Shown here piece after piece: positions 1-64,000 of a DNA stretch of 64,000 bases; the stretch's first letter is position 1, and every line of letters starts with the position of its first letter. The position numbers and the translations under genes are program-made. The stretch is taken from contig NZ_JANBVF010000019.1 in assembly GCF_024437655.1 (NCBI RefSeq), positions 32,644 through 96,643 of the forward strand, written 5' to 3'. The notes below the pieces were generated by a model. The model searched no databases, was not told the DNA's origin, and saw only the letters and a program-made list of their open reading frames with translations. This DNA is from Chitinolyticbacter albus (GTDB taxonomy: Bacteria > Pseudomonadota > Gammaproteobacteria > Burkholderiales > Chitinibacteraceae).

Positions 1-341
1 CGGTAGGACCCATTCTATTGCTGCTGATCGCAGCGATCCGATTTTTGGGATTCGCGGCGAATATGCTCAACTATCTGGCCATAGTCCTTGCCGTGGTTGT
101 CGCCACATCACTCATCCATGACGCAGTGAAACTCAAGCTCTGGCGAACGAACAAGAGCGCCTCTTTGCTGGGCCAGGCACTGGGTACCGTTGGCGCCTGG
201 TACTTTCTCGTGAGCTCCGTGAGCGAGCCTATCGTCCTCGCCATCGTGCCGCTGCTCTCTGTGCTCGCCGGCCTGTTTGTCGCATTGGTCGCGCTGGTTC
301 TCTGTCGTGACCTCGGTAAAACCGAGGAGGTCCATGCCTGA
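1..341 (+). CDS. Small multi-pass membrane protein, 5' end outside the window
   Basis: I do not recognise this protein. The frame is open to the left edge (the codons before the TTG at 18 read through), so the true start may lie upstream. The visible 110 or so residues are mostly hydrophobic, with about three membrane segments separated by a short basic loop (KLKLWRTNK), and a charged tail ending KTEEVHA. No catalytic motif is visible. It is the first of several small same-strand genes separated by spacers of about 80-90 bases. Confidence 0.55.
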   Translation, partial: VGPILLLLIAAIRFLGFAANMLNYLAIVLAVVVATSLIHDAVKLKLWRTNKSASLLGQALGTVGAWYFLVSSVSEPIVLAIVPLLSVLAGLFVALVALVLCRDLGKTEEVHA

Positions 342-431
342 CAGGTCAGCCAACATAGACGCTCAACGGCGTCCGCCGATGTCGCCGACCCGCTCCTTGG
401 TCACCAGGTACCTTCACCGTTAGAGCACAGA

Positions 432-803
432 ATGCAGATCGATAGCGGCGACTTTCGAGCAGCCCTTGGCCAGGGCGTCAATTGGGATGAGAACGTCTTT
501 CGTTACTGCACATTCATGCAAGTGACTGACGAAGGCGTTCACGTTACCTCAGAGTTCATTGATTGCCAGTTTGAAGAATGTGGCTGGTACTGGGGTCTGT
601 TCAACTTGGCTACATTCGTGGGCGTTAAGTTCAAAGGCTGTACTTTTCGCGGCTGCTCGTTCTCGGACTGTCGGTTTGTCGAGTGCGAGTTCGACGCGTG
701 CGATTTCACGCCCGATAATCTGGGCGGGGGGTGTTCGTTCGAAGGAAGTCGCTGGTATGCCTGTCACCAGAAAAATTGCCGTGGGCTGGAGGACGTCTTT
801 TAG
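432..803 (+). CDS. Pentapeptide-repeat-like small protein
   Basis: The 123-residue product has a Cys- and Phe-rich middle in which aromatic and cysteine residues recur every five positions (FIDCQF, FKGCTFRGCSF, CRFVECEFDACDF, about residues 42-92). This spacing is typical of the pentapeptide-repeat right-handed beta helix, though the usual A(D/N)LXX consensus is replaced by a Cys-rich version. No enzymatic residues are expected; such proteins usually act by protein contacts. The ATG at 432 lies 13 nt after a GTTAGAG sequence (419-425) that resembles an integron core site. Function is unknown. Confidence 0.6.
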   Translation: MQIDSGDFRAALGQGVNWDENVFRYCTFMQVTDEGVHVTSEFIDCQFEECGWYWGLFNLATFVGVKFKGCTFRGCSFSDCRFVECEFDACDFTPDNLGGGCSFEGSRWYACHQKNCRGLEDVF

Positions 804-864
804 AACTCGCTCGAATCCATCATTCCAGCGGCCCTCCCGCGGCCGCTGAACTCATTCGTTCGCC
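804..864 (+). other. Imperfect two-stem hairpin after the pentapeptide gene, attC-like
   Basis: Directly after the stop codon lie CGAAT (812-816), CAGCGGCC (826-833), a 7-nt loop, GGCCGCTG (841-848) and ATTCG (854-858). They form nested inverted repeats broken by unpaired bases, followed by GTTCGCC and the next start codon. The form recalls an integron attC recombination site, but the terminal core sites do not match the RYYYAAC/GTTRRRY consensus. It could equally be a transcription terminator without a T-run. Confidence 0.3.
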
Positions 865-879
865 CCCAACAGGATCCCC

Positions 880-1419
880 ATGAAAACCGCCGTCCTAGTC
901 ATTGATGTTCAGCAAGCGCTATGTACTGGCAAATGGTCAGCTTTCGACATTGATGCCGTTGTGGATCGAATCAACTCCATTGCTGGCCAGGCAAGAACTG
1001 CCGGAGCGCCTGTCTTTTTCATCCAGCATGAGGAAAATGAAGGTCCATTCGTTTTCAATACCAACGGATGGCAACTCTATGAGCGCCTGAAAGTCGAGCC
1101 GGGAGATGTTCGTCTTCGCAAGACGGCATGTGACTCATTCCACCGGACAGAACTGCAATCGCATTTGCAATCGCTCGGAATCACCGATCTCATCATTTGT
1201 GGCTTGCAAAGTGAGTTTTGCGTTGACTCCACAGTTCGTGGCGCTTTGGCTCGCGGCTATCCGGTTGTGCTAGTGGCTGATGGGCATTCCACTTTGGACA
1301 ACAGTGTTCTTCCAGCAGCCACGATCTGCGCTCACCACAACGCGACGCTGAAAAGGCTCGGCAGCTTCGGCCCCAGAGTCTCCGTCACTCCAGCAACGCA
1401 GGTACGCATCGAGGTTTAA
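880..1419 (+). CDS. Isochorismatase-family cysteine hydrolase
   Basis: This 179-residue cytosolic protein has the isochorismatase/nicotinamidase alpha-beta fold and the usual catalytic triad: Asp9 in VIDVQ, Lys81 in LRKTACDSF, and Cys114 in SEFCVDSTVRGA. Family members hydrolyse isochorismate, nicotinamide, N-carbamoyl compounds or similar amides; the substrate here cannot be read from sequence. An AGGA ribosome site (871-874) supports the ATG at 880. The stop codon overlaps GTTTAAC, a perfect attC-type core site, so it may have arrived as a gene cassette. Confidence 0.85.
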   Translation: MKTAVLVIDVQQALCTGKWSAFDIDAVVDRINSIAGQARTAGAPVFFIQHEENEGPFVFNTNGWQLYERLKVEPGDVRLRKTACDSFHRTELQSHLQSLGITDLIICGLQSEFCVDSTVRGALARGYPVVLVADGHSTLDNSVLPAATICAHHNATLKRLGSFGPRVSVTPATQVRIEV

Positions 1420-1493
1420 CCCATGCGTTGAGAGGAATGTCCGAGAGCCGTCGCTCTTGTCCGCCCCTCATGTCAAACACTGGGCCATTAAGG
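1414..1493 (+). other. attC-like imperfect palindrome overlapping the isochorismatase stop codon
   Basis: GTTTAAC (1414-1420) fits the RYYYAAC core and overlaps the TAA stop. It is followed after a short spacer by CGTTGAGAGG, then a centre in which GAGAGC (1443-1448) can pair with GCTCTT (1452-1457). The right side has CCTC...TCAAAC and ends ATTAAGG (1487-1493), one step from GTTAAAC. Length (about 80 bp), mismatched arms and position just after a stop are as in integron attC sites. No integrase gene is present in the window, so this stays a candidate. Confidence 0.35.
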
Positions 1494-1508
1494 CGACCAC
1501 GAAATCAC

Positions 1509-1828
1509 ATGCAATTGCTACTAGTCTGGCGGTTCGTACTCCGGCCCGGTTTAACCAGCAATGCGTTAATTCGATATTTCTCCAATCGCTATCAATTGGA
1601 GAGGTTAGCTGAGGTTTCAATATACCTACTGAATGCTTCACTGGTATCAATCGTTGGCAGTGCGTGGTTATTCACAACATCAGACAGTGGCTTCGGCGCG
1701 GGCCTGGCAGCCAGCCTTTTTTGCCACTCGGCAATTCCGTGATTGCAATCACTTTTGCGCTTGCGATTGCTCTATTTAGCTCCAAACCCTGGAGAACACC
1801 GGGCAGCGTAGGCGTTGATGATCGCTGA
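1509..1828 (+). pseudogene. Frameshifted small membrane protein gene
   Basis: The frame from ATG 1509 encodes a plausible membrane protein with a hydrophobic stretch at 1610-1670, but stops at 1741 after an unlikely tail. Adding one T at the six-T run 1717-1722 joins it to a second hydrophobic segment and a polar C-terminus (KPWRTPGSVGVDDR) ending with TGA at 1826-1828. This is therefore probably one gene of about 106 codons broken by a homopolymer slip, either a true mutation or a base-calling error. I do not recognise the family. The start is uncertain; codons at 1437 and 1470 are also in frame. Confidence 0.4.
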
Positions 1829-1982
1829 TTGGGCGTGCCAAACGTGGCTTTGACCACCTAAGTTCCGTATATCAGATAAGGAACAGCATGTTTGAACCCA
1901 CGATCGATCGGACTATACAAAGCCCAGTTTGCACCATGGTTCGTGGAACGGAACCATTCCAGATTCACAGCCAGGCCTTTAA

Positions 1983-2318
1983 ATGCAGGTTCAATTCGCC
2001 TCAGAAATACACCATCAACCGCTCGTCGAGCTCCTGCTGGCGCTTCACCGCTACTACAACGAAAAATCGAGTGTCTCCGAGGATCTGGCGCGCGCTTATC
2101 TGGTTGATACCTTGCTGGCGCCGGATTCGCCGCTGCAACGTGTCATCGCGAGCAGAGGTGGCGGGATCGTGCTTGGATTCGCCGCGATTTCATTCACCTA
2201 CTCGCTGGTTGATCTCGCACCCGATCGGCGCCAGCAGTGCTGGCTGAAGGAGCTGTATGTGCGACGCCGCGCTGACCAATGTGGCCCCCGGCTGACCCTT
2301 GGCGGCCATCTGGCGTGA
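1983..2318 (+). pseudogene. Truncated GNAT acetyltransferase (partial copy of the gene at 4302)
   Basis: The first 93 residues align without gaps to the intact protein encoded at 4302-4805, with 83 identical. Similarity covers 1983-2261 against 4302-4580, 279 nt each. It then stops abruptly after ELYV, and the remaining 18 residues (RRRADQC...) are unrelated. The acetyl-CoA binding loop (R-G-x-G-x-G/A) is lost, so this copy cannot be an active acetyltransferase. The intact paralogue lies 2.3 kb downstream, suggesting duplication followed by deletion or recombination within this accessory region. Confidence 0.8.
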
Positions 2319-3422
2319 CGATCCTCTGATTCACGCCGCCGGGCATGGCCTGGTCTATCGACATGCGGCTCAGTCGGCCTTGCTCTCCCGCAATGTCATT
2401 AGCCAGTGGTCATCGCAAACCAAGGGCACACACGAGCATGCACAGATGCTGGCTGACCCTACCCGCCTCGGATCTGGAGGCGATTGCACTGGTGGCGTCG
2501 CAGGGCAACCCGAAGGCCGAGGGGTCGGATTTGCAGGGGCCGTAGCAACCGCCCGCCCGTCGTATTTTCGGGCGACACCGGTGTCCTTTTGGGGAAAAGG
2601 GGCGCACCCTGTATTGGTGCTTCATTCTGCACGCATAGCCGCGCTGGCTACCAGTGGGACTTCGGTAGCTTTGGATTTTCCTACCATAGCGTGGCCTGTC
2701 ACTCCAAACCGATATCCCGCCCTCTTGCTCCAGTCCACGCTTGGCTTGGTGCCAGTGCCTTCAAAATGCTTTTAAGCCATGACTGCGCAGCTGAAGCGAC
2801 TGACAGTGCGCTGCTACGCAAGATAGGTCTCAGGTGCGCCCAATCATTTACCTGAGCCATGGACAAGTAAGGTTTCCTCGCGAGCACGCGCATCGCCGCA
2901 ACCGACGCATAGATGCTGGCAGTGTTTGCCGGCAAGCAAAATCCGAAATTGAGAGATAGAACATGAACCTTACCAATATCCTGGTACTGAATATAAAGCG
3001 ACCGCTGAAAGTCGATACCAAGGCAAGATCGTTGACCCCGCCGTCGGCACAAGAGCAACGCGCCGCGAATCAACCGGTTGTTACGCGGTCATACGACTGG
3101 TCTCAGCATCGCTTGTGAGCGGACAACGAGGTCGGCATCGCATGCGCGCACTGGAGCCCGCTTTGATTTCGGGATGAAGGCCCTTCCGTTCCCAAGCATC
3201 CCACGCCAATGACGGCATTTTTGGCGCTGCGCCGCTATTAAGATCATTCATCTACTGGCCAAATAGGCGGCACCCCAAGCAGTTACAATCTGGCAGCACA
3301 ACTCAACGTCGCCGCCTACCACCTGCGCAATTCAACCGAGCTGTTCTTTGAAATTGTGTTTACTCCAACTTATCTGCTTGTTGGTTCCCGTCGTTTACTG
3401 AGCTGGCAATTGTAGAAACGCC
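2319..3422 (+). other. About 1.1 kb without a convincing gene
   Basis: Open frames exist on both strands (for example 2299-2775 plus and 2699-3073 minus). Their products are rich in Arg, Ser, Cys and Ala without domain-like hydrophobic patterning, and none has a good ribosome site. A 12-bp palindrome GACACCGGTGTC at 2574-2585 followed by CTTTTGGGG could be a weak terminator. The right part (about 3200-3420) is AT-richer and may hold the promoter of the diguanylate cyclase gene. I read this as decayed or intergenic DNA. Confidence 0.5.
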
Positions 3423-3441
3423 GACTGGCTGAAAGCCAGTC
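3423..3441 (+). repeat. Perfect 8-bp stem hairpin before the GGDEF gene
   Basis: GACTGGCT-GAA-AGCCAGTC is a perfect inverted repeat with a 3-nt loop, ending 9 nt before the GGAG ribosome site of the next gene. If transcribed it could affect translation of the diguanylate cyclase, or it may mark the end of an upstream transcript. There is no T-run after it. Confidence 0.5.
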
Positions 3442-3460
3442 TACGGCCCAGGAGATGAAA

Positions 3461-4090
3461 ATGGAAACCACCAAGCAACAAAATACACGGTTGCGCCTAC
3501 GGGTGCACCAGCTGGAGGAACTGCTGCACACTGTACAGTACGATGCTCACCACGATCACCTGACAGGTCTGGCAAACAGAGCGCTATTGCTAGACCGGCT
3601 CGGTGTTGCGATCGCAATGGCGGATCGGCTGCATCATCTGGTTGGCATACTGGCCATTGACCTCGATGGCTTCAAACTGGTCAACGACGAGATGGGGCAT
3701 CAGGCGGGTGACCAGATTCTCCAGATCGTATCTACGCGCCTTGTCATGTGCGTGCGCGTTACGGATACGGTAGCGCGCATGGGCGGAGATGAATTCGTCA
3801 TCGTCTTGCCCAATACGAGTGGCAGAACCCTTGCTATTGTCCGCGACAAGATTAACCGATCTCTCACCCAGCCTTATCTGCTGAATAAACGCGAAGTCGT
3901 TTTAGGCGCCAGTATCGGTAAATTCATACAGAGCGAATTACCGTCGTTGCCTGAGGATATGTTGGCAGAGGCAGACGACGACATGTATCGGACCAAGCAG
4001 CTACGCCGCCACGCCAAGGAATTGCCGGAAATGTGGAGAGACATCGCGGCTACCGGGCTCTATGCCCCAGCTGGCGTTACCCCACATTAA
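3461..4090 (+). CDS. GGDEF-domain diguanylate cyclase
   Basis: This small (209-residue) cytosolic protein is essentially one GGDEF domain behind a short N-terminal helix (VHQLEELLHTVQYDA). It shows the standard landmarks: DHLTGLANR, DLDGFK for metal binding, the active-site GGDEF at residues 108-112, and an intact inhibitory RxxD site (RVTD, 99-102) five residues before it. It should make cyclic di-GMP from two GTP with product inhibition. GGAG at 3451-3454 is 6 nt from ATG 3461 and abuts ATG 3455, so 3461 is the better start. No sensor domain is attached. HD-GYP, EAL-HDOD and flagellar genes elsewhere in the window belong to the same signalling theme. Confidence 0.85.
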   Translation: METTKQQNTRLRLRVHQLEELLHTVQYDAHHDHLTGLANRALLLDRLGVAIAMADRLHHLVGILAIDLDGFKLVNDEMGHQAGDQILQIVSTRLVMCVRVTDTVARMGGDEFVIVLPNTSGRTLAIVRDKINRSLTQPYLLNKREVVLGASIGKFIQSELPSLPEDMLAEADDDMYRTKQLRRHAKELPEMWRDIAATGLYAPAGVTPH

Positions 4091-4301
4091 CCCGCCGGAT
4101 TAACTTACCCGAACAACAGAGACCGGCATGGATGGTTGCCACATGAAATGCGACGTCTAGGGCGCCAGCGCTAGCTCAACCGCATTCGCCTGGACTGCCC
4201 CGACTTCCGTTGGCAACATGGCCCCATACCGAAACGTCTCGTCCTGCGTGAAGCTGCCCACCAGGGTGCATCTGGCCCAAACGTTCTGCGTCGCATCACA
4301 A

Positions 4302-4805
4302 ATGCAAGTTCAACTCGCCTCAGACATACATCATCAATCGCTCGTCGAACTCCTGCTGGAGCTGCACGGCTATTACAACGAGAAATCGAGCGTCTCCGAG
4401 GATATGGCGCGCGCCTATCTGGTTGATACCTTGCTGGCGCCGGATTCGCCGTTGCAACTGGTGGTCGCGAGCAGAGGTGGAGGAATCGTGCTTGGATTCG
4501 CCGCGATTTCATACACCTACTCGCTGGTTGACCTCGCACCCGATCGGCGCCGGCAGTGCTGGCTTAAAGAGCTGTATGTGAGGTCCGCCGAGAGAGGCAC
4601 CGGAGTGGGCAGGGCCCTCATGGTGTGGGTGGCCCGGCATGCGCTCGCCCACGGATGCAGCAGAATCGACTGGCCGGTCAAGGCATCGAATGTGCGAGGA
4701 ATGGCCTTTTACGAGCGCCTGGGCGCGGCACGGGTCGAGGATAGGTTGAGCTATCGGCTTGCCGAGCCGTGCCTCGGTCATCTCGCGGCGGAATATACAA
4801 TGTGA
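4302..4805 (+). CDS. GNAT-family N-acetyltransferase
   Basis: The 167-residue product has the GNAT core: a beta4 strand LKELYVRSAERGTGVGRALM with the acetyl-CoA pyrophosphate loop (R-G-T-G-V-G), followed by NVRGMAFYERLGA, typical of motif B. It should transfer acetyl from acetyl-CoA to an unknown amine. The start at 4302 is chosen because the truncated copy at 1983 begins with the same MQVQ; a longer frame from 4218 is open but unsupported. It sits alone, about 210 nt after the diguanylate cyclase gene. Confidence 0.8.
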   Translation: MQVQLASDIHHQSLVELLLELHGYYNEKSSVSEDMARAYLVDTLLAPDSPLQLVVASRGGGIVLGFAAISYTYSLVDLAPDRRRQCWLKELYVRSAERGTGVGRALMVWVARHALAHGCSRIDWPVKASNVRGMAFYERLGAARVEDRLSYRLAEPCLGHLAAEYTM

Positions 4806-4929
4806 CTTCCAAGCCCCGTCGGGCGTACATGCGGCGCCGACCGGTGTCGGCCCGCCGCTTGGACACAAGCCGCCATACCGAACGCCCGCCGTGTGCCGCT
4901 TTAATGCGGGTTGCAACACCGGGCAAATC

Positions 4930-5265
4930 ATGGTCGTTCACATAGGAGTGCCGTTTTTGACCATCCTCGTATTCATCCTCTTTGGCCTGCTGTGTGCATT
5001 CAGCGTGCTGTACGCACTCGGCGCCCCGGTTGCGCGCCAGGAGCGTCTCATTGCGGATGCCCGGGTGTATGAGGCCTTTCTTCAGCCCGATGCCTTGCTC
5101 GGCTTGACGATCGAACAGCTCGAAGCGATCGCCGGGCCGTGCGAGCAGCGGGATTACTGGGATTACGGCGATGTGTCCGCCACCTGGCGGGCAAGCCAGG
5201 TGCAGTACGACGTCTGGTTCAGCAAGGGCCACTGCGCCAAGATCACGCGCAGCATCAAGGACTGA
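4930..5265 (+). CDS. Small membrane-anchored protein of unknown function
   Basis: The 111-residue product has one strong N-terminal membrane segment (about residues 8-30, FLTILVFILFGLLCAF) and a soluble C-terminal part of about 75 residues with two cysteines (GPCEQRDYW and KGHCAKI) that could pair outside the cytoplasm. I do not recognise the family. The ATG at 4930 has no strong ribosome site; the frame is open back to 4759 but the extra N-terminus looks non-coding. It lies between the GNAT gene and argC, separated from both. Confidence 0.5.
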   Translation: MVVHIGVPFLTILVFILFGLLCAFSVLYALGAPVARQERLIADARVYEAFLQPDALLGLTIEQLEAIAGPCEQRDYWDYGDVSATWRASQVQYDVWFSKGHCAKITRSIKD

Positions 5266-5350
5266 TGACTGACGTTTTGTCACGCCGCCGACGTTGATGC
5301 GACGCGGCATCTGACGCTAAGCTCGTGGGTTCGCGAATCAGGAGAACAAG

Positions 5351-6292
5351 ATGGCCAGCCTGCCCAAGATTTTCATCGACGGTGAACACGGAACCACCGG
5401 TCTGCAGATTGTCGAGCGCCTTGCCGGGCGCACCGATCTGCAACTCTTGAGCCTACCCGTCGAGCTGCGCCGTTCGGTCGAGCACCGCAAGGCGCTGCTG
5501 AACGAGGCCGACGTGGTCATCCTCTGCCTGCCGGATGATGCCGCGATCGAATCGGTCGCCATGATCACGAACCCAGCCGTGTGCGTGATCGACGCCTCCA
5601 CCGCCCACCGCGTCGATCCGGCCTGGGTCTACGGTTTTCCCGAGCTCGCCGCCGACCAGCGCGCCAAGATCCGCGCCAGCACCCGCATCGCCAATCCCGG
5701 TTGTTATGCCACCGGCGCCATCGCGCTGCTGCGCCCGCTGATAGCGCGCGGCCTGCTTTCTAGCGACACCGCGCTCAACATCATCGGCGTTTCCGGCTAC
5801 ACCGGCGGCGGCAAGGCGCTGATCGAGGTGCACGAGAACCCCGAAGCCGAACCATTCGCCTTCTACGCGCTGGGCCTGTCGCACAAGCACCTGCCGGAAA
5901 TCCAGCATTGCACCGGCCTTGCCACCAAGCCGGTATTCCTGCCCAGCGTCGGCCACTTCCCCACTGGCATGCTGGTGGCGATTCCGCTGCACGCGTCGCA
6001 ACTGAATGGCTCGGCCGAGGATGCCGCCAAGGCACTGGCGGACTGGTACGCCGGCGAGCGTTTTGTGACCGTGGCTCCCCTCAACAGCCAGGACGTGCTG
6101 GAGCGCGATGCCTTCCTGCGTGCCGATACACTCTCGAATACCAATCAGCTGCAGATCCTGCCCTACTCCAGCAAGAGCGGCGGCGAGCTGGTGCTGATCG
6201 CCCGCCTGGACAACCTGGGCAAGGGCGCTTCCGGCGCGGCGGTGCAGAACCTCAACATTCTGCTTGGCCAGGACGAGGCGATCGGGCTGTAA
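5351..6292 (+). CDS. argC: N-acetyl-gamma-glutamyl-phosphate reductase (type 2)
   Basis: This enzyme reduces N-acetylglutamyl phosphate to the semialdehyde with NADPH, the third step of arginine synthesis, in the cytosol. The length (313 residues) matches the short type-2 ArgC family. The N-terminus carries the nucleotide-binding DGEHGTTG segment, the catalytic cysteine is Cys118 in ANPGCYATG, and the conserved SGYTGGGK and GLSHKHLPE segments follow. GGAG at 5341-5344 supports ATG 5351. No other arg gene is adjacent. Three bases after the stop a 142-bp repeat begins, followed by a terminator. Confidence 0.93.
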   Translation: MASLPKIFIDGEHGTTGLQIVERLAGRTDLQLLSLPVELRRSVEHRKALLNEADVVILCLPDDAAIESVAMITNPAVCVIDASTAHRVDPAWVYGFPELAADQRAKIRASTRIANPGCYATGAIALLRPLIARGLLSSDTALNIIGVSGYTGGGKALIEVHENPEAEPFAFYALGLSHKHLPEIQHCTGLATKPVFLPSVGHFPTGMLVAIPLHASQLNGSAEDAAKALADWYAGERFVTVAPLNSQDVLERDAFLRADTLSNTNQLQILPYSSKSGGELVLIARLDNLGKGASGAAVQNLNILLGQDEAIGL

Positions 6293-6294
6293 GA

Positions 6295-6436
6295 GCAGCT
6301 AACAAAACCCTTAAGCGTCGCCGCACCCACTTGCCGTACGCCTTGTACTGTCTGCGACCGAAGGAAGTCCGGTTCATTGCCGTTCAGGACATTTCGCGCG
6401 TCAGCCAGAACCGCTGCGCTGGGTTTTGTTTGCCGC
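6295..6436 (+). repeat. 142-bp terminally inverted repeat element, copy A (after argC)
   Basis: The element begins GCAGCTAACAAAACCC and ends GGGTTTTGTTTGCCGC, imperfect inverted termini of 16 bp. Its interior matches most positions of the element after metE (10331-10473, reverse complement there), including CTTGTACTGTCTGCGAC and GAAGTCCGGTTCAT. It starts 3 nt after the argC stop, in the same orientation relative to its gene as the metE copy, and like it is followed by a GC-rich hairpin terminator. It encodes no transposase. It could be a non-autonomous mobile element or a conserved 3' RNA. Confidence 0.8.
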
Positions 6437-6463
6437 TCTAAACCACCCACTCCGGCAGCAAGA

Positions 6464-6494
6464 ACAAAGCCCGGCGTTGCCGGGCTTTGTTTTG
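6464..6494 (+). terminator. Rho-independent terminator after argC and repeat A
   Basis: ACAAAGCCCGGC (6464-6475), loop GTT, GCCGGGCTTTGT (6479-6490) and then TTTG form a 12-bp stem with U-rich 3' side. The hairpin resembles the one after metE (10288-10312) and probably belongs to the same repeated unit. Confidence 0.85.
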
Positions 6495-6583
6495 TGCAGC
6501 AGCTGCGCCCCAACGCTTGTGTGCCTGAGCCGATCACGCCAATATCCGCTCATGCTTTTGTCCTATGCCGGAGGATGCCCACC

Positions 6584-8002
6584 ATGCTGGAGTTGAAAAG
6601 AGTCACGCGAACCTTCCCTTCGGTCAGTATTGCGTCGCAATCAGGCGGGCTGCCGGTGGAAGTCGCGCTGATCACTCAGCTGGGCCACGGCGCAGGCGAT
6701 CACATCTACCAGGGCGCCATCGCCCGGCAACAGGCGCACACCGAGTTCGTCGACGAGCTCGAGGAGCCTTCAGCCAAACTGGCAGGCACCGACTTCACCA
6801 AGGGCGACGCCACCTCGCTCTACTCGTTCGCCGTCGGCCCCAATGGCCACCCCTTCCATCGCCACGCCGGGCACCGGGTATTCACCGCCATTTCCGGCAG
6901 CGGCGGCGCACAGCTGCGCTTCAGCACCGCCTCACCGCAAGAGATCGCTGCCCATCCCCAACATTTCTTCGATTGCCTGCACTTCGTCAACATTCCGCCG
7001 GACTGCCTGTTCACGGTTCGCTTCGGTGGCGAAACCTGGCACCAGTTCTGGCCGCTGGCGCATAACAAACTGCATCCCACTTTTTTTGCGCTGTCCTGCC
7101 ATACCGACGAACTGGGCGGCAATCTATCGCCCGAGTTGCGGCAACAGGTGCTGGCCAACCAGGCCACCATCCCGGCACTGACCGAGCTGCTGCCAACCAC
7201 GGTCATGGCGCTGCTGGAACAGACCCCGCTGGAGCGGCGCACCGTGAATACCACGGCGCTGTCGCTGGATGCACCCCCCGGATCGCTGCAGGCGCTGCTC
7301 TGCCAGGCCGCGCGCTGCAGTACCGGCCTGCTGCGCGGCGCCTGGGGCCGCTGGCGCGGCGCACAGGGTTATCTCGCCGACAATCGGCCGCGCCCCCAAG
7401 TGATGGCGCTGGGCCAGCCTCCCCACGGCTCACTGCTGCTGACACAATTGCAGGCGCATACGCTGCATCATGAGGACACGTTTTGCCTGGTGCTGGTCGA
7501 CCGGAATCTGGTCCGGCTGGGGCCAGCGGCCCTGCTCAGCAAGCTGCTGCAAGGCTTCCTCGACAACCCTCCGGCTGGCGTCGGGCGGATGATGGCGCTA
7601 CGCAATGTGCTGGTCCGACCGATGGGTCTGCGCACGTCGCCGTTGGGCTGCCCGGTATCGTCGCTGCTCTCCAAGGATTGCAGTCTGTTGTTCGACCAGC
7701 GCTTCCCGGTACTGGACCAGGCCGTGTCGTCCAACCAGGCACAGGTGGTGCTCGGCGCCGACGACAAGCACCTGCTGTTCCGCTCCTGCGTCGGCGTATC
7801 CATCATCGGCGACGATCAGGTTTGCTTCACGCTCGGCACCCGTGTGCATTGCAAGAACCTGTTCGGACGCTTTTACATGGCCGCGATCAACAGGGTGCAT
7901 CGCAGTTACATCACGCCAACCATGCTGCAACTGGCGGTGGAGCACCTGAGCGGTATGCCCGACCAATTCATCGCACCCCTGCCGTTGCAAACTCAAAGCT
8001 AA
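6584..8002 (+). CDS. Cupin-like region fused to a DUF2867-type domain
   Basis: The 472-residue product seems to join two parts. Residues about 60-180 have cupin-like traits (GPNGHPFHRHAGHR, then FGGETWHQFWP), with clustered histidines that could bind a metal. The last 170 or so residues follow the DUF2867 pattern: DDKHLLFRSCVG, then a VHCKNLFGRFYM / HRSYITPTM ending. GGAGG at 6570-6574 is 9 nt from ATG 6584, so the longer frame from 6377, which starts inside the repeat, is rejected. The biochemical role is unknown; the family assignments are from pattern memory. Confidence 0.65.
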   Translation: MLELKRVTRTFPSVSIASQSGGLPVEVALITQLGHGAGDHIYQGAIARQQAHTEFVDELEEPSAKLAGTDFTKGDATSLYSFAVGPNGHPFHRHAGHRVFTAISGSGGAQLRFSTASPQEIAAHPQHFFDCLHFVNIPPDCLFTVRFGGETWHQFWPLAHNKLHPTFFALSCHTDELGGNLSPELRQQVLANQATIPALTELLPTTVMALLEQTPLERRTVNTTALSLDAPPGSLQALLCQAARCSTGLLRGAWGRWRGAQGYLADNRPRPQVMALGQPPHGSLLLTQLQAHTLHHEDTFCLVLVDRNLVRLGPAALLSKLLQGFLDNPPAGVGRMMALRNVLVRPMGLRTSPLGCPVSSLLSKDCSLLFDQRFPVLDQAVSSNQAQVVLGADDKHLLFRSCVGVSIIGDDQVCFTLGTRVHCKNLFGRFYMAAINRVHRSYITPTMLQLAVEHLSGMPDQFIAPLPLQTQS

Positions 8003-8034
8003 GCTACGACGCGGCCCACTCCTTTCGCGCACTC

Positions 8035-8475
8035 ATGTCCTTTCTATCGCTCAACCCTGACAACATCGTCAACTACGCCGCGCTCTATTGCGCCGTCTTC
8101 AACGCACCGCCCTGGCACGACGGCTGGAGCGAAACCGCCGCGCGCGAGCGGTTGCTGCACTTCTCCCGCTTCCCGCGCTTTGCCGGGCTGGCGCTGCACG
8201 ATGGCGATACCCCGATCGCGCTCGCCTTCGGCTGGGGCGAGCGCTGGATAGCTCACTGGAGTTTTCACCTGAAGGAGCTCTGCGTGGCACCGCAGTTGCA
8301 GGGACAAGGCCACGGGCAGCAGCTGCTGGCCGAGTTCGAGCGCCAGCTCGCCGAGGCGGGCTATGGCGAAACCTTTTTGCTCACCGGCGCTACCGTGCCG
8401 GCGCGTGCCTTCTACGAGCGCAACGGCTACCGGGCACAGGATCAGGTGGTGATGGGCAAGCCACTGCCGGCCTGA
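8035..8475 (+). CDS. GNAT-family N-acetyltransferase
   Basis: The 146-residue cytosolic protein has a standard GNAT core: HLKELCVAPQLQGQGHGQQLL contains the acetyl-CoA loop Q-G-x-G-H-G, and PARAFYERNGY is the motif-B helix. The target is unknown. It starts 33 nt after the preceding DUF2867-type gene on the same strand and could be co-transcribed with it. It converges on the MaoC-like gene at 8509. Confidence 0.8.
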   Translation: MSFLSLNPDNIVNYAALYCAVFNAPPWHDGWSETAARERLLHFSRFPRFAGLALHDGDTPIALAFGWGERWIAHWSFHLKELCVAPQLQGQGHGQQLLAEFERQLAEAGYGETFLLTGATVPARAFYERNGYRAQDQVVMGKPLPA

Positions 8476-8508
8476 GCGGGCGACTCACGCCCGACCAGGA
8501 CGGCAGCT

Positions 8509-8925
8509 TCAATCATGCCTGGGCACCCAGATCAGCGCTTCGCCATCGAGCACCGGCTCGCCGCGTACCGAGCAGACAGTCTTGATCCGCACCCGCTGCT
8601 TCTCCGGGAATAGCTCGATCACTTCGGCGGTCGCGCTCACCGTCTCGCCGATATGCACCGGCTTCAAAAAGCGCAGGCTTTGCGACATGTAGATGCAGCC
8701 GGGGCCCGGCAGCTTCATGCCGATCACCGAAGACAGCATGCTGGCGGTGAGCATGCCGTGCACCACCCGCGCACCGAAGCGCGTTTCGGCCGCGAACTCG
8801 GCATCGATGTGCATCGGGTTGTTGTCGCCGGTTAGGCCGGCGAACAGCACGACATCGGTCTCGGTCAAGGTCTTGCGGTATTCGGCGGTCAGGCCGATCG
8901 TCAGTTCTTCAAAAGAATAAGGCAT
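8509..8925 (-). CDS. MaoC-like (R)-specific enoyl-CoA hydratase
   Basis: The 138-residue hot-dog fold protein carries the (R)-hydratase signature FAGLTGDNNPMHID, with catalytic Asp34 and His39, and the following GARVVHGML segment. Family members hydrate trans-2-enoyl-CoA to (R)-3-hydroxyacyl-CoA, often feeding polyhydroxyalkanoate synthesis; no PHA gene is adjacent, so the pathway is unproven. GGAG 6 nt before ATG 8925 decides the start over an upstream in-frame start at 8967. Confidence 0.85.
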   Translation of the reverse strand: MPYSFEELTIGLTAEYRKTLTETDVVLFAGLTGDNNPMHIDAEFAAETRFGARVVHGMLTASMLSSVIGMKLPGPGCIYMSQSLRFLKPVHIGETVSATAEVIELFPEKQRVRIKTVCSVRGEPVLDGEALIWVPRHD

Positions 8926-9237
8926 GAAAGGCTCCGTTCTGGATCGCCTTCCGAGCATATGCTGCAATGCAGCAACTAGCTACCTTCCCTTCCTGACCTC
9001 GATCAAACTTGAGCCCGGCAAGTGCCAAAAATAGTTACGGTAATCCGGCTCGACGACTAGCGCTTGAATCCGGACCCCTTCCTCGCCACAATGTGCGCAG
9101 GCCCGTGCAGCCTGCCGCTTGCGCCCGTCCGGGATGGTGAATGCACGCACACTTCACACTCCGATCCGTTGCCCCGCGAACGTTTCGGTAATGCAAGCAC
9201 CGACCGTACGACGTTCGCTCCTGCATAGGATCTTGCC
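8926..9237. other. Divergent intergenic region
   Basis: This 312-base stretch separates the MaoC-like gene (minus) from the glyoxalase-related gene (plus). It holds one small hairpin, TGCTGCAATGCAGCA at 8960-8974 (5-6 bp stem, 3-nt loop), close to the MaoC-like promoter region. No gene or clear sigma-70 box was found. Confidence 0.4.
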
Positions 9238-9957
9238 ATGCGTACTTTTCGCGACGCCAAATTACTGGCGAAGTCGCTGCGCGCCGGCCTTGCGCGCAAA
9301 GCCATTGAACTCAGCCACGGTGAATGCCTGGACCTCGTCGCCCAGCAATTCGAATGCGACAACTGGAACGTGCTGTCTGCCAAAATCGAGGCCGAAAGCC
9401 AGCCCGATGCGCGGCAGACGCTGCCCATCCCGCAAGGCTGGGTCCGGGCCGGCTCACGCCCTGATCTTTACCTGATGGGGCTCGACACCGCCGTGCGCCA
9501 TCACGATCGCCCGACTGCCGTGATCCGCTGCGTGCTGCGCGAGGAAGCCGCCCGCATCTACGACAAAGACCCCGGCTTCGGCACGTTGATGCAGACCATC
9601 AAGGCGCAGCCCTACCGTGGCCAACGCTTGCGATTGCGCGCTGCGCTGCGCACCGAGGCGGCGCGGTCCGTGCAAATGTGGTTGCGCATCGACAGCAAGT
9701 TCACCCGGGGCATCCGCTTCGACAACATGGACAACCGGCCGCTGCGTGGCAGCCACGAATGGACCACGGTGGACATCGTGCTGCAGGTGCCGGAGGAGGC
9801 CGAACAAGTCAGCTATGGCTTCTTCGTCACTGGCACCGGCGCTGCCTGGGCCAGCGGTTTCGCACTGGAAGTGGTGGACCGCGATGTTGAGGAAACCGGC
9901 AGCGCTGCGGTACAAGTGCTCGAAGTGCCGACCAACCTCGACTTCAGTCTTGCCTGA
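9238..9957 (+). CDS. Glyoxalase-related N-terminal domain protein
   Basis: The 239-residue protein begins with a segment typical of a glyoxalase-related domain found at the start of many proteobacterial proteins (FRDAKLLAKSLRAGL, then HGECLDLVAQQF and DNWNVLSAKIE, residues 3-52). The remaining 185 residues look like a beta-sandwich of unknown role, with conserved-looking FDNMDNRPLRGSHEW and SYGFFVTGTGAAW. Some homologues are annotated as regulators; nothing here shows DNA binding. Its 3' end overlaps the opposing gene at 9944 by 14 bases. Confidence 0.6.
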   Translation: MRTFRDAKLLAKSLRAGLARKAIELSHGECLDLVAQQFECDNWNVLSAKIEAESQPDARQTLPIPQGWVRAGSRPDLYLMGLDTAVRHHDRPTAVIRCVLREEAARIYDKDPGFGTLMQTIKAQPYRGQRLRLRAALRTEAARSVQMWLRIDSKFTRGIRFDNMDNRPLRGSHEWTTVDIVLQVPEEAEQVSYGFFVTGTGAAWASGFALEVVDRDVEETGSAAVQVLEVPTNLDFSLA

Positions 9958-10261
9958 GTAGCAACGAAGTGCCGCCATTCCAGCGGCGGCACGCACCGAA
10001 GAAGCTATTGCACTGCGGCTCGCACAGCGCCATCAGCACCTGCGCGAGCCGCGTCTCTATGAAGGCGGCGAGGCTTGCCCGGCAGCCCGCTTCGTCGTGC
10101 CAGTGGATCAGGTCGATGCCGTCCCGCCCTGCGCGGAACAGCTGGTAGCCGGCAAAGCCGGGTTGCGCCCGTAGCCAGGCGATCATCTCATCGATCAGCG
10201 CTTCGAAATGGTCGACCTCGGTTGCGGCAAGCAAGCGGAACTGCACGATCTGGCTGAACAT
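9944..10261 (-). CDS. Antibiotic-biosynthesis-monooxygenase-like small protein
   Basis: The 105-residue product has the look of a dimeric alpha-beta barrel: an N-terminal strand FSQIVQFRLL, helix DHFEALIDEMIAWLRAQPGF, strand GYQLFRAG, and DLIHWHDEAGCRAS. Such proteins include heme-degrading and quinone-modifying monooxygenases and simple binding proteins; the activity here is unknown. GGAGG 5 nt before ATG 10261 supports this start. Its upstream region coincides with the metE terminator, so it may receive read-through from metE. Confidence 0.6.
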   Translation of the reverse strand: MFSQIVQFRLLAATEVDHFEALIDEMIAWLRAQPGFAGYQLFRAGRDGIDLIHWHDEAGCRASLAAFIETRLAQVLMALCEPQCNSFFGACRRWNGGTSLLLRQD

Positions 10262-10287
10262 CAGGCCTCCAGTCATCAACAGAAAAG

Positions 10288-10312
10288 GAAAACCCGGCAT
10301 CGCCGGGTTTTC
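10288..10312 (-). terminator. Rho-independent terminator downstream of metE
   Basis: GAAAACCCGGC (10288-10298), loop ATC, GCCGGGTTTTC (10302-10312) give an 11-bp stem. Read on the minus strand the 3' arm ends GGGTTTTCCTTTT, a U-rich tail. It follows the 143-bp repeat B and ends the metE transcript. Confidence 0.8.
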
Positions 10313-10330
10313 TTCGATTTGCTGCTTGGA

Positions 10331-10473
10331 GCGGCTGACAAAACCCAGCGCAGCGGTTCTGGCTGACGCGCGAAACGTCCTGAACGGCGATGAACCGGAC
10401 TTCCCTCTGTCGCAGACAGTACAAGGTGTACGCCAAGTGAGCGCGACGTAGCCAGAAGGGTTTTGTCAGCCGC
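10331..10473 (-). repeat. 143-bp terminally inverted repeat element, copy B (after metE)
   Basis: GCGGCTGACAAAACCC (10331-10346) and GGGTTTTGTCAGCCGC (10458-10473) are perfect 16-bp inverted termini. The interior matches copy A at 6295-6436 in reverse complement. The element begins 2 nt after the metE stop and is followed by the terminator at 10288-10312. Both copies thus lie in the same place and orientation with respect to a gene's 3' end. Confidence 0.85.
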
Positions 10474-10475
10474 GC

Positions 10476-12821
10476 TTAGTGGCAGCTGCAGGCGCCGCTG
10501 CCATGCACCGGTGTGTAGACCTGCGCCGCCGCGACCACCAGCTTGCGGCCCTCGGCCAACGCGGCGCGTGCTTCGCGGGTGGCGGCCAGCATGTTGGTAA
10601 GCGCCGCCTCGGTTTCCGGCCAGCCGCGGGTCTTCAGGCCGCAATCCGGGTTGATCCACAGACGCTCCGCCGGCACCACGTCCAGCGCCTTGGCGATCAG
10701 CCGCAGCATCTCGGCCACCGGCGGCACGCGCGGGCTGTGGATGTCGTACACACCCGGGCCGATCTCGTTCGGATAGTGGAAGGTACCAAAGGCTTCGAGC
10801 AGTTCCATGTCCGAGCGGCTGGTCTCGATGGTGATCACGTCGGCGTCCATCGCAGCGATTGCCGGCAAGATGTCGTTGAACTCCGAATAGCACATGTGGG
10901 TGTGGATCTGCGTGCTGTCGACCACGCCCGATGCCGACACGCGGAAGGCACGGCCCGCCCATTCCAGATAGGCATCCCAGTCGCCGCGCTTGAGCGGTAG
11001 GCCTTCGCGGAACGCTGGTTCGTCGATCTGGATGACCTTGATGCCCGCCTGTTCCAGCTCAACCACCTCGTCGCGGATCGCCAACGCGATCTGCAGGCAG
11101 GTCTGCTCGCGCGGCTGGTCATCTCGCACGAACGACCACTGCAGGATGGTCACCGGGCCGGTCAGCATGCCCTTCATCGGCTTGGTGGTGAGCGATTGCG
11201 CGTAGCGGCTCCACGCCACCGTCATCGCCTTCGGGCGCGATACATCGCCGAAGATGATGGGCGGCTTCACGCAGCGGCTGCCGTAGCTCTGCACCCAGCC
11301 GAAGCGGGTGAAGGTGAAGCCGGCCAGTTGCTCGCCGAAGTACTCGACCATGTCGTTGCGCTCGGCTTCGCCATGCACTGGCACGTCCAGCCCCAGCGCC
11401 TCCTGCTGCTCGACCACCAGCCGAATCTCGGTCTGCATTGCGGCGATGTAGTCGGCCTCGGGCAATTCGCCGCGCTTGAAGGCGGCACGGGCGGTGCGGA
11501 TTTCCTTCGTTTGCGGGAAGGAGCCGATGGTGGTGGTCGGCAGCGGCGGCAGCTTGAGCCAGGCATGCTGCTGCTCGGCACGTTGCGGATAGGCGCTGGC
11601 GCGTTGTGCGTCGTCGGACGTCAACGCGGCGACGCGGGCCTTCACCGCCAAGTTGTGGATGCGGCGCGAAGTCAGCCGGCTCTTGACGACGACATCGCTG
11701 GCGGCGAGCTGCGCGGCCACAGCGGCGCGCCCCTGCTCCAGCGCGGTCTTGAGCAGCGCCACTTCGCCGAGCTTCTGCTTGGCGAAGGCCAGCCACGACT
11801 TGAGTTCGCCATCGAGCGCGTCCTCAGAGTCCAGGTCGACCGGGCTGTGCAGCAAGGAGCAGCTCGAGGCCACCCACAGCCGCTCGCCGAGCCGCGCCTG
11901 GGCCGCTTCCAGCGTGACCAGCTTGGTGGAAAGATCGGCCGCCCAGATGTTGCGACCGTCGATCACGCCGGCGGACAGGATCTTATCCTGCGGCCATAGC
12001 GCGAGCAGCGCATCGAGCTGTTCGGGCGCGCGCACCAGATCGATATGCACCCCCGCCACCGGCAGCTGGGCCAGCAACTCGGCATGCGTGGCCACGCTGT
12101 CGAAATAGGTGGCAAGCAGCAGCTTCACGCCACCTTGTGCCAGCTCGCGATACACCGGCTCGAACGCAGCAAGCCAGGTCGGTTCCAGCGCCAGGCCGAG
12201 GATGGGCTCGTCGATTTGCAGCCAGTCGACGCCCAGCGCGGCCAGCTTGGCCAGGATGCGGCGATAGGCCGGCAATACGCGACCGATCAGGCCGAGCTTA
12301 TCGAGGCTGGGCGACTTGGCCTTGGCGAGATGCAGGAAGGATAGCGGCCCGAGCAGCACCGGCTTAACCTTGTGGCCCTGGGCCAGCGCTTCCTGCACCT
12401 CATGGAAGAACCAGTCCACGCCGCCGTCGAAGCGGGTGTGGTCATCCAGCTCCGGCACGAGGTAGTGGTAGTTGGTATCGAACCACTTGGTCATTTCCAG
12501 CGCCGGCTGGCCGGCGTTGCCGCGTGCCAGTTCGAAGTACTGCTTCAGCGTGAGCGTACCGGCGTCGAAACCGAAGCGGCTGGGCAAGGCGCCTAGCAGC
12601 GCAGCGGTACCCAGCACCTGGTCGTACCAGGCGAAATCACCGACGCTGACAAAGTCGAGCCCGGCGTTCTTCTGCCATTGCCAGTGGCGGCGGCGCAGCG
12701 TGCTGCCGACGGCAGCAAGCTCGGTCTCGGCGATCTCGCCACGCCAGTATGCCTCCACGGCAAGCTTCAGCTCGCGCTGGCCACCGATGCGCGGGAAGCC
12801 CAGTACATGAGCAATAGTCAT
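10476..12821 (-). CDS. metE: Cobalamin-independent methionine synthase
   Basis: MetE moves a methyl group from 5-methyltetrahydropteroyltri-L-glutamate to homocysteine, the last step of methionine synthesis. The 781-residue protein has the N-terminal [12 protein letters not shown] and the C-terminal catalytic barrel with zinc ligands His642 and Cys644 ([10 protein letters not shown]) and Cys727 (NPDCGLKTR), close to E. coli numbering. GGAG 6 nt before ATG 12821 selects this start over an in-frame ATG at 12833. It is divergent from metR, which in other proteobacteria activates it with homocysteine. The C-terminus ends in a short Cys/His-containing tail (SGACSCH). Confidence 0.96.
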
Positions 12822-12842
12822 TGCAATCTCCATATTCCATGA

Positions 12843-12888
12843 ATGTGTTTTGCATCATCCGCATCGAACACATATGATTCAAACTCAT
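12843..12888. promoter_or_regulatory. Candidate MetR operators in the metE-metR intergenic region
   Basis: Two inverted repeats lie in the 97-base gap: ATGTGTT (12843-12849) with AACACAT (12867-12873), and ATGA-N7-TCAT (12874-12888). The MetR consensus TGAA-N5-TTCA known from enterics is not present exactly. LysR-type regulators usually bind such interrupted palindromes between divergent genes, so these are the best local candidates; the assignment is inference. Confidence 0.4.
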
Positions 12889-12918
12889 TCTTTTCACGAT
12901 CAGCATGAGAGATATTCA

Positions 12919-13842
12919 ATGCAATCATTGCTGGAACTGCGCCATCTGAAAACACTGCTCGCCATCCGCGAGGCGGGCAGCCTGACCCGTGCCGCGGAAC
13001 GCCTGTATCTGACGCAATCGGCGCTGTCGCACCAGATCCGGCTACTGGAGGAGCACTACGGCTTGCCGCTGTTCGTGCGCAAACAGCCACTCAAGCTCTC
13101 GCCCGCCGGGGAAAAGCTGGTGCAGCTCGCCAGCGAGGTGCTGCCACGCGTAGCAGCCAGCGAGCGCGACATCGCCAAGCTGCGCGAGGGCGAGGCCGGC
13201 AGCCTGCGCATTGCCGTGGAATGCCACACCTGCTTCGACTGGCTGATGCCGGCGATGGACACCTTTCGCGAGCGCTGGCCGGAGGTGGAGCTCGACATTG
13301 TCTCCGGCTTTCATGCCGACCCGGTCGGGCTGATCTTCGAAGACCGTGCCGATCTCGCCATCGTGTCCGAGCGCGAGGACGAAGCGCGTATCGCCCATTT
13401 CCCGCTGTTCGCCTACGACATGGTCGCCCTCGTCGCCCGCGATCATCCGCTGGCCGACAAGCCGGTGCTGGAAGCCACCGACTTCGCCGACGAGACGCTG
13501 ATCACCTACCCGGTGCCGGACGACATGCTGGATCTGGTGCGCAAGGTGCTGCGTCCTGCCGGCGTGAACCCGAAGCGCCGCACCACCGAGTTGACGGTGG
13601 CCATGCTGCAGCTGGTGGCCAGCCGCCGTGGCATCGCCGCACTACCGCGCTGGAGCGTGCAGCACTATCTGGAGCGCGGCTACATCGTCGCCAAGCCGAT
13701 CACCACCGCGGGGCTCACTTCCGAGCTCTACGCCGCCGTGCCGCAAGAACGCGCCGACACCGCCTACCTCACCGAGTTCGTCGCGATCACCCGCGAAGTG
13801 AGCCTCGCCAGCCTGCCCGGCATCCAGCTGATCACCGTGTGA
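12919..13842 (+). CDS. metR: LysR-type transcriptional activator of methionine genes
   Basis: The 307-residue protein has the LysR winged helix at residues 1-60 (LRHLKTLLAIREAGSLTRAA, then LTQSALSHQIRLLE) and a periplasmic-binding-like effector domain beginning near residue 90 (SLRIAVECHTCFDWLMP, as in MetR). It is divergent from metE, the classical arrangement, and should bind the shared 97-base gap with homocysteine as co-activator. ATG 12919 is chosen because the 23 residues upstream in the longer frame overlap the operator region and lack LysR similarity. Confidence 0.93.
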   Translation: MQSLLELRHLKTLLAIREAGSLTRAAERLYLTQSALSHQIRLLEEHYGLPLFVRKQPLKLSPAGEKLVQLASEVLPRVAASERDIAKLREGEAGSLRIAVECHTCFDWLMPAMDTFRERWPEVELDIVSGFHADPVGLIFEDRADLAIVSEREDEARIAHFPLFAYDMVALVARDHPLADKPVLEATDFADETLITYPVPDDMLDLVRKVLRPAGVNPKRRTTELTVAMLQLVASRRGIAALPRWSVQHYLERGYIVAKPITTAGLTSELYAAVPQERADTAYLTEFVAITREVSLASLPGIQLITV

Positions 13843-13958
13843 GGCACTGCCGCAAGCCATGGCGGCAACGGCAAGTTTTGCCGCCCGTCTCATCCGCTTG
13901 CCGTATCGCCCGGTGGCGACTCGCTGATTTGCGCCCGGCTTAGGACGTTGCTTTCACA

Positions 13959-13977
13959 CGATCAGCCCGGCTGATCG
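13959..13977. promoter_or_regulatory. 19-bp palindrome about 100 bp upstream of the flagellin sigma-54 promoter
   Basis: CGATCAGCCCGGCTGATCG is a palindrome with 9-bp arms around one central base. Its centre is about 90 bp before the -24 element at 14058, the usual distance of an upstream activator site for a sigma-54 enhancer-binding protein such as FleQ/FlrC. A smaller inverted repeat, CCGACG-N5-CGTCGG, lies at 14028-14044. The alternative reading is a terminator for metR, but no T-run follows. Confidence 0.4.
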
Positions 13978-14056
13978 ACTGCCAAGGCAGGCTGGGCGCG
14001 CATTTGCCGCTCTGCCTGCTTGCAGCACCGACGCTCATCGTCGGGCCCGTAAGCTC

Positions 14057-14073
14057 CTGGCATGGCTTTTGCA
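14057..14073 (+). promoter_or_regulatory. Sigma-54 (RpoN) promoter of the flagellin gene
   Basis: CTGGCATGGCTTTTGCA contains the -24 TGGCA and -12 TTGCA boxes with the required ten bases between GG (14059-14060) and GC (14071-14072). It lies 109 nt before the flagellin start codon, predicting a 5' leader of roughly 95 nt. Sigma-54 control of flagellin is less common than sigma-28 control but is known in several Gram-negatives. The rest of the 339-base gap holds the palindromes listed separately and no gene. Confidence 0.7.
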
Positions 14074-14181
14074 TGACCTCTCGCGCAATGGGCGGCCCGC
14101 ATGGCGTGGCTGCCGAATCGGGCACGGCGCGTGGCGTCGGCCGACAGACGGACCGTCGCTGGCCCGCCAAGGAGAACCGTG

Positions 14182-15795
14182 ATGCAAGTCATCAACACCA
14201 ACATTCCATCGCTGAATGCGCAACGCAACCTCGACAAGAGCCAGGGTGACCTGAATCAATCGCTGCAGCGCCTGTCATCCGGCTTGCGTATCAACAGCGC
14301 CAAAGACGATGCCGCAGGGCTTGCGATCTCGGAGCGCATGACCAGCCAGATCCGCGGCTCCACCCAGGCGCAGCGCAATGCCAATGACGGCATCTCGCTG
14401 GCGCAGACCGGCGAAGGCGCACTGGCCCAGATGGGCGATATCCTGCAGCGCATTCGCGAATTGGCGGTGCAATCGGGCAACGCCACCAACTCGGCGGGCG
14501 ATCGCGAAGCGATCAACGCCGAAGTCAGCCAGCTCACCAGCGAGCTGGAGCGTTTCGCCCAGACCACGCAGTTCAACGGCCAGAAGCTGTTCGACGGCAC
14601 TTTCACCGCTGCCGTCTACCAGATCGGTGCCAACACCAACGAGACCATACTCGCCACCACCACCAATCTGCGTACCAACCAGTACGGCAGCTATCAGATC
14701 GGCGCAGGCAATGGCACCGGTGCCAAGACCATCAGCAATGTGCTGACCTCGGGCAGCACCTTCGCGCCTGGCGCCAGTGGCATCGTGAACGCAGCGGGGG
14801 TCGCCGTTGCCGCCTCGGGCACCTTCAGCATCAACGGCATTTCGATCTCGGTCGACGACACCGACATGGCACGCGAGATCGCCGCCAAGATCAACCAGGC
14901 CGGCACCGGCGTGAAAGCCAGCGCCCGCACCGAGACCGTGGTGTCGATGGGCAGCGGCACCTTCTCGCTGGCACTCGCCTCCAAGAGCAGCACCTTCCAG
15001 TCGGTGACGTTCAATGTCGACGACAGCAACAACAACGGCAGCATCGATGCCGACGAATACGCGCAGGCGGTTTCCGCGTTCAATTCCAAATCGTCGCAGA
15101 CCGGCGTGACCGCGCAGGTGGAAACCTTCACCGACACCACCGGCACCACGCGCTATGGCGTGAAGCTGGTGGCCGAGGACGGCTCCAATATCGCGCTGAG
15201 CTCGGCCAGTGGCATCGCCAGCGGCATCGGCGGCTCGATGGAGGTCTGGAACTACGACACGGCGTCGTCGAGCGGGCTCTCACAGCGCCTGGCCAGCGGT
15301 GTCGTCTTTAGCGCCGGAAGTACCGGTTCGGCCTACTTCGCTGGCCAGGTCGTGCTGAACGCAGCGGAATCGTATTCGATCACCACCGACACGGCGGCCT
15401 TCACGTCCGGCGTGTTCTTCACCGCAGTGGATGGCACCTCGGTGTTCGGGTCGGGCATGTCCTTCCAGGCCGATCTCAAGACCGTGGAAACGCTGGATGT
15501 ATCGACGGTGGAAAATGCCACCCAGGCGCTACGCATCGTCGATGACGCGCTGACCGCGATCAACGACCAGCGCGCCAAGTTCGGTGCCCTGCAAAGCCGC
15601 TTCTCCGCGACCATCGCCAACCTCGCGACGACGACCGAGAACCTCTCGGCCGCCCGTAGCCGGATACGCGATACGGACTTCGCCGCCGAGACCGCCAACC
15701 TCACGCGGGGCCAGATCCTGCAACAGGCGGGCACCGCGATGCTGGCACAGGCCAACCAACTACCTCAGCAAGTACTGAGCCTGCTGCAAGGCTGA
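14182..15795 (+). CDS. fliC: Flagellin
   Basis: The 537-residue flagellin has the conserved N-terminal D0/D1 region ([37 protein letters not shown]) and C-terminal D1/D0 region ([19 protein letters not shown] to QQVLSLLQG), which polymerise into the filament. Residues about 180-440 form a large surface-exposed insert, rich in Ser/Thr/Gly. Within it residues 281-292 ([12 protein letters not shown]) match a canonical EF-hand calcium loop. An AAGGAG site precedes ATG 14182; the longer frame from 14101 is not used. It is flanked by a sigma-54 promoter and a terminator, so it is monocistronic. Confidence 0.95.
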
Positions 15796-15814
15796 TCTCA
15801 CGCACCAACGCAGC

Positions 15815-15843
15815 AAGGGGCGGCCACTCGGCCGCCCCTTTTT
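15815..15843 (+). terminator. Rho-independent terminator after flagellin
   Basis: GGGGCGGCC-ACTC-GGCCGCCCC followed by TTTTT, starting 20 nt after the stop, is a strong 9-bp GC stem with a T-run. Confidence 0.92.
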
Positions 15844-15933
15844 CATTGAATGCCGCATGAAGGCGGCTTTGCCGCTGTTTTCCAATGCGGTGAATGTGCT
15901 AACCTGCCCTTTAATTTCTTACGGATTTTGACG

Positions 15934-16548
15934 ATGGCGAAAGGCAATATCTTCGTGGTCACCGCACCGTCGGGCGCAGGCAAGACCACGCTGGTGGCGG
16001 CGCTGCTGGCTGCAGATCAGAACGTGCAGCTGTCGATCTCGTTCACCACCCGCGCACCGCGTGCCGGCGAGGTGCACGGCAAGGACTACCATTTCGTCGA
16101 ACGCAGCGAATTCGAGCGCATGATCGCCGCGGGTGAATTGCTGGAGTACGCCGAGGTCTACGGCAACTACTACGGCACCTCCAGGACCTGGATCGAATCG
16201 GTCGTCGATAACGGCCGCGACATCCTGCTGGAAATCGACTGGCAAGGTGCGCAGCAGGTCAAGCACATCTTCCCTGACGCCGTCGGCGTGTTCGTGCTGC
16301 CGCCCGCCGTCGAGGTACTGGAAGCGCGCCTGCGCAATCGCGGCAAGGATAGCGAGACCATCATCGCCCAGCGCATGGCCGCAGCGCGTGAGGAAATGAG
16401 CCACTATTCCGAGGCTGATTTCATCATCGTCAACGAGCATATCGACGAAGCGGTACGCGACATCGTCTCGGTGGTACGTGCGATCCGGCTACGCCTGCAT
16501 ACACAGCGCATCCGCCACGGCGCGCTGCTCAACGCGCTCAAGGCCTGA
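15934..16548 (+). CDS. gmk: Guanylate kinase
   Basis: Guanylate kinase phosphorylates GMP to GDP with ATP. The 204-residue product has the P-loop APSGAGKTT (residues 11-19), the GMP-binding [19 protein letters not shown] segment, and the [10 protein letters not shown] strand typical of the family. ATG 15934 is the family start (MAKGNIFVV); the upstream in-frame ATG at 15850 adds an unlikely N-terminus. It heads the gmk-rpoZ-spoT order also found in E. coli, linking GTP metabolism and the stringent response. Confidence 0.96.
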
Positions 16549-16565
16549 GCCTGCCGCCCCTTACG

Positions 16566-16590
16566 CCGCCCCGCCTCGCGGGGCGGTCTG
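16566..16590 (+). terminator. Hairpin between gmk and rpoZ
   Basis: CCGCCCCGC-CTC-GCGGGGCGG (16566-16586) is a 9-bp GC-rich stem ending 18 nt after the gmk stop region, followed by only a short T-containing tract (TCTGCGTTT). It could terminate or attenuate the gmk transcript. An extended -10 box TGGTACACT at 16597-16605 just after it could give rpoZ its own promoter. Confidence 0.5.
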
Positions 16591-16645
16591 CGTTTCTGGT
16601 ACACTCCAGGCTAACTGTTTCTCGTTTCAAGACAAGGATTTTCCC

Positions 16646-16855
16646 ATGGCCCGCGTAACCGTTGATGATTGCCTGCCCCGCATCGAAAACCGCTTCGATC
16701 TGACCCTCGCCGCCGCCTACCGCGCCCGCCAGATTGCCAACGGCTCCACGCCGCAAATCGATGCCCCGGGTCGCGACAAGCCCACCGTGCTTGCCTTGCG
16801 CGAAATCGCCGCTGGCATCATTGGTCGCGACATCCTCACGCGCACCCGGACCTGA
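16646..16855 (+). CDS. rpoZ: RNA polymerase omega subunit
   Basis: The 69-residue product begins [19 protein letters not shown], the conserved omega start, and contains [13 protein letters not shown], the conserved helix that contacts the beta-prime subunit. Omega helps fold and assemble beta-prime and contributes to ppGpp binding. AAGGA at 16634-16638 supports ATG 16646. It is followed 16 nt later by spoT. Confidence 0.95.
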
Positions 16856-16871
16856 TCACCGGATAGCCGCC

Positions 16872-19061
16872 ATGGAACCGGCGCTGGCCGCTGCTGACGT
16901 TCCCGAACTCGCCGGTTCCGCACCGGCGATACTGGCGGCGGCCAACCGGTTCCTCAGCGAGGAAACGGCCTACCTCAGGCCGGAAGATCGCAGTTTCCTC
17001 GCCTCTGCCTTCAAGTTCTCCGAGGCCGCGCACCGCGGCCAGATGCGCCGCACGGGCGACCCGTACATTTCGCATCCGCTGGCGGTCGCCGGCATCCTGA
17101 CGAACTGGCATCTCGACGCCCAGGCGCTCGCCGCCGCGCTGTTGCACGACGTGATGGAAGACACCGGTGTCTCCAAGCTGGAGCTCACCGAGAAATTCGG
17201 CCGCCACGTGGCCGAGCTCGTCGACGGCATGAGCAAGATCGACAAGCTCGAATTCCAGAGCACGGAAGAAGCGCAGGCGGAGAATTTCCGCAAGATGCTG
17301 CTGGCGATGGCGCGCGACTTGCGCGTGATCCTGATCAAGCTCGCCGACCGGCTGCACAATATGCGCACCATGGACGCGATGCGCGAGGACAAGCAAAAGC
17401 GCATCGCCCGCGAGACGCTGGAAATCTATGCGCCGATCGCCAACCGCATCGGCCTGAACAGCATCTACCAGGAACTGGACGATCTCTCGTTCAAATACCT
17501 GCACCCGCGCCGCTACGACGTGCTGTCCAAGGCCTTGAAGGCCGCGCGCGGCAACCGGCGCGAGGTGGTCGGCAAGATCCTCGACAACATCAAGCTCAAG
17601 CTGTCGGATGCCGGCATCGACGCCAACGTCACCGGCCGTGAGAAAAACCTGTTCAGCATCTACCGCAAGATGCAGGAAAAACACCTCAGCTTCTCCGAAG
17701 TGTTCGACATCTACGGCTTTCGCGTCATCGTGCGCGACGTGCCCACCTGCTACCTAGCGCTCGGCGCGTTGCACAGCCTGTTCAAACCGATCGCCGGCAA
17801 GTTCAAGGACTACATTGCGATCGCGAAGTCCAACGGCTACCAGAGCCTGCACACCACGCTGTTCGGCCCCTACGGCACGCCGATCGAGATCCAGATCCGC
17901 ACGCACGAGATGCACCGCATCGCCGATGCCGGCGTCGCCAGCCACTGGATGTACAAGTCCGGCGACGAAAGCTTCTCCGACGTGCAGCAGAAGACCCACC
18001 AGTGGCTGCAGTCGCTCTTGGAGCTGCAATCCGAATCGGGCGACGCGGTCGAATTCCTCGAGCACATCAAGGTCGACCTGTTCCCCGACGAAGTCTACGT
18101 CTTCACGCCCAAGGGCAAGATCCTGTCGATGCCGGCCGGCGCCACCTGCGTCGACTTCGCCTACGCCGTGCATACCGATATCGGCAATCGCTGCATCGCC
18201 GCCAAGGTCAACCACGAGCTGGTGCCGCTGCGCACCAAGCTCAGGAATGGCGATCAGGTCGAGATCGTCACCGCCGCCCACGCCAAGCCCAACCCGAGCT
18301 GGCTGACCTTCGTCACCACCGGCAAGGCGCGCAGCCATATCCGCCATTTCCTCAAGAACATGCGGCACGAGGAAGCTGTGCTGCTCGGCGAGCGGCTGCT
18401 GCTGCAAGCCATGACCACGCTGCTGCCCAACGCCATCATGCCGTCGGACGAGGTATGGGAGCGCTGGGTGAAGGAAAACAACGCCAGGAGCCGCGACGAG
18501 GCATTGGCCGAAGTGGGCTTGGGCAAGCGCCTTGCCGTCGTCGTCGCCAAGCGGCTGCTGCAACTGTCCGGCCAGTGGCTGGAAGAGCCGGCGCCCGGCA
18601 AGAAGCCCACCGCCGTCACCATTCGCGGCACCGAGGGCATGGCGATCCAGTTTGCCCGTTGCTGCAACCCCATCCCGGGCGACCCCATCATTGGTTTCTT
18701 CAAGAAGGACCAGGGCCTCGTCATCCACACCCACGACTGTCCGCTGCTGTCGGGCGGGCGCGTCGATTCGGACAAGCTGATCGACGTCGAGTGGGATCCG
18801 GCCGTGGCCCGGCTGTTTGACGTACCGGCACGGGTGCTCGCCGAGAACACCCGCGGTGCGCTCGCTGAGATCGCCGCCGCCATCGCCGAAGCCAACGCCA
18901 ACATCGCCTCGGTCGCCACGCAAGAGCAGGGCGGTGACGAGCGCTATATCCAGATCCAGTTCACGCTGCAGGTCCACGACCGCATCCACCTTGCCCAGGT
19001 GATGAAGCGCCTGCGCGCGCTGCCTTCGGTCTATCGCATCCAGCGTACCCGCAGCAGTTAA
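16872..19061 (+). CDS. spoT: Bifunctional (p)ppGpp synthetase/hydrolase
   Basis: The 729-residue protein has the full Rel/SpoT order: HD hydrolase domain (HD pair at residues 92-93 in LLHDVMEDTG), synthetase domain (VFDIYGFRVIVRD and KSNGYQSLHT), TGS domain near residue 400 (YVFTPKGKILSMPAGAT), a zinc-finger-like/RIS segment (QFARCCNPIPGDPI) and a C-terminal ACT domain. The intact HD pair points to hydrolysis as well as synthesis of the alarmone. It is co-directional with gmk and rpoZ, with a 16-nt gap after rpoZ. ATG 16872 is the likely start; the longer frame from 16734 overlaps rpoZ. Confidence 0.95.
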   Translation: MEPALAAADVPELAGSAPAILAAANRFLSEETAYLRPEDRSFLASAFKFSEAAHRGQMRRTGDPYISHPLAVAGILTNWHLDAQALAAALLHDVMEDTGVSKLELTEKFGRHVAELVDGMSKIDKLEFQSTEEAQAENFRKMLLAMARDLRVILIKLADRLHNMRTMDAMREDKQKRIARETLEIYAPIANRIGLNSIYQELDDLSFKYLHPRRYDVLSKALKAARGNRREVVGKILDNIKLKLSDAGIDANVTGREKNLFSIYRKMQEKHLSFSEVFDIYGFRVIVRDVPTCYLALGALHSLFKPIAGKFKDYIAIAKSNGYQSLHTTLFGPYGTPIEIQIRTHEMHRIADAGVASHWMYKSGDESFSDVQQKTHQWLQSLLELQSESGDAVEFLEHIKVDLFPDEVYVFTPKGKILSMPAGATCVDFAYAVHTDIGNRCIAAKVNHELVPLRTKLRNGDQVEIVTAAHAKPNPSWLTFVTTGKARSHIRHFLKNMRHEEAVLLGERLLLQAMTTLLPNAIMPSDEVWERWVKENNARSRDEALAEVGLGKRLAVVVAKRLLQLSGQWLEEPAPGKKPTAVTIRGTEGMAIQFARCCNPIPGDPIIGFFKKDQGLVIHTHDCPLLSGGRVDSDKLIDVEWDPAVARLFDVPARVLAENTRGALAEIAAAIAEANANIASVATQEQGGDERYIQIQFTLQVHDRIHLAQVMKRLRALPSVYRIQRTRSS

Positions 19062-19122
19062 GCGCTCAGACCGGCGTGGTTGCCGTGCTCTCGGTCGCAG
19101 TGCACGACCTATGCGTTGCGCC

Positions 19123-20694
19123 TCAGACGGCGGGCACCATCGGCAAGGTGACCACCAGCGTCGTCGTCTTCTGCTCGTCGGACACCTCGAACGCAATCTG
19201 CCCGCCTTGTGCCTCCGTCAGGCTCTTGGCCGAATAAGCACCGAGGCCCGTACCGTGGGGTTTGCCATGGGTGACGTATTTGCCGAAGAACGCATCCCTG
19301 ATCTCGGCCGGAATCACGCCTTGATTGACGATGGTGATGCGTAGCATGTCCTGCCAGGTGACCGCGATACTGACCCGCGAGTTGGCCGGAGCCGCTTCGC
19401 AGGCGTTCTTGATGAGATTCTGGAAGATCGAGTACGACAGCATGGCGTCGCCCAGCCCCCGGGGCTCGACCTCCCCCGGCGATACGCCCGCATCGACGGC
19501 AATCGCAATGCGCTTGCCAGCAAATGTCTTTCGGGAAATATTGGCAATGCGATGCAGCATGTCGCCGATGTCCATCGGCTGGGGGTCGAGCTCGAAACGC
19601 CCGGTTTCGATCTTATAGAGCTCCGCCGACAGGTTGATCATGTTGAGCAGCTTGAGCGTTGCGTCTTCGATCACCCGCACCGTTTCAGCCTGGCTGCCGG
19701 TCAGCATGTCATCGTTCGCCAGCTCCTGCACCAGGCTGATGACGCCCGCCAGCGATCCCTTCATGTCGTGGCGAGTGAGATTCTCCACGTCCTCCCGGAT
19801 ACGCGCGGTCTCCAGCAGGCTATCGTAGTTGCTCTGGGTTTCCTTGCGCAGCATCACGTAACGGATGAAATTGCGCACCCGCAGCTGCAACTGCTCCGGG
19901 ACGATGGGCTTGGTCACGAAATCGACCGCACCAAGCGACATGCCCTTGAGTCGCGCATCATCGCCATCCATTGCCGTGACGAAGATGACCGGGATCGTTG
20001 CCGAGTTGGGATACTCGCGCATGCGCTTGGCCACTTCGAACCCATCCATGTCCGGCATCATCACGTCGAGCAACACCAGGTCCGGCGGTTGGTCGGAAAA
20101 GCAGATGCTCAGCGCCGCTTCGCCGGACGATGCCACCCGCACGCGGTAATCGCTCTTGAACAACTGCGCCAGCAACTGCAGATTGTCTGGCGCGTCGTCC
20201 ACCAGCAGGAGGACGGGCCGCTCCTCCCGCGCCTCGACTTCCTTGGGCGGGGCGGCACTGTCTCGCGTCACCGGCTCAGCAACGTTGGCCGAATTCAGCG
20301 GCGTACGTATCTTGCGCGACAGGGCGCGCTCAAGGCTGGCGGCCAGTCGATCGGGGGTATAGGGCTTGACCAGCAGATCGCTGACCCCACACTGGATCGC
20401 CTCCTCAATGCGCTTGCGGTCGGCCTCGGCCGTGATCATGACGAAGGGCAGGCGCCACAGGGCGTTGTCGCTGCGCACGGCCTTGAGCAGTTCGATACCG
20501 GTCATGACTGGCATGTTCCAGTCCGACAACACGATGTCGAAGCGCTGGCTGTTCAGCGTTCTCAAGGCTTCGGCACCATTGCTGACCATCGTCACGCGGT
20601 CTATGCCGAGCATGCGTAACTGGGTCGCGGTCACCTTGCGCATGACCTCCATATCGTCCGCCATCAGCACCGTTAAATCCTTGAATTGCTGCAT
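19123..20694 (-). CDS. Response regulator with two receiver domains and a histidine kinase module
   Basis: The 523-residue cytosolic protein has receiver domain 1 (VLMADDMEVMRKV, DIVLSDWNMPVMTG), receiver domain 2 near residue 160 (VLLLVDDAPDNLQ, LVLLDVMMPDMDG), and a kinase module with an H-box His309 in RHDMKGSLAG, an N-box NLIKNACEA and a G-box GTGLGAYSAK. There is no membrane or sensor domain, so input must come by phosphotransfer to the receivers. Frames also open at GTG 20709 and ATG 20700; GGAAG 8 nt before ATG 20694 favours the latter. It is last in a three-gene minus-strand operon. Confidence 0.85.
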   Translation of the reverse strand: MQQFKDLTVLMADDMEVMRKVTATQLRMLGIDRVTMVSNGAEALRTLNSQRFDIVLSDWNMPVMTGIELLKAVRSDNALWRLPFVMITAEADRKRIEEAIQCGVSDLLVKPYTPDRLAASLERALSRKIRTPLNSANVAEPVTRDSAAPPKEVEAREERPVLLLVDDAPDNLQLLAQLFKSDYRVRVASSGEAALSICFSDQPPDLVLLDVMMPDMDGFEVAKRMREYPNSATIPVIFVTAMDGDDARLKGMSLGAVDFVTKPIVPEQLQLRVRNFIRYVMLRKETQSNYDSLLETARIREDVENLTRHDMKGSLAGVISLVQELANDDMLTGSQAETVRVIEDATLKLLNMINLSAELYKIETGRFELDPQPMDIGDMLHRIANISRKTFAGKRIAIAVDAGVSPGEVEPRGLGDAMLSYSIFQNLIKNACEAAPANSRVSIAVTWQDMLRITIVNQGVIPAEIRDAFFGKYVTHGKPHGTGLGAYSAKSLTEAQGGQIAFEVSDEQKTTTLVVTLPMVPAV

Positions 20695-20715
20695 ATCCAT
20701 TTCTTCCACGTAGTT

Positions 20716-21837
20716 TCAGCGCACTCGCACCCCGGCGGCCGTAGTCCCGTCGGGAAAACGCAGCGCAATGTCCAGAAATTCATCCTGGATATCGACGAAC
20801 GCATCCAGAATATCGGGATCGAAGTGCACACCGCGACCGCCCACAATGATGTCGACCGCCGCCTCATGCGGCGTGCGTTCCTTGTAGATGCGGCGACTCG
20901 TCAGCGCGTCATAGACATCGGCCAGCGCCATCAGCCGGGCGCCGAGCGGAATGGCCTCTGCGACCAGCCCTTGCGGATAACCGCTGCCATCCCATTTTTC
21001 ATGGTGGGACAGGACGACTTCCTTGGCCAACCCGAAAAACTCGCCCGGGAGTTCCAGCGCGCGTTCGGCCTGCTCCAGCGCCTCGTAGCCCCGCGTGGTA
21101 TGGGCCCTCACGCTGGCAAATTCTTCTTCTGTCAGCCGGCCAGGCTTGAGCAGGATTGCATCGGGGATGCCGGCCTTGCCCAGATCGTGCAAAGGCACGG
21201 CCTTGGACAATCGCGCGATGTAGTCGTCGCTCAATCGCGATGCAAAGCGCGGGGCTAGGCGCAAGCGCTCGGCCAGCGCGCGCACATAGTGCTGCGCGCG
21301 GCGGCCGTGATCGCAGGCTTCCACGTCGCGCTCGGCGAGCGAGGCCAGCGCCAGCAGGGTGGCATCGCGCTCCGCCTCGATCTCGATCAGGCGATGCGCC
21401 ACCTCGTGCTCCAGATGGACATTCTGGTCACGCAGCAAATCGGACATCGCCTTGAGCGCCAGCTGAGCGCGCACGCGCGCCAACAGGATCACGGGAGAGA
21501 ACGGCTTGACGATGTAGTCGGCTGCGCCGAGCTCAAAACCCAGCAATTCGTGCTGTGCATCGCAGCGGGCCGTGAGAAAAATCACCGGAATCGCCGCGGT
21601 CCTGACATTGGCCTTGAGGCGGCGGCAGGTCTGGTGGCCGCCCATGCCCGGCATCGTCACGTCGAGCAGGATCAGGTCCGGCGGATCGGTCACCGCCACC
21701 AGCAGCGCCTGTTCGCCGCTGGTGGCCACCTTGATCTGGTATTCCGGTTGCAGCAGCCCGCCAATCAGCGCCAGGGTATCGGGGCTGTCGTCCACAATCA
21801 GGACTACCTGGCGTCCTGGTTTGAGGTCGGCATTCAT
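20716..21837 (-). CDS. REC/HD-GYP response regulator (cyclic di-GMP phosphodiesterase)
   Basis: The 373-residue protein has an N-terminal receiver ([14 protein letters not shown], phospho-acceptor Asp59 in [13 protein letters not shown]) joined by a coiled coil to an HD-GYP domain with [25 protein letters not shown] and [16 protein letters not shown] proteins hydrolyse cyclic di-GMP to pGpG or GMP. Its ATG overlaps the stop of the upstream hybrid kinase (ATGA, 21834-21837), which implies translational coupling and makes that kinase its likely phosphodonor. Confidence 0.92.
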
Positions 21838-24800
21838 CCGACTTCGTCCAGTTGTCGCGCTTGCATGCCAGCCTCCAGCTCAGCCAGTGCGGCGGGAAAA
21901 TCGAAGCGCGTGATCGCCTGGGCGAGCGGGGCAAAATGCTGCGCCAACGCACTGCGCAACAACGCGCCCTCTGCCTCCAGCATATCGCTGGCTTCAATGT
22001 CGTTATCGCAAAGCAAGGCCTTGAGCCGTCTGCACGCCCGGCTCGCGGCGAGAACATCGTAGCTGGCGGCGGCTTCGGGCACCGTTTCCGCCGGCAGTAC
22101 TGCTCGCAATGCCGCGAGCAAGGACTGCAAGGCCTTGTCCAGCCTATCGACCTGCGCGCGTATTTCCGTCTGCGGCGCTAGGCGCCGGATCGTCTCCTCG
22201 GTCGAGGCGGCCGCCGCGGCGACTTCCGTCGCGCCGATGTTGCCCGCCACGCCCCTGAGCGTGTGCGCCATGCGCTCGACTGTCACCATATCGCCCCGAT
22301 CCAGCGCCGCGATCAAATCGGGAATGCTGTCACGCTGCCCGGCGACAAACCGCCGCAGCAGGCCCAGGTATACTTCCGATTTGCCCAGCACACGCCTTAA
22401 TCCGCCCGCCGCATCCAACCCCGCCACCTGTTCCAGCATGGGCATTGCCGCTGGGGCGGCAGGCGCGGACGCGATCGTTACCCCCATCGTCGGGCCGAGC
22501 CAGCGCAGCAAGGTTTGCCACAGCTGCTCGGGTTCGATCGGCTTGGCCAGGTAGTCGCTCATGCCGGCATCCAGGCAGCGCTGGCGATCGCTCTCCATTG
22601 CGTTGGCCGTCATCGCGACGATGGGCAAGACGTGGCCCGCGCTGCGGATTTCACGCGTCGCCGTCAGCCCGTCCATCACCGGCATCTGCATGTCCATCAA
22701 CACCAGATCGTAGGCGTTCGCCGCCACCATCGCGACCGCGATCTCGCCCTGCACCGCCAGATCGACCGTCACGCCAGTCGCGGCCAGCAGTTCCAGCGCC
22801 ACCTGCTGGTTCAGCTCGTTGTCCTCGACCAGCAACACCCGCTTGCCGTGCAATGCCTGCAGCGAGGGCGCCGCGCGAGCCGGCGTGCCCGTTGCGACAT
22901 CGCCGCCCATGGTCCGGATCAGGCAATCTCGCACCTGAGACAGGCGCACTGGCTTGGACAACAATGCGCTCAAACCCTGTTCGGTGACCCGCCGGGTCAC
23001 TTCCTCGTTGCCATGGGCCGTCACCAGGATGAGCCGCGGGTAGCTCGGCAAGAGCGTCTTGTGCAGCCGCCGCGCCGTCTCGAAGCCATCCATGCCCGGC
23101 ATGCGCCAGTCGAGCAGCACCAGGTCGTATGGCTGGGCGGCCGCCGCCGTACCGATGGCATCCAGCGCGGCCGCGCCGGAATCGACCGCGTCGGCATGCA
23201 TGCCGAGCTCGCCGACTATGCGTTGCAGCACGGTGCCGGCGGTTTCGTTGTCGTCAACGACCAGCACCCGCAGATCACGCAGCACGGCGGCATCCGCAAG
23301 CACGCCCGGCGCGCCCTTGCCCAGACGCACCGTGCACCAGAACCGGCTGCCGCGACCGTATTCGCTTTCCACCCCGACCTCGCCCCCCATCAGGTCGACC
23401 AGCATCTTGCAGATCGCCAGCCCCAACCCCGAGCCGCCAAATCTGCGGGTCGTCGAGACATCGGCCTGCTGGAAGGAGCGGAACAGCAAGCCGCGCTGCG
23501 CCTCGGTCAGCCCGATGCCGGTATCGTGCACGGCGCATTGCAGCAGCACGTCGTTCTCGCCCTCCGCGCGCAGCGTGATCTCGACCCGGATCTGCCCGCG
23601 CTCGGTGAACTTGATCGCGTTGTTGAGATAGTTGATCAGGATCTGGCCAAAGCGCGTCGGGTCGCCGATCAAGCTTTGCGGCACGTCCGAGGCCACGTCG
23701 AATATCAGTTCCAGGTGTTTGGCGTTGGCCTTGGCGAGGCTGAGCGTAGCCAGCGTTTCCAGCACGCGATCGAGATCGAATTCGACGTGTTCCAGCGTGA
23801 GCTTGCCGGCCTCGACCTTGGAGAAATCGAGTATGTCGTTGATGATGCCAAGCAAGTGCCGCGCCGATGCCTGGATCTTCTGCGTGTAGTCCCGTTGCTG
23901 CGGGGTCAACTCCGTATTGAGCGCCAGATGCGACATGCCGATGATGGCGTTCATCGGCGTGCGGATCTCGTGGCTCATATTGGCGAGAAAATCGCTCTTG
24001 GCCCGCGTGGCCACTTCGGCCACTTCCTTGGCCGCCGCGAGCTCAGCGGTGCGTTCGTCCACCAGCACTTCCAGGTGGTTCTTGTAGTTTTCCACCTCGG
24101 CACGCGCGGCGACGGCGTCCTCAGCCAGGCTGATGGCCGCTTGCTGTTGGTGGGGCTGGTCGTCGTCCTGCGCGTCGATTTCGTCGAGCTGCTCTGGCGA
24201 ATCGAACGGTGGCTTGCGCCCCAGCTCACGCGCCAGTGCATTGATTTCACGCTTCAGTTCGACGATGCGCCCCTCGCGCCCCAGGGCCAGCCGGTTGAAG
24301 CGCTCGATTTCCTCGATCTTCTTGCGATCGGACATATCGACGTAAATGCCGATCAGACCACCGGGCGTCCCATCGGCCTTGCGAAAAGTTGACAGCGCGC
24401 AGAGCGTGTCGTGCAGCCTGCCGTCGGCATAGGTCACCGACAGTTCGCGGCTCAGGCTGCCCATATTGGCGATCAACTCCTCTTGCTCGGCGTGATATTG
24501 CGTTCGCTCCGCTTCAGGCAGGAAATCGAGCTCGGTGAGTATCTTGCCGACCATCTGTTCACGCCTGACGCCGAATGCCTGCTCGTACGCCGCGTTGACG
24601 CCGATGAATCGCGTGTGCTCGTCCTTGTAGGAGATCGGGTAGGGAATGGTGTCGATCAATGCCTGCAGCAGCATGGCCCGATCCCGCTCGGCCTGTTCGG
24701 CCTGCCTGCGCTGGGTGGCGTCGCGTACCGCGGCACAGACATAGGCGCCATCATCGCCGCGCTGCGGTAGCAGCGACAGGCTGACCTCGATCGGGAACTC

Positions 24801-26417
24801 GCTGCCGTCCTTGCGCCGGCCGAACAGCTTGCCGCCCGCCTGCCCCATGGGCCGGGCGGTGCCGTCGGCCATGTAGCCTTCGCGCAAGCCAGCATGATGG
24901 CCGCGCACCGCATCGGGAACCAGGCGCTCGATGCTTGCGCCCGGGAGCTCGCCGCGCTCGTAACCGAACATGGCCTCGAGCTGGCCATTGGCCATGGTGA
25001 TGATGCCGCGCGTATCGGTCACCAGCATGCCGTCTGGCGCCGATTCGATGATGCCGCGATACCAGGCCTCGGTTTCGGTCAGTTCGTCCTTCTGCTGCCC
25101 GAGCTCATGCACCAGATCTTCCATGTGCCGGGCCTGGGCGCTGGCTTCGTCCAGCAGCTGTTTCGTGTGCAGGCCGCGCAACAACGCTTCGACCCTGGCT
25201 CCCCCCGCCACGGGCAGGGCCTCCAGCACGCGCCAATCCCTTTCTTCAAAAGGCGTGAACGACACCAGTTCGATGACCAGGCCGCCACCGCCACCCAGCG
25301 GCAGCGGCAAGATCAGCAGCGTGGCCGCCGCGCCCGCATCCGGCGCCGAAACAAGGGGCAGGTAACAGCCAGGCACATCCTTCAGCGTGATGGTCTCGTG
25401 ATCGCGCAATGCTTGTAACAGCAGGCCGCTGGCCTCATCGACACGCAGGGCCGCTTGTTGCCGGGTGACCGCGTAGCCTCCCAGATAGATCAGTGCCGTG
25501 TCGTCCGGGCGGCGCAGATAGCACGCCGCCGCCACGCAGTGCAGCGGCGGCGCCAGTTTGGCGAGCAGTTGCTCGGCCAGCATGTCGAGCGTATCGACGG
25601 TCTGAACCGATTCGGCCACCGCCAGCAAGGTCTCCCGGCTCCATTGTTGATCCAGCATACGCTGGGACAGCGTGTTGTACGCCAAACCGATCTGGTCGAT
25701 TTCGTCATTGCCGCGCACCGCCACGCGGATGCTCAGATCGTGTTCCAGCTGCGCGCGCGTCATCGCAGCCTTGAGCGTATCGAGCTTGCGGTACAGCAGC
25801 ACCAGCGTGTGCGCTGTCCATCCGCCCCCCAGCAGCAAGGCCGTCAACATGACGGCAGCAGTGATCCCGAGCGCTCGACGGTACTGTGTCTGGGCGTCAG
25901 CGAAGTTGCTCTGCGCGGCGCGCAATTGCAGATTGGCGAGTTTGCTCAGGTTTGCGCCCAATGGCCTGACCGCCGCCATCAGCTCGTCCTGCGCAAAAGC
26001 GTCCAGGGCCACGTTGTCGTGCGCAGCCAGCAAGGCGTTGTAGCGCGCGGCAGCGACTTCGATCTGCGCCATCTGCTGGCTGGTCTCTTCGACCAGTGCC
26101 CGCTCCGGTTGTGTCGCTACAGTCCGCCCGTATTCGGTCCACTCCTTGGCCACGGCGCTGCGCACCTGGGCAAAATTGGATACCGCCACGTCGCGCGGGA
26201 TGCGCTGTGCGTTCAGGTCCTGCACCGTGCTGACCAGCTCGTGAGCGAGCAGATCGTCTAGATCCCTCAGGTGGACGAACGCAGTCAGCCGGTCGTGGTA
26301 GGTGCTGGCAAAGGCATGTTGAATGCGGGTCAGGCGCAGCAGGTTGTTGGCCCCTTGCACCAGCAGCAGCGCCATCATGCCGAGAACCAGAATGATCAGC
26401 TTGGTTCGGATATTCAT
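21834..26417 (-). CDS. Membrane hybrid sensor histidine kinase (HAMP, PAS, two REC, HPt)
   Basis: The 1527-residue BarA/RpfC-like kinase has TM1 (residues 5-25), a periplasmic region of about 150 residues, TM2, HAMP, a GAF-like region, two PAS domains ([28 protein letters not shown]), a coiled coil, HisKA with His816 in SHEIRTPMN, HATPase ([11 protein letters not shown]), two receivers ([22 protein letters not shown]) and a C-terminal HPt ([11 protein letters not shown]). All phosphorelay modules are thus in one chain. AAGGA 7 nt before ATG 26417 supports the start. It heads the operon with the HD-GYP regulator, so it likely controls cyclic di-GMP levels; the signal is unknown. Confidence 0.92.
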
Positions 26418-26717
26418 GACCCCATCCTTGGCCGGCCCCAACATGCCAGCCGACCCGCCCGCAACACTCACGATCAACAATAGCGCTTTCCGGTCGCGTC
26501 AGCGGTTTTCGCGGCCGTTTCAGGAGTTCGACCACGCCAGCCGGTACGTCATCCAGCAAACCAAGGGAAAGAACGCTGATCGCACAGGACGTTGCTAGCC
26601 GAGTGCCGTCGTTGAGGTAGTACAACCCGCATACGGGTTACATCGGCTACGCCGAGCCAATGGCGTTAAGCACGCGCATGCTAGAATCGCCGCGAGTTAC
26701 TCCCCGCAGGATCGCCC
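26418..26717. other. Divergent region between the hybrid kinase and thiS, with nested inverted repeats
   Basis: TAGCCGA (26596-26602) pairs with TCGGCTA (26643-26649), and inside this AACCCG-CATA-CGGGTT (26624-26639) forms a second hairpin. An extended -10 box TGCTAGAAT at 26679-26687 lies 30 nt before thiS. The conserved core of the TPP riboswitch (CTGAGA, CTGATGAG) is not seen. The structure could be an operator or the end of another transcript. Confidence 0.4.
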
Positions 26718-26921
26718 GTGCTCCAGCTATCCATCAACGGCGAGGCCAGGACGTTTGCCGGCCCGCTCACCGTCACCGCCCTGATCGACCAGCTGGGTTT
26801 CACCGGCCGCCGCGTTGCGCTGGAACGCAATGGCGAGATCGTGCCGCGCAGCCAGCATGCCGCGACCGAGCTCGCCGATGGCGATGTGGTGGAGATGGTC
26901 GTTGCCGTCGGCGGCGGCTGA
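26718..26921 (+). CDS. thiS: Sulfur carrier protein ThiS
   Basis: This 67-residue ubiquitin-fold protein ends in VAVGGG, whose terminal Gly-Gly is adenylated and thiocarboxylated to carry sulfur for the thiazole ring of thiamin. It starts with GTG at 26718 behind an AGGA site. thiG follows on the same strand, but the two are separated by a 142-bp inverted-repeat element rather than being tightly coupled. Confidence 0.93.
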
Positions 26922-27063
26922 TTTTTGCCTTCTCCGGCTACTGCGCGACACCTAGGCTGCGTTGCGCGCTCCTCGTCATCCTCATGGGCCACCCGCCCAT
27001 TCCGGTGACTGCGGTGCTGGCGCCTTGCCCAGACGTCGCTCGCTACGCCGGCCAAGGCAAAAA
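26922..27063 (+). repeat. 142-bp inverted-terminus element between thiS and thiG
   Basis: TTTTTGCCTT-CT-CCGGC starts right after the thiS stop and GCCGG-CC-AAGGCAAAAA ends at 27063; 15 of 17 terminal bases are complementary. The interior includes GCTGCGTTGCGCGCTCC and TCGTCATCCTCATGG. No gene or ribosome site is inside. It has the form of a small non-autonomous insertion element or a large intercistronic hairpin, and its sequence is unrelated to the elements after argC and metE. Confidence 0.65.
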
Positions 27064-27102
27064 CGTCTTGGCTCCGTTCGCTCTCACGCAAGAGGTTTTC
27101 GC

Positions 27103-27903
27103 ATGACCCAGACCCCAGACCTGTTCCAGATCGCCGGCAAAACCTATGGCTCGCGCCTGCTCGTCGGCACCGGCAAGTACAAGGATTTCACCGAGACCCG
27201 CGCCGCGATCGATGCCTCGGGCGCCGAGATCGTCACCGTGGCGATCCGCCGCGTGAACATCGGTCAGACTGCGGGCGAACCCAGCCTGCTCGACTACTTG
27301 CCGCCTTCCGAATTCACCTACCTGCCCAATACCGCCGGCTGCTACAGCAGCGACGATGCGATCCGCACGCTGCGCCTTGCGCGCGAACTGCTGGACGGAC
27401 ACCCGCTGGTGAAGCTGGAAGTGCTGGGCGACCCGAACACGCTCTATCCCAATGTGCGCGAGACGCTGAAGGCCGCCGAAGTGCTGGTGAAGGAAGGCTT
27501 CGACGTGATGGTTTACACCTCGGACGACCCCATCATCGCCCGCGAGCTGGAGCAGATCGGCTGCTGCGCCATCATGCCGCTCGCCAGCCTGATCGGCTCG
27601 GGCATGGGCATTCTCAACCCGTGGAACCTGCGGCTGATCATCGAGCAATCGAAGGTTCCAGTGCTGGTCGATGCCGGCGTCGGTACCGCGTCCGACGCCG
27701 CCATCGGCATGGAGCTGGGCTGCGACGGCGTGCTGATGAACACCGCCATTGCCGGCGCGCGCGATCCGATCCGTATGGCCCGCGCGATGAAACTGGCCGT
27801 CGAAGCCGGCCGCGAAGCCTATCTCGCCGGTCGCATGCCGAAGAAGCTCTACAGCGCCGATCCGTCGAGCCCGCTCGCCGGCATGATCGCCAGCAAGGCA
27901 TGA
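27103..27903 (+). CDS. thiG: Thiazole synthase
   Basis: ThiG forms the thiazole phosphate of thiamin from 1-deoxy-D-xylulose 5-phosphate, dehydroglycine and ThiS thiocarboxylate. The 266-residue barrel protein shows the Schiff-base lysine Lys104 in LVKLEVLGD, the phosphate-binding [11 protein letters not shown] and the AIAGARDP segment. ATG 27103 follows AGAGG (27091-27095). Its stop overlaps the start of the GNAT gene at 27900 (ATGA). Confidence 0.95.
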
Positions 27904-28346
27904 GCACCACCGTCCATTACGCCAGCCTCGACGACCTCGAGACGTTGGCCCCGCTATTCGCCGCCTACCGGGTGTTCTACGAACAGTCCCACGATGTGCC
28001 CGCCGCGCGCGCCTTCCTGCAGGAGCGGCTGGCGCGCCAGGAATCGGTGCTGCTGCTCGCCGAACACGCCGGGCTGCCGGCCGGCTTCATCCAGCTCTAC
28101 CCGTCGTTCTGCTCGATCGCCGCGGCGCGGATCTGGATCCTGTCCGACCTCTACGTCACGCCGGATGCCCGCCAGCACGGCGTGGCCCGGCAACTGATGG
28201 ACAAGGCGTGCGAGCATGGCAGAGCAAGCGGCGCGATCCGGCTGGAGCTCTCCACCGCGCACAGCAACACCCGGGCACAGGCGCTGTACGAATCGCTGGG
28301 TTACGAGCTCGATACGGTGTATCGCTACTACGGCCTGGGATTGTGA
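27900..28346 (+). CDS. GNAT-family N-acetyltransferase coupled to thiG
   Basis: The 148-residue protein has a GNAT core: [21 protein letters not shown] carries the acetyl-CoA loop (R-Q-H-G-V-A) and [13 protein letters not shown] is motif B. Its start overlaps the thiG stop, so the two are translationally coupled. That hints at a link with thiamin metabolism but does not prove it; substrate unknown. A terminator follows at 28405. Confidence 0.82.
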
Positions 28347-28383
28347 TCCCGCCGGGCGGGGCAAACACCCTCCCCGCTGCGGG

Positions 28384-28427
28384 TATAATCCGGCCTCGAT
28401 CGCAGGCGCCGCACGCGGCGCCTTTTG
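28384..28427 (+). terminator. Terminator of the thiS-thiG-GNAT unit, with a nearby TATAAT
   Basis: GGCGCCGC-AC-GCGGCGCC (28405-28422) followed by TTTTGCTT is a GC-rich hairpin with a T-run. A perfect -10 hexamer TATAAT at 28384-28389, without a good -35 box, could start the trmB transcript, in which case the hairpin would sit in its leader. Confidence 0.6.
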
Positions 28428-28442
28428 CTTGAGTATCCAGGT

Positions 28443-29150
28443 ATGACCACCGAACAATTGCAAGACGACCAACCGCAATTCATGCGCCGCATCCGCAGCT
28501 TCGTGCTGCGCCAGGGGCATCTGTCCAAGGGACAGGAACGCGCGCTCAACGAGCTCGGGCCGCGCTTTCTCGTGCCCTATGCCGCAGCGCCACTCGATCT
28601 CGTTGCCGCTTTTGGCCGCGCCGCACCCACAGTGCTGGAGATCGGCTTTGGCATGGGCAATGCCACGGCCGAGATTGCCGCGCAGATGCCAGATACCAAT
28701 TATCTGGGCGTTGAAGTCCATACCCCGGGCGTCGGCAGCCTGCTCAAGCTGATCGGCGAGCAGAACCTTGGCAATATCCGCATCGTCCATCACGACGCGG
28801 TCGAGGTGCTGGAACACATGATCGCGCCGGGCAGCCTCGATGGCGCGCACGTGTTCTTCCCCGATCCCTGGCACAAGAAGCGCCACAACAAACGCCGGCT
28901 GATCCAGCCCGAGTTTGTGAAGCAACTGGTCTCGCGCATCCGCCCCGGCGGCTATCTGCATCTGGCGACCGATTGGGAGGACTACGCAATCCAGATGCTG
29001 GACGTGTTGTCCGCCGAGCCACTGCTCGAGAACACCGCCGACGGCTATGCGCCGCGCCCGGACTATCGCCCGCTGACCAAGTTCGAGAACCGTGGCATCA
29101 AGCTCGGCCACGGCGTATGGGATCTGGTGTTCCGGGTGCGCGCAGTCTGA
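28443..29150 (+). CDS. trmB: tRNA (guanine-N7-)-methyltransferase
   Basis: TrmB methylates G46 in the variable loop of tRNAs using S-adenosylmethionine. The 235-residue protein has the SAM-binding motif [12 protein letters not shown], the family motif [15 protein letters not shown] and the C-terminal [15 protein letters not shown] 28443 is preceded by CCAGG; an in-frame TTG at 28425 is less likely. It is followed closely by a small membrane-protein gene. Confidence 0.95.
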
Positions 29151-29170
29151 GTGTCTACCGGACATAGCCA

Positions 29171-29449
29171 ATGCGCCCAGGAAGACTCGCCGCAATCGCT
29201 TTCCTCACAGCAGCAATGCTGCCATTGGGGTTGTTTCTGGTTACTTTGTTCATCGTGTGGCATGTGTTCAAGGAAATCGTCGGTGCCAGCGGCCACTCTT
29301 TCTTTCGCATTTGCACCACGACGGCTGACGCGCAGTGCACCGCATTCACATGGCTGCACTTGGCCCTGTTCTGCGTGCTTTGTCTGAGCACCGCTGTTTT
29401 GCTAGGCGTAACCGGGATCAGGAAATGGCGGGCCAGCCGTCCCCAATAA
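29171..29449 (+). CDS. Small two-helix membrane protein
   Basis: The 92-residue product has two clear membrane segments (about residues 8-33 and 61-83) with a short loop containing two cysteines (RICTTTADAQC) that could form a disulfide on the outer face. The C-terminus is basic (RKWRASRPQ), suggesting it is cytoplasmic. I do not recognise the family. The gene starts 20 nt after trmB. Confidence 0.55.
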   Translation: MRPGRLAAIAFLTAAMLPLGLFLVTLFIVWHVFKEIVGASGHSFFRICTTTADAQCTAFTWLHLALFCVLCLSTAVLLGVTGIRKWRASRPQ

Positions 29450-29505
29450 TGCGAACGCTGCCCTGCTCGCCACCAAGCCCACGCCGCCCCCATGGCATTC
29501 GCGCA

Positions 29506-29533
29506 GGACAGGCCCTAGACTAGGGCCTGTTCC
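29506..29533. repeat. Hairpin with AGGGCCTGTTCC arms
   Basis: ACAGGCCCTA-GAC-TAGGGCCTGT (29508-29530) is a perfect 10-bp stem, extended by GG/CC with a one-base bulge. The arm AGGGCCTGTTCC recurs in both arms of the large inverted repeat at 50928-51024, so these are likely members of one repeat family. It lies just before the flgP-like gene and may also act as a terminator. Confidence 0.6.
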
Positions 29534-29550
29534 GTCGCCGTTGTAATGCC

Positions 29551-30129
29551 ATGATTCCACGCCTTGCCCTTACCTGCCTGTGCCTGCTGCTGGGCGCCTG
29601 CAGCCTGCTGAAACCACGGGAGGCCCAAACCGAAGCGGCGCCCGCGGTCATCGTGCCACAGGTCATCACCGCGGTCGGCTTCGGTGCGCCCCCCGCGGCC
29701 AAGGAGCTATCGCCGGCGCAGAGGAAGCTGGCGGCGATGCGCGCATCCAAGCTCGACGCCTATCGCGGCCTGATGGAAACGGTATCCGGCGTGCGGCTCT
29801 CCAGCCAGAGCACAGTCGGCATGATGGTCCTCGGTGACGACCGCATGCGTGTGTTCGTCGACGGTTACCTGCGCGGAGCCAGGGTGGTCTCGGTCAAGGA
29901 AAGCAGCGATGGCAGCTTCACCACCACGCTCTCGTTGACGCTGGCGCCGAGCTTTGTCGCTGCGCTCGCGGGTGGCGAGCTGCGCGAGGAGGCGCCACCT
30001 GCCGCCGACCCGGACAGCGCAATCGTCTCCCTCGTCACCCCCGCGCCTGCTCCGGCCGCCAGCGACCAAGCGGCGGTGGAAGTGGTGCCGGATCGCAGTC
30101 CCACCAGCAACTTCTATTACGCGCAATGA
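29551..30129 (+). CDS. flgP: LPP20/FlgP-family outer-membrane lipoprotein
   Basis: The 192-residue product has a lipoprotein signal peptide with lipobox LLGAC (Cys17) and an LPP20-like domain (AMRASKLDAYRGLMETVSGV, then DGYLRGARVVS). In Vibrio and Campylobacter FlgP is part of outer-membrane-associated rings or disks around the flagellar motor. The next gene, overlapping by ATGA at 30126, encodes a FlgT-like protein, the known partner in Vibrio, which supports this naming. The tail after residue 150 is Pro/Ala-rich. Confidence 0.75.
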   Translation: MIPRLALTCLCLLLGACSLLKPREAQTEAAPAVIVPQVITAVGFGAPPAAKELSPAQRKLAAMRASKLDAYRGLMETVSGVRLSSQSTVGMMVLGDDRMRVFVDGYLRGARVVSVKESSDGSFTTTLSLTLAPSFVAALAGGELREEAPPAADPDSAIVSLVTPAPAPAASDQAAVEVVPDRSPTSNFYYAQ

Positions 30130-31433
30130 AGCGGCTACTGCCCCTGCTGCTCGCCACCTGGTTGGCACCCGCCCTTGCCGCATCGGTGATCGGCGTCGCA
30201 CCGCTGGGCAACGATACGGCGCAGGTGCGCGCGCAGGCGCTGGACGATGCCCTGCTCAACGCCGGGCTCGCCGATGGCGCCCGCATCCATGCGCTGGAAG
30301 ACACCACCGATGACGGGCGACTGGCCCAGGCCAGCCAGCTACGCCCCCACAGCCAGCCTTGGGGCTACCGGGTGCTGCGCGAATGGCAGGCGAGTGGGCT
30401 CTACCACATCGAAATCGAGACATTGACCGGTTCAGCGCCAAGTCCCGCGGTTGCAGCAGCAGCCACGCCAGCGGCGGCGCCACCTGCCGAGGCGATTCCC
30501 GCCGCGCCCGCCCCGGAGTCGGTCTGCGACGACGGCTACCGGCGCAAGTTGCTGGTCACGCCCTTCCGCATCCGCCAGCCCGGCCAGGGCAGCGATATCG
30601 GCCAGCTGCAGATCGGTCTGCAGGATGCGCTGACCAGTCGGCTCGCCGACGCCGGCTTCGCCGCCAGCCGCAGTGGCAACGACGCCCCGTTCACCATCGA
30701 TCCCGGCCTGGCCGACCTGCGCCAGCAGCCCGAGCACGTGCGCAGGCTGGCACGGCAGCACGCCACCCAGTTCGTCGTCGGCGGCGTCATCAACGACATG
30801 AGCACCGAGGGTGAGCGCTACACACTGAGCTACGGTGCCAACGATGTCCGACAGGGTGAGCGCAAGCTGGGCTTTATCGTGCCCTTGCTGGACTTCTTCG
30901 AGCCCGGCCTCAAGGCCACGCCGAAAATGCGCTACTTCGACACCGACCTGCTGCTGTTCGACGGCGTATCCGGCGCGCTGATCAGCCGTAAGCGCTTCAC
31001 CGCGCGCGCCGGTGGCCAGGTGATGATGCACAGCGGCACCCGCTTCGGCAGCGCCAGCTTCTACGACACCGGCTACGGCGCCGCCGTGGCACAACAGCTG
31101 GACGAGATAGCCCGCGCCACCCAGGCAGAACTCGGCTGCCTGCCGTTCTCCACCCGCGTGGTCCGCGCCGAGCGCGGCCAGGTTTATCTGGACGCCGGCA
31201 GCATGGCCGGCCTCAAGCCGGGCGACCGGCTGCAACTCTATCGGCTCAGGCCCGGCAGCATGCCGGTGGACGGCCTGATCGAGGGCGAAGCATTGCGCCT
31301 GGGCATGCCGGAGCAACTGGCCGGCACGCTGGTGATCACCCAGACTCAGCCGCAGTTTTCCGTCGCCCAAAGCGAAGGCGGATCGGCGGATGTGGGCGAT
31401 TACGCGCGCGGCGCGAGCAAGCCGCGACGCTAA
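30126..31433 (+). CDS. flgT: FlgT-like flagellar H-ring protein
   Basis: The 435-residue protein has an Ala-rich signal peptide (cleavage near residue 19). An N-terminal domain follows (AQALDDALLNAGL), then an Ala/Pro linker at about residues 100-130, a middle domain (RRKLLVTPFRIRQPGQGSDIGQL to GGVIND), and a C-terminal domain (RGQVYLDAGSMAGLKPGDRLQLY), matching the three-domain FlgT plan. In Vibrio FlgT builds the H ring around the basal body and helps stator assembly. It is translationally coupled to the flgP-like gene. Confidence 0.75.
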   Translation: MKRLLPLLLATWLAPALAASVIGVAPLGNDTAQVRAQALDDALLNAGLADGARIHALEDTTDDGRLAQASQLRPHSQPWGYRVLREWQASGLYHIEIETLTGSAPSPAVAAAATPAAAPPAEAIPAAPAPESVCDDGYRRKLLVTPFRIRQPGQGSDIGQLQIGLQDALTSRLADAGFAASRSGNDAPFTIDPGLADLRQQPEHVRRLARQHATQFVVGGVINDMSTEGERYTLSYGANDVRQGERKLGFIVPLLDFFEPGLKATPKMRYFDTDLLLFDGVSGALISRKRFTARAGGQVMMHSGTRFGSASFYDTGYGAAVAQQLDEIARATQAELGCLPFSTRVVRAERGQVYLDAGSMAGLKPGDRLQLYRLRPGSMPVDGLIEGEALRLGMPEQLAGTLVITQTQPQFSVAQSEGGSADVGDYARGASKPRR

Positions 31434-31805
31434 GTCCCTTGCGGTGTGCAGACCACGGCGGCATCACCGTCACCCCCCTCTAGGTCCGGCTGGCGTCACA
31501 CCCAAACCAGCCCCACCTCGCGGCGTGACCGAAGCACCGTCCTGGCAAGCAGTAACGACGAGCCGACCCTGGCGCGCCACGCGAACCCGCACAGCGTAGT
31601 CGAGCAACAACATATGCATGTTGCCGCACAACCACAACCAATGACGTCGGCATTGACCACATAGTAGAAAGTCCTGATTCTTGCCGGGCACATGCAAACA
31701 CGTGTGACTGAATCTGGTCACGACCGCCCGATCCAGTACCCCCGCAACACCCAACCAAGCCCATACCCACTGGGATGGCTTGCCGTCCTCCGGAGAACAA
31801 CAATC
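31434..31805 (+). other. Leader region of the tandem-module protein gene
   Basis: This 372-base stretch holds no convincing gene. CAACAT-ATGC-ATGTTG at about 31606-31621 is a small palindrome. The last part has GGAG (31794-31797) 8 nt before the start of the next gene. A long leader or several promoters are possible; no consensus sigma-70 or sigma-54 site was recognised. Confidence 0.4.
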
Positions 31806-32504
31806 ATGAAGAAGTATCTCGTATCCGCCGCGCTCGTACTGACGGGCCTGTCCGCCTCTGCATCTGCCGCAACGGAAGTCCGCACTTTCTACGGCTGGCT
31901 GAACAACATGAGCCCGATCACTTTCTGCGACCAGAAATGGCCGGGCTCGCAGGTGGTCGGTGCTTCGGTCGCGGGCCAGTGGGTACAGTGCAGCAAGACT
32001 ACGGCTCCGGCTCCGACCCCCACTCCGGTCCCTCCAGCGCCACAAACGCAAACTTTCTACGGCTGGCTGAACAACATGAGCCCGATCACTTTCTGCGACC
32101 AGAAATGGCCGGGCTCGCAGGTGGTCGGTGCTTCGGTCGCGGGCCAGTGGGTACAGTGCAGCAAGACTACGGCTCCGGCTCCGACCCCCACTCCGGTCCC
32201 TCCAGCGCCACAAACGCAAACTTTCTACGGCTGGCTGAACAACATGAGCCCGATCACTTTCTGCGACCAGAAATGGCCGGGCTCGCAGGTGGTCGGTGCT
32301 TCGGTCGCGGGCCAGTGGGTACAGTGCAGCAAGACTACGGCTCCGGCTCCGACCCCCACTCCGGTCCCTCCAGCGCCACAAACGCAAACTTTCTACGGCT
32401 GGCTGAACAACATGAGCCCGATCACTTTCTGCGACCAGAAGTGGCCGGGCTCGCAGGTGGTCGACGCTTCCGTCGCCGGCAAATGGGTGAAGTGCCGCAA
32501 GTAA
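31806..32504 (+). CDS. Secreted protein of four tandem two-cysteine mini-domains
   Basis: The 232-residue protein has a signal peptide (cleavage after SASASA, about residue 22). Four copies of a 38-residue module follow, beginning TFYGWLNNMS and ending with WVQCSK. They are joined by 18-residue Thr/Pro linkers (TTAPAPTPTPVPPAPQTQ). Each module has two Cys 21 residues apart, likely a disulfide, and conserved Phe, Tyr and Trp residues that could stack on sugars. Such linkers are usual in secreted carbohydrate-active proteins. I do not recognise the module; a binding role (chitin or another polymer) is inference. It has a clear GGAG site and its own terminator. Confidence 0.8.
   Translation: MKKYLVSAALVLTGLSASASAATEVRTFYGWLNNMSPITFCDQKWPGSQVVGASVAGQWVQCSKTTAPAPTPTPVPPAPQTQTFYGWLNNMSPITFCDQKWPGSQVVGASVAGQWVQCSKTTAPAPTPTPVPPAPQTQTFYGWLNNMSPITFCDQKWPGSQVVGASVAGQWVQCSKTTAPAPTPTPVPPAPQTQTFYGWLNNMSPITFCDQKWPGSQVVDASVAGKWVKCRK
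31884..32501 (+). repeat. 168-bp direct tandem repeat inside the secreted-protein gene
   Basis: Units begin at 31884, 32052, 32220 and 32388, exactly 168 bp apart. The first three are identical base for base by eye, and the fourth lacks the linker and differs at several positions near its end. Identity at the DNA level implies very recent expansion or ongoing homogenisation, so copy number may vary between strains. Confidence 0.95.
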
Positions 32505-32520
32505 TTGCGACGGCACTGAT

Positions 32521-32557
32521 CAAACAAAAAACCACCCTCGCGGTGGTTTTTTGTTTG
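32521..32557. terminator. Bidirectional rho-independent terminator
   Basis: CAAACAAAAAACCACC (32521-32536), loop CTCGC, GGTGGTTTTTTGTTTG (32542-32557): a perfect 16-bp stem with an A-rich left arm and T-rich right arm. It can end both the plus-strand secreted-protein transcript and the convergent minus-strand pseudouridine-synthase-like transcript. Confidence 0.93.
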
Positions 32558-32593
32558 GGGACTCGATTCAGTATCGCCCGCAACGACCAGGCA

Positions 32594-33313
32594 TCAAAAC
32601 CGCTCGCCCAGCCCCAGATAGCGCCACTGCCCTGGCGCCAGACCAGTGATGGCGATCTGGCCCACGCGGATACGCTGGCTGCGCGCCAGCGTCAGCCCCG
32701 CTGCGGCGCACAGTACGGCAAGATCCGCGGGCAGGATTTCGCGCAGCACCAACCGCAACTGGCGTTCACCCTGTTGCGTCAGCTTGAACGGCCGTAGCGG
32801 CGCGCCGGCCAAGCTGCGCAGTCCGTTCAGCCGTGCCAGCTGCGGCGCATCGACAGGCTGATCGGTCCATAGCAACCATTCATGCTCGAAATCGTGCGAT
32901 TGCAGCAGCTTGCTCACCAGCCGCCGATCCTGCGTCAGGATGGCAAGGCCGCTGCTCTCGGCCGCCATGGGCGTTGCCAGCTGCAAATGCCGCAGGTGGC
33001 GCTTGAGGAACAGGATGTTGCTGGCGCCATGCGCCTGCCGCTGGGCGGGCCGAACCCACCCCGCCACGCCGTCGTCGCCCTCGGTGAGACCTGCTGGCTT
33101 ATTGAGCAACAGCGTCACGCGCGATGCGCTCACCGCTGCCGGCGCCGCCAGGATCTCGACCTCCTGGCCCGGCAGTACGCGGCTGCCCAGCGTATCGATC
33201 ACCTGGCCATCGACCCGTACGCGCCCCTGCTCGATCAATTCATCGGCCTGGCGCCGCGAATAGGGGCCCAGCTCGGTCAAGCGCTTGGAAAGCCTGATTG
33301 ATTCATCACTCAT
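32594..33313 (-). CDS. RsuA/RluF-like pseudouridine synthase homologue lacking the catalytic Asp
   Basis: The 239-residue protein has an N-terminal S4 RNA-binding domain (IRLSKRLTELGPYSRRQADELI) and a pseudouridine-synthase-like domain (LLLNKPAGL). The family's catalytic motif R-L-D-x-x-T-x-G-L is replaced by PMAAESSGL, so the invariant Asp is Ala and the Arg before it is Pro. The S4 domain could still bind rRNA. It is therefore probably a non-catalytic homologue or uses other residues. ATG 33313 is chosen over 33340 because the S4 domain begins right after it. Confidence 0.75.
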   Translation of the reverse strand: MSDESIRLSKRLTELGPYSRRQADELIEQGRVRVDGQVIDTLGSRVLPGQEVEILAAPAAVSASRVTLLLNKPAGLTEGDDGVAGWVRPAQRQAHGASNILFLKRHLRHLQLATPMAAESSGLAILTQDRRLVSKLLQSHDFEHEWLLWTDQPVDAPQLARLNGLRSLAGAPLRPFKLTQQGERQLRLVLREILPADLAVLCAAAGLTLARSQRIRVGQIAITGLAPGQWRYLGLGERF

Positions 33314-33398
33314 TGCGGTATCCACCAGGCAAAGCACCATTGTACCGGGCGACGATCCCGAACGAGCCGCATGCAGTCTTGAAACAGATGACAGGCTC

Positions 33399-34076
33399 TT
33401 AAACCGCGAAATGTCCGGCCTCGCGCCGTAGCCAGTCGCGGTGCGTGCGCCAGGCCGGGCTGTGCGTCTCGACGATGGCCCAGAAGCGCTCGGAGTGGTT
33501 GAGTTCGGCCAGGTGCGCGAGCTCGTGGATCACCACGTAGTCGATCACTTCGGGCGGGGCCTGCAGCAAACGCCAGTTGAGGCGGATATCGCCCGCCGCC
33601 GTACAACTGCCCCAGCGCGTGCGCGCCGAGGTGAGCTTGAGTGCACGCGGTGTCAGGCCCATCCGTGCCGACCAGACGGCGATGCGTTCGATGAAGTAAG
33701 GCCGCGCGCTGCGTTGCAGGAAGCGGCCGAGTGCCGCAGCCAGTTGTGCCTCGCTGCCCGGCAGGTGAAGTTCGAGCTCAGTGAGCCGCGTACGCGTGGC
33801 GCCGCTATAGAGGATGCGCGGTTGGCCCAGCCAGCATGCGCTGCTGCCGTCGGCGAGGGCTGCACGTGGCGCGGGCAAGGCGTCGAGATGCTTGAGCACC
33901 CAATCGAGCTTGAGCCGCAATACCCGCTCGGCTTCGGCCAGCGGCGCGCGCTGCGGCAGCTGCACCGTCAGTCCCTGCGTATCGATCTTGAGCCCGATCG
34001 AGCGCCGCCGGCTGGAGCGCGCCACCGCATACTCCAGCGTGCGGGTTGGCGTGACGAGGCGGTGCAGCGCAGCCAT
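33399..34076 (-). CDS. YgjP-like zinc metalloprotease
   Basis: The 225-residue protein has the YgjP/DUF45 architecture: an N-terminal beta-rich segment (VARSSRRRSIGLKID) and the SARTRWGSC segment. The zinc-binding HELAH follows at residues 184-188 with NHSERFW after it, the family's third-ligand region. The family is predicted to be metal-dependent proteases; substrates are not established. ATG 34076 lies 4 nt after the plsC stop, so the two are likely one transcript; the longer frame from 34181 overlaps plsC. Confidence 0.85.
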   Translation of the reverse strand: MAALHRLVTPTRTLEYAVARSSRRRSIGLKIDTQGLTVQLPQRAPLAEAERVLRLKLDWVLKHLDALPAPRAALADGSSACWLGQPRILYSGATRTRLTELELHLPGSEAQLAAALGRFLQRSARPYFIERIAVWSARMGLTPRALKLTSARTRWGSCTAAGDIRLNWRLLQAPPEVIDYVVIHELAHLAELNHSERFWAIVETHSPAWRTHRDWLRREAGHFAV

Positions 34077-34080
34077 TGCG

Positions 34081-34812
34081 TCAGAGGTTACGCGGGTGAC
34101 GCGGCCCCTGGCCTTCGAAGGTGGCAAGCTCACCCTCGATCCAGCTTTCCACCTGTTCACCGACCTGGGTTGGCGTGCCATGCGGGTGGATCACCGGGCC
34201 GATGCGCACGGTGATGGTGCCCGGCCATTTGCAAAAGGAGTTGCGTGGCCAGAACTCGCCGGAGTTGAGCGCCACCGGCACGATGGGAATATCGAGCGCC
34301 ATCGCCAGGCGCGGGCCGCCATGCTTGTACTTGCCCCGCTTGCCCGCGGGCACGCGCGTGCCCTCCGGAAAGATCAGGATCCAGAAGCCCTTGGCCAGCC
34401 GGTCGTGCCCTTGGTCCATCAGCAAGCGTTGCGCCTCGGTGCGATTACCGCGATCGATGGCGATCGGCGACAGCGCCCACAGGCCCCAGCCGAAAAACGG
34501 AATCTTCAACAGTTCACGCTTGAGTACGAACACCATGGGCGGAAAGATCTGCTGCAGCGCCATCGTCTCCCAGGCCGACTGGTGCTTGCACAAAATCATG
34601 GCGGGCCCTGCGGGAATGTTCTCGCGCCCCTCGACCACGTAGCGCACGCCGCAGGTGATGCGCAGCCACCACAGCAGCGTATGGGTCCAGCCCGTGATCA
34701 GGCGATAGCGCAGCAGCGGGGGCAGCGGCAGGATCAGGATCGCGAGTATGGCAAACGGCGGGGTCAGCACGACCATGCCGAGCCAGTAGAGAGCGGAACG
34801 GAACCAGATCAT
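34081..34812 (-). CDS. plsC: 1-acyl-sn-glycerol-3-phosphate acyltransferase
   Basis: PlsC acylates lysophosphatidic acid to phosphatidic acid at the inner membrane. The 243-residue product has an N-terminal membrane segment (residues 11-33), the acceptor motif at His77 (CKHQSAWET) and the FPEGTR motif near residue 149. The usual H-x4-D motif is H-x4-E here, a variant also seen in other proteobacterial PlsC proteins as I recall. Its start overlaps the gmhB stop (ATGA at 34809-34812). Confidence 0.9.
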   Translation of the reverse strand: MIWFRSALYWLGMVVLTPPFAILAILILPLPPLLRYRLITGWTHTLLWWLRITCGVRYVVEGRENIPAGPAMILCKHQSAWETMALQQIFPPMVFVLKRELLKIPFFGWGLWALSPIAIDRGNRTEAQRLLMDQGHDRLAKGFWILIFPEGTRVPAGKRGKYKHGGPRLAMALDIPIVPVALNSGEFWPRNSFCKWPGTITVRIGPVIHPHGTPTQVGEQVESWIEGELATFEGQGPRHPRNL

Positions 34813-35363
34813 GGTTGGGCTTCGGAGTTGGGGTGAAGCAGCGTATCGACATAGGCTGCCAGGTTGTCGAACACGCGGGTTCCGGCTGGCAGGTTGCCGG
34901 CGGCCTCGGTCTTGGCGCCGTTGCCGGTGCGTACCAGCACCGGCTTGCCACCGAGTGCGGCGATCGCCTGCAGATCGCGCAGGCTGTCGCCGACCATGGC
35001 GCGATCACCGATGTTGGCGTGGAAACGCCGGCCGATGTCGACCAGCATGCCGGGCAGCGGCTTGCGACAAGTACAGCCTTTGTCCGGCGCATGCGGACAG
35101 AAAAACACCGCATCGATATGACCACCCGATTCGGCGATGGCGCGATGCATCTTGGCGTGGATGGCGTTCAGCGTGTCGATGCCGAACAACCCCCGGCCGA
35201 TCGCCGACTGGTTGGTGGCCACCACCAGCGTCCAGCCAGCGCGCGACAGTTCACTGATCGCCTGCAGGCTGCCAGGAATGGGTACCCACTCGTCCGGCGA
35301 TTTCACAAAATCGGGGCGGTCTTCGTTGATGACGCCGTCGCGATCGAGAATAAGCAGTTTCAT
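34809..35363 (-). CDS. gmhB: D-glycero-beta-D-manno-heptose 1,7-bisphosphate 7-phosphatase
   Basis: GmhB removes the 7-phosphate in ADP-heptose synthesis for the lipopolysaccharide core. The 184-residue HAD-family enzyme has the nucleophile motif LDRDGVIN (Asp7, Asp9), VVATNQSAIGRG, and the zinc-binding CPHAPDKGCTCRKP characteristic of GmhB. ATG 35363 fits the family start MKLLILDRDGV. It is coupled to plsC by overlap and follows glyS, a common order in betaproteobacteria. Confidence 0.93.
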   Translation of the reverse strand: MKLLILDRDGVINEDRPDFVKSPDEWVPIPGSLQAISELSRAGWTLVVATNQSAIGRGLFGIDTLNAIHAKMHRAIAESGGHIDAVFFCPHAPDKGCTCRKPLPGMLVDIGRRFHANIGDRAMVGDSLRDLQAIAALGGKPVLVRTGNGAKTEAAGNLPAGTRVFDNLAAYVDTLLHPNSEAQP

Positions 35364-35471
35364 GGCTTCAAACCGGGAAGGGGGAAGGAGGAGGATGTGA
35401 TGGTCAGCCCGCACCCGCGATCTGGCGCCTTGCCGTGCCCCCTTACCCCATCCCTCTCCTCATTCATCAAT

Positions 35472-37535
35472 TCACTCCGCCAGCAACGACAGCTCGGCGA
35501 CACGATTCATCAGCGCGGCCAGTTCAGCCAGCAGCGCCAGGCGGTTGCCACGCACCGCCGCATCGTCGGCCATCACCATCACGCCGTCGAAGAAGGCATC
35601 GACCGGCGCCTTGAGCGCGGCCAGCGTTGTCAAAGCACCGGTGTAGTCCTTTGCCGCCAGCGCGGTCTCCGCCGGGCCACGTACCGTTTGCAGCGCGCCG
35701 TACAGCGACTTTTCCGCCGCTTCGGCGAACAGCGCGGCGTTGAGCTGCGGCAGATCGCCTTCGACCTTCTTCAGGATATTGCGGATACGCTTGTTGGCAG
35801 CGGCGAGCGCGGCGGCCTCGGGCAGTGCCTTGAACTCGGCCACGGCCGCCAGCCGGCGCTCGACGTCGTCCAGACGCGTCGGCGCCAGTGCCAGTACGGC
35901 GTCGATATCGGCGGCCGGGTAGCTTGCCGCGAGGTAGTTCTTCAGGCGTTCCAGCATAAAGCTCGCCACGCCGTCGACGGTGCCGTCGGCGACGACGCCT
36001 GCCGGGAAGGCCGCGGCGGTTTTCGCCAGCAGTTCACGCACGTCGAGCGGCAGGTTGAGCAGCATGCGCAGCACGCCGAGCGCGGCGCGGCGCAGGCCGA
36101 ACGGATCCTTGTCGCCGGTTGGCACCATGCCGATGCCCCAGATGCCGACGATGGCTTCAAGCTTGTCGGCGAGCGCGGCAGCGGTGGCAATGGCGCCCTG
36201 CGGCAGCGCGTCGCCGGCGAAGCGCGGGTGGTAATGGCCTTCGATCGCATCGGCCACGGCATCGGTCTCGCCGTCGAGGCGGGCGTAATAGCGGCCCATG
36301 ATGCCCTGCAGCTCGGGGAATTCACCGACCATGTCAGAGAGCAGATCGGCCTTGGCGAGCAGCGCGGCGCGCTCGGCTTGCGCCACGTCGGCGCCCAAGA
36401 GGCCCGCGATGGCGCCGGCAATCGATTGCAGCCGCGCCACGCGTTCGAGCTGGCTGCCGATCTTGTTGTGGTACACCACGTTGGCCAGACCGGCGACGCG
36501 GCTTTCCAGCGTCTTTTTCTGGTCCTGCTCGTAGAAGAACTTGGCGTCCGACAGCCGCGCGCGCAGCACGCGCGCATTGCCCTGCACGATCTGTGCGGGG
36601 TCGGTACTGGCGAGGTTGGACACCAAGAGGAAACGGTTGGTCAGGCGGCCGTTGCCATCGAGCAGCGGGAAGTACTTCTGGTTCTGCTGCATGGTGAGGA
36701 TCAGGCATTCCTGCGGCACCTTGAGGAAGTCCGCCTCGAATTCACCTTCCAGCACCACCGGCCACTCCACCAGCGCGGTCACCTCGTCGAACAGCGCCTC
36801 ATCGGCGGCGATGGTGGCGTTGCGGCGGGCGGCAGCGACCTCCAGTTCCTTGCCGATCAGTGCGCGGCGCGCGGCGAAGCTCGCCACCACCTTGCCGGCT
36901 TCGAACAGCGTGCGGGCGTAGTGATCGGCGTGATCGAGCGTGATCTCGCCGCTGGAGAGGAAACGGTGACCCTGCGTGACGCGCCCGGCACTCAGGTGCA
37001 GTACCTGGCCGGGAATCAGGTCGGCGCCGTGCAGCAGGGTCAGGCCATGCACCGGGCGGATGAACTGACCATCACGATCGCCCCAGCGCATCATCTTGGG
37101 TGCGGGCAATTTCTTGAGCGCTGCCTCGACGATGCCAGAGAGCACATTGGCCAGCGGCTCACCGGTCTTGACCGAACGGAAGATGAACACGTCCTGCTTG
37201 CCGTCCGAGCCCTGTTCCAGTTGTTCGACGGCCACGCCGCACGAGCGGGCGAAACCGGCCAGCGCCGGGGTCGGCGCGCCATCCTTGAAGCCGGCAGCCA
37301 CGGCCGGGCCCTTGCGCTCGATCTGCTGGTCGGGCTGCACGCCGAGCACGGCGGGTATGCTCACCGCCAAACGGCGCGGGCTGGCAAAGGGGTGGAACTC
37401 GACCGCCTTGTCGACGTAGCCAAGCTTGGCGAGTTCGTCGAACACGGCGGCGGCAAAGGCATCGCCCAGCTTCTTGAGCGCCTTGGGTGGCAGCTCCTCG
37501 GTAAACAGTTCGATCAACAGCGTTTGTTGGGACAT
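35472..37535 (-). CDS. glyS: Glycyl-tRNA synthetase beta subunit
   Basis: The 687-residue beta subunit of the tetrameric bacterial glycyl-tRNA synthetase has the typical start TLLIELFTEELPPKAL, the internal QNQKYFPLLDGNGRLTNRF segment, the HD-like region and the C-terminal anticodon-binding part. The length is near the E. coli value of 689. It pairs with glyQ, but a small lipoprotein gene lies between them, 4 nt upstream of glyS. The longer frame from 37679 is an overlap artefact. Confidence 0.95.
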   Translation of the reverse strand: MSQQTLLIELFTEELPPKALKKLGDAFAAAVFDELAKLGYVDKAVEFHPFASPRRLAVSIPAVLGVQPDQQIERKGPAVAAGFKDGAPTPALAGFARSCGVAVEQLEQGSDGKQDVFIFRSVKTGEPLANVLSGIVEAALKKLPAPKMMRWGDRDGQFIRPVHGLTLLHGADLIPGQVLHLSAGRVTQGHRFLSSGEITLDHADHYARTLFEAGKVVASFAARRALIGKELEVAAARRNATIAADEALFDEVTALVEWPVVLEGEFEADFLKVPQECLILTMQQNQKYFPLLDGNGRLTNRFLLVSNLASTDPAQIVQGNARVLRARLSDAKFFYEQDQKKTLESRVAGLANVVYHNKIGSQLERVARLQSIAGAIAGLLGADVAQAERAALLAKADLLSDMVGEFPELQGIMGRYYARLDGETDAVADAIEGHYHPRFAGDALPQGAIATAAALADKLEAIVGIWGIGMVPTGDKDPFGLRRAALGVLRMLLNLPLDVRELLAKTAAAFPAGVVADGTVDGVASFMLERLKNYLAASYPAADIDAVLALAPTRLDDVERRLAAVAEFKALPEAAALAAANKRIRNILKKVEGDLPQLNAALFAEAAEKSLYGALQTVRGPAETALAAKDYTGALTTLAALKAPVDAFFDGVMVMADDAAVRGNRLALLAELAALMNRVAELSLLAE

Positions 37536-37539
37536 GGTT

Positions 37540-38022
37540 TTACTCGTCATTTTTGGCGGCATCCTTGCTCGCCATGATCTTGCAGACCTGGCGCACGAAA
37601 TCGGCGCCGTAGCTATCGGGTTGCGGGTCGGCGAATTCCCACTGGTAGCCGGGCACATCGTAGCGGGCCACGTCGCCATCGTTCTCGTCGCGCAGCTCGG
37701 CCGCCGTCTCGGCCATGCGGCCGCTCTTGCATTCGATCACCAGGCGCGCGTACTTGCGGCGGTAAACGCCCTTGGACACGCCGTCGACCTGGTCGCTCTT
37801 GAAGTCCTGGCGCATCCAGACATAGGTGTACTTGTCCGGTGCGAAATGATCGTTGTGCGTGATCGACTTCACATCGACCCACACCGAGAAATCAGGCATC
37901 TCGCCGTAGTTGCGCCAATCGCCCTTGTACGGCACCGGCTCCGGCCCGCGGGTGCCGGACTCGTACTTGTCGCTGCAGGCGGCAAGTACGAGACCAAGGG
38001 CGAGGGCGAGGGCGGCTTTCAA
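37540..38022 (-). CDS. Small lipoprotein resembling surface-adhesin protein E
   Basis: The 160-residue product has a lipoprotein signal, MKAALALALGLVLAAC, with Cys16 as the lipidation site, and a domain reminiscent of the Adhesin_E/protein E family (SVWVDVKSITHND, then YTYVWMRQDFKS and RLVIECKSGRM). The start is read as TTG 38022, since no ATG or GTG gives a better signal peptide. It sits between glyQ and glyS, 14 nt after glyQ and 4 nt before glyS. A link to tRNA charging is not expected; the position may simply give high expression. Confidence 0.7.
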   Translation of the reverse strand: MKAALALALGLVLAACSDKYESGTRGPEPVPYKGDWRNYGEMPDFSVWVDVKSITHNDHFAPDKYTYVWMRQDFKSDQVDGVSKGVYRRKYARLVIECKSGRMAETAAELRDENDGDVARYDVPGYQWEFADPQPDSYGADFVRQVCKIMASKDAAKNDE

Positions 38023-38036
38023 TGGCGCGTTCCGGA

Positions 38037-38924
38037 TCAGGCCTGGCACATCGGGAAACCGAGCCGCTCGCGGCTCTCGTAATAGGCCTGCGCCACGCCG
38101 CGCGCCAGATTGCGGATGCGGCCGATATAGGCGGCGCGCTCGGTCACCGAGATGGCGCCACGCGCATCGAGCAGATTGAAGGTGTGCGCGGCCTTCAGGA
38201 TCATCTCGTAGGCTGGCAGCGGCAGGCTGGCTTCCAGGAGTTTCTTGGCTTCGCCTTCGAAGCTGTTGAACAGGCTGAGCAGCAATTCGACGTTGGAGTG
38301 CTCGAAGTTGTAGGTCGATTGCTCGACTTCGTTCTGGTGGTAAATGTCGCCGTAGGTGACCTTCTGGCCATTGGGGAACACGGTCCAGACGAGGTCGTAG
38401 ACGTTTTCCACACCCTGCAGATACATCGCCAGCCGCTCGGTGCCGTAGGTGATCTCGCCCAGTACCGGCTTGCAATCGAGGCCGCCCACCTGCTGGAAAT
38501 AGGTGAACTGCGTGACTTCCATGCCATTCAGCCACACTTCCCAACCCAGGCCCCAGGCGCCGAGCGTGGGGTTTTCCCAGTCATCCTCGACAAAACGGAT
38601 GTCGTGCACCGTGGGATCGATGCCGAGCTCCTTGAGCGAGCCCAGGTACAGATCCTGGATGTTGTCGGGCGATGGCTTCAATACCACCTGGAACTGGTAG
38701 TAGTGCTGCAGGCGGTTGGGGTTTTCGCCGTAGCGGCCGTCCTTGGGGCGGCGACTCGGTTGCACGTAGGCGGCGTTCCATGGCTCCGGGCCGATGGAGC
38801 GCAGGAAGGTGGCGGTGTGGCTGGTGCCCGCGCCCATTTCCATGTCGTAGGGCTGCAGGAGCGCGCAACCCTGGCGGCCCCAGTAGTTTTGCAGCGTGAG
38901 CAGAATGTCCTGGAAGGTCAGCAT
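38037..38924 (-). CDS. glyQ: Glycyl-tRNA synthetase alpha subunit
   Basis: The 295-residue alpha subunit carries the class II aminoacylation site. It begins [20 protein letters not shown] and contains the conserved [19 protein letters not shown] and [19 protein letters not shown] segments, both near-invariant in GlyQ. An in-frame GTG at 38939 would add five residues; neither start has a strong ribosome site, and ATG 38924 matches the family better. It is divergent from the lytic transglycosylase gene. Confidence 0.95.
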
Positions 38925-39153
38925 GTTCTTGTCGATCACCGCATTGCGCGGTCTGTGCCTGTAAACCGGTTGATTCTACTAGTTTTTGCCCGAACGCCGC
39001 CAATGGCGCGCGGCAAATGCCACAGCCTGCCAACCGGCCATGACGCGGCGCGTCAGCCTTATGCCTGTTTCCAGTAGAATGGCGCTCGAGGAACCTCGCC
39101 GCTTTGCGGAACTCTTCCTTTGTCATTCGCCTCCTCGCCCGGTACCGCCCCGC

Positions 39154-41046
39154 ATGAAATTGCCCGCCCTCGCCCTGTTGCTGTTCAGCCTTGCCACTCA
39201 TGCCGCGGTCGACCTGGACGCCGTGCGCGACGCGGCGAAACGGCGCGACCTCGATCGGCTGGCCGCAATGACCGATGCCAACACGGGCGACGTGCTGGCG
39301 ATGTATCCGCACTATTACTGGTTGAGCGCGCAGATCCAGACCGTGCCGAACGACGCGGTGCGCGCCTTCTTCGCCCGCCACGACGGCACGCCGCTGGCCG
39401 ACAAGTTGCGTACCGAGTGGCTGGACGAGATCGGTAATCGCGGCGACTGGGATACGCTGCTGGCCGAATACCCCAAACTCGATGCGCCGACCACCGAGCT
39501 CGACTGCTACGCCGCCCAGGCCCAGCTGGCGCGCGGCAAGCGCGAGGCCGCGCTCAAGCTCAAGTCGCTCTACCTGCAGGGCCGCGCGCAGCCGCAGAGC
39601 TGCGGGACTATCTTTGATAGGCTGCTGGCCGAAGGCCAGCTGACCGAGGACGACGTCTGGGCGCGCGTGCGCGAGGCGCTGGCCCGCAACAACACCGATT
39701 TCGCCCGCCAGATCGCCGCACGCGTCGGCAACCCGCCCGAGCTGCAGGCCAAATCGCTGGCGCTGGCCGGGCGCGACGCGATGAAGGCACTAGGGAGCTA
39801 CAACACCGCGCGCCGCGGCGGCCGCGAAGCCGCGCTCTATGCGCTCGGCCGGCTGGCGCGCAGCAACCCCGATGCCACGGCCGCCTGGCTGGAAAACCGC
39901 ACTGAGGGGTGGCCGCGCGATGATGTGCGCTACGGCTGGCTGCAGCTGGCCGACGCCGCGGCCAAGTCGCGCCATCCGCAGGCCAGCGCCTGGTTCGCGT
40001 TGGGCGGCACCGCGCAAACTGCGTCCGGCCGTGGCTGGGCCATCCGCGCCGCGCTGCGGGTGAAGGATGTCGACGCGGTTCTTGCCCGCATCGAGACACT
40101 ACCCGCCGACGAAGCGAACGAGCCCACCTGGCGCTACTGGAAGGCGCAGGCGCTGAAAGCCAGAAATCGCAAGCCGGAAGCCGATGCGCTGCTGGCTGCG
40201 CTGGCTGGCCACGACGAGTACTACGCCCAGCTGGCGATGGCCGATCTGTCCACCCCGATCGCGTCCGCCACCAACCTGCCGTACCGCCCGACCGAGACCG
40301 AGATCGCGCGGGTGAAGGCACGCCCCGGCATCGCGCGCGCCATCGCGCTGTTCGATGGCGGCTGGCGCAGCGAGGCGGTGCGCGAATGGAACTGGGCGCT
40401 GCGGGGCCTGACCGATCCCGAGCTGATCGCCGCCGCCGTGCTCGGTGAGCGCATCGGCCAGCTCGACCGCTCGATCTACGCCGCCGAGCGTGGCCGCGCC
40501 ATGGCCGACATCGCGCTGCGCTATCCGGTGCCGTACCGCGAGGAGGTCGAGCGCCAGGCGCTGCTCAATGGACTCGACCCGGCCTGGGTGTTCGGCCTGA
40601 TCCGCCAGGAGAGCCGCTTTGTCGCCAATGCGCGCTCGCGCGTCGGCGCCGGCGGCCTGATGCAGCTGATGCCCGCCACCGCCAAGTGGGTCGCCGCCAA
40701 GATGGGCGACAAGAACTACGATCCGAGCGCGGTACATCACGCCGAATCCAATCTGCAGATGGGCATCTTCTACCTCGCCTATATTCAGCAACGGCTGGAA
40801 AGCCACCCGGTGCTCGCCACCGCCGGCTACAACGCGGGGCCAAGCCGGGCTCGCGCATGGCAGGGCGAACAGGCGATCGATGCGGCGATCTATATTGAAA
40901 CGATCCCGTTCGACGAAACGCGCGACTACGTGAAGAAGGTGCTGGCCAATGCCCACGTCTACCGCTATGCCTTCCCCAAGTCCCCCGTGCTGCGCGACCG
41001 GCTCGCCGCGATTCCGCCACGGGGCGGCGTCGTCGACGCACCCTGA
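39154..41046 (+). CDS. slt: Soluble lytic murein transglycosylase
   Basis: The 630-residue periplasmic enzyme cleaves peptidoglycan between MurNAc and GlcNAc with 1,6-anhydro bond formation. It has a signal peptide (residues 1-18), a long alpha-helical superhelix, and a C-terminal SLT domain with catalytic Glu486 in LIRQESRFV, GAGGLMQLMPATAKW and AGYNAGPSRA. ATG 39154 directly precedes the signal peptide; the longer frame from 38986 is not credible. The next gene begins about 60 nt later. Confidence 0.93.
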   Translation: MKLPALALLLFSLATHAAVDLDAVRDAAKRRDLDRLAAMTDANTGDVLAMYPHYYWLSAQIQTVPNDAVRAFFARHDGTPLADKLRTEWLDEIGNRGDWDTLLAEYPKLDAPTTELDCYAAQAQLARGKREAALKLKSLYLQGRAQPQSCGTIFDRLLAEGQLTEDDVWARVREALARNNTDFARQIAARVGNPPELQAKSLALAGRDAMKALGSYNTARRGGREAALYALGRLARSNPDATAAWLENRTEGWPRDDVRYGWLQLADAAAKSRHPQASAWFALGGTAQTASGRGWAIRAALRVKDVDAVLARIETLPADEANEPTWRYWKAQALKARNRKPEADALLAALAGHDEYYAQLAMADLSTPIASATNLPYRPTETEIARVKARPGIARAIALFDGGWRSEAVREWNWALRGLTDPELIAAAVLGERIGQLDRSIYAAERGRAMADIALRYPVPYREEVERQALLNGLDPAWVFGLIRQESRFVANARSRVGAGGLMQLMPATAKWVAAKMGDKNYDPSAVHHAESNLQMGIFYLAYIQQRLESHPVLATAGYNAGPSRARAWQGEQAIDAAIYIETIPFDETRDYVKKVLANAHVYRYAFPKSPVLRDRLAAIPPRGGVVDAP

Positions 41047-41105
41047 AGCAGGACAGCGCCCAGCCCGATCCGGATCGCCATAGTGCGCGCAGCCAGGAGG
41101 ATGTC

Positions 41106-42053
41106 ATGAGCAGTGCACGCAACGTACTACTGATCGGCGGCAGCGGCTTCATCGGTCGCCACCTGGCCGCCCAGCTGGTCGAGCACGGCCATACCGTCAC
41201 CGTGGCCACCCGCAACCGCGAAGCGCATCGCGATGCGCTGCTGGAGTTGCCCGGCCTCGCGCTGATCGAGGCCAATGTCCACGACGCCGGCCAGCTGGCC
41301 GAGCTGCTGCCACGCCACGACGCGGTGATCAACCTGGTCGGCATCCTGCAAGGCAAGGCCGCCGATTTCGATCGCGCGCACGTGCGGTTGACCGAGCGCA
41401 TCGTCAACGCCTGTGCCGCGGGGGGCGTGTCGCGCTACCTGCACATGAGCGCGCTCGGCGCCGACGTGAACGGGCCTTCGATGTACCAGCGCAGCAAGGG
41501 CGAAGCCGAGGCCATCGTGCGCGCCAGCAGCCTCGCCTGGACCATCTACCGCCCCTCGGTGGTGTTTGGCCAGGGCGACAGCTTCCTCAGCCTATTCGCG
41601 CGCCTGCTGCGTACGGTACCGTTGCTGCCGCTGGCCGGCAGTACCGCCCGCTTCCAACCGATCTGGGTGGGCGATGTGGCACGCGCTTTCGTCGCTGGCG
41701 TGGAACAGCCACAGCTCGCCGGGCACACGCTGCACCTGGTCGGACCCCGGGTCTACACGCTGGCCGAGCTGGTGCGCTATGCCGGCCGGCTCGCCGGCCA
41801 CCCCCGCCCGGTGATAGGCCTGCCCGACTGGGCCGCCCGGCTGCAGGCCAGCGCGATGCAACTGTTGCCCAATCCGCCGCTCAGTCACGACAACCTCGAT
41901 TCGATGAAGGTCGACAACGTCCACGCCGCCGGCTTCGCGCCGGAACTGGGCTGGCAACCCGCGGCACTCGAGGCGATCGCCCCCGGCTATCTCGGATCCG
42001 AACAACGGCTCGACGCATTGCGACAGCAGTCGCACACGCCGGTGCAGCATTGA
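41106..42053 (+). CDS. NDUFA9-like NAD(P)-binding epimerase-family protein
   Basis: The 315-residue short-chain-dehydrogenase-type protein has an N-terminal Rossmann motif GGSGFIG (residues 11-17), NLVGILQG, YLHMSALGADVNGPS and a YQRSKGEAEAIV segment in place of the catalytic YxxxK, as in complex I NDUFA9-like proteins. These bind NADPH and may act in ubiquinone-related or respiratory complex assembly; catalysis is doubtful. AGGAGG before the ATG supports the start. Confidence 0.85.
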   Translation: MSSARNVLLIGGSGFIGRHLAAQLVEHGHTVTVATRNREAHRDALLELPGLALIEANVHDAGQLAELLPRHDAVINLVGILQGKAADFDRAHVRLTERIVNACAAGGVSRYLHMSALGADVNGPSMYQRSKGEAEAIVRASSLAWTIYRPSVVFGQGDSFLSLFARLLRTVPLLPLAGSTARFQPIWVGDVARAFVAGVEQPQLAGHTLHLVGPRVYTLAELVRYAGRLAGHPRPVIGLPDWAARLQASAMQLLPNPPLSHDNLDSMKVDNVHAAGFAPELGWQPAALEAIAPGYLGSEQRLDALRQQSHTPVQH

Positions 42054-42097
42054 GCAAGTAGCCTACACTTGATTGCCATCCAACCAGGAGAATCGCC

Positions 42098-42343
42098 ATG
42101 CAGATGATGATCGGCAACCTGCCGCCCGGTACCAGCGAAGACGACGTACGCACCCTGCTCGATGAACTCGGCGTGCCCGGGGTCGAGGAGATCAAGGTGA
42201 GCGACGGCCCCGAGCGCACCGGCGCACTGGTCAAGCTCGATCTGGGCGACATCGCCGTAGCGGCCGTCTGCAAGCAGCTGAACGGCCACCACTGGAATGG
42301 TCGCGACCTCACCGCCAACCACACCAATTTCTCCTGGGAATAA
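42098..42343 (+). CDS. Small RNA-recognition-motif protein
   Basis: The 81-residue product is a single RRM fold: RNP2-like MMIGNLPPGT at the start, helix SEDDVRTLLDELG, and an RNP1-like strand RTGALVKLDL that lacks the usual aromatic residues. It probably binds RNA or proteins weakly; targets are unknown. CAGGAG lies 7-12 nt before ATG 42098. Confidence 0.75.
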   Translation: MQMMIGNLPPGTSEDDVRTLLDELGVPGVEEIKVSDGPERTGALVKLDLGDIAVAAVCKQLNGHHWNGRDLTANHTNFSWE

Positions 42344-42460
42344 CCGCTGCGCGCTCGCGCGCCATGCAGAGCGCCAGCCATGCCGCCCACAGCGTTTGCA
42401 GACAACGCGACGCCCGCGGCCGGCCAGGCTGGTGAAATCCGTTCGACACTGGATCCCGCC

Positions 42461-43456
42461 ATGCGTATTGCCGTATTCGACAGCAAGCGTTACGACCGCG
42501 CGGCACTGGCCGCCGCCAACACCGCAGGCTACGCGCTGGAGTTTTTCGAAGACCGGCTCAACCGCAGCACGGTGCCGCTCGCGGCCGGCTTCGACGTGGT
42601 CTGCCCCTTCGTCAACGATCGCATCGACGAAGCGACGCTGATTGAACTCAAGCGTCTGGGCGTCCAGCACGTGGCGCTGCGCTGCGCCGGCTACAACGGC
42701 GTCGACATCGCCGCCGCCGCACGGCTTGGTGTCGTCGTCACCCGCGTGCCGGCCTACTCGCCCGAAGCGGTGGCCGAACACGTGTTCGCGCTGCTGCTCA
42801 CGCTCACTCGTAAGACGCATCGCGCGTTCAACCGAGTGCGCGATGCCAATTTCTCGCTGGACGGCCTCGTCGGCTTCAACCTCAATGGCCGCACCTTCGG
42901 CGTGGTCGGCGCCGGCAAGATCGGCCGCGCTGCGATGCGCATCGCGCAGGGCTTTGGTATGAGCCTGATCGCGTACGATCGCTCGCCCGATCCGGCCGAT
43001 GCCGCCAACCTGGGCTGCCGCTTCGTCACACTGCCTGATCTCTTCTCCAGCGCCGACGTGATCAGCCTGCACGCACCGCTGTTCCCGGAGACGCGGCACA
43101 TGATCAATGCCGCCTCGCTCGCGACAATGAAGCCGGGTGCCGTCATCATCAACACCAGCCGCGGCGGCCTGATCGACAGCGCCGCGCTGCTCGACGCGCT
43201 GAAAAGCGGCCAGCTCGGCGGCGTGGGGCTCGATGTCTACGAGTACGAGGAAGGGGTCTTTTTCGAGGATCTCTCCGGCTCGGCGGTGCAGGACGACGTG
43301 CTCGCCCGGCTGACCACCTTCCCCAACGTGGTCATCACCTCGCACCAGGGCTTTCTCACCGACGAGGCGCTATCCAACATCGCCTGCACCGTGATGCAGA
43401 ACGTCGCGGACTACGCAGCCGGCAAGCCGCTGGCGAATGCGGTTAATCCCGGTTGA
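42461..43456 (+). CDS. ldhA: D-lactate dehydrogenase (NAD-dependent, fermentative)
   Basis: The 331-residue protein belongs to the D-2-hydroxyacid dehydrogenases and most resembles LdhA: MRIAVFDSKRYD at the start, LRCAGYNGVD, the NAD-binding GVVGAGKIGRAA, the active-site region NTSRGGLID with Arg, and the catalytic His in SHQGFLTDEAL. YEYEEGVFFED is typical of fermentative LdhA. It reduces pyruvate to D-lactate in the cytosol. ATG 42461 fits the family start; the frame upstream to 42380 is rejected. Confidence 0.93.
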   Translation: MRIAVFDSKRYDRAALAAANTAGYALEFFEDRLNRSTVPLAAGFDVVCPFVNDRIDEATLIELKRLGVQHVALRCAGYNGVDIAAAARLGVVVTRVPAYSPEAVAEHVFALLLTLTRKTHRAFNRVRDANFSLDGLVGFNLNGRTFGVVGAGKIGRAAMRIAQGFGMSLIAYDRSPDPADAANLGCRFVTLPDLFSSADVISLHAPLFPETRHMINAASLATMKPGAVIINTSRGGLIDSAALLDALKSGQLGGVGLDVYEYEEGVFFEDLSGSAVQDDVLARLTTFPNVVITSHQGFLTDEALSNIACTVMQNVADYAAGKPLANAVNPG

Positions 43457-43511
43457 CGAGCACGGGCGAGCTCTGCGCTAATCGGCCGATCTGCCCCGCC
43501 ACGGATCGGCC

Positions 43512-45743
43512 TTGACCCCACCGCGTTCGCATCGTTGGCTTGCCTTGGTGCCTGGCCTTCTGGCCGCGCTTGTTACGCTCGCCTTTGCCGGATACCTGCT
43601 GCTGACACGCGGCGAGGCGGCGGAGCAGCGCGCCTCGCTGCTGGAGCAGGATCTGCTGTGGCAGAAGCAGGCGATCGAGCAGCAGGTGGCGATCGATCGC
43701 GATGCGGTGCATGGGCTCGCCGCCACGCTGTCCGGCTCGGACTACCGCTCGCCCATCTTCCAGGCGCGGGTGTTGTCCTTGCTGCAGACCAGCCCCGAAA
43801 TCGTCGGACTGTCAGTGCAGGATCGCGCCGGCCATATCGAATGGCACGCGACGCAAGCCTCGTGGGCACTGCCTTATCGCGGCGAGCCCGGCTGGGGGGA
43901 AGTGTGGGTGTCGCACGGGCAGCCGCGCATCATCTATGCAGTGCAGACCCCGGATCGCCGCCGCCTGCTGATCATGGTGCTGGCGCTCGATAGGCTGCTG
44001 CAGCAGCAGGTGCCCTGGTGGATCGCGCAGCGTTACCAGATCACGCTGTACAGCGCCGACAACACGCCGCTTGCCTCCAAGTTCCAGCGCCAGCTCGACC
44101 CGGCCGGCGTGATCGGCCATATCGCACTCAATGAACCCCCGGTCGGCCTGACGCTGAAGGCCGAGGTCTACCAGACCCCCACCAACCCGGTGACCGAGAC
44201 GCTGCCGTGGATCGTATTCGCGCTGGCGCTGGCGATGCTGGCCTCGACCTGGGCATTGGGCCGCATGATGCGGGTGCGCGAGGAGGCCGAGGCGCGGCTG
44301 CGTTCGGAAACGGCGCTGCGCACCGCGATGGAGGATTCGCTGGTCACCGGCCTTCGGGCCATGGACAAGCACGGACGCGTGCTCTACGTGAACCGCGCCT
44401 TCTGCGAAATGATCGGTTACAGCGCCGAGGAGCTGATCGGCCAGCACCCGCCGATGCCCTATTGGCCACCGGAGGAGCTGGAGCGCTGCGAAGCGGTGTT
44501 CGATGCCATCCTCGCCGGCCGGCTCGATCGCAACGGTTTCTCCACCCGCTTCATGCGCCGCAACGGCGAGCGCTTCGACGTGCACGTCTACGCGTCCAAG
44601 CTGATCGACGGCAATGGTCAGCATATCGGCTGGATGGGCTCGATGTACGACGTGACCGAGCTTAGACGCGAGCGCGAGGCGCTGCAGGCGTCGCACGAGC
44701 GCTTCGTCACCGTGATGAACGGGCTCGACGCCGCAGTGGCGGTATCGGATGCACAAAGCGGCGAGCTGTTGATGAGCAACCAGCAGTTCGACCGCTCCTT
44801 CGGCCTGCCGGACTGGCGCGGCCGTTGCTGCGTGGTGCCTTTCGTGCCGCGCCGCGCCGAGCCCCCGGTCGATGCCGAGTGGTACGACGGCTTTCGCCAG
44901 CATTGGTATCAGATCAAGGGTCGGCAGAGTGTGTGGGTCGATGGCACGGCGGTATGGCTGGAAATCGCCACCGACATCACCGCGCTCAAGGGCGCCACCG
45001 AGCGCGAGCGGCGGCAGAACGAAGCGCTGCAGCAGACGGCGCGGCTGATCAGCATGGGCGAGATGGCGTCGAGCCTCGCACACGAACTGAACCAGCCCCT
45101 CGGTGCCATCGCCAGCTACGCCTCTGGCTGTCGCAATATTCTCGCCGCGCCCACGCCCAACCTCACCCAGCTCGACCAGGCCATCGATAAGATGGGCGAG
45201 CAGGCCAAGCGCGCCGGCCAGATCATCCGCGGCATTCGCGAATTCGTGCAGCGCCGCGCGCCGCACCGCAAGCGTTGCGACATCGGCACGCTGCTCGACA
45301 CGGTGCTCGGCCTGTTAGGCCACGAGATCGTGCGTCGCGGCGTCGATGTCTCCATCGCGCAGGCCGGCGAATTGCCGCCGCTCTATGCCGACGCGGTGAT
45401 GTTGGAGCAGGTGATCTTCAACCTGATCAAGAACGCGCTCGAGGCAATGGATGCAACGCCCACCGAGCAGCGCCAGCTGGCGATCACGCTCGCGCGCAAC
45501 GATGGCAATCTGCGCGTCGCCATTGGCGATCGCGGCACTGGCATCGCGCCGGAACAGCTGGAACAATTGTTCAAGCCGTTCTTCACCACCAAGGACAGCG
45601 GCATGGGGATGGGGCTCAATATCTGCCGCTCCATCATCGAGCACCATCACGGGCGGCTGTGGGCCGAGGCCAACCCGGGTGGTGGCTGCCGCTTCATCTT
45701 CACCGTACCCTTCGCCGAGGAGACCGAAGCTCATGAGCCTTAA
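43512..45743 (+). CDS. Membrane sensor histidine kinase (DctB/FixL-like)
   Basis: The 743-residue protein has two membrane segments (residues 10-30 and about 235-255) framing a periplasmic sensor region, then a PAS domain (DKHGRVLYVNRAFCEMIGYSA), a second weaker PAS, and a kinase core with His524 in SLAHELNQPLGAIASY, NLIKNALEAMDA, DRGTGI and FFTTKDSGMGMGL. It should phosphorylate the FixJ-like regulator whose start overlaps its last 11 bases. The start is TTG 43512, because an in-frame stop lies at 43479 and no ATG is near. The signal is unknown. Confidence 0.88.
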   Translation: MTPPRSHRWLALVPGLLAALVTLAFAGYLLLTRGEAAEQRASLLEQDLLWQKQAIEQQVAIDRDAVHGLAATLSGSDYRSPIFQARVLSLLQTSPEIVGLSVQDRAGHIEWHATQASWALPYRGEPGWGEVWVSHGQPRIIYAVQTPDRRRLLIMVLALDRLLQQQVPWWIAQRYQITLYSADNTPLASKFQRQLDPAGVIGHIALNEPPVGLTLKAEVYQTPTNPVTETLPWIVFALALAMLASTWALGRMMRVREEAEARLRSETALRTAMEDSLVTGLRAMDKHGRVLYVNRAFCEMIGYSAEELIGQHPPMPYWPPEELERCEAVFDAILAGRLDRNGFSTRFMRRNGERFDVHVYASKLIDGNGQHIGWMGSMYDVTELRREREALQASHERFVTVMNGLDAAVAVSDAQSGELLMSNQQFDRSFGLPDWRGRCCVVPFVPRRAEPPVDAEWYDGFRQHWYQIKGRQSVWVDGTAVWLEIATDITALKGATERERRQNEALQQTARLISMGEMASSLAHELNQPLGAIASYASGCRNILAAPTPNLTQLDQAIDKMGEQAKRAGQIIRGIREFVQRRAPHRKRCDIGTLLDTVLGLLGHEIVRRGVDVSIAQAGELPPLYADAVMLEQVIFNLIKNALEAMDATPTEQRQLAITLARNDGNLRVAIGDRGTGIAPEQLEQLFKPFFTTKDSGMGMGLNICRSIIEHHHGRLWAEANPGGGCRFIFTVPFAEETEAHEP

Positions 45744-46347
45744 CCGACGGATTGCCGTCGTTGATGACGACGACGCGCTGCGCGATGCGCTGGTGTGGCT
45801 GTTCTCCACCCGCAACCACGAGGCGCAGGCTTTCGCCAGCGCCGAGGCGCTCTTGGCCGACTACAGCCCGGACCGCTTTGGCTGCCTGATCCTCGACGTG
45901 CGCATGCCCGGCATGGGCGGGCTGGAGCTGTTTGAAAAGCTCAAGGAATACACGTACACCCCGCCGGTGATCTTTCTCACCGGCCATGGCGACGTGCCGA
46001 TGGCGGTGTCCGCGCTCAAGGGCGGCGCCACCGACTTCGTCGAGAAGCCGTTCAACGACAACGACATCGTCGACCTGGTCGAAAAATCCCTCTCAGCCGA
46101 CGCGACGCACCGCGACGAGTGGCACGCCAAATCCCAGGTGGAGGGGCGACTCTCCGCGCTGACGCCACGCGAGCGCGAGGTGATGAAGCTGATCCTCACC
46201 GGCCGGCTCAACAAGCAGATCGCCGACGATCTCTCGATCTCGATGAAGACGGTCGAAGTGCACCGTGCGCGCATCCTGGAAAAGATGCACGTGAAGACGG
46301 CGATGGAGCTCGCCGCGCTGCTGCGCGATGCGGGCGTGGAAACCTGA
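45733..46347 (+). CDS. FixJ-like LuxR-family response regulator
   Basis: The 204-residue regulator has a receiver domain (VVDDDDALRDALVWL; phospho-acceptor Asp55 in LILDVRMPGMGG; conserved Thr and Lys in LTGHGDVPM and FVEKPF) and a C-terminal LuxR-type helix-turn-helix (LTPREREVMKLI to KTVEVHRARILEKM). It is co-translated with the upstream kinase (11-base overlap) and should be a DNA-binding activator. Its target genes are not evident from the window. Confidence 0.92.
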   Translation: MSLNRRIAVVDDDDALRDALVWLFSTRNHEAQAFASAEALLADYSPDRFGCLILDVRMPGMGGLELFEKLKEYTYTPPVIFLTGHGDVPMAVSALKGGATDFVEKPFNDNDIVDLVEKSLSADATHRDEWHAKSQVEGRLSALTPREREVMKLILTGRLNKQIADDLSISMKTVEVHRARILEKMHVKTAMELAALLRDAGVET

Positions 46348-46715
46348 TGCCCGCGCCCGTCTGGCTCGCCGCCATCCCCTGGGCGGTACTGATCGAGAGC
46401 GCGCCGCGCATCCTGGAGGCAAGCCGCAAGCTGTTCCGCCGCGCGCAAACGCCACCGCCGCCGCCGGCTGAAATCGAGATCAATCCCAGCGGCTCCACCG
46501 AGGAGCGGATCGCCACGCTGGAAACGCTGGTCGAGGACAACCGCCGCGTGCTGATCGAGCTCTCCACGCGCCAGGAGGAAAGCGCGCGGCTGATCGAGGC
46601 GCTGGCGCAGCAGAACGCGCAGCTCACGCTGCGGCTGCGCCGGCAGTACCGGGCGCTGGTGCTGCTGGGCGTCACGCTGGCCGCCACGGTGCTCTATCTG
46701 CTGCTACGGAACTGA
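46347..46715 (+). CDS. Small coiled-coil protein with a C-terminal membrane anchor
   Basis: The 122-residue product starts on the stop codon of the FixJ-like gene (TGATG), so it is likely co-translated. A hydrophobic N-terminal stretch (VWLAAIPWAVLIE) is followed by a Pro-rich segment, a coiled coil of about 50 residues (RIATLETLVEDNRRV to QQNAQLTLRL) and a C-terminal membrane helix (LVLLGVTLAATVLYLLL). I do not recognise the family. The operon position suggests a role near the two-component system. Confidence 0.7.
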   Translation: MPAPVWLAAIPWAVLIESAPRILEASRKLFRRAQTPPPPPAEIEINPSGSTEERIATLETLVEDNRRVLIELSTRQEESARLIEALAQQNAQLTLRLRRQYRALVLLGVTLAATVLYLLLRN

Positions 46716-46719
46716 GCCG

Positions 46720-47040
46720 GTGATTCATGCGCTGTTTGTCTGTACGCACAACCGCCGGCGCAGTCCGACCGCCGAGCATGTGTTCGCGCAACGACCCGGC
46801 GTCGAGAGCGATTCGGCCGGGCTCGGCCATGATGCCGACGTGCAGCTAGCGCCCGAGCAACTGGCCTGGGCCACCATCGTATTCGTGATGGAGCGCAAGC
46901 AACGCACGTTGTTGTCTCAGCGCTTTCGCGCGCATCTGAACGGCAAGAAGGTGGTCTGTCTCGATATCCCGGACGACTACGGCTACCTGCAGGCCGAACT
47001 GATCGCGCTCTTCGAGCGCAAGGTGACACCCTACCTTTGA
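46720..47040 (+). CDS. Short low-molecular-weight protein-tyrosine-phosphatase-like protein
   Basis: The 106-residue protein has the phosphatase loop C-x5-R-S at residues 8-15 (CTHNRRRS) at the end of the first strand, as in low-molecular-weight tyrosine phosphatases and arsenate reductases. At 106 residues it is shorter than the usual 140-160, and the DP general-acid motif is not obvious, though IPDDYGYL near the end could serve. GTG 46720 lies 4 nt after the previous stop. Confidence 0.75.
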   Translation: MIHALFVCTHNRRRSPTAEHVFAQRPGVESDSAGLGHDADVQLAPEQLAWATIVFVMERKQRTLLSQRFRAHLNGKKVVCLDIPDDYGYLQAELIALFERKVTPYL

Positions 47041-47103
47041 CCGGAACCGGCCCGATCACCCATCATCGCAGCCAGTCCCGCCTTACCTAGAAAGCCCAAT
47101 CCG

Positions 47104-47868
47104 ATGTTGATGTTGATTTCCCCGGCCAAATCGCTGGATTACGCCTCTCCCCTGCCAACCAGCCACCACACCCAGCCGCAATACCTGAAGCAATCGCAGG
47201 CGCTGATCAAGCTGCTCAAGCCGCTGGCGCCGGCCGAGCTCTCCGCGCTGATGGGCATCTCGGATGAGCTCGCCGTGCTCAACGCCGGTCGCTACCACGC
47301 CTGGCAGCCTCCGTTCACGCCGGACAACGCCCGCGCCGCGGTGTTCGCCTTCAATGGTGACGTCTACGAAGGCCTGGATGCGCACAGCCTGAACGTCACT
47401 CAACACCAGTACCTGGAGCGCCATCTGCGCATCCTGTCCGGACTTTATGGCCTGCTGCAGCCGTTCGACCTGATCCAGCCCTACCGGCTGGAAATGGGCA
47501 CCCGGCTCGTGGGCGGGCACGGCAAGGATCTGTATGCGTTCTGGGGCGATACGCTCGCCAAGGCGGTGAACGAGCAGGCAACCAAGGTTGTGGTCAACCT
47601 TGCCAGCGACGAGTACTTCAAGTCGGTCGGTGCGCGGCGCGTGAAGCACCGGCTGGTCACGCCGGTGTTCGAGGATTGGAAGGGCGATCGCTACAAGATC
47701 ATCAGCTTCTACGCCAAGCGCGCGCGCGGGCTGATGGTGCGCTACGCCGCGCAGCACGGCATCACCGAGGCGGATGCGCTGAAGGATTTCGACCTGGACG
47801 GCTATCGCTACGTGCCCGCTGCCGGCAACGCCGACACCTGGGTGTTCCGCCGCCGGCTCGCCGCCTGA
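47104..47868 (+). CDS. yaaA: Peroxide stress protein YaaA
   Basis: The 254-residue protein matches the YaaA/DUF328 family along its length: MLMLISPAKSLDY at the start, FNGDVYEGL, LRILSGLYGLLQPFDLIQPYRLEMGT, and FYAKRARGLMVRY. YaaA limits intracellular iron during peroxide stress and binds DNA in E. coli. Its stop codon ends at 47868 and the opposing EAL-HDOD gene ends at 47869, so the two convergent genes abut with no gap and no terminator between them. Confidence 0.95.
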   Translation: MLMLISPAKSLDYASPLPTSHHTQPQYLKQSQALIKLLKPLAPAELSALMGISDELAVLNAGRYHAWQPPFTPDNARAAVFAFNGDVYEGLDAHSLNVTQHQYLERHLRILSGLYGLLQPFDLIQPYRLEMGTRLVGGHGKDLYAFWGDTLAKAVNEQATKVVVNLASDEYFKSVGARRVKHRLVTPVFEDWKGDRYKIISFYAKRARGLMVRYAAQHGITEADALKDFDLDGYRYVPAAGNADTWVFRRRLAA

Positions 47869-49116
47869 TCAGTGCAGTTTGCTGTCGCGGCCGATCGAGG
47901 TCGACCAGTGCAGCGCTTCAACGTGCATATGATTGAGCGTATCGAGGCTGAGCACGGCGTTGTCCGCCAGCCAGTCAGCGACTTCCGCCAGGTCCTCGCC
48001 CTCGACCGCACGCATCAACGCCAGCCAGGACCCCAGCTCGCCCGTCCCCAGCAACAATGCTTGTTGCGCATCGGCCGCCAGGTTGAGCTCGGCCAGCAGT
48101 TCGGCCAGCGGCCGGCCGAACAGCACGTCGAGCAGTGACAGCATGCCAACGAGAAAGGCCTTGTCGGCCTGCCGCCGATCTCCTGGCGCCAGCGCCTGCG
48201 CCAGCTGCTCCATGAAGCGGCCGCGTGTGGCGGCGGTATAGAGCAACAGATCGCCCTGGCCCTGGCCGGCCTGCCGGGCGTAAAGCAGTATCTGCAGCCA
48301 GCGATAGAGTTGGCGCAGCCCGAGCATGGTGACGGCGTGGCGCACGCTGTGTATGCGTACCGGCAGGCCGCTCGCCACCGAGTTCACCAGACGCAGCAAT
48401 CCGACGGCTAGATCGGGTGCCCGCTTGAGCGCGGCCTCGATCTCGTCGACATCGGAATCGCTGCCGATCAGCGCCAACAGCTGCAACAGCTGCGCCTCCA
48501 TCGGCTGCAACCTGCGTCCGGACAGCACCGTCGGGCGAGCGTAGTGGTAGCCCTGGAACAGATCGAAGCCGAGCTCATGGCAGCACTGCTGCAACTGCGG
48601 ATCGCTCACCTTCTCCGCCAGCAATTGCACCGGATGAGCACGCAGCTGCTGCACCAGCGAGGGCAGCCGCTCCTGCGGCACGCCGAGCAGATCGACCTTG
48701 ATGATATCGATCAGCGGCAGCAGCGGTTCGTGCAGCGGCGATACAGCGACCATGTCGTCCAGCGCCAGCCGATAGCCAGCGGCCTTGAGCTGGCGGCAGC
48801 GGGCATACAGCGCCTCGCTGAGCGGTATCGTTTCCAAGAGCTCCAGCACCACGCGCCGGGAAGGCAAGAGCTCAACCACGTCCGAATACAGCAATTCGGC
48901 GCTGACGTTGATAAAGGCGAGCTTATCCTCCAGCAATCCTTCCAGCCCCAGATCGGTGAAGGCGTGGCTGATCACGCTGGCGCTGGCGGCCAGGCCATCG
49001 CCCACCTCGGCGCAATTGGCCACACCGTCGCGGAACAGCAGCTCGTAGGCGACCAGATGGTGTCCGCGATCGAGGATGGGTTGGCGCCCGAGAAAGAAGT
49101 CTTGCCGTTCGACCAT
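47869..49116 (-). CDS. EAL-HDOD signalling protein with a degenerate EAL domain
   Basis: The 415-residue protein has the YuxH-like EAL-HDOD plan: FFLGRQPILDRGHHLVAYELLFRDG at the start, LALDDM, IIKVDLLG and LLAEKVSD, then an HDOD domain (DLAVGLLRLVNSVA to HAVTMLGLRQLYRWLQ). The signature EAL is YELL and several metal ligands of active phosphodiesterases are absent, so it is more likely a protein-interaction or cyclic di-GMP-sensing module than an enzyme. It fits the cyclic di-GMP theme of the window. Confidence 0.9.
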   Translation of the reverse strand: MVERQDFFLGRQPILDRGHHLVAYELLFRDGVANCAEVGDGLAASASVISHAFTDLGLEGLLEDKLAFINVSAELLYSDVVELLPSRRVVLELLETIPLSEALYARCRQLKAAGYRLALDDMVAVSPLHEPLLPLIDIIKVDLLGVPQERLPSLVQQLRAHPVQLLAEKVSDPQLQQCCHELGFDLFQGYHYARPTVLSGRRLQPMEAQLLQLLALIGSDSDVDEIEAALKRAPDLAVGLLRLVNSVASGLPVRIHSVRHAVTMLGLRQLYRWLQILLYARQAGQGQGDLLLYTAATRGRFMEQLAQALAPGDRRQADKAFLVGMLSLLDVLFGRPLAELLAELNLAADAQQALLLGTGELGSWLALMRAVEGEDLAEVADWLADNAVLSLDTLNHMHVEALHWSTSIGRDSKLH

Positions 49117-49185
49117 GAAGAATGCCGCTGCAAAACCGATGGCGTCAGTCTAGTCAGCTCGCCTGGTTGGCGAACGCTGGCATGA

Positions 49186-49494
49186 TCAACGGCCTGCGTC
49201 GCAAACAGGACAACGGTAGTAACGCGTGTAGCAATTTTTGGGGCAAAACTCGGTGCGGGCACCGCAACGCGCGCAATGCGGCACGCGTTCGCGCCACGCC
49301 TGCCTCCAGCGCCGCAAACCCGATCCCGCCAGCGCGCAGCCCAGCAAGGCCAGCGCGACGGACACGCCTGTTGGCACCCATACGAGACCGATGCCGGCGC
49401 CTTCGCTGCGCGCGATAAGGGCGGTGGCGGCACAGCCGCCAGCCAGCAATAGCGTGACCGCCGCTTCGCTCAAACGATGAACAACCCTTTTCAT
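49186..49494 (-). CDS. Small membrane protein with a C-terminal cysteine cluster
   Basis: The 102-residue product has two membrane segments (about residues 10-25 and 34-55) and a C-terminal tail with CARC, C-x3-C and CPVC, probably one zinc ribbon. I do not recognise the family. It begins one base after the LysR gene's stop on the same strand, so it is probably in the same transcript. Confidence 0.5.
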   Translation of the reverse strand: MKRVVHRLSEAAVTLLLAGGCAATALIARSEGAGIGLVWVPTGVSVALALLGCALAGSGLRRWRQAWRERVPHCARCGARTEFCPKNCYTRYYRCPVCDAGR

Positions 49495-49495
49495 G

Positions 49496-50557
49496 TCAGC
49501 GATACGCCGGATAGAAACTGCCGATGCGCGGGAAACGCGGCGGCTCGTCGCACGGCGGGGAGTCTTCGCCCCGCAGCGGCCGCATCGGCTGCACGTCGGC
49601 CAGGCGTGAGGATTCGAGTGCGGCCCAGGCGTCGCGTCGGGCGTCGAACTCGGCCTTGAGCCCGCCACAGAAGGCGTTGCGCAACCAGATATGCGCCGGA
49701 TCGTGGTGGCGCCGCGCATGCCAGTACAGCGACAGCGTCAGCTGCGGCACATCAAACGGCAGCGGCACCAGCCGGATGCGCGGTCGACCCTCGGTGGCGG
49801 CGCGCAGCACCAGCTCGGGCGCGGTCAGGATCAGCTCGCTTTCCAGCAACAGATCAAACGCCGCCGCGCATTGCGACAACTGCAGCCCCACGCGCCGGCT
49901 CTGCCCCAGCGCCGCGAGTCGGTCGTCGACCACGCGCGCCAGCTCCTGGCCCAGGCGCAACTGCAGTTGCGGCGTGGCGCAGTAACGCTCCAGCGTCAGC
50001 TCACCGCCGGCCAGTGCCGGGTGATCAGCGCGCAGCGCGCACATCAGCCGGTCGCGGCAGACCACGCGCTGGTACACATCGGCCGGCGCATCGAACGCCA
50101 GGCCCAGCGCCAAGTCGGGGCCATCGTCCGACATCGCCTCCAGGATGTGCGCCTCCCATGGCACGATATCGAGCTCCAGCTGCGGCGCCTCGAATAGCAC
50201 GGTACCGAGCACCGCCGGCAGCAGCGCGTATTCGGCGCTGCCGGCACAGGCCACGCGGAAATGGCCGCGCGCGGTGGCCGGATCGAAATCCTGCGCCACC
50301 ACCAGCTGGTCGATCTGGCGCAGGATCACGTTGAGCGGCTCGCGCAGCGCCTCGGCGCGCGGCGTGGGCGCGAGCTTGTTGGCGGCGCGCACGAACAGCG
50401 GATCGTCGAACGCCTCGCGCAGGCGGCCGAGCGAGCGACTCATCGCCGACTGGGTCACGCCCAGCGTTTCGGCGGCACGCGTCACGCTGCCCTGCGTGAG
50501 CAGCGCCTGCAGGCTGAGCAACAGGTTGAGGTCGAGCTGGAAATGAGCGGCAAACAT
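49496..50557 (-). CDS. LysR-family transcriptional regulator
   Basis: The 353-residue regulator has the N-terminal winged helix (LDLNLLLSLQALLTQGSVTRAA, written as in the NodD/NahR/LeuO branch, then VTQSAMSRSLGRLRE) and an effector-binding domain. The C-terminal 50 residues (after LRNAFCGGL) are an unusual polar extension. GGAGG 6 nt before ATG 50557 supports the start. It is divergent from the sugar ABC importer across a 658-base gap, so it may control that operon; its effector is unknown. Confidence 0.88.
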   Translation of the reverse strand: MFAAHFQLDLNLLLSLQALLTQGSVTRAAETLGVTQSAMSRSLGRLREAFDDPLFVRAANKLAPTPRAEALREPLNVILRQIDQLVVAQDFDPATARGHFRVACAGSAEYALLPAVLGTVLFEAPQLELDIVPWEAHILEAMSDDGPDLALGLAFDAPADVYQRVVCRDRLMCALRADHPALAGGELTLERYCATPQLQLRLGQELARVVDDRLAALGQSRRVGLQLSQCAAAFDLLLESELILTAPELVLRAATEGRPRIRLVPLPFDVPQLTLSLYWHARRHHDPAHIWLRNAFCGGLKAEFDARRDAWAALESSRLADVQPMRPLRGEDSPPCDEPPRFPRIGSFYPAYR

Positions 50558-51215
50558 GTTCGTCCTCCGGGGCCATATCGGCGGATTTTTTTGTAGTCTT
50601 ATCCCAGGCAATACATTAAACGCTTTATGCCAATTGGGCACGGGGCGCGACATGCATCCCGCGCATGCGAGGTATGCGCCAAGCGCGGATCGCCAGTATC
50701 CGCGCCATCTTTGACCTGATCGACGCCGCCTTCGCTTCGCAGAATGAACAATTTGGGCAAAGCTCGCCCCCGCCGGCCGCACGCGGCGCAAACACTGCGC
50801 ACACGCCTTTCCCGGTAAGGCGCCGCCTGCCACTACAAGCCATCGTCATGCTTGGCGCGCATTGCCGCAATGCACCGCCAGCGCTGTGAAACGCCACCCA
50901 GCCATGCGCTAATGATCGGGCACCTCAAGGGCCTGTTCCCGGTTGTTTCACGACGGCGTTCGGAACGGTTCATCGCTGACTGCCCCGAACCCGTGGGGCC
51001 GCGAAACAACCGGGAACAGGCCCTGGTGCTTCATCTGCACGTCTTCCATCCCTTGGCCCCGCCTCGTGCGGGGCATTTCTTTGGTGCCGCGCGAGGCTCT
51101 GGCGCCATGCACCCGGAGCATGGCCCGCATGCGCCGCCAGCGGTTCCGGCCGCCATCGTCCCGACCGTAGATTGAAAAAGCGCGCCAACGACGGCGCCCC
51201 TTAGAGGAGAGGAAG
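50558..51215. other. Long divergent intergenic region between LysR gene and ABC importer
   Basis: The left end holds an interrupted palindrome GGCAATA-N11-TTATGCC (50607-50631), of the T-N11-A type favoured by LysR proteins, about 50 nt before the LysR start. The middle holds the large inverted repeat at 50928-51024. GAGGAGAGGAAG before 51216 is a strong ribosome site. No gene was supported. Confidence 0.45.
50928..51024. repeat. 97-bp element with perfect 22-bp inverted ends
   Basis: The 22 bases at 50928-50949 (starting AGGGCCTGTTCCCGG) are the exact reverse complement of 51003-51024. They enclose 53 bases with further partial pairing (CGTTCGG against CCGAAC). The end sequence AGGGCCTGTTCC recurs at 29521-29533. 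The form fits a miniature inverted-repeat element lying about 190 bp before the importer operon. Confidence 0.8.
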
Positions 51216-52472
51216 ATGAAACACAGCACCATCGCGCTCTTGATCGGCGCGTTGTTCGCCAGCGGTGCCGCCCAGGCGGAGAAGACCCGCATCGAGTTCT
51301 GGACCATGAGCATGAAGCCGCGCTTCGAGGCCTACTTCCAGAACATCGAGAAGACCTACGAGGCGCAGAACCCCAACGTCGATATCGTCTGGACCGACCT
51401 GCCGTGGGATGTGATCCGCGCGAAGTTCACCGCCGCCGTCGCCGCAGGCCAGCCGCCCGCCCTTGCCAACCTCAACGTGCAGTGGGCGTACGACTACGCC
51501 CAGACCGGTGCCATCGTTCCGATCGATGCGCTGCTCGGCGCCGACCGTGGCGTCTACATGCCAGGCGCGCTGGCCGACGTGACCTGGGGCGGCAAGACCT
51601 ATGCCTTCCCCTGGTACAACTCGGCCGACGTGATGGCGGTGAACGGCGCCCTCTTCAAGAAGGCCGGGCTCGATCCCAAGCAGCCCATCGCCAACCTCTC
51701 TGCCCAGCTCAAGGTGGCGAAAACGATCCGGCAGAAGGCCGGCGTCGCCGGCCTCGCACCGCGCCTCGGTCGCGTGGAGAGCATCTTCCTGGGCGAGGGC
51801 CTGCCGGTGCTGGAAAACGGCAAGGCGGTGTTCAACTCACCACGCCACGTGGCGCTGCTGCGCGAGTTCGCCAACGCCTACAAAGCCGGCGCGCTGCTCA
51901 AGGACAACCTCTTTGCCGAGGACAACTTCCAGGTGTCGATCGCCGCCTACAACGGCGGGCGCCTTGCGATGCTGGAGACCACGCCACCCGCCATAGGCCG
52001 CGTGCGTGATGACGCCAAGGACATCTACGCGCAGACGGTGATGCTCCCGGTGCCACCCGGCGCCACCGGCGTGGTCAAGGGCGGCTGGCTGATGGACTTC
52101 GTGGTGCCGCGCGGCGTCGACGCCAAGCTCTTGCCCGAAGTCGGCAAGTTCGCGCGCTTCCTCACCAACGATGCCAACCAGCTGGCGTTCTCCAAGGATA
52201 CCGGCGGCACCTACCCCTCGACGCGCAAGGCCGCGCTCGATCCGTACTTCCAGCAATTGCCGGCCGATGCCGGCCCGCTGGAGCAGGCGCGGGCCATCGG
52301 CGCGAAGAACCTCACCAACGTGCGCACGCTGGCCATCCTCGGCATCGACGATCCGGCTCCGCTGACCAAGCGTTTGCGTGAGGAAACCGAGGCCGCCGTC
52401 ACCGGGCGCAAGGATGCCAAGGCCGCGCTCGATGCCGCCGTCGCGTTCTGGAATGCGCAGCTGAAGAAGTAA
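51216..52472 (+). CDS. Sugar ABC transporter substrate-binding protein 1
   Basis: The 418-residue periplasmic protein has a signal peptide (cleavage after SGAAQA) and an extracellular solute-binding family 1 fold: EFWTMSMKPRFEAYF, NPNVDIVWTDLPWD, YAFPWYNS and a C-terminal ATGGTYPS-like stretch (DTGGTYPSTRKA). It should deliver a sugar or oligosaccharide to the two permeases encoded next. It is a clear paralogue of the protein at 55966-57234. The ligand is not readable from sequence; an amino-sugar oligomer would suit a chitin degrader but is inference. Confidence 0.88.
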   Translation: MKHSTIALLIGALFASGAAQAEKTRIEFWTMSMKPRFEAYFQNIEKTYEAQNPNVDIVWTDLPWDVIRAKFTAAVAAGQPPALANLNVQWAYDYAQTGAIVPIDALLGADRGVYMPGALADVTWGGKTYAFPWYNSADVMAVNGALFKKAGLDPKQPIANLSAQLKVAKTIRQKAGVAGLAPRLGRVESIFLGEGLPVLENGKAVFNSPRHVALLREFANAYKAGALLKDNLFAEDNFQVSIAAYNGGRLAMLETTPPAIGRVRDDAKDIYAQTVMLPVPPGATGVVKGGWLMDFVVPRGVDAKLLPEVGKFARFLTNDANQLAFSKDTGGTYPSTRKAALDPYFQQLPADAGPLEQARAIGAKNLTNVRTLAILGIDDPAPLTKRLREETEAAVTGRKDAKAALDAAVAFWNAQLKK

Positions 52473-52549
52473 GGCGAAAAGCACATCCAAGCAGCAAACC
52501 GCCGCCGCCGGGTTTCTTTCAAATGCCTGGTGGCGGCCACGAGACCGCC

Positions 52550-53452
52550 ATGCCCACGTTCAAACACTATCCAAGCCGACACCACAGCTGGCGCGACGAC
52601 GCACGCGCCTGGCTGTTCCTCGCCCCCGCCCTCGTGGTGCTACTGCTGTTCGCCTTCTGGCCAGTGGGCCTCGGGGCGCTGCTCGCGTTCACCGAGGTGA
52701 ACATTTTCGACCTGACCGCCTCGCGCTGGGTCGGGCTCGCCAACTTCCAGGCGCTGTGGGACGACCCGACCTTCATCACCAGCGTCGTCAACACGCTGCT
52801 CTACCTTCTGGTGGTGCCGTTGATCCAGCTGGCCGCGCTGGCGCTGGCGGTGCTGGTGAACGCGCAACTGCCGGCGATGAAGCTGTTTCGCACCGCCTTC
52901 TTCGTGCCCGTGGTCACGTCGGTATCGGTGGTCGGGATCATGTGGGGCTGGATGTACAACGAGGACGGCATGCTCAACCAGCTGCTGGCCTGGCTGCGAC
53001 TGATCGATGCGCCGATCGGCTGGCTCAGCGACGAGCGCATCGCGCTCTTTGCCGTGATGTTCGTCACCTTCTGGCGTGGCCTGGGCTACTACATGGTGCT
53101 CTACATCGCCGGGCTGCAGGCGCTGCCGCAGGAAGTGGAGGAGGCGGCCATGCTCGACGGCGCCAATCGTTGGCAGCGCTTCTGGCGCATCACCGTGCCG
53201 ATGCTGCGGCCCACGCTGCTGCTGTGCACGCTGCTCTCCACGCTGGCGGCGATGAAAGCCTTCGAGGAAGTGGTGGTGATGACGGGCGGCGGCCCCATCG
53301 GCAGCACCTACACCCTCGCCTTCTACGCCTACGACCAGGGTTTCCGCGCCTTCGATTTCTCGCGCGCACTGGCCGCCAGCGCCGTGGTGTCGCTGATCGG
53401 CTTCGTGCTCGCCTGGATCAACTTCCGCTTCTTCCGCACCGAGGGCCGCTGA
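52550..53452 (+). CDS. Sugar ABC transporter permease (MalF-like)
   Basis: The 300-residue inner-membrane protein has six predicted membrane helices, beginning with AWLFLAPALVVLLLFAFW, and the EAA loop that docks the ATPase (EEAAMLDGANRWQRFWRI). It is of the short MalF/UgpA type without an extra periplasmic domain. ATG 52550 is preferred over ATG 52523, neither having a strong ribosome site. The next permease starts 1 nt after its stop. Confidence 0.9.
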   Translation: MPTFKHYPSRHHSWRDDARAWLFLAPALVVLLLFAFWPVGLGALLAFTEVNIFDLTASRWVGLANFQALWDDPTFITSVVNTLLYLLVVPLIQLAALALAVLVNAQLPAMKLFRTAFFVPVVTSVSVVGIMWGWMYNEDGMLNQLLAWLRLIDAPIGWLSDERIALFAVMFVTFWRGLGYYMVLYIAGLQALPQEVEEAAMLDGANRWQRFWRITVPMLRPTLLLCTLLSTLAAMKAFEEVVVMTGGGPIGSTYTLAFYAYDQGFRAFDFSRALAASAVVSLIGFVLAWINFRFFRTEGR

Positions 53453-53453
53453 C

Positions 53454-54281
53454 ATGCATCTCGTCCGCAAACTGTTGTTGTCCTGGGCGCCGCGCTACAG
53501 CCTGCTGCTGCTGGTGGCGCTGTTCACCACCTTCCCATTCCTCTGGACGCTCTCCACCGCGCTGGGCGACGCCGGCAACATCTATGCCTTCCCGCCACAG
53601 CTGTGGCCCGAAGCGCCGACGCTCAAGCATATCGACGAAGCGCGCCAGACCATTCCGCTCGACCGCTTCTTCTGGAATTCGGTGCTGATCAGCGGTGCCA
53701 CCGTCGCCGGCACGCTGGTTCTGGCGAGCCTTGCCGGCTATGCGCTGTCGGTGCTGCGTTTTCGCGGCCAGCGCCTGGTGTTCCTCGCCGTGCTCGCCAC
53801 GCTGATCCTGCCGTCCGAGCTCAACATCATCGTCAACTTCATCACGCTGACGATGCTCAAGCTCACCAACACGCACACCGGCGTGGTGCTGCCGCTCTTA
53901 GCCAACGCCTTCGGCATTTTCCTGCTGAAGCAGGCCTTCGATGAGATCCCGGCCGAGATCTTCGACGCCGCGCGCATTGACGGCGCCAGCGAATGGCAGC
54001 TGTTCTGGCGCGTCGCTCTGCCGCTCGCCGGCCCTGCGCTCGCCGCGCTCGCGATCTTCACGCTGGTCGCCACCTGGAACGCCTACATCTGGCCCGCCGT
54101 GGTGCTGCAAAGCCCCGACCAATACCCGCTCGCCGTCGGCGTGCTCTACCTCTCCGGCACCTTCGCCGCCAAAACCCGCGTCATCGCCGCCGGCACCGGG
54201 CTCACCATCCTGCCGGTGCTGATCCTGTTCCTGCTCGCCCAGCGCTACTTCATGCGCGGGCTGGATGGGGCGGTGAAATGA
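53454..54281 (+). CDS. Sugar ABC transporter permease (MalG-like)
   Basis: The 275-residue inner-membrane protein has six membrane helices and an EAA loop ([20 protein letters not shown]). It forms the transmembrane channel with the MalF-like partner encoded immediately upstream. The final [12 protein letters not shown] ending is typical of MalG/UgpE-type permeases. The ATPase gene is separated from it by a 350-base repeat-containing stretch. Confidence 0.92.
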
Positions 54282-54631
54282 CTACACCAAACCTCTTCGG
54301 ATCATGGCCGCGCCCAGCGATATGCAACGCAATAGCCTTTTCCGGCAAACAGCGGGGGGTCTCTCCCCGTTTCGCAGCGCCGAAGGAGCGGAGCGAGACC
54401 TCGGGCTCGCGACCGACTGAGGGCAGCCCGGAGGGCCGCAGGCGCGGTCACGCCAAAGCTTGGCGGCTTTGCCGCCTAGCGACGCGCGATGCAGAGCACG
54501 CCTTTCTTTGGTTCCTTTCTTTGGCGACGCAAAGAAAGGAACCCGTCCGCCGGGCGGAACCGGCACCTGAACAGCCGCGCCGCAGGCGCATAACACCGCC
54601 TTTCGATACACATACCGAGGAACACACCACC
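54282..54631 (+). other. Repeat-bearing gap inside the ABC operon
   Basis: A perfect 14-bp inverted repeat, GGTTCCTTTCTTTG (54510-54523), spacer GCGACG, CAAAGAAAGGAACC (54530-54543), is followed by GTCCGCCGGGCGGAACC. Upstream are the short palindromes GGCGGCTTTGCCGCC and GGAGCGGAGC-type GC-rich tracts. No real gene is present, though the ATPase frame stays open through it. It may be an inserted repeat element or an intercistronic processing or terminator site between permease and ATPase. Confidence 0.55.
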
Positions 54632-55723
<1,092 letters not shown>

Positions 55724-55965
55724 AATGAGCGAAAGCAGCGCGTTTCAAACAGGTTTCAACATGCTTGCTGCAAGCTTGGTCCTCGCCCGGCATCAATGCA
55801 ACGCCGGCATATTTGCGGATAATCAATGCCTTATGCAAAATCAGACCGTGACACGAGGCCGGCACCATGGCAGAATGCACCCCTAGGCTGACAGAACAAG
55901 CAAGCGCCCCTCGCCCCCGGCGCTCACGATCAGCCGCGCTATCACTATCCCCTTGGAGTTGTTGC

Positions 55966-57234
55966 ATGAAACCGACCCGTGCGATCCTGGTGGCCTGCGC
56001 GTTGCTCGCCAGCGCCTGCGTCCACGCCGAGAAAACGCGCATCGAATTCTGGACGATGAGCCTGAAACCCAAATTCGACGGCTATTTCCAGAAACTGGAG
56101 CAAGAGTACGAGCGCGCCAATCCCAATGTCGACATCGTCTGGGTCGATCACCCTTGGGACAAGATCCAGGCTCGCCTCTTGGGCGCCATCGCCATCTCGC
56201 AGCCGCCCGCCCTCGTCAACCTCAACGTGGAATGGGCGTACGATCTGGCGCAGCGCCACGACATCCTGCCGCTCAACAGCCTGCTCGGCGCCGACCGCGA
56301 TCGCTATATGCCGGGCGCGCTGGCCGACGTGACCTTCGACGGCAAAACCTACGCCTTCCCCTGGTACAACGGCGTATCGGTGCTGGCCGTGAACACCGAG
56401 CTGTTCCAGAAGGCCGGGCTCGACCCGAAGAAACCCTTGAAGACGCTGGACGAGCAGCTTGCTGCCGCGCGCGTGATCAAGGAGAAGACGGGCGTCGCCG
56501 GCTTCGCCCCCGAGCTCGGGCTGCCGGTGCGTATTTTCCTGGCCGAAGGCCTGCCGCTGACGCAAAACCGCCAGGCCGTGTTCAACTCGCCGCGCCACGT
56601 GGCGCTGCTGGAAAAATACGCCGCCGCCTACCGTGATGGCGCGCTGCCGCGCGAGAAGGGGCTGCTGTTTGCAGAGGACAACTTCCAGGCTGCCATCGGT
56701 GCCTACAACACCGGCAAGCTCGCCATGCTGGAAACCGCGCCGACCGCGCTCGGCCGCGTGAAGGACGAAGGCAAGGCGGTGTATGGCAAGACCGACGTGC
56801 TACCGGCGCCGCAAGGCCCGACCGGCGTGGTCAAGGGCGGCTGGCTGTTCAACTTCGCGGTGCCGCGCGGCGTGAACCCCAAGGCGCTGCCGGAAGTGGC
56901 CAAGTTCGCCAAGTTCCTGACCAACGACGCCAACCAGCTGGGCTTCTCCAAGGCCACCGGCGGCACCTACCCTTCGGTGCGCCAGGCCGCGCTCGACCCC
57001 TTCTTCCAGCAGCTGCCCGCCAACGCCGGCGCGGTGGAAAAGGCCCGCGCCATCGGCGCGCGTAACCTTGCCAACGTGCGTACGCTGACGCTCCTGGGTA
57101 TCGACGATCCGGAACCGCTCTACCGCAAGCTGCGCGAGGAAGTGGAATCGGCCGTCACCGGCCGCAAGAGCGCCAAGGCCGCGCTCGATGCGGCGACGGC
57201 GTTCTGGAACGCCAAGCTGGCCGGGGCGCGCTGA
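55966..57234 (+). CDS. Sugar ABC transporter substrate-binding protein 2
   Basis: The 422-residue protein is a paralogue of the one at 51216, sharing EKTRIEFWTMS, NPNVDIVW, QPPALVNLN-like, FNSPRHVALL, GVVKGGWL and FLTNDANQL. Its signal peptide ends CVHAEKT; LASACVHA could also be read as a lipobox (LASAC). GGAG 7 nt before ATG 55966 supports the start. Two binding proteins with one permease/ATPase set suggest two related ligands or different expression conditions. Confidence 0.88.
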   Translation: MKPTRAILVACALLASACVHAEKTRIEFWTMSLKPKFDGYFQKLEQEYERANPNVDIVWVDHPWDKIQARLLGAIAISQPPALVNLNVEWAYDLAQRHDILPLNSLLGADRDRYMPGALADVTFDGKTYAFPWYNGVSVLAVNTELFQKAGLDPKKPLKTLDEQLAAARVIKEKTGVAGFAPELGLPVRIFLAEGLPLTQNRQAVFNSPRHVALLEKYAAAYRDGALPREKGLLFAEDNFQAAIGAYNTGKLAMLETAPTALGRVKDEGKAVYGKTDVLPAPQGPTGVVKGGWLFNFAVPRGVNPKALPEVAKFAKFLTNDANQLGFSKATGGTYPSVRQAALDPFFQQLPANAGAVEKARAIGARNLANVRTLTLLGIDDPEPLYRKLREEVESAVTGRKSAKAALDAATAFWNAKLAGAR

Positions 57235-57253
57235 TTCTGGATGGAAGTAGGTG

Positions 57254-57598
57254 ATGATGTCCTTGCTGTTTCCTGCACTGCTCATCGCCTATGTCTTGCT
57301 GGCAGCGCTGTTTCTAGCCGCAGCGTGGCCGTCGTCTCACCGGGCCAAATGGCTCGGTGTTACTGCGATCGCCGCTGCAGCGCCGTTGTTCTTCTGGATT
57401 GGCGCCTTCGCAGAGCAGTTCGGCGCGGGCCAGTGCTATTCCGATGCGATTGGCATGATCGCAAATGCAGTGGAAGGCACTGATGCGCCAAACGAACTTG
57501 CTCGGAAGATTCGCGCTTTGCCTTTGCGCGGCTACGAAACCGTTTGCTCGAACGTGGAAACAGCAGCACAAAACCTGCCAAACGCAGGTACACCTTAG
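57254..57598 (+). CDS. Small membrane protein of unknown function
   Basis: The 114-residue product has two membrane helices (about residues 4-26 and 34-55) and a soluble C-terminal tail with two cysteines (GAGQCYSD and YETVCSN) that could pair outside the membrane. I do not recognise the family. Start codons GTG 57251, ATG 57254 and ATG 57257 are all possible; GGAAG favours 57254. It follows the binding-protein gene by about 20 nt. Confidence 0.55.
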   Translation: MMSLLFPALLIAYVLLAALFLAAAWPSSHRAKWLGVTAIAAAAPLFFWIGAFAEQFGAGQCYSDAIGMIANAVEGTDAPNELARKIRALPLRGYETVCSNVETAAQNLPNAGTP

Positions 57599-57635
57599 GC
57601 ATTCATTCGAAACGGATTGAGAGCATTGGGCTTTA

Positions 57636-58091
57636 ATGAGCAACGTCATCGATCAGGAAATTCATCGGCTCGCCGTTGCTAGCATTCGTCGAAGCAGCAT
57701 GGATATCAATACCTGGCTGCACACCACGATTGCCGGCTTGCATCCAGGCATCCCGCCCATGTTTGAACTTGATCCTGGTGAGCTACCACTTACGAGTGGG
57801 TTCTTCTCCGAGCAAAGCTGGTGGGTGATTACCACACGCAGAATCGCCTGCCAGCATGCTGGTGCTGCTGCCTCACTCGATCCCCGGTTTGGCATCGAAT
57901 TCAACTTCGACAACTTCAAAGGTCTCGACCAGAGCCGTCAGATGGGCGCCTTGCCTTGTTCTATCGCGACGATTACGTCACTTGAAGGAAAAGCACTGCA
58001 TTTTGAGTTCGAAACCGGCAAGGCATCAATGGCGCCCATCTATGCCTGCAGGTTTTGGAGGCAGGTAGCCCGTTTTCATCACAATCCTTAG
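57636..58091 (+). CDS. Hypothetical protein
   Basis: The 151-residue product has a mixed, globular-looking composition with Trp-rich stretches (EQSWWVITTRRIAC) but no motif I recognise. The segment SWWVITTRRI followed by a polar half recalls proteins with a PH-like beta fold, but this is weak. No signal peptide is seen. It stands alone between a small membrane protein and the hydroxylase gene; base composition is a little lower in GC than its neighbours. Confidence 0.45.
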   Translation: MSNVIDQEIHRLAVASIRRSSMDINTWLHTTIAGLHPGIPPMFELDPGELPLTSGFFSEQSWWVITTRRIACQHAGAAASLDPRFGIEFNFDNFKGLDQSRQMGALPCSIATITSLEGKALHFEFETGKASMAPIYACRFWRQVARFHHNP

Positions 58092-58167
58092 CGTCGCTTG
58101 AAGCTACGAAAGCAGCGCATAGGTTCATTGCGCCTTGATACCCACCCCATTCGCTTACACCGACCCG

Positions 58168-58737
58168 ATGTCGACTTTCTCCTCCTCCGCCCTCCCCAAA
58201 ACCACCCGCTACGGCGCCGGGGTATTCACCATCCACGATGTGCTGAGTGCGCAGGAATGCACTGACCAGATCGCCCGAAGCGAACAGGGCGGCTACGATG
58301 CCGCCCCGTTGCAGACGGCGCAGGGCCCGGTGATGGCCAGCGAAGTCCGCAATAATGATCGCCTGATCGTCGACGACACCCCGCTCGCAGCCAGCCTGTT
58401 CGAGCGCGTACAGGTCGCGCTGCCGCCCGAACTGGAAGGCTGGCGGGTCAGCCGGCTCAACGAGCGCTTTCGTTATTACCGCTATACGCCCGAGCAGTAT
58501 TTCAAGTGGCACTACGACGGCACGTATCGCGCCAGTGATAACGAGGAAAGCTTTCTCACGCTGCTGATCTATCTGAATGCAAACTACACAGGTGGCGCCA
58601 CCGAGTTCGGCTGGGATGCAGTCCAGCCCGCCACCGGCATGGCATTGGTGTTCCCCCACCAGCTGCGCCATCAAGGCGCCACCATCATCGAAGGCACCAA
58701 ATACGTGCTGCGCACTGATGTGATGTACCAGCGCTAG
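58168..58737 (+). CDS. Prolyl 4-hydroxylase-like 2-oxoglutarate/Fe(II) oxygenase
   Basis: The 189-residue protein has the P4H alpha-subunit core: iron ligands His115 and Asp117 in KWHYDGTY, His168 in PHQLRHQG, and Lys178 in GTKYVLRTDVMY for 2-oxoglutarate binding. It should hydroxylate a protein side chain or small molecule in the cytosol using oxygen; the substrate is unknown. ATG 58168 is chosen; an in-frame TTG at 58135 is possible. Confidence 0.85.
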   Translation: MSTFSSSALPKTTRYGAGVFTIHDVLSAQECTDQIARSEQGGYDAAPLQTAQGPVMASEVRNNDRLIVDDTPLAASLFERVQVALPPELEGWRVSRLNERFRYYRYTPEQYFKWHYDGTYRASDNEESFLTLLIYLNANYTGGATEFGWDAVQPATGMALVFPHQLRHQGATIIEGTKYVLRTDVMYQR

Positions 58738-58855
58738 TTCGGTCTCAGCTTCGGGCCACGATGCGCTGACCGATGTATCGCCCAGGCAGTGGCATGGCGG
58801 CGCACCGGTCACGCAGGGTCGTGCTTGAACTTGCCAGCGGGTACAATTGCCCATC

Positions 58856-58875
58856 GGCCGTCCTTGTGGACGGCC
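58856..58875 (+). repeat. Perfect 8-bp hairpin before the PpiC-type gene
   Basis: GGCCGTCC-TTGT-GGACGGCC is followed by TTCTC and lies 16 nt before the ribosome site of the isomerase gene. It may be a terminator for the hydroxylase transcript or a structure in the isomerase leader. Confidence 0.5.
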
Positions 58876-58900
58876 TTCTCATGCCAGCACAGGAGCCCTC

Positions 58901-59626
58901 ATGGCCATTACCGTCAATGGCGTCGCGATCGACGAAGCCGAACTCAACGCCGCCATCGAACAAGCGCAAGACGCGCCGGGCGCCCGCGATGCGCTGACCC
59001 AGGAATTCATCCTGCGCGAGCTCTTGACGCAGGAAGCGCGCAAGCACGGCATCACCGCAGAGGACAGCGACGAGGCCATCAACACGCTGCTGCAGCAGGA
59101 AATCAAGGTAACACCGCCCACCGAGGCCGATGCGCGCGAGTACTACACCAACAATCCGCAAAGCTTCGTGCGCGGCGAGGAAGTTGAGGCCGCCCACATC
59201 CTGTTCTCGGTGGAAGACGCCACCAGCGCATCGCTGGTACGTGCCAAGGCCGAACGCGTGCTAGCCGAAGTGAAGACCGCGCCGTTCACCTTCAGCGCCG
59301 TGGCGCGCGAGCAATCGTCCTGCCCGTCCAAGGCGCAAGGCGGCGAGCTTGGCAGCTTCGGTCGCGGCCAGATGGTGCCCGAATTCGAGGCCGCCGCCTT
59401 TGCGCTGGGCGAGGGCGAAATCAGCCCCGAGCTCGTCGAAACCCAGTTCGGTTTCCACATCATCAAAGCCGGCAAGAAAAAGGCCGGCGAAGCGGTGGCG
59501 TTTGACGAAGTGAAGGATCGCCTGGCGCAGTTCCTGGTCGAAATGGCCCAGCGCCGTGCGATGAACGACTACCTGCAAGGCCTGGTCCAGGGCGCCAAGA
59601 TCGAAGGCTATACGCTACCGGCCTAA
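58901..59626 (+). CDS. PpiC/parvulin-type peptidyl-prolyl isomerase
   Basis: The 241-residue protein has an N-terminal helical chaperone-like part (DALTQEFILRELLTQEARKHGI) and a central parvulin domain (VEAAHILFSVEDA, SSCPSKAQGGELGSFGRGQMVPEFE, QFGFHIIKAGKK). It lacks a signal peptide, so unlike SurA or PrsA it should act in the cytoplasm, resembling NifM-type or PpiD-fragment proteins. AGGAG 5 nt before ATG 58901 decides the start over 58847. A strong terminator follows. Confidence 0.88.
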   Translation: MAITVNGVAIDEAELNAAIEQAQDAPGARDALTQEFILRELLTQEARKHGITAEDSDEAINTLLQQEIKVTPPTEADAREYYTNNPQSFVRGEEVEAAHILFSVEDATSASLVRAKAERVLAEVKTAPFTFSAVAREQSSCPSKAQGGELGSFGRGQMVPEFEAAAFALGEGEISPELVETQFGFHIIKAGKKKAGEAVAFDEVKDRLAQFLVEMAQRRAMNDYLQGLVQGAKIEGYTLPA

Positions 59627-59642
59627 TTGCCCCAGTACCCCC

Positions 59643-59671
59643 GAAAACACCCCGCATTGCGGGGTGTTTTC
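59643..59671 (+). terminator. Rho-independent terminator after the isomerase gene
   Basis: GAAAACACCCCGC-ATT-GCGGGGTGTTTTC is a perfect 13-bp stem whose 3' arm ends in TTTTC, 17 nt after the stop codon. Confidence 0.92.
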
Positions 59672-59713
59672 GTTGGGAGACGGGCCCGGCCAGCCCAATG
59701 CCCGGTGGTTGGA

Positions 59714-59816
59714 TCCGATATACAACCGACCCCAATAACGAATATCGGAAGCGAAGCGTAATTTTATCAAAAGGGACTAGGGTGCAAACAGTGGCATGAC
59801 CATGCCTCAGTCATGC
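59714..59816. promoter_or_regulatory. Two inverted repeats upstream of the holin-like cassette
   Basis: TCCGATAT (59714-59721) pairs with ATATCGGA (59742-59749) across 20 bases. Nearer the gene GCATGAC (59794-59800) pairs with GTCATGC (59810-59816) across 9. The intervening DNA is AT-rich (GTAATTTTATCAAAAGG). These could be regulator sites or leader structures controlling a potentially lethal cassette. No consensus sigma factor site was recognised. Confidence 0.4.
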
Positions 59817-59828
59817 TGGAGAGCCCTC

Positions 59829-60470
59829 ATGCCCCTACCCATACTCGGCGCCGTGCTCAGCACCATCGCGCCCCAGCTCGCCAAACGCGGCCTCGACCTC
59901 TTGAGCGGCATCTTTCGCGGCGCCCTCGATCAGGGCGCCGAGCAGGTGACCGAGCTGATCAAGGAAAAGACCGGCATCGACATCGCCGACGCCGCCGACG
60001 ACAAGCTCACCGACGAGCAGTGGCTCCAGCTCAAACAGTTTGAACTGGATAACCAGGCGCAGCTGATCACCTGGCGCCAGCAGATCGATGCGCACGAGCT
60101 GGAAATGGAAAAGTTGCGCACCGCCGATGTGCAGGACGCCCGCGCCACCGGCGGCAAGCGCGACGACAACGACGACCCGCTGGTGCGCCGCTTCACCTAC
60201 TACTACGCCTACCTGATTACCGCGCTGACCTTCGTCTTCATCGTGCTCGCCATCCTGCTGCCCTTCCTGTTCAACGCGAAGGAGCTCCCGCGTGACTCGG
60301 CGCAGATCATCAACACCGTGGTCGGCTTCCTGCTCGGCGTGGGCCTTTCCACCATCATCCAATACTTCTACGGCTCCAGCCGTGGCAGCAGCAACAAGCA
60401 GAAACAACTCGAAGAACTGACGCAACGCATGGCAGCCGGCGTCCGGCCCCACACCGAAGGAGGACACTAA
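59829..60470 (+). CDS. Holin-like membrane protein of a lysis-type cassette
   Basis: The 213-residue protein has an amphipathic N-terminal part (LSTIAPQLAKRGLDLLSGIF), a charged helical middle (residues 58-120), two membrane helices (about 126-148 and 160-181) and then YFYGSSRGSSNKQKQL, a YFGSS-GS-K ending I associate with phage holin-like proteins. It starts 2 genes of a tight cassette: the endolysin gene begins 1 nt after its stop. GGAGAG before ATG 59829 supports the start. Assignment as a holin rests on topology and context. Confidence 0.65.
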   Translation: MPLPILGAVLSTIAPQLAKRGLDLLSGIFRGALDQGAEQVTELIKEKTGIDIADAADDKLTDEQWLQLKQFELDNQAQLITWRQQIDAHELEMEKLRTADVQDARATGGKRDDNDDPLVRRFTYYYAYLITALTFVFIVLAILLPFLFNAKELPRDSAQIINTVVGFLLGVGLSTIIQYFYGSSRGSSNKQKQLEELTQRMAAGVRPHTEGGH

Positions 60471-60471
60471 G

Positions 60472-61701
60472 ATGGGACTCAACCGCGAGCAGGCCGTGTT
60501 TCTACAACACGTGGCCGAGCTGATCCGCAAGGCGCCGGAGCTCGGCCTCACGCTCACCGGCGGCGAACTCTACCGCACGCCTGAGCAACAGGCGCTGCAC
60601 ATCAAGAACGGCCGCAGCAAGACCATGAACAGCCAGCACCTCAAGCGGCTGGCCATCGACCTCAACTTCTTCGAAACCACGCCGGACGGCAAGCTCAACC
60701 TGGTCCAGGACAGCGACGCGGTACGCCAACTCGGCGCGTTCTGGGAAAGCCTGGACACCGCCAATCGCTGGGGCGGCAATTGGCAAAGCTTCAAGGACGC
60801 ACCGCATTTCGAGCGGCGCGAGGGCACGCTGGCCGACGCCACCTCCGAGGCAGCCCGGCCCACCGCCACGTCGACCGTCGTGGAAATCCCCGCTCCACCC
60901 ACGCGGGGCCTGGCACTGCTGGGCGACACCGTGGGCTTTCGTGCCCGCAATCTGCGCGACGATGTCGAGACCGTGCAGCGCCTCGTCAACCTGAATGTCA
61001 GCCGCATCGGGCTCACCGTGCCGCTGCAGTGCGACGGCATCATCGGCGAGAAGACCATGGCGGCACTGCGCACCTTTCGCAGCAAGGTGCTAGGTGTCGA
61101 CGAAGCCGACCTCGTGCTCAAGCCGCGCGACGCCACGCTGGGCGCCTTGTGCCTGGCGCTGCCCAAGGCACTCGATAACGCGCTGTGCGGCCTGTTGTAC
61201 CTGCATGCCGCCGATGCGGTCGTCACGGCGTTTGCCGGCCCCATCGCCGACACCATGACGGCGTACGACATCAATACGCCGCTACGCCAAGCGCATTTCC
61301 TGTCCCAGATCGGCCACGAGAGCGGCGAGTTGCGCTTTCGCGAGGAACTCGCCAGCGGCGCGGCCTACGAAGGGCGGCGCGACCTCGGCAACACCCAGCC
61401 GGGCGACGGGGTGCGCTACAAGGGCCGCGGCCTGATCCAGCTGACCGGCCGCGCCAACTACGGCGACTATGCGCGCACCAACCGCTTTGGCACCGACGTG
61501 CTGGCCAACCCCGCGCTGGTTGCCAGCGACGATGCGCTCACGGTCGACGTCGCCGGCTGGTACTGGGACAAGCGCCGTATCAACATGCTGGCCGACCGCG
61601 ACGATGTCGAAGCGGTGACCCGCGCCATCAACGGTGGCCTCAACGGCCTTTCCGATCGCAAGCGGTTGCTGACACGGGCGCGCACGCTGCTAGGGGCCTA
61701 G
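60472..61701 (+). CDS. Dual-domain endolysin: M15-like peptidase and GH19 muramidase/chitinase
   Basis: The 409-residue protein lacks a signal peptide. Residues 1-120 resemble M15C peptidases (GGELYRTPEQQ; zinc-binding H56-x6-D63 in HLKRLAIDLNFF; a later His in KDAPHFER). Residues about 145-215 look like a peptidoglycan-binding segment (DDVETVQRLVNLN, CDGIIGEKTMAALRTFR). Residues about 240-409 form a GH19 domain with catalytic Glu in GHESGELRFREE and GRGLIQLTGRANY. It could cut both peptide and glycan bonds of the wall, or chitin. Release would need the holin-like partner encoded directly upstream. Confidence 0.85.
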   Translation: MGLNREQAVFLQHVAELIRKAPELGLTLTGGELYRTPEQQALHIKNGRSKTMNSQHLKRLAIDLNFFETTPDGKLNLVQDSDAVRQLGAFWESLDTANRWGGNWQSFKDAPHFERREGTLADATSEAARPTATSTVVEIPAPPTRGLALLGDTVGFRARNLRDDVETVQRLVNLNVSRIGLTVPLQCDGIIGEKTMAALRTFRSKVLGVDEADLVLKPRDATLGALCLALPKALDNALCGLLYLHAADAVVTAFAGPIADTMTAYDINTPLRQAHFLSQIGHESGELRFREELASGAAYEGRRDLGNTQPGDGVRYKGRGLIQLTGRANYGDYARTNRFGTDVLANPALVASDDALTVDVAGWYWDKRRINMLADRDDVEAVTRAINGGLNGLSDRKRLLTRARTLLGA

Positions 61702-61703
61702 CA

Positions 61704-62510
61704 ATGGCCGAAGAGCGGGACCGCCCGGTCGGCCACTGGCTGGATCTCTCCACCAAGGCCATCTCCCTGATCTCGCTCGCCATCGCGGCTTACGCGGCCT
61801 ATCGCGCGCTGCCGCTGGACCAGGAAATCGCCGAACTCAATCGCGCGGCCAAGGAGCAGGAACGCAAGACGACCGAGATCGATAATGCGCTCAAGCTGGC
61901 CCGTGCGGACCTGGAACGCGCCGAATCCGAGCGGCGGCTGACGCTGGAGCTCTACAAGGAAGTGCAGGCGGTGCTGGCGCTCGATCACAAGGATCCGCGC
62001 CGCGAGGACGCGGTGCGCGTGCTGGTCGAATCGCTGGCCGATGATCCGTTCCGCTGGAAACTGCTGCAGGCGCTGGCGGTGGGCGCGTCCAGCCAGGAAG
62101 TGCAACGCAAAGCGGGTTCCACCGCCAGTTTCTATCGCGAGGAATCGGTCGTTCCCGCCGCCCCCGCCGCGCCTGCGGCCAGGCCCGAGGCGAAAACCAG
62201 TGCCTACGCCGGCTACAATATCGACCTATTCCATTGCGAGCGGCGCGCCGCCGCCGGCAAGGCCGAAGCCGCATCGGCCCTGACCTTGCGCCCCAAGGCG
62301 GGAGCCGGGCGCTGGCGCATTCGTCTGTTGCCCGACGAAATCAACCTGCAACCTGGCTACCAGGTCAGCGGCCGGCTGATCCGGCACAACGCCGACGAAA
62401 CCGTGGCCGCGAGGCAGTTGGCCGATGCGCTGGCCGGACAAGGTCTCCCCGTCCAACTGGCACTGATTGCCTATCCCACCCCGCATTATTTGAGCATTTT
62501 CTTCTGTTAG
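61704..62510 (+). CDS. Membrane-anchored coiled-coil protein, spanin-like
   Basis: The 268-residue protein has one N-terminal membrane helix (AISLISLAIAAYAAYRAL) followed by a long coiled coil (EIAELNRAAKEQERKTTEIDN onward, to about residue 90). An Ala/Pro linker near 150 comes next, then a C-terminal globular domain (GYNIDLFHCERRAA, PVQLALIAYPTPHYLSIFFC). The N-terminal half has the layout of a phage inner-membrane spanin (Rz). The extra C-terminal domain is unusual for spanins and unrecognised. It starts 2 nt after the endolysin stop, so the three genes form one cassette. Confidence 0.65.
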   Translation: MAEERDRPVGHWLDLSTKAISLISLAIAAYAAYRALPLDQEIAELNRAAKEQERKTTEIDNALKLARADLERAESERRLTLELYKEVQAVLALDHKDPRREDAVRVLVESLADDPFRWKLLQALAVGASSQEVQRKAGSTASFYREESVVPAAPAAPAARPEAKTSAYAGYNIDLFHCERRAAAGKAEAASALTLRPKAGAGRWRIRLLPDEINLQPGYQVSGRLIRHNADETVAARQLADALAGQGLPVQLALIAYPTPHYLSIFFC

Positions 62511-62653
62511 TTAAATTCTTTAGGCTTTAAAGAAATAAAAGAGCGGCGTACACTGCCTGGGCAGCCGACCATCCGGAGCCGGAATTTCAACGGTTCCGCT
62601 TGAATAAGCCACTCCGTGCAACCATGTGTGAATGCGTAACCCTCAGGCTCACC

Positions 62654-63340
62654 ATGTCCCACCCGACCGCTCCCCTCTCCGACGATCAACGCCTCGCTGC
62701 TGCTGGCCATGGCGTGCTTTGCGCCCGCGATGGCGAGCTGTTGGCTGACAAGGTCGCCACCGCGCGGCTGCCGACGCGGCACGGCGAATTCGTCTCGCAC
62801 GTCTATCGTGCGCGGCTCGACGGTGTCGAACACGTCGCGCTGGTGAAGGGCGATGTCTCGGGTGACACCCCGGTGCTGGTGCGGCTGCATTCCGAATGCC
62901 TGACCGGCGATGTGTTCGGCTCCTTGCGCTGCGACTGCGGCGAGCAGCTGGAGCTGGCGCTCGCCCGGATCGAGCATGAAGGGCGCGGTGTGCTGCTCTA
63001 CCTGCGCGGCCAGGAGGGGCGCGGCATCGGCATCACCCACAAGATCCGCGCCTACGCGCTGCAGGACGAAGGGCTCGACACGGTCGAAGCCAATGCCGCG
63101 CAAGGCCTGCCGATCGATGCGCGCAGTTACGAGGCCGCAGCGGCCATCCTGCGCGACCTCGGTGTGCGCTCCGTCCGGCTGATGAGCAACAATCCGAGAA
63201 AGCTCGCCGCGCTGGAAGCCGCCGGCATCACGATGGCCCGGCGCGAAGCGCACGAGATTGCCGCCAATCATGAGAACCGTGTCTACCTGGAAACCAAGCG
63301 CAGCAAGCTTGGCCACCTGCTGCGGCTGGAAAAGAACTGA
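62654..63340 (+). CDS. ribA: GTP cyclohydrolase II
   Basis: RibA opens GTP to 2,5-diamino-6-ribosylamino-pyrimidinone phosphate, the first step of riboflavin synthesis. The 228-residue protein has the zinc site Cys82, Cys93, Cys95 ([16 protein letters not shown]), the GTP-binding [22 protein letters not shown] and the [11 protein letters not shown] segment. It is the stand-alone form without a RibB domain. ATG 62654 is chosen over 62600 and 62624. A 7-bp hairpin at 62516-62534 lies in the preceding gap. Confidence 0.94.
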
Positions 63341-63383
63341 GCCCGAGCCACGCGTGTGATAGCCCCGTGGTCAACGCGCGGCA

Positions 63384-63587
63384 TCAGCCTGTGGGGTTCT
63401 GGTACTGATCGGTTCTGTTGTCCGTCCGCCCGGTCAATAGAGTCACCGTCGGCGGCAGGGACGCATAGGTCCTGAACCGCTTGTTGCATTCCGGACAGTA
63501 GTAGTCTTCATACTCGTTGTGCCCTTCCTGCTGGGTGTCCATCACCCGCATCGTTGCGCCGCAGTAGTCGCAAGTCTTTTCAAACAT
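63384..63587 (-). CDS. Small zinc-ribbon protein
   Basis: The 67-residue product has CDYC (residues 6-9) and CPEC (31-34), two CxxC knuckles of a zinc ribbon, separated by a Gln/Glu-rich loop. The C-terminal part is polar. Such proteins often bind nucleic acids or serve as assembly factors; the role here is unknown. GGAAAGGG before ATG 63587 is a good ribosome site. It converges on ribA. Confidence 0.7.
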   Translation of the reverse strand: MFEKTCDYCGATMRVMDTQQEGHNEYEDYYCPECNKRFRTYASLPPTVTLLTGRTDNRTDQYQNPTG

Positions 63588-63898
63588 GGCCCTTTCCTCA
63601 TCAAGAATACGGGTATCGCCCGGATTGAGCGGCCCATAGCAAGGAACGTGGCGCGTTGCTCAGTGTGAAACACCCAGCCGTTGCAGGCGCCGCAAGCAAA
63701 ACCCAGTGCGATGGTGCTGGCAAGGCGCGCCGAGCGCAGCGGGGTGATCCTCGCAGCGAGGCGCGGCCATGCGCCAGGCCTTTGCTTCGCATCCATGTTT
63801 GAAGGCCGGTTCAGCCTAAGGCCCTTACCCGATGCCGCGTGTATGCTGCTGCGCATACCCTTGCGTCATCGGCCTGACCCGGATTCACCGTTTTCGCC
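63588..63898. other. Intergenic region before moaA
   Basis: These 311 bases hold a 6-bp hairpin GTATGC-TGCTGC-GCATAC (63841-63858) near the moaA start. A minus-strand frame from 63856 overlaps the zinc-ribbon gene and has no clear ribosome site, so I do not call it. The conserved elements of the molybdenum-cofactor riboswitch were not recognised. Confidence 0.4.
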
Positions 63899-64000
63899 GT
63901 GCACGCCCTCGCCTCCACCCCGCCCACGCCCGCCGCGCTGATCGACCGCTATGGTCGCCGCATCGACTACCTGCGCGTCTCGGTCACCGACCGGTGCGAC
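63899..64000 (+). CDS. moaA: GTP 3',8-cyclase, 5' part only
   Basis: The visible 34 codons from GTG 63899 read to LIDRYGRRIDYLRVSVTDRCD, the characteristic MoaA start. It ends at the first Cys of the radical-SAM CxxxCxxC cluster, which would continue past the window. MoaA makes the cyclic pterin precursor of molybdenum cofactor. The GTG start is the first usable codon in frame before the conserved part. Confidence 0.85.
   Translation, partial: MHALASTPPTPAALIDRYGRRIDYLRVSVTDRCD

Follow-up and report, generated by a model that had tools for sequence, protein, structure and literature searches.

The locus considered here raises the question of what three abutting genes, two of them recalling a phage lysis module, may be doing among the ordinary metabolic and transport genes of a strongly chitinolytic bacterium. 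The window, that is the whole stretch of 64,000 nucleotides of Chitinolyticbacter albus DNA that was analysed, is the end of contig C11 in a 3.9 Mb Chitinolyticbacter genome; the right flank of the cassette therefore amounts to only about 1.5 kb. Clusters of holin, endolysin and spanin genes lying outside phages, and releasing proteins through the lysis of a subpopulation of cells, are described as type 10 secretion systems (T10SS) in passages of PMC10847048. The reading that we favour, with a probability of about 0.5, is that the three genes form a T10SS-like lysis/release cassette, conserved in two Chitinolyticbacter genomes, in which genes 1 and 2 are likely phage-derived and the third component is likely not a spanin. 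In the open-access papers searched, no description of the Chitinolyticbacter cassette was found. Its features are the following:

59627-59828, + strand: upstream spacer, with a hairpin, a block common to C. meiyuanensis and a presumed promoter of its own
59829-60470, + strand: gene 1, 213 aa; likely holin with two predicted transmembrane helices, phrog_1544 family
60472-61701, + strand: gene 2, 409 aa; leaderless dual-domain endolysin (M15 L-Ala-D-Glu-type peptidase, weak peptidoglycan-binding-like segment, GH19)
61704-62510, + strand: gene 3, 268 aa; predicted membrane-anchored envelope protein

Organisation and Genomic Setting

The initial annotation had described three genes separated by 1-2 nt and free of phage neighbours, and on both counts it is confirmed: coordinates and strand are as claimed, the gaps between genes 1 and 2 and between genes 2 and 3 are 1 nt and 2 nt, respectively, and all ten neighbours scanned with Pfam (nine from the syntenic C. 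meiyuanensis locus and one from the window) belong to non-phage families, namely the molybdenum-cofactor, GTP cyclohydrolase II, PpiC, ABC-transport (including solute-binding) and 2OG-Fe(II) oxygenase families. The neighbourhood of the cassette showed no recognisable chitinase or regulator gene, and no sensor gene was recognised beside it. An in-frame ATG is present upstream of gene 1, at 59796; nevertheless, the aligned family starts at 59829. The spacer contains, after the PpiC gene, a G+C-rich hairpin (by eye) and, at about 59735-59786, a block common to C. meiyuanensis (alignment of both spacers); since a consensus scan of 59627-59828 returned two promoter-like sites on the - strand and no promoter or terminator consensus on the + strand, the promoter of the cassette is presumed by inference alone. 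As to SOS control, 11 LexA-like sites (at most one mismatch to the motif) were counted in the window, against 17 expected, and none of them lies in the cassette spacer.

Upstream of the cassette, one ABC transporter gene set is flanked by two similar genes for sugar solute-binding proteins (51216-52472 and 55966-57234), and the order of these genes is identical in C. meiyuanensis (L013). On the other side, a 67-aa open reading frame on the - strand (63384-63587), between ribA and moaA, carries CxxC pairs and is zinc-ribbon-like by eye, with a low coding score. Gene calls at the loci of relatives were made by a simple script, which chose antisense frames in two of them (L014 and L044).

Conservation and Selection

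The three-gene order was to be sought in related genomes outside prophages, and it is indeed found, at the same place, in C. meiyuanensis (G001), where the order reads moaA, ribA, gene 3, gene 2, gene 1, PpiC, sugar ABC transporter; this being the only same-genus genome listed, the trio is known from two genomes. In both of them the three genes lie on the same strand, with a 2-nt gap ahead of gene 3. Pairwise dN/dS values against C. meiyuanensis (Nei-Gojobori, own script) are 0.10, 0.15 and 0.27 for genes 1, 2 and 3, and 0.15, 0.06 and 0.06 for the flanking PpiC, ribA and solute-binding protein genes; the same comparison revealed no internal stop in any of the three genes, and the gene 3 protein differs by 30% between the two genomes. 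All three cassette genes are genuine and intact, and purifying selection acts on them. The description of the cassette as domesticated fits these data, because selection maintains it and both genomes with the trio carry it outside prophages.

Gene 1, a Likely Holin

The product of gene 1 is likely a holin. Hydropathy peaks near 129-147 and 160-178 mark two hydrophobic segments, and the protein bears the motif YFYGSSRGS; its link to a holin family runs only via two relatives, L091 and L092, which match both phrog_3427 (holin) and phrog_1544. Gene 1 itself matches phrog_1544, a family of unknown function (E 1.1e-14), with no match to phrog_3427 listed at E 1; two of the seven gene 1-like proteins scanned match the holin family. 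None of these seven (the window's own and six relatives) has a Pfam family above cut-off, and the predicted model of gene 1 has no match in BFVD at E <=0.001.

Homologues of gene 1 number 339 in the protein collection at E 1e-3, itself included. Matches occur in 122 of 50,697 phage records, all from Vibrio phages and all below 60% identity. The plasmid records yielded two weak matches. In IMG/VR, a single-protein query returned 11 stretches without a relative, and an alignment query 35 loci, the closest being 44% identical; this closest viral relative, on phage contig L053 (5954-6583; also L054), is followed by a 295-aa protein which is not a recognised lysin. Among sampled genomes, 6 of 369 at class level and 10 of 399 at order level gave matches, only the window's own being strong; close relatives are sparse in sampled genomes and more plentiful in protein collections.

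A wall hydrolase abuts the gene 1 relative in seven of 14 inspected loci, an M15 enzyme in four (L055, L071, L089 and L090) and a GH108 enzyme in three (L042, L091 and L092). The 14 loci (L042, L043, L048, L050, L053, L054, L055, L056, L071 and L089-L093) were drawn from 2 of the 122 phage records, 5 of the 35 IMG/VR loci, 2 of 5 class-level and 5 of 11 order-level loci, the own locus being left out; L053 and L054 are equal in gene content, the neighbours in L043 are unnamed, and L050 and L093 have no usable gene calls. Among the seven, L055 and L071 were opened on account of a gene 2 match found in them by tblastn, these being the only two of the 35 IMG/VR gene 1 loci with such a match; the enzyme call in L055 rests on that match (E 2.6e-20), with no Pfam family at E 1e-3. 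In two other order-level genomes, a gene 1-like membrane protein stands directly beside a GH108 lysin (L091 851-1902 and L092 1501-2653), and inspection by eye of the 3.4 kb read showed no phage gene; these are possibly further stand-alone lysis pairs.

Gene 2, a Leaderless M15 and GH19 Lysin

The wall hydrolase foreseen by the initial annotation is borne out. Both Peptidase_M15_4 (PF13539; E 2.6e-11, 44.4 bits against a cut-off of 25) and Glyco_hydro_19 (PF00182; E 6.4e-9, 36.4 bits against a cut-off of 25.5) score above threshold, the weak peptidoglycan-binding segment (PF09374) scoring below its own; the protein is leaderless, its sole 19-residue stretch above 1.6 in hydropathy being internal (237-255). 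Residues H56, D63 and H112, which we take to be zinc ligands, and E283 and E292, presumably the catalytic glutamates, do not vary among the 15 aligned proteins (gene 2 and 14 of the other 119 listed), so that profile and key residues are present for an M15 L-alanyl-D-glutamate peptidase as well as for a GH19 enzyme. Sequence matches in the PDB comprise GH19 endolysins (9ms7, E 4e-35), M15C peptidases and, for the M15 part, ChiX (5opz, E 0.0014).

The protein collection holds 4359 homologues at E 1e-3, among 7997 candidates scored, and nearly all of the best 120 of these 4359 carry both Pfam domains. None of the 2127 phage records with any match, out of 50,697 phages searched, covers 80% of gene 2. 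Two GH19 relatives (L045 and L046) were discarded as ordinary prophage lysins, tail genes adjoining them by eye.

Genes 1 and 2 as a Recurrent Pair

When the longest contig of each cluster is compared by its length (best 119 of 339 gene 1 and best 120 of 4359 gene 2 homologues), 30 lengths occur in both lists, one being that of the window's own contig; offsetting one list against the other by 1-50 leaves 0.9 shared lengths on average and never more than 4. Homologues of genes 1 and 2 carry consecutive locus tags in a KSB1 genome (EH223_04415/04420). The gene 3 list shares two lengths with the gene 1 list and one with the gene 2 list, all from Chitinolyticbacter. From these overlaps and the KSB1 tags, genes 1 and 2 look like a pair which recurs and travels, gene 3 being an addition seen in one genus.

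Gene 3, the Third Component

The gene 3 protein is composed of a hydrophobic segment (about 20-38) in a predicted helix (9-92), a conserved helical region (98-148), a P/A-rich linker and a separate C-terminal domain (170-268), predicted to be alpha/beta at 172-267. The hydrophobic peak is modest (1.54); it exceeds 1.6 in 27 of 31 aligned family members. The extra C-terminal domain noticed in the initial annotation is real, and its predicted structure bears some resemblance, in fold alone, to the LytR_C domains of the mycobacterial proteins VirR and Cei; the only two cysteines of the protein (178 and 268) are found in this domain and are invariant in the family. An assignment to LytR_C by sequence was rejected: gene 3 does not match the PF13399 profile at E 1, this family is absent among 25 of the 30 Pfam families listed for 31 family members, it has no match at E 1e-3 in four genomes all holding the gene 3 family (G000, G001, G003 and G013), and hhalign of the family against LytR_C is not significant (P 0.013).

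The proposal that the third protein is spanin-like did not hold either, and the gene 3 product is, on sequence grounds, likely not a spanin. It has no match in PHROG at E 1e-3, in phage records by tblastn at E 0.1, or in BFVD at E <=0.001, and a narrow two-pattern scan of IMG/VR matched 48 stretches with no relative among them; plasmid records gave one match. A partner o-spanin was looked for by a lipobox scan of both strands (58800-62800), in which no plausible gene appeared, the ten rows comprising two on the + strand (58825 and 58831, ahead of the PpiC gene) and eight antisense (60121-62122). Among eight loci of relatives read outside the genus, a wall-active gene lies directly upstream of the gene 3 relative in two, encoding an N-acetylmuramidase (PF11860) in G022 and a PG_binding_1 protein in G642, and none was seen in the other six. 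Taken as a whole, the earlier reading keeps its domesticated setting and its leaderless dual-domain lysin and loses its spanin; the data speak neither for nor against its chitinase export, no chitinase gene adjoining the cassette.

A scan of genome contigs returned a single gene 3 relative, a Candidatus Nitrotoga copy (L006 7793-8567), which is split into two reading frames and has transposase-like genes nearby (by eye).

Proposed Mechanism

In the T10SS-like reading, the gene 1 holin, once triggered, would let the leaderless lysin cross the inner membrane, and the lysin, as predicted from its intact catalytic residues, would cut both stem peptides (M15) and glycan strands (GH19). The gene 3 protein would be tethered to the inner membrane, its LytR_C-like domain facing the periplasm and touching the wall or wall enzymes; standing in for an i-/o-spanin pair, it may shape the failure of the envelope (blebbing, vesicles or bursting). 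A minority of cells would lyse, releasing periplasmic and cytosolic enzymes, as others have shown for the T10SS of Serratia and Yersinia. A more specific proposal, possible if somewhat doubtful, is that gene 3 encodes a VirR-like wall protein replacing the spanins, which senses or grips the opening wall and steers the cell to vesiculation and protein release rather than to spanin-driven membrane fusion. We know of no lysis cassette with a LytR_C-type third component; if true, this reading of gene 3 would be the first.

As to the possible cargo, the genome contains 19 matches to GH18 and 4 to GH19, the gene 2 lysin itself being among these 4. Chitinase starts were assessed for 19 of the 23 matches, which make up 18 distinct frames; the lysin, a broken frame and two matches at contig edges were set aside. 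A signal-like N-terminus was seen in 17 of the 18 (best-scoring start, simple hydropathy test). Such N-termini are neutral with respect to a role in export, because the Serratia chitinases themselves use Sec for the inner membrane, as stated in a portion of PMC9527704. The exception is a 363-aa GH18 frame of the own genome (L103, C84:1922-2932), whose product is a candidate cargo for lysis-dependent release.

Alternative Explanations

The same pair might act non-lytically, a little lysin crossing the inner membrane and loosening the wall for Sec-exported chitinases, with gene 3 restraining the enzyme. This rather unlikely alternative draws on the ChiX-like M15 domain of gene 2, on the abundance of GH18 and GH19 genes and the signal-like starts of their products, which would use Sec first, and on the non-lytic export model reviewed in part of PMC9527704; against it stand the lack of a recognised chitinase or regulator gene near the cassette and the fact that the model is contradicted for Serratia itself in passages of PMC10847048. 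Alternatively, genes 1 and 2 may be the lysis/release unit and gene 3 an unrelated envelope-homeostasis gene sharing nothing with them except the operon. The six loci with no wall-active gene directly upstream of the gene 3 relative, the confinement of its list overlap to Chitinolyticbacter and its faster evolution (dN/dS 0.27) speak for this separation, which we regard as unlikely in view of the 2-nt gap and common strand in both Chitinolyticbacter genomes and of the wall-active genes preceding relatives in two others.

That the locus is what remains of a phage lysis module, either decaying or captured recently and without host function, is disfavoured and very unlikely: the phage-type character of gene 1 and of each lysin domain taken singly is what a remnant would show, yet there are no stops, the dN/dS values (0.10-0.27) bracket that of PpiC (0.15), synteny is kept despite the divergence of gene 3, no phage record holds the whole lysin or gene 3, and no phage gene is found among the ten neighbours. 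A chromosome that retains phage lysis genes could, by inference only, also use them for abortive infection, the holin being triggered by an infecting phage and causing early self-lysis; with none of the three proteins matching PADLOC-DB at E 1, and no sensor gene recognised adjoining the cassette, this explanation is highly implausible.

Comparison with Known Systems

GH19 phage endolysins (PWe2, mycobacteriophage LysA) have the GH19 domain in common with gene 2, while no phage record covers 80% of the combined M15 and GH19 protein. A closer parallel for the layout is Vibrio phage VP882, in which gp71, a gene 1 homologue (32% identity), comes directly after the endolysin gp70; here the endolysin is GH108, whereas the cassette lysin is M15 plus GH19, and gene 3 has no match in phage records. 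VP882 appears in the section of PMC6139136 dealing with spanin-less phages.

With regard to the third component, VirR and Rv2700, which are LytR_C solo proteins, have effects on the integrity of the wall and on vesiculation, according to a part of PMC11832169. VirR (Rv0431) and Cei (Rv2700) have no significant sequence relation to gene 3, whose family differs from them by a long helical region and an invariant cysteine pair, and by its Gram-negative host and lysin neighbour.

The T10SS archetypes (Serratia ChiWXYZ and Yersinia YenLC) share with the cassette holin-type and M15-type hydrolase genes located outside prophages, among essential or housekeeping genes, as set out in passages of PMC10847048, where the crossing of the outer membrane by the released contents is explained through spanins. 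In Chitinolyticbacter, a holin-type gene (the type being assigned via relatives only) likewise stands beside a leaderless hydrolase gene in a non-prophage setting. The archetypes have an i-/o-spanin pair, whereas none was found in the cassette; moreover, the M15 enzyme of the latter is fused to a GH19 domain, its third gene is of another family with no phage match, and no cargo or regulator gene was recognised adjoining it. A cassette kept by selection, with a likely wall-associated protein and no recognisable spanins, would show a second solution to the release problem and make the requirement for spanins testable. The gene 1-gene 2 pair, for its part, seems to recur, including in KSB1, which suggests that non-phage lysin-holin pairs extend well beyond the enterobacterial T10SS examples.
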